From contig JAUUZA010000031.1 of NCBI GenBank assembly GCA_030590165.1, positions 1 to 7,662 of the forward strand: a DNA stretch of 7,662 nt. Reading direction: 5' to 3'. The position numbers and the translations under genes were made by a program. The stretch is from Candidatus Altarchaeota archaeon (GTDB lineage: Archaea; SpSt-1190). The notes beneath the pieces were generated by a model. The model searched no databases. It was not told where the DNA came from and was given only the letters and a program-made list of their open reading frames with translations. Positions 1 through 7,662 of this stretch are shown here, piece by piece. How positions within the stretch are numbered: the first letter of the stretch is position 1; each line of letters opens with the position of its first letter.

Positions 1-492
1 TGAGCTTCCAGCCTCATTAATTAAATATTCGAAACATTGAGGTAATTTATCATTACAAGAAACTTCACACATTTCATAAATTTTAAGAACATTTGAACAA
101 ACTTGTGTACATTCGGTAATCTCACGGGCACTAGAAGATATTAAACCATTACCTACACAATCCGAATCTGAATCAGTTAAACAATCCTTTGCTAATTCTC
201 CTAAGGCATAACCACAATTATCACTTACTTTTTCATAAGGCAACATCTTTATTGGAAGTTCATATGTTTCCAATATTGCTAAAGAATTGTATTTATCTCC
301 GTATAACCAATCTTCACAGGCTTGAGCAAGACTTTGAATACTCAGAAAACGTTGTTGTTGAATTTCTCCGGCTTCTTCAATATCATCTATTCCCCCTTCT
401 GCTCGTGCAAGAATATTAAAACCTAAAACAAGTAATGAAACTGCAATAATAACAGTCATAACAACAGGAATTGTTTGATTGGCACCCTTCAT
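1..492 (-). CDS. Cysteine-rich single-pass membrane protein, pilin-like (3' end outside window)
   Basis: An ATG at 492 opens a frame of at least 164 codons that reaches the window edge without a stop, so the C-terminus is missing. The N-terminus is MKGANQTIPVVMTVIIAVSL, a short charged start followed by a hydrophobic helix to about residue 28, then a helical acidic linker. This resembles archaeal pilin or class III signal-peptide proteins (a KG pair before the helix), but the residues after KG are not a textbook cleavage site. The rest is probably outside the cell. It holds nine cysteines (59, 93, 104, 112, 128, 132, 142, 146, 153), including a CX3C-X9-CX3C pattern that suggests disulfides. 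An in-frame TAA at 517-519 rules out a longer start. It is the last visible gene of the secretion-type cluster, 36 nt after its neighbour. I do not recognise the family; a minor pilin or surface subunit is an inference. Confidence 0.8.
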   Translation of the reverse strand, partial: MKGANQTIPVVMTVIIAVSLLVLGFNILARAEGGIDDIEEAGEIQQQRFLSIQSLAQACEDWLYGDKYNSLAILETYELPIKMLPYEKVSDNCGYALGELAKDCLTDSDSDCVGNGLISSSAREITECTQVCSNVLKIYEMCEVSCNDKLPQCFEYLINEAGSS

Positions 493-513
493 AGATGGAT
501 ATCTATCTATTTG

Positions 514-520
514 TATTTAA
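514..520 (-). promoter_or_regulatory. Possible TATA box for the cysteine-rich gene
   Basis: The minus strand reads TTAAATA here, centred about 25 nt upstream of the ATG at 492. That spacing is typical of leaderless archaeal transcripts, and no Shine-Dalgarno-like sequence precedes this ATG. No clear BRE is seen and AT-rich DNA gives such matches by chance, so this is a weak call. Confidence 0.3.
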
Positions 521-528
521 GAGTAGTG

Positions 529-657
529 TTATATGCCTGAAAGGAGTTGTTCTGGGAGTCCAGTTACTTTTGAGCCTAACATAAATACAAAACCAAGAAA
601 AAAGAGAGTAAAAAGTGTGAGTGTAATTAACCAAAAATATATCTCCTTTTTCCCCAT
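529..657 (-). CDS. 42-aa single-pass membrane protein, unknown
   Basis: A short complete frame begins with ATG at 655-657 and ends with TAA at 529-531. It starts MGKKEIYFWLITLTLFTLFF and ends GLPEQLLSGI. Two lysines at the N-terminus precede one strongly hydrophobic helix (about residues 6-29), followed by a short polar tail. By the positive-inside rule the N-terminus is probably cytoplasmic. It lies 18 nt after the 124-aa membrane protein and 36 nt before the cysteine-rich protein, on the same strand, which supports it as a real member of the cluster. No ribosome binding site is visible, so it may be leaderless. It matches no family I recognise. At this size coding is judged from context and hydrophobic pattern only. 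Confidence 0.6.
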   Translation of the reverse strand: MGKKEIYFWLITLTLFTLFFLGFVFMLGSKVTGLPEQLLSGI

Positions 658-675
658 TATTATATAATAAGTTTA

Positions 676-1050
676 TTATTTTATTAATTTTTCGTCATAA
701 TAAATTTCATAGAATTGCATATCCCCTCCAACAGGTAATACTAATTCGTCAAAAGGTCCAATTTTATTTTCAAATACAACTTCTTTGGAAGTTTCATTTG
801 AATAATAAAGTATTATCTTTAATTTTTCTCCGTCTATTGAAAAAGGATATCCATCTTCTGTACCTTTTCCTGTAAATCGAAATAATAAACTTGGAACATT
901 ATCAATTTCAGTTCTAATAATACTAAAAGAGGCGTCAAATAAAGGCCCCTCATCTTTAAGCCAAAGTTTTGGAACAAGAAAAATAAGGACAATTGCAAGT
1001 GCAACACCTGCTATAATAAGAAAGCCTGTTACATTGAATCCTTCTTCCAT
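676..1050 (-). CDS. 124-aa membrane-anchored protein with soluble C-terminal domain, unknown
   Basis: The protein has a short acidic N-terminus (MEEGFNVTG), one hydrophobic helix at about residues 9-27, then roughly 95 residues rich in alternating hydrophobic and polar positions (for example LKIILYYSN and ELVLPVGG). These suggest a beta-rich globular domain outside the membrane, and there are no cysteines. The plan of one N-terminal helix plus a small beta domain matches minor pilins and pseudopilins in general, but I see no prepilin peptidase site. It starts 8 nt after the stop of the preceding gene, with only a weak AGTG upstream of its ATG, and ends in two successive TAA codons. It is probably a component of the secretion or filament machine encoded upstream. 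The family is not recognised. Confidence 0.8.
   Translation of the reverse strand: MEEGFNVTGFLIIAGVALAIVLIFLVPKLWLKDEGPLFDASFSIIRTEIDNVPSLLFRFTGKGTEDGYPFSIDGEKLKIILYYSNETSKEVVFENKIGPFDELVLPVGGDMQFYEIYYDEKLIK
678..687 (-). promoter_or_regulatory. Possible internal TATA box before the 42-aa gene
   Basis: The minus strand reads TTAATAAAAT, centred about 26 nt upstream of the ATG at 657 and preceded by a BRE-like GAAAA. It overlaps the end of the upstream gene (…K, TAA, TAA). The local sequence is almost entirely A and T, so the match could be chance. Confidence 0.25.
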
Positions 1051-1058
1051 ATTAACAC

Positions 1059-1376
1059 TTATAATTCAGTAATATTTAGACAAACCCCTGATTCACTCGG
1101 TGAAGCAGTTATTAAATAAGGAGTATTTGCTTCAAGTTCACAAGGTCCCTCTGCACCAAGTTCAACACCTTCACATCCATATTCTGCATTTACTTGTTTG
1201 CATATATTAAATTGAACCTCCCTTGAAATTATTATGCTGTCAGTTTTTCCTTCACTTGCGGAATTAAGAATATCATAAATACTAGTTTCTTTTTTTGAAA
1301 ATTTGGAATTTATGGAAGTCATTAAAAATAAAGAGAGTAAGAGTAAAATTACAGTTGCAATAATTTTAAAGTCCAC
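1059..1376 (-). CDS. 105-aa membrane-anchored protein with four cysteines, unknown
   Basis: The frame starts with GTG at 1374-1376. An AGGG lies 7 nt upstream of it, which supports this start over the internal Met 19, and only the GTG start includes the whole hydrophobic helix (MDFKIIATVILLLLSLFLMT). The helix is followed by a charged segment (KFSKKE) and an extracytoplasmic-looking domain with cysteines at 59, 68, 79 and 99, enough for two disulfides. The segment GPCELEANTPYLITASPSES looks like a loop-rich small beta domain. The gene overlaps the end of the preceding 37-aa gene by 11 nt, implying coupled translation. Signal anchor versus cleaved signal peptide cannot be decided by eye. No known family is recognised; a minor filament subunit is an inference from the neighbours. 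Confidence 0.75.
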   Translation of the reverse strand: MDFKIIATVILLLLSLFLMTSINSKFSKKETSIYDILNSASEGKTDSIIISREVQFNICKQVNAEYGCEGVELGAEGPCELEANTPYLITASPSESGVCLNITEL

Positions 1377-1479
1377 TTAAGGTCCCTGCCACTTTTTGAA
1401 AGATACTTCCACCTAATGCTATGAATAACACAACACCAATTACTGCGACAAGCAACCAAATATATCGTTCCGAACTCAT
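1366..1479 (-). CDS. 37-aa single-pass membrane protein, unknown
   Basis: A small complete frame runs from ATG at 1477-1479 to TAA at 1366-1368. It begins MSSERYIWLLVAVIGVVLFI and ends KVAGTLSGL. The one hydrophobic helix covers about residues 7-24, and the tail is short and glycine-containing. It fills what would otherwise be a gap of about 140 nt between two co-directional genes, and its 3' end overlaps the next gene by 11 nt, whose AGGG ribosome binding site lies inside this frame. No Shine-Dalgarno precedes its own ATG. Earlier in-frame codons run back to a TGA near 1540 but contain no ATG or GTG. The case for coding rests on position, hydrophobic pattern and overlap. No family is recognised. 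Confidence 0.6.
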   Translation of the reverse strand: MSSERYIWLLVAVIGVVLFIALGGSIFQKVAGTLSGL

Positions 1480-1516
1480 GAAATTAAGAGGAAGTTTTGA
1501 TATTAAACCACATTGA

Positions 1517-1711
1517 TTATATTGTTGATGCGAGTGAGCTCATTACATTTTTTACAGAATTTTCAATAACTTCCCCCATGTGAGTAACTAAGGCGTCTGT
1601 ATAAGCCAGATTAGCGAACCCCTGTAGTGTATACAAAAATGCGACTATTCCCATTACTATAGTAATTGCTTGAAATAAAGAATACATTGAAAGGTCTGTG
1701 CTTTTACTCAT
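1517..1711 (-). CDS. 64-aa small membrane protein, unknown
   Basis: The ATG at 1709-1711 overlaps the TGA of the preceding gene as ATGA, and an AGGTG motif sits 7 nt upstream, so start and coupling are both clear. The sequence begins MSKSTDLSMYSLFQAITIVM. A hydrophobic stretch at about residues 11-35 is followed by an amphipathic tail (THMGEVIENSVKNVMSSLAS). This plan, a short polar N-terminus, one membrane helix and an amphipathic C-terminal helix in about 65 residues, is shared with two other proteins in this cluster. It also resembles in size the Flp-type pilins of Tad systems, though I see no Flp or prepilin peptidase motif. It could be a filament subunit or a small membrane scaffold. The family is not recognised. 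Confidence 0.75.
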   Translation of the reverse strand: MSKSTDLSMYSLFQAITIVMGIVAFLYTLQGFANLAYTDALVTHMGEVIENSVKNVMSSLASTI

Positions 1712-1905
1712 AAATTAACACCTGTTAAACCACTAACTGCCCCTTTGACTGCTGCCTTTGCCCACAGAAAAGGTGCAGCTCCTTGTCCGGCTTTTACAAG
1801 AGCTTCAAGTATGAAAGCCCCGAAATACATAGTAATTACTATTTTTACTACAAAAACGAATAATGCGACTGTCAGTTCTTCCATATCCCCAATTTGAGTC
1901 GACAT
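1708..1905 (-). CDS. 65-aa small membrane protein, unknown
   Basis: The start is the ATG at 1903-1905, because a strong AGGAGG lies 8 nt upstream. A longer TTG start at 1923 would place that motif inside the gene. The protein begins MSTQIGDMEELTVALFVFVV. A hydrophobic helix runs from about 12 to 36, then a glycine/alanine-rich second segment (GQGAAPFLWAKAAVKGAVSG) could be a second membrane or membrane-lying helix, so a two-helix hairpin is possible. It is separated from the preceding 46-aa gene by one nucleotide and overlaps the next gene by 4 nt. Such packing points to fixed stoichiometry or coupled synthesis. The family is not recognised. Context suggests a subunit of the ATPase/platform machine. 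Confidence 0.8.
   Translation of the reverse strand: MSTQIGDMEELTVALFVFVVKIVITMYFGAFILEALVKAGQGAAPFLWAKAAVKGAVSGLTGVNL
1719..1723 (-). promoter_or_regulatory. Ribosome binding site for the 64-aa gene
   Basis: The minus strand reads AGGTG, 7 nt upstream of the ATG at 1711 and inside the last codons of the preceding gene. It fits the archaeal 16S anti-Shine-Dalgarno and supports coupled translation through the ATGA overlap. Confidence 0.55.
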
Positions 1906-1906
1906 T

Positions 1907-2047
1907 TTATTTTCCTCCTGCAATTGAAAGTATTGTTGCTAATTGGTGTGGTTCACGTGCCCCAAAGAAAATGAAAGCAGCACCAATTACGAGTCCACCA
2001 ATAATTGCAATTATTAAACCTAAGATTGTAGAAATCCAGTCTTCCAT
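1907..2047 (-). CDS. 46-aa single-pass membrane protein, unknown
   Basis: The frame starts with ATG at 2045-2047, immediately after the TGA of the preceding gene, and ends with TAA at 1907-1909. It begins MEDWISTILGLIIAIIGGLV, followed by a glycine-rich hydrophobic helix to about residue 28, then GAREPHQLATILSIAGGK. The helix is rich in small residues (Gly, Ala, Ile), which favours tight helix packing in an oligomer. Zero spacing upstream and a single nucleotide downstream, together with a ribosome binding site for the next gene inside its coding region, make it a convincing operon member despite its length. The family is not recognised. A filament subunit, channel-forming peptide or small accessory of the platform are all possible. 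Confidence 0.7.
   Translation of the reverse strand: MEDWISTILGLIIAIIGGLVIGAAFIFFGAREPHQLATILSIAGGK
1914..1919 (-). promoter_or_regulatory. Strong ribosome binding site AGGAGG for the 65-aa gene
   Basis: A perfect AGGAGG on the minus strand lies 8 nt before the ATG at 1905. It is built from the GCA GGA GGA codons (Ala-Gly-Gly) at the end of the upstream 46-aa gene. It fixes the start of the downstream gene and is the clearest Shine-Dalgarno in the window, hinting at high expression of this subunit. Confidence 0.8.
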
Positions 2048-2245
2048 TCACTTTCCAACTCCCGAAATATACTTCATAAAGTCTACTGAATTTTTCAATA
2101 GATTTGTTACTGTTGATTGAAGAGACATAGTTCTAAGCATTCCCTTAATTAAGAAAGGTGCTGAAGACATTAAAGCAACAGCCAAAATTATTGCACCGAG
2201 CATAGTTGGAATCATACTCATCATCCATTCTGTATTTCTCTGCAT
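2048..2245 (-). CDS. 65-aa small membrane protein, unknown
   Basis: The chosen start is the ATG at 2243-2245, which overlaps the stop of the platform gene as TAATG. A GGTG lies 5 nt upstream. Upstream in-frame codons to 2323 encode an odd cysteine-rich stretch, but they lie wholly within the platform gene and are rejected. The protein begins MQRNTEWMMSMIPTMLGAII. One hydrophobic helix spans about residues 9-35 and an amphipathic basic tail follows (SLQSTVTNLLKNSVDFMKYI). It is met by the next ATG directly after its TGA. As the first small gene after the platform protein it is translationally linked to it, and it may be the main substrate or a direct partner. The family is not recognised. Confidence 0.75.
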   Translation of the reverse strand: MQRNTEWMMSMIPTMLGAIILAVALMSSAPFLIKGMLRTMSLQSTVTNLLKNSVDFMKYISGVGK

Positions 2246-4164
2246 TATAACACCGCTTGTGATAGTCCCCCAAATATTATTGCAACAAATGCCGCAGTTG
2301 CAACATATGTAATTGAGCCCCATAAAGTTATAGTTCCTATATTTAGAAACATTGTCATTTTATCCCATCCTTCTTGTAGACCACCAACAAATACCCCTAA
2401 AATTATACAAGTCATAACAACATATATTCCGACTATAAGTTGGAGATAACTTGGTTGAATTGCCCCTTTAACATTTAGAATATCTGAAACAACACCAGTT
2501 CCACTGGCCGCTCCCATTTGTGTTATGTCTGTTATTTGTCTCCCAATGTGAACCAATAAATTAGAGGTTATTTCACCGAGACCAACTATGGTCCCAGTTA
2601 TTATTGGGATAAGTAACATACCTTGAAATTTGATGCTGGACATGGAGTCAGATAATAAATCGTCAATTTTATTTTTTACGTCGTCCATGACTTTTAGATA
2701 TTTTGAAACACTAATTGCAGTCATTGATGCACTTTTAGGGCCTTTTTCTGCACTTTTGAAGATTACCATCATAATATTACGTATGAGATTACTCGGGAAA
2801 GAATTCATTAATCCATTTTTTTCATCGAATAGAACTTTTTCAAGTGGCCATCCAATAGTTTTCATTCTACTTGTCGCAGTCATAAAAAAAGTTTCAGTTT
2901 CACTTCCTTTCATTCTTTCAGCGACATCTTCCATTGCTTGTTCAAGAGGTATACCTTGACTCATAACATTTCCTAATTGATAGAGTGCTGATGCAAATTC
3001 TCTTTCAAGATTTGAAACACTTTTTTTAATTTTTTGATTTTCTTGAGCCCAGGAAATAAAGAACAAACCGAAAGGAATACCTATTGCTAAAATTATTGGC
3101 ATAGTCATTATTGATGCTTGTGCTGAATCTTCCATAACTGTTGAGGAAAGTACAAAGGGATTGATTGCAATTATTATAACTTGAAGTGTGAAAAATACAA
3201 ATCCAGTAATAATCATAAGGGGGAGTGCATTGAAAGTTTTTCCTAACATTGTAACTTTATATTTTGTTTTTTTGTATTTAATTTCACTGAGTGAACCCGG
3301 TCGTTTTCCTAGGATATAAATTATAGTTGTTCCGAGAGATAAAGGGAGGAGAAAATCATAAATTAAAAACATGGCAGGACCAACATTTGAAGTACTAGTG
3401 AATACACTTACTATTGGTAACATTACTAACATTAGTACTGGGAGCATAATTCCAAATGCATTGGTTGCCATTACAGGAAGGTCGAGACTTCTGGCGAAAT
3501 CTTCCATAACTTTTTTTGTTCCGTCAAGAACGGTTGTAACTGATTTTTCTAAAGTTCTAGTTCTCATGTCTCCACCCTCACGCATACTTCCCGCTATGAG
3601 ATAGAGACCTTCTGCCACATGTGGAGCCCATTCCTTGATTTGAGTACTATACCAAGTCAAAGCCTGTTCCATATCTGGAATTTTACGAGTTTCAACGAGC
3701 CATAATAAATGTTTGAATATTCTGCCCATAGGGTCCGGCATATTTTTTGCAGAAAAGGCTACACTTGATTCAAGATTTGGTGTAACTTCCATTGCAATTA
3801 CAAGATAAAGAAGTGAAAGCGGTGCTTGACCTAGAATTTTTAATTTTCTCATTTTTGCTAAATATAATGGAACATAACCACAAATAAATGCAAATAAAAA
3901 AGGTAGAAGGAGTGCAACCCAATTTGTTAGTGAACTCTTACCCAGAGTAAAAATGATGGCTGAAAGAGGGAGGGTTAGAAATGCGACGAGTAATCCAAGA
4001 TTTGCAGCGTGTTTAAATCTAATGAAGATATCAACTTCTTCCATTTCCTTATCAAAACTGGCACTTTCCCAATTAATTTTTAATTTATTATATGCCCAGA
4101 TGGCTGCTTTTTCGTATGCCATTAAGTCTACAGTCTGTTCTCTTATGAACTGGTCATACTGCAT
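2245..4164 (-). CDS. Type II secretion / type IV pilus platform protein, FlaJ/TadC-like (T2SSF domains)
   Basis: This polytopic protein of about 639 aa is the expected inner-membrane platform that partners a secretion ATPase. About eight or nine hydrophobic helices are visible (from ATG 4164: roughly 53-74, 80-103, 232-255, 262-285, 313-335, 353-372, 513-531, 573-595, 605-632). Two cytoplasmic helical regions each look like a T2SSF (GspF/FlaJ) domain. The first is at about 110-230 (around LLYLVIAMEVTPNLESSVAF), the second at about 385-515 (around ALYQLGNVMSQGIPLEQAME). A duplicated T2SSF arrangement is known for archaeal FlaJ-type and fused TadB/TadC-type proteins. A GGAG 6 nt upstream supports ATG 4164. 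A GTG at 4176 with a TATA-like ATAAATAA at 4197-4204 is the alternative, adding four residues. It follows the ATPase gene by 44 nt and overlaps the next gene by one base. Confidence 0.88.
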   Translation of the reverse strand: MQYDQFIREQTVDLMAYEKAAIWAYNKLKINWESASFDKEMEEVDIFIRFKHAANLGLLVAFLTLPLSAIIFTLGKSSLTNWVALLLPFLFAFICGYVPLYLAKMRKLKILGQAPLSLLYLVIAMEVTPNLESSVAFSAKNMPDPMGRIFKHLLWLVETRKIPDMEQALTWYSTQIKEWAPHVAEGLYLIAGSMREGGDMRTRTLEKSVTTVLDGTKKVMEDFARSLDLPVMATNAFGIMLPVLMLVMLPIVSVFTSTSNVGPAMFLIYDFLLPLSLGTTIIYILGKRPGSLSEIKYKKTKYKVTMLGKTFNALPLMIITGFVFFTLQVIIIAINPFVLSSTVMEDSAQASIMTMPIILAIGIPFGLFFISWAQENQKIKKSVSNLEREFASALYQLGNVMSQGIPLEQAMEDVAERMKGSETETFFMTATSRMKTIGWPLEKVLFDEKNGLMNSFPSNLIRNIMMVIFKSAEKGPKSASMTAISVSKYLKVMDDVKNKIDDLLSDSMSSIKFQGMLLIPIITGTIVGLGEITSNLLVHIGRQITDITQMGAASGTGVVSDILNVKGAIQPSYLQLIVGIYVVMTCIILGVFVGGLQEGWDKMTMFLNIGTITLWGSITYVATAAFVAIIFGGLSQAVL

Positions 4165-4170
4165 ACTGGA

Positions 4171-4174
4171 CTCC
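4171..4174 (-). promoter_or_regulatory. Ribosome binding site GGAG favouring the ATG at 4164
   Basis: GGAG on the minus strand lies 6 nt before the ATG at 4164. It overlaps the competing GTG start at 4176, so the two starts are mutually exclusive in mechanism: leadered at 4164, or leaderless at 4176. Confidence 0.4.
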
Positions 4175-4208
4175 ACAAATCTATGTAAATCTAGACTTAT
4201 TTATTCTT

Positions 4209-6377
4209 TCAAATTCTAGTTCTTAGCCATTTATCCCATCTATTATATATTTCACTGGTGTCGGCGTAACCGAGTTCTTCTCTTACTTGGCCTTCTAGTA
4301 TATGAAACATATCATTTGCATCGACTACAAAATCTGCTTCGAGTAAATGAGCATTTCCACTTGCGTTTGCAACACCAACCAAACGTTTTTTTAGTTTTCC
4401 TCTAAGTTCTATATTTTCCCAAACTGCATCAAAATTTCCAACCCAATCACGTACTCTACTTGCAATAGCATTCACTATTTCACTTTCACCGTCCATTAGT
4501 ACACTGGTTGGGAAGAGTGAATCTGATTTTGCATCGTATTTCATTAAGTCAACAAAACCTTTTTCTCGTAGTGGGTCATCTTCCCAATGTTTTCTTACTT
4601 CAGTTATTCCAATTACCCTGCGGTATCTTTGAAGTCCGTCAGCACTTCTAATTGGATTTGCAACAATAATAATATCTGATGCTTTGAAACTTGTTTTTGG
4701 AACACCCAAGTCATTCACTACCCTGTCATATACTCCATATGGTGAATCACCGTGTATGGTTCCTGCAACTACATTTGCTAATGCTCCTACACGCATGGCT
4801 TCGTAGAGTGCTAAGGCTTCTTTACTTCTTACTTCACCTACAATTAAAGCAGAGTCACCGAGCCTTAAACTGGTTCTAATTCCATTTTCTGCACTAATTT
4901 CACTGGCCACTGGAATAATTGGACTTCTTACTTTTAGTGATTGAATATTGTATCCCATTTTCATAAAATGTTTTACTGGAAGTTCTAAGGTATCTTCAAC
5001 TGTAATAATACGATAACGCCTCATAATTTCTACCATTAAACTTTGTAAGAGTGAAGTTTTTCCTGCACCCCTAGTCCCAGCAACAAGCATGGTTCTTGCT
5101 CCATCAATAAAGAAACTTAAGAGTCCTGCTGCCATTGGTGTAAGCATTCCATGTTTAATGAATAAAGGTAGAGTCCAAGGTTTGTCTCTATGGCGTCTAA
5201 CTGAAAAACTTAACCCGTATGGACTTAGACTTCTTGTGATTGCAGCAACTCTTGCTCTAATATTTCCGAATTCAATTTGAGTGTCTAAGACTGGATTACT
5301 TTCATCAAGTGGTCGCCCACTTTGAAGTCTTAGTCTTGCGGCCCAAGCTTGAGTTTCTTCAACTGTTGGATAAATATTACTTTCACAATCTTCAACATCT
5401 GCGTGATAAATAAAAATTGGATTTGTTAATGGACCATTGATTGCAATATCTTGGATTTTTGGGTCTGCCAGTAATACTTCTAATATTCCAAATCCGACTG
5501 TTTCACGCGTAATAATCCCGGCTAATTTACTAATATTGAGTTTGATACGTTTCTTCTTTTCTTCTTCTCTTAACATATCTTCTGTTATATTTCTGACTGA
5601 ATCTCGAATAGTCTTAGGGTCAATTAATTCTTCTCCCTTTGGTTTGTATATCATTAAACTTTCTTTTAGTCTTTCAACAATATTGTATTCAACCTCACTA
5701 AGTTTGAATTCTGGAGGTAGGAGGTGGTAAAATATTCTGACGTGTCCCGGTCTTTTAATTAAAGTAACCTCCGAGTCTCCAATTTTATAGCTGTCAATTT
5801 CTTCACCCCTTGGATATTGAGCCATAAGTTTAGTGAGTGTAAAATTTGGTCTGACTGCTGGACGAAGAACTCTTCGGTATAAACTTCTGTCACCTACTTT
5901 GTAGCCTTCAAGATGACCTTTCACTTTGTCTATAAGAGTAAGGTTTTCAAATATTTCAGTGAATTTTCTTAGTAGTTTAATATAATGAAGTCTGAATTTT
6001 GCATTTCGTTCACTTTCTTCGCGCTCATACTCAATTTCTTGCCAACGTTTTTCTCTCTTTAATTCGACATAGGCTCCTATTGGGTCTTTGCTTATTGTTC
6101 TTGCCAGTGCTTTTACAAAATCTATCCAATCATTACCAATTTCAGCATCTATTGGTTTTATTTTTTCTTTTGAAATATTTATTAGGTCTGATGCCTTTGC
6201 AATTTGAACTAACATTTCTGTTTGTTCTGGGTCGTATTCTCGGATTTTTCTTGCAATTAAAGTAATTTTATCTACTTTTCTGGCTTTTTTTATGGCTAAA
6301 ATAACTTGCTCCATACAAGCCTCACTTTCTTCAATGACTGGTGGAAAAGCAGCCTTTGTTAGATTCATTTCCAACAT
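4209..6377 (-). CDS. Archaeal type II/IV secretion-type motor ATPase (GspE/TadA/FlaI superfamily)
   Basis: This 722-aa protein is a hexameric-type cytoplasmic ATPase that would power a type IV filament or type II secretion-like machine. From ATG 6377, the Walker A motif GTRGAGKTS is at 434-442, the Asp box IITVEDTLELP near 457-467, Walker B SALIVGEVR near 509-517, and the His box VVAGTIHGDSPYGVYDR near 536-552. The preceding N-terminal ATPase subdomain includes GFGILEVLLADPKIQDIAI. The first 280 residues form a long charged, helical extension, making it larger than FlaI (about 550 aa). The C-terminal 130 residues (VWENIELRGKLKKRLVG, ANDMFHILEG) resemble archaeal TadA-like ATPases as I recall them. 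The ATG at 6377 has AGGA 9 nt upstream and a TATA-like ATATTTAT near 6415-6424. An earlier ATG at 6434 adds 19 unlikely residues. It is the first gene of the cluster and sits directly before its platform. Confidence 0.92.
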   Translation of the reverse strand: MLEMNLTKAAFPPVIEESEACMEQVILAIKKARKVDKITLIARKIREYDPEQTEMLVQIAKASDLINISKEKIKPIDAEIGNDWIDFVKALARTISKDPIGAYVELKREKRWQEIEYEREESERNAKFRLHYIKLLRKFTEIFENLTLIDKVKGHLEGYKVGDRSLYRRVLRPAVRPNFTLTKLMAQYPRGEEIDSYKIGDSEVTLIKRPGHVRIFYHLLPPEFKLSEVEYNIVERLKESLMIYKPKGEELIDPKTIRDSVRNITEDMLREEEKKKRIKLNISKLAGIITRETVGFGILEVLLADPKIQDIAINGPLTNPIFIYHADVEDCESNIYPTVEETQAWAARLRLQSGRPLDESNPVLDTQIEFGNIRARVAAITRSLSPYGLSFSVRRHRDKPWTLPLFIKHGMLTPMAAGLLSFFIDGARTMLVAGTRGAGKTSLLQSLMVEIMRRYRIITVEDTLELPVKHFMKMGYNIQSLKVRSPIIPVASEISAENGIRTSLRLGDSALIVGEVRSKEALALYEAMRVGALANVVAGTIHGDSPYGVYDRVVNDLGVPKTSFKASDIIIVANPIRSADGLQRYRRVIGITEVRKHWEDDPLREKGFVDLMKYDAKSDSLFPTSVLMDGESEIVNAIASRVRDWVGNFDAVWENIELRGKLKKRLVGVANASGNAHLLEADFVVDANDMFHILEGQVREELGYADTSEIYNRWDKWLRTRI

Positions 6378-6386
6378 ATTACTGTT

Positions 6387-6390
6387 TCCT
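6387..6390 (-). promoter_or_regulatory. Ribosome binding site AGGA favouring the ATG at 6377
   Basis: AGGA on the minus strand lies 9 nt upstream of the ATG at 6377. The alternative ATG at 6434 has no such motif. This is modest support for the shorter ATPase start. Confidence 0.4.
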
Positions 6391-6452
6391 GACCGTTTTA
6401 GCTTGAAGTTCACAAAAATAAATATTGAGGTCATATTTAGGGATATTTGAAG

Positions 6453-6944
6453 CTAAAATTTAGGTCTAATTACTTTAACTTCGAGGGTTTCTAAGCCTAC
6501 ATCTTGTTTTGCGAGTAAATCACCCTCAATTTTAATGGGGGTAAGAGAACTGATGAGGATTAGGATTCTTCCCTTCTTATTGAGATGTTCTTTTGCCTGT
6601 TCCAAGAAATTTTTTATTATTGTTCCGTCTCCACAACATAATTCTTTGTCTTCTTCGTAGGGACAGGGTAAGTAAGGTGGATTGAAAATAATTAAATCAA
6701 ATTTTCCTATGACATTTGAAAATAAGTTTGATTGGAAAGCGCGTAGATTTGAAATATTAAAATTATTTACAGTTTGAACTGCTTCTTGGTTTATGTCAAC
6801 TGCAAGGACTTCATCAAATGTTTTTGCGAGTTGTTTTGCTAAGATGCCTGAGCCTGTTCCTATTTCTATTGCTTTTTTTCCTGAGAAGTTGAATTTCTTT
6901 AGAACATTTAACATTAAAACTGAATCTTCCCTTGGCTTATACAC
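6453..6944 (-). CDS. HemK2/Mtq2-like protein-glutamine N5-methyltransferase (release factor aRF1 GGQ)
   Basis: The 163-aa protein is a Rossmann-fold SAM-dependent methyltransferase. It has an N-terminal YKPREDSVLML typical of HemK2/N6AMT1-type enzymes, motif I EIGTGSG (27-33), an acidic motif II VDIN (49-52), and the catalytic NPPY (88-91), which marks amide or amino-N methylation. The family usually methylates the glutamine of the GGQ loop in the class I release factor, in archaea and eukaryotes together with the small activator Trm112. The start is GTG at 6942-6944, because an in-frame TGA lies two codons upstream and the conserved YKPREDS must be included. It is probably leaderless, with a TATA-like box about 26 nt upstream. 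The family is usually 180-215 aa, so this copy is short, ending soon after EVKVIRPKF. It follows radB, an unrelated function. Confidence 0.88.
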   Translation of the reverse strand: MYKPREDSVLMLNVLKKFNFSGKKAIEIGTGSGILAKQLAKTFDEVLAVDINQEAVQTVNNFNISNLRAFQSNLFSNVIGKFDLIIFNPPYLPCPYEEDKELCCGDGTIIKNFLEQAKEHLNKKGRILILISSLTPIKIEGDLLAKQDVGLETLEVKVIRPKF

Positions 6945-6955
6945 ACCTCAAATAA

Positions 6956-7123
6956 ATCAAGTTGTTTTTAATAAATCTCCTTTTTAACATAATTTGATTT
7001 CTAATAAATTTCTTTGTTATATAATTCAAATTTTAATAAATTCTCTTGTCGTATAATTTTAATAAATTTTTTTATCACACAATTTAAATTTTAACAAATT
7101 CCTTTATCACATAATTTAAATTT
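6956..7123. repeat. Degenerate ~32-bp tandem repeat array derived from the 3' end of radB
   Basis: Minus-strand units lie at 7110-7079 (32 bp), 7078-7053 (26 bp, with a 6-bp deletion), 7052-7021 (32), 7020-6989 (32) and about 6988-6956 (diverged), preceded by a partial unit at 7123-7111. Two of the full units (7021-7052 and 7079-7110) match at 24 of 32 positions. Each contains a core close to AATTTATTAAAA. The array begins inside radB: the last ten codons and stop of that gene (7123-7091) span almost exactly one unit. The following units still read as variants of the same peptide and stop, so the array looks like serial duplication of the gene's end. It occupies the whole intergenic gap, and no other gene is seen there. 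Units are too degenerate and spacer-free for CRISPR. Confidence 0.75.
6966..6975 (-). promoter_or_regulatory. Probable TATA box for the methyltransferase gene
   Basis: The minus strand reads TTTATTAAAA, centred 26-27 nt upstream of the GTG at 6944 and preceded by a purine-rich BRE-like AAGGAGA. This spacing fits a leaderless archaeal transcript that starts at or near the GTG. The box is part of the last unit of the tandem array described separately. Confidence 0.5.
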
Positions 7124-7662
7124 AGCTTCCCTTTGTTCTGGTCTTGAGCGGTGTTTTACTAGGATGGCTTTTCTTTTTCCTACTCCTGTTTTTTTCAGGA
7201 GTAAAATATTTTTTGCTAAATATTTTATGACATCGCCTCCTACAATGTGCAACTTTCCGTCTTTCTTGTAGACATGACCTGTAATAATTACTGGAATATT
7301 TTTTGTTTCTGCAATATTGTGGAGTTTCAAAATTTGTTTTGCTAATAAAGTATTCATTTTATTTGGGTTGTCGTGAACTTGTAATCTGTATAATAAAACT
7401 AAACTATCAATAATTAAGAGGTCAGCATCCAACTTAAGTTTATTAATTAATTTTGTTTGGTTTTCAAATTCTCTGACTTTTGCAATTTTTATGTGTTCTA
7501 CTCCAATTTGTTTTACTCTGTTTAGACTGAGGCCTTCGGTGTCAATGAAATATGGTTTTTTGGCGTTTCTGGCTAAGAATAAACATAGGGAAGTTTTTCC
7601 CACTCCTGCCCTTCCTACAATGGCAGTAACAATTCCCGGTTCAATGTCAGTTAAATTGTCCA
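7091..7662 (-). CDS. radB: RadB, archaeal RecA/Rad51-family recombination mediator (5' end outside window)
   Basis: The frame is open to the window edge, giving 189 aa. RadB is usually about 220 aa, so some 30 N-terminal residues are missing. A GTG at 7603 lies inside Walker A and is not the start. Visible features are Walker A GRAGVGKTS (about residues 16-24 of the visible part), FIDTEG, Walker B DLLIIDS (80-86), the ITGHVY strand, GGDVIKYLAKNILLLKK, and the basic KHRSRPEQREAKFKL typical of the RadB C-terminus. RadB lacks the long N-terminal domain of RadA and acts as a paralogue or mediator of homologous recombination in euryarchaea and many DPANN. The tail KFKLCDKGIC and its stop make up one unit of the downstream repeat array. 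No functional link to the secretion cluster is apparent. Confidence 0.9.
   Translation of the reverse strand, partial: DNLTDIEPGIVTAIVGRAGVGKTSLCLFLARNAKKPYFIDTEGLSLNRVKQIGVEHIKIAKVREFENQTKLINKLKLDADLLIIDSLVLLYRLQVHDNPNKMNTLLAKQILKLHNIAETKNIPVIITGHVYKKDGKLHIVGGDVIKYLAKNILLLKKTGVGKRKAILVKHRSRPEQREAKFKLCDKGIC

Follow-up and report, generated by a model that had tools for sequence, protein, structure and literature searches.

We identified a locus in Candidatus Altarchaeota archaeon SpSt-1190 that is probably the core of a type IV filament machine of Altiarchaeota, with a run of small membrane proteins as its reduced pilin-like subunits. The DNA stretch analyzed (7,662 nucleotides, hereafter the window) is an entire contig (C53) of a 724-kb assembly (G000) that is 87.6% complete. 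Genomes of the family to which it belongs are 0.6–0.9 Mb in size, and a scan of genome contigs with the ATPase gave only two named relatives, the nearest being Candidatus Altiarchaeota bins DPANNHV_H2. Reduced pilin-like subunits are preferred over an unknown translocon because a relative of the same class has prepilin-type leaders at matching places.

Gene content of the locus

The minus strand of the window encodes, in order, a RadB recombinase that is truncated at the contig boundary, a HemK2/MTQ2-type methyltransferase, a motor ATPase, a membrane platform and nine small proteins designated P1–P9 (Table 1). A first-pass annotation of this DNA had reported nine same-strand frames behind the ATPase and platform, almost all with one hydrophobic helix. 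Their lengths proved to be exactly as claimed, with gaps of −11 to +37 nt between neighboring genes, and a hydropathy scan detected exactly one hydrophobic segment in all nine proteins.

Table 1. Features of the proposed filament locus in the window
Feature	Position	Strand	Description	Evidence
Motor ATPase, TadA/CpaF/FlaI type	4209..6377	-	722 aa from ATG; 741 aa from upstream ATG at 6434	Pfam T2SSE, NCBIfam, PDB, tree
Membrane platform, TadC/FlaJ type	2245..4176	-	639-643 aa; two T2SSF halves; nine hydrophobic segments	Homology
P1	2048..2245	-	65 aa, one helix, without leader	Family conservation, pN well below pS
P2	1907..2047	-	46 aa, one helix, fast-evolving	Family conservation of place
P3	1708..1905	-	65 aa, one helix	Family conservation
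P4	1517..1711	-	64 aa, one helix, YxLFQAxxIVMG	Family conservation
P5	1366..1479	-	37 aa, one helix	36-37 aa in 7/7 family genomes
P6	1059..1376	-	105 aa, one helix and Cys-containing outer domain	Family conservation
P7	676..1050	-	124 aa, N-terminal helix and predicted beta-sandwich	Structure model
P8	529..657	-	42 aa, one helix, fast-evolving	Family conservation of place
P9	1..492	-	At least 164 aa (full length ~185), MKG, long N-terminal helix, Cys-rich domain	Cut by contig end

The ATPase had been described as GspE/TadA-type, and it matched Pfam T2SSE with 64 bits (cut-off 24.9) and contained an intact Walker A motif (GTRGAGKT). NCBIfam TadA/FlaI-type profiles matched it below cut-off, the best match being TadA-type, and its FlaI equivalog score of 130.6 was far under the cut-off of 550; matches in PDB included a T2SS ATPase (2oap), CpaF (8rkd) and FlaI (4ii7). 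The platform of the window scored only 11.4 bits against T2SSF, below the cut-off. Its homologs, which share 28–33% identity with it, matched T2SSF twice (one match above the cut-off), so the double-T2SSF platform proposed earlier holds by homology. Platform matches were found in 56 of 101 archaeal genomes. Both an ATPase (T2SSE/VirB11-like) and a platform (T2SSF/TadC/FlaJ) of the T4P superfamily are thereby present in the locus.

Phylogenetic analysis of the ATPases grouped the class Altiarchaeota together (97/100) among DPANN-type ATPases, many of which have divergently transcribed coiled-coil genes upstream. The array ATPase was placed apart from the other T4P ATPases of the same genome; support for the deepest split was moderate (82/96), and long branches caution against reading more from this tree. 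Two further loci of this genome are of note. The first (L096, G000:C60, 1065–7111) is an ordinary-looking T4P locus: besides its ATPase, it encodes a pair of separate TadC-like proteins and a pilin-like protein containing KGQASPDF. The other (L097, G000:C20, 248–2774) has a third TadA/FlaI-like ATPase (410 aa), behind which lie two short frames that may be platform fragments.

No known Pfam or NCBIfam family, pilin families included, matched any of the small proteins or P9, which agrees with the earlier statement that no recognized pilin, archaellin or Tad component is among them. The structure model of P7 (pLDDT 73.6) consisted of a helix and a beta-sandwich, and the top row in VIA-align was 8fj5, a type IV pilus of Haloferax volcanii (Z 7.0, 79 residues, 3.4 Å), tied with lamin and other unrelated Ig folds; Foldseek returned no match under 0.001 for P7. 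The predicted fold would be compatible with an archaeal pilin. P9 was modeled with low confidence (pLDDT 66.5) as a 40-residue helix and a helical domain, and Foldseek found no significant PDB match for this model. The array gave no basis for naming one major pilin.

Conservation of the array in the family and the class

The small genes were conserved beside the ATPase and platform, as would be expected from the proposal that they belong to one machine. P1–P9 followed the platform in an unchanged order throughout the family genomes compared, which represent six genera; in the six genomes other than the window's own, this holds as far as each contig reaches. Lengths in the family were 63–66 (P1), 45–64 (P2), 60–71 (P3), 61–67 (P4), 36–37 (P5), 104–116 (P6), 121–139 (P7), 39–48 (P8) and approximately 185 aa (P9). 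For P1, P3, P4, P5, P6 and P9, amino-acid identity was 30–72% in the pairs compared (42–48% between P1 and its nearest relatives), and these proteins are clearly under purifying selection: pN was clearly below pS, a ratio that serves here as a sign of selection and not as a measure of it, because independent sequences are few and synonymous sites are near saturation. P2, P7 and P8 evolve fast (10–32% identity), yet their place, size and topology are kept. The N-terminus of P1 read M-x4-E-W in six of the seven family genomes and N-W in G002. Chance frames or mis-called genes can be dismissed, since the order of the nine genes is kept in the other genomes of the family and since pN is clearly below pS in P1, P3–P6 and P9.

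P9 is truncated by the end of the contig, and the array goes on as P10–P17 on another contig (C26) of the same assembly. This part was located by a search with P12, a protein of ~145 aa with the motif PIWIVVxLLLALVVGxxMYQ. This brings the array to approximately 17 single-helix proteins. Intact contigs of G001 and G002 also contained more single-helix proteins behind P9 (eight in G002). Assembly breaks fell within the short P9–P11 stretch in five of the seven family assemblies (window 1–492 and the ends of G005:C26, G004:C44, G006:C66 and G003:C62), compared to 0.9 expected (P ~0.0004), an excess suggestive of repeats, or of differences between strains, around P9. In several DPANN-type genomes, an Alba-like protein (GxKPxMxYVLAVVTQFxxG) was repeatedly observed just downstream of the filament array (L047 14781, L049 15327, L051 11557, L104 5499 and L143 15256).

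We further checked the occurrence of the array in other archaea. P9 was detected in nine of the 10 class genomes and P12 in all of them, and both were absent from the 91 other archaeal genomes; Altiarchaeota is the one archaeal class that has the array. G009, a class member of a different family, had eight genes of 64, 51, 62, 62, 36, 160, 178 and 52 aa between platform and P9, a size order that matches that of the window's family (24 of 362,880 permutations fit as well), and its P9 and P12 were clear homologs at matching positions (E ~1e-16 and ~1e-21). The size order in G007, where separate contigs carry the array and the ATPase–platform pair, matched by mature length (408 of 362,880 permutations were as good). 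The array of G008 was similar, with two small proteins sharing one reading frame. Neither a single-profile search nor a profile-profile matrix revealed homology of P1–P8 across families above background; permutation p values for the window's family versus other families were 0.17 for P1–P5 and 0.10 for P1–P8. Equivalence of P1–P8 beyond the family therefore rests on order and size, given that the profile comparison did not exceed chance. On the contig of G007 that carries the ATPase and platform, these genes are followed by two large proteins (905 and 607 aa) with an N-terminal hydrophobic segment (L046, 8137–12691).

Leaders and the prepilin peptidase

A leader is the defining feature of prepilins. 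In the archaeal class III signal peptide, a basic N-terminus is removed just before the hydrophobic helix (PMC4858521). We observed basic [KR]G leaders in 13 of the 19 array proteins of G007, including all of P1–P5, compared to 4.1 expected after shuffling, with the reservation that some G007 start codons are uncertain and that the P8 frame has no assigned start. Among other G007 proteins with an N-terminal helix, none of five had such a leader. The leaders of P1–P5 end (slash) at NRG/EEEQ, RRG/AMGE, RRG/VKAN, KRG/ELGG and QRG/ITMS, a few residues ahead of the hydrophobic core, and without them the proteins have 57, 51, 75, 59 and 42 aa, near the full lengths of their counterparts in the window's family. 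Leaders in G008 (eight of 17 proteins, 4.5 expected) were less striking than in G007.

In the window's family, no [KR]G site was present on P1–P5 and P7, except for one MRG in P4 of G003. Hidden leaders were excluded by checking in-frame upstream extensions of P1–P5 in all family genomes: most met an early stop or lacked a start codon, and none of the few possible extensions contained a [KR]G leader. P9 had MKG or MRG in five of six family genomes, and one or the other was also kept by P12. The P12 leaders align with one another (NRG/QGQPVWI, RRG/SMDQTIW, MKG/TDQPIWI and MKG/DAGSPIWI), and the MKG of the family sits exactly at the presumed cleavage site of the relatives. The simplest reading of these observations is that the window's family may have lost or minimized the leaders of its pilin-like proteins.

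The first-pass annotation had called the prepilin peptidase signature weak or absent. An A24 peptidase is in fact encoded in this genome, on a different contig (G000:C37), where it scored 26.5 bits, at the cut-off. Such peptidases were found in nine of the 10 class genomes. Among those examined, G000, G005 and G003 had an ASGD motif with both Asp residues kept, and G007, G008 and G009 had GGGD. The altered motif would agree with relaxed or changed substrate demands, without proving them. The A24 gene (L098, reverse strand, G000:C37 ~26300–27070) adjoins a histone-like gene, and the same is true of relatives. Some prepilin cleavage is probably still needed in the window's genome, since its second T4P locus has a pilin with a normal KGQASPDF site. 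We also considered a leaderless filament, in which at least five mini-pilins would be made at mature length and assembled without cleavage, and the altered-motif peptidase would trim only MKG from a few larger subunits; this is a tentative idea that we regard as rather doubtful.

Nature and possible function of the machine

In the model that we favor, a cytoplasmic ATPase would power the double platform. The platform would in turn extract pilin-like subunits with a single helix from the membrane and build them into a filament, or into a short pseudopilus; the array would supply these subunits (P1–P9 in the window and P10–P17 on C26). P1–P5 would be five head-less mini-pilins of 37–65 aa and P8 another, together forming the core subunits; their size is reminiscent of the short pilins that build Tad and Epd pili. 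P6 and P7 may be subunits with small outer domains, and P9 and the later proteins, approximately nine larger subunits, are probably minor, tip or adhesive components. In the window's family the mini-pilins would be made directly at mature length with no prepilin leader, with P9 and P12 keeping the three-residue MKG. We infer that the small proteins polymerize and form a filament, whose most likely role would be to make contact with partner cells or surfaces. The genes for coiled-coil and multi-helix accessory proteins lie at other places in the genome.

Several known systems are related to this locus. The closest appears to be the type IV pilus-like Locus 2 of DPANN archaea, which consists of CpaF, TadC and coiled-coil proteins and is reported for cluster 2 DPANN and Undinarchaeota, not for Altiarchaeota (PMC11291902). 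The figure legend there names filament proteins for Locus 1 only, and the section consulted describes no ordered mini-pilin array (PMC11291902). Like Locus 2, the window has an ATPase of the CpaF type next to a TadC platform, both from the same lineage as their Locus 2 counterparts, and judging from gene content it would correspond to Locus 2. The coiled-coil genes of Locus 2 adjoin the ATPase in G008 and G009 (L105 in the latter), whereas in the window's genome they are not at the locus but form an unlinked pair at G000:C16 (L138–L141 and L151); this separation was seen in the window's family. At L140 and L141 the pair was accompanied by multi-helix proteins with the motif FFPFxLxFxIxYxxL.

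Archaeal Clade 1 or Epd pili have complex multi-pilin loci (PMC4858521) and very short major pilins of ~70 aa (PMC6668835). The window shares with them a complex locus and many pilin-like proteins; however, they have two separate TadC genes and an EppA peptidase, whereas the window has one fused double platform, and no EppA was seen in the locus. Tad Flp-type pilins have a leader and an E5-Y6 motif. In P1, numbered from Met, residue 6 is Glu and residue 7 is Trp; the protein has no leader, and no Flp profile matched. Likeness to bacterial Tad lies in the TadA-type best NCBIfam match of the ATPase, its CpaF structure matches and the short head-less pilins, in contrast to the one fused platform where Tad has TadB/C; profiles for Flp, secretin and other Tad accessory proteins had no match among the scanned proteins. 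The motor and platform are also FlaI/FlaJ-like, as in archaella, but no window protein matched FlaH, FlaF/G, FlaC/D/E or archaellin profiles, and the locus does not qualify as an archaellum. Altiarchaeota are known for hami and have been described as lacking archaella (PMC8407392).

These comparisons modify two earlier proposals. The suggestion of a new lineage-specific machine stands in that the locus is conserved and its subunits are lineage-specific; the kind of machine is already known, because its ATPase and platform come from a lineage of type IV filament systems that is DPANN-wide and has been noted in the literature (PMC11291902). The small proteins had also been proposed as filament or translocon subunits. 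The leaders in a same-class relative favor the filament half of this proposal, in the form of reduced pilin-like subunits, over an unknown translocon. As far as could be found in the literature, three features are new: the ordered array, its restriction to the class and the loss of leaders.

Other explanations of the small proteins are less probable. P1–P5 and P8 might be permanent membrane parts (a base, stator or channel), leaving P9 and the larger downstream proteins as the only pilins. Such a role would fit the position of P1–P5 directly behind the platform gene, sometimes overlapping, their constant length in all family genomes (P5 within one residue and P1 within three) and the fact that in the window's family they are leaderless and, in most cases, have no space upstream for a leader. 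However, the G007 counterparts of P1–P5 carry prepilin-type leaders, and Tad and Epd systems normally have short pilins that lack a head (PMC6668835), so we consider it unlikely that they are fixed components. Still less probable is a pseudopilus that secretes proteins without forming a long surface filament. The many different subunits with no obvious single major pilin would suit it, and one-membrane archaea could conceivably use a piston-like pseudopilus, but the locus has no linked gene dedicated to secretion or encoding a cargo, and related loci in other lineages carry coiled-coil proteins that are thought to act in attachment (PMC11291902).

The neighborhood of the ATPase raises the question of a DNA-uptake pilus, in which the machine would import DNA and the adjacent RadB recombinase would handle it. 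RadB lay upstream of the ATPase in four family genomes (the window's own, G001, G005 and G006); this was not the case in G002, and no other class genome was seen to have RadB next to the ATPase. A HemK2/MTQ2-type methyltransferase lay between RadB and the ATPase in three of those four family genomes (window 6453–7660). Since this other neighbor is a housekeeping methyltransferase, the adjacency of RadB may be due to chance, and the array showed no gene for a competence DNA channel; DNA uptake is thus a very improbable function.

Approximately 17 dedicated subunit genes in reduced genomes of 0.6–0.9 Mb represent a large investment, and the filament machine proposed here is likely a contact organelle. 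If the main subunits are indeed leaderless, leader cleavage would be uncoupled from type IV assembly. Because pilin-like proteins in this class range naturally from those with leaders to those without, the supposed requirement for prepilin processing in type IV assembly can be put to the test. In addition, gene order and protein size could identify filament genes of uncultured DPANN archaea where sequence fails.
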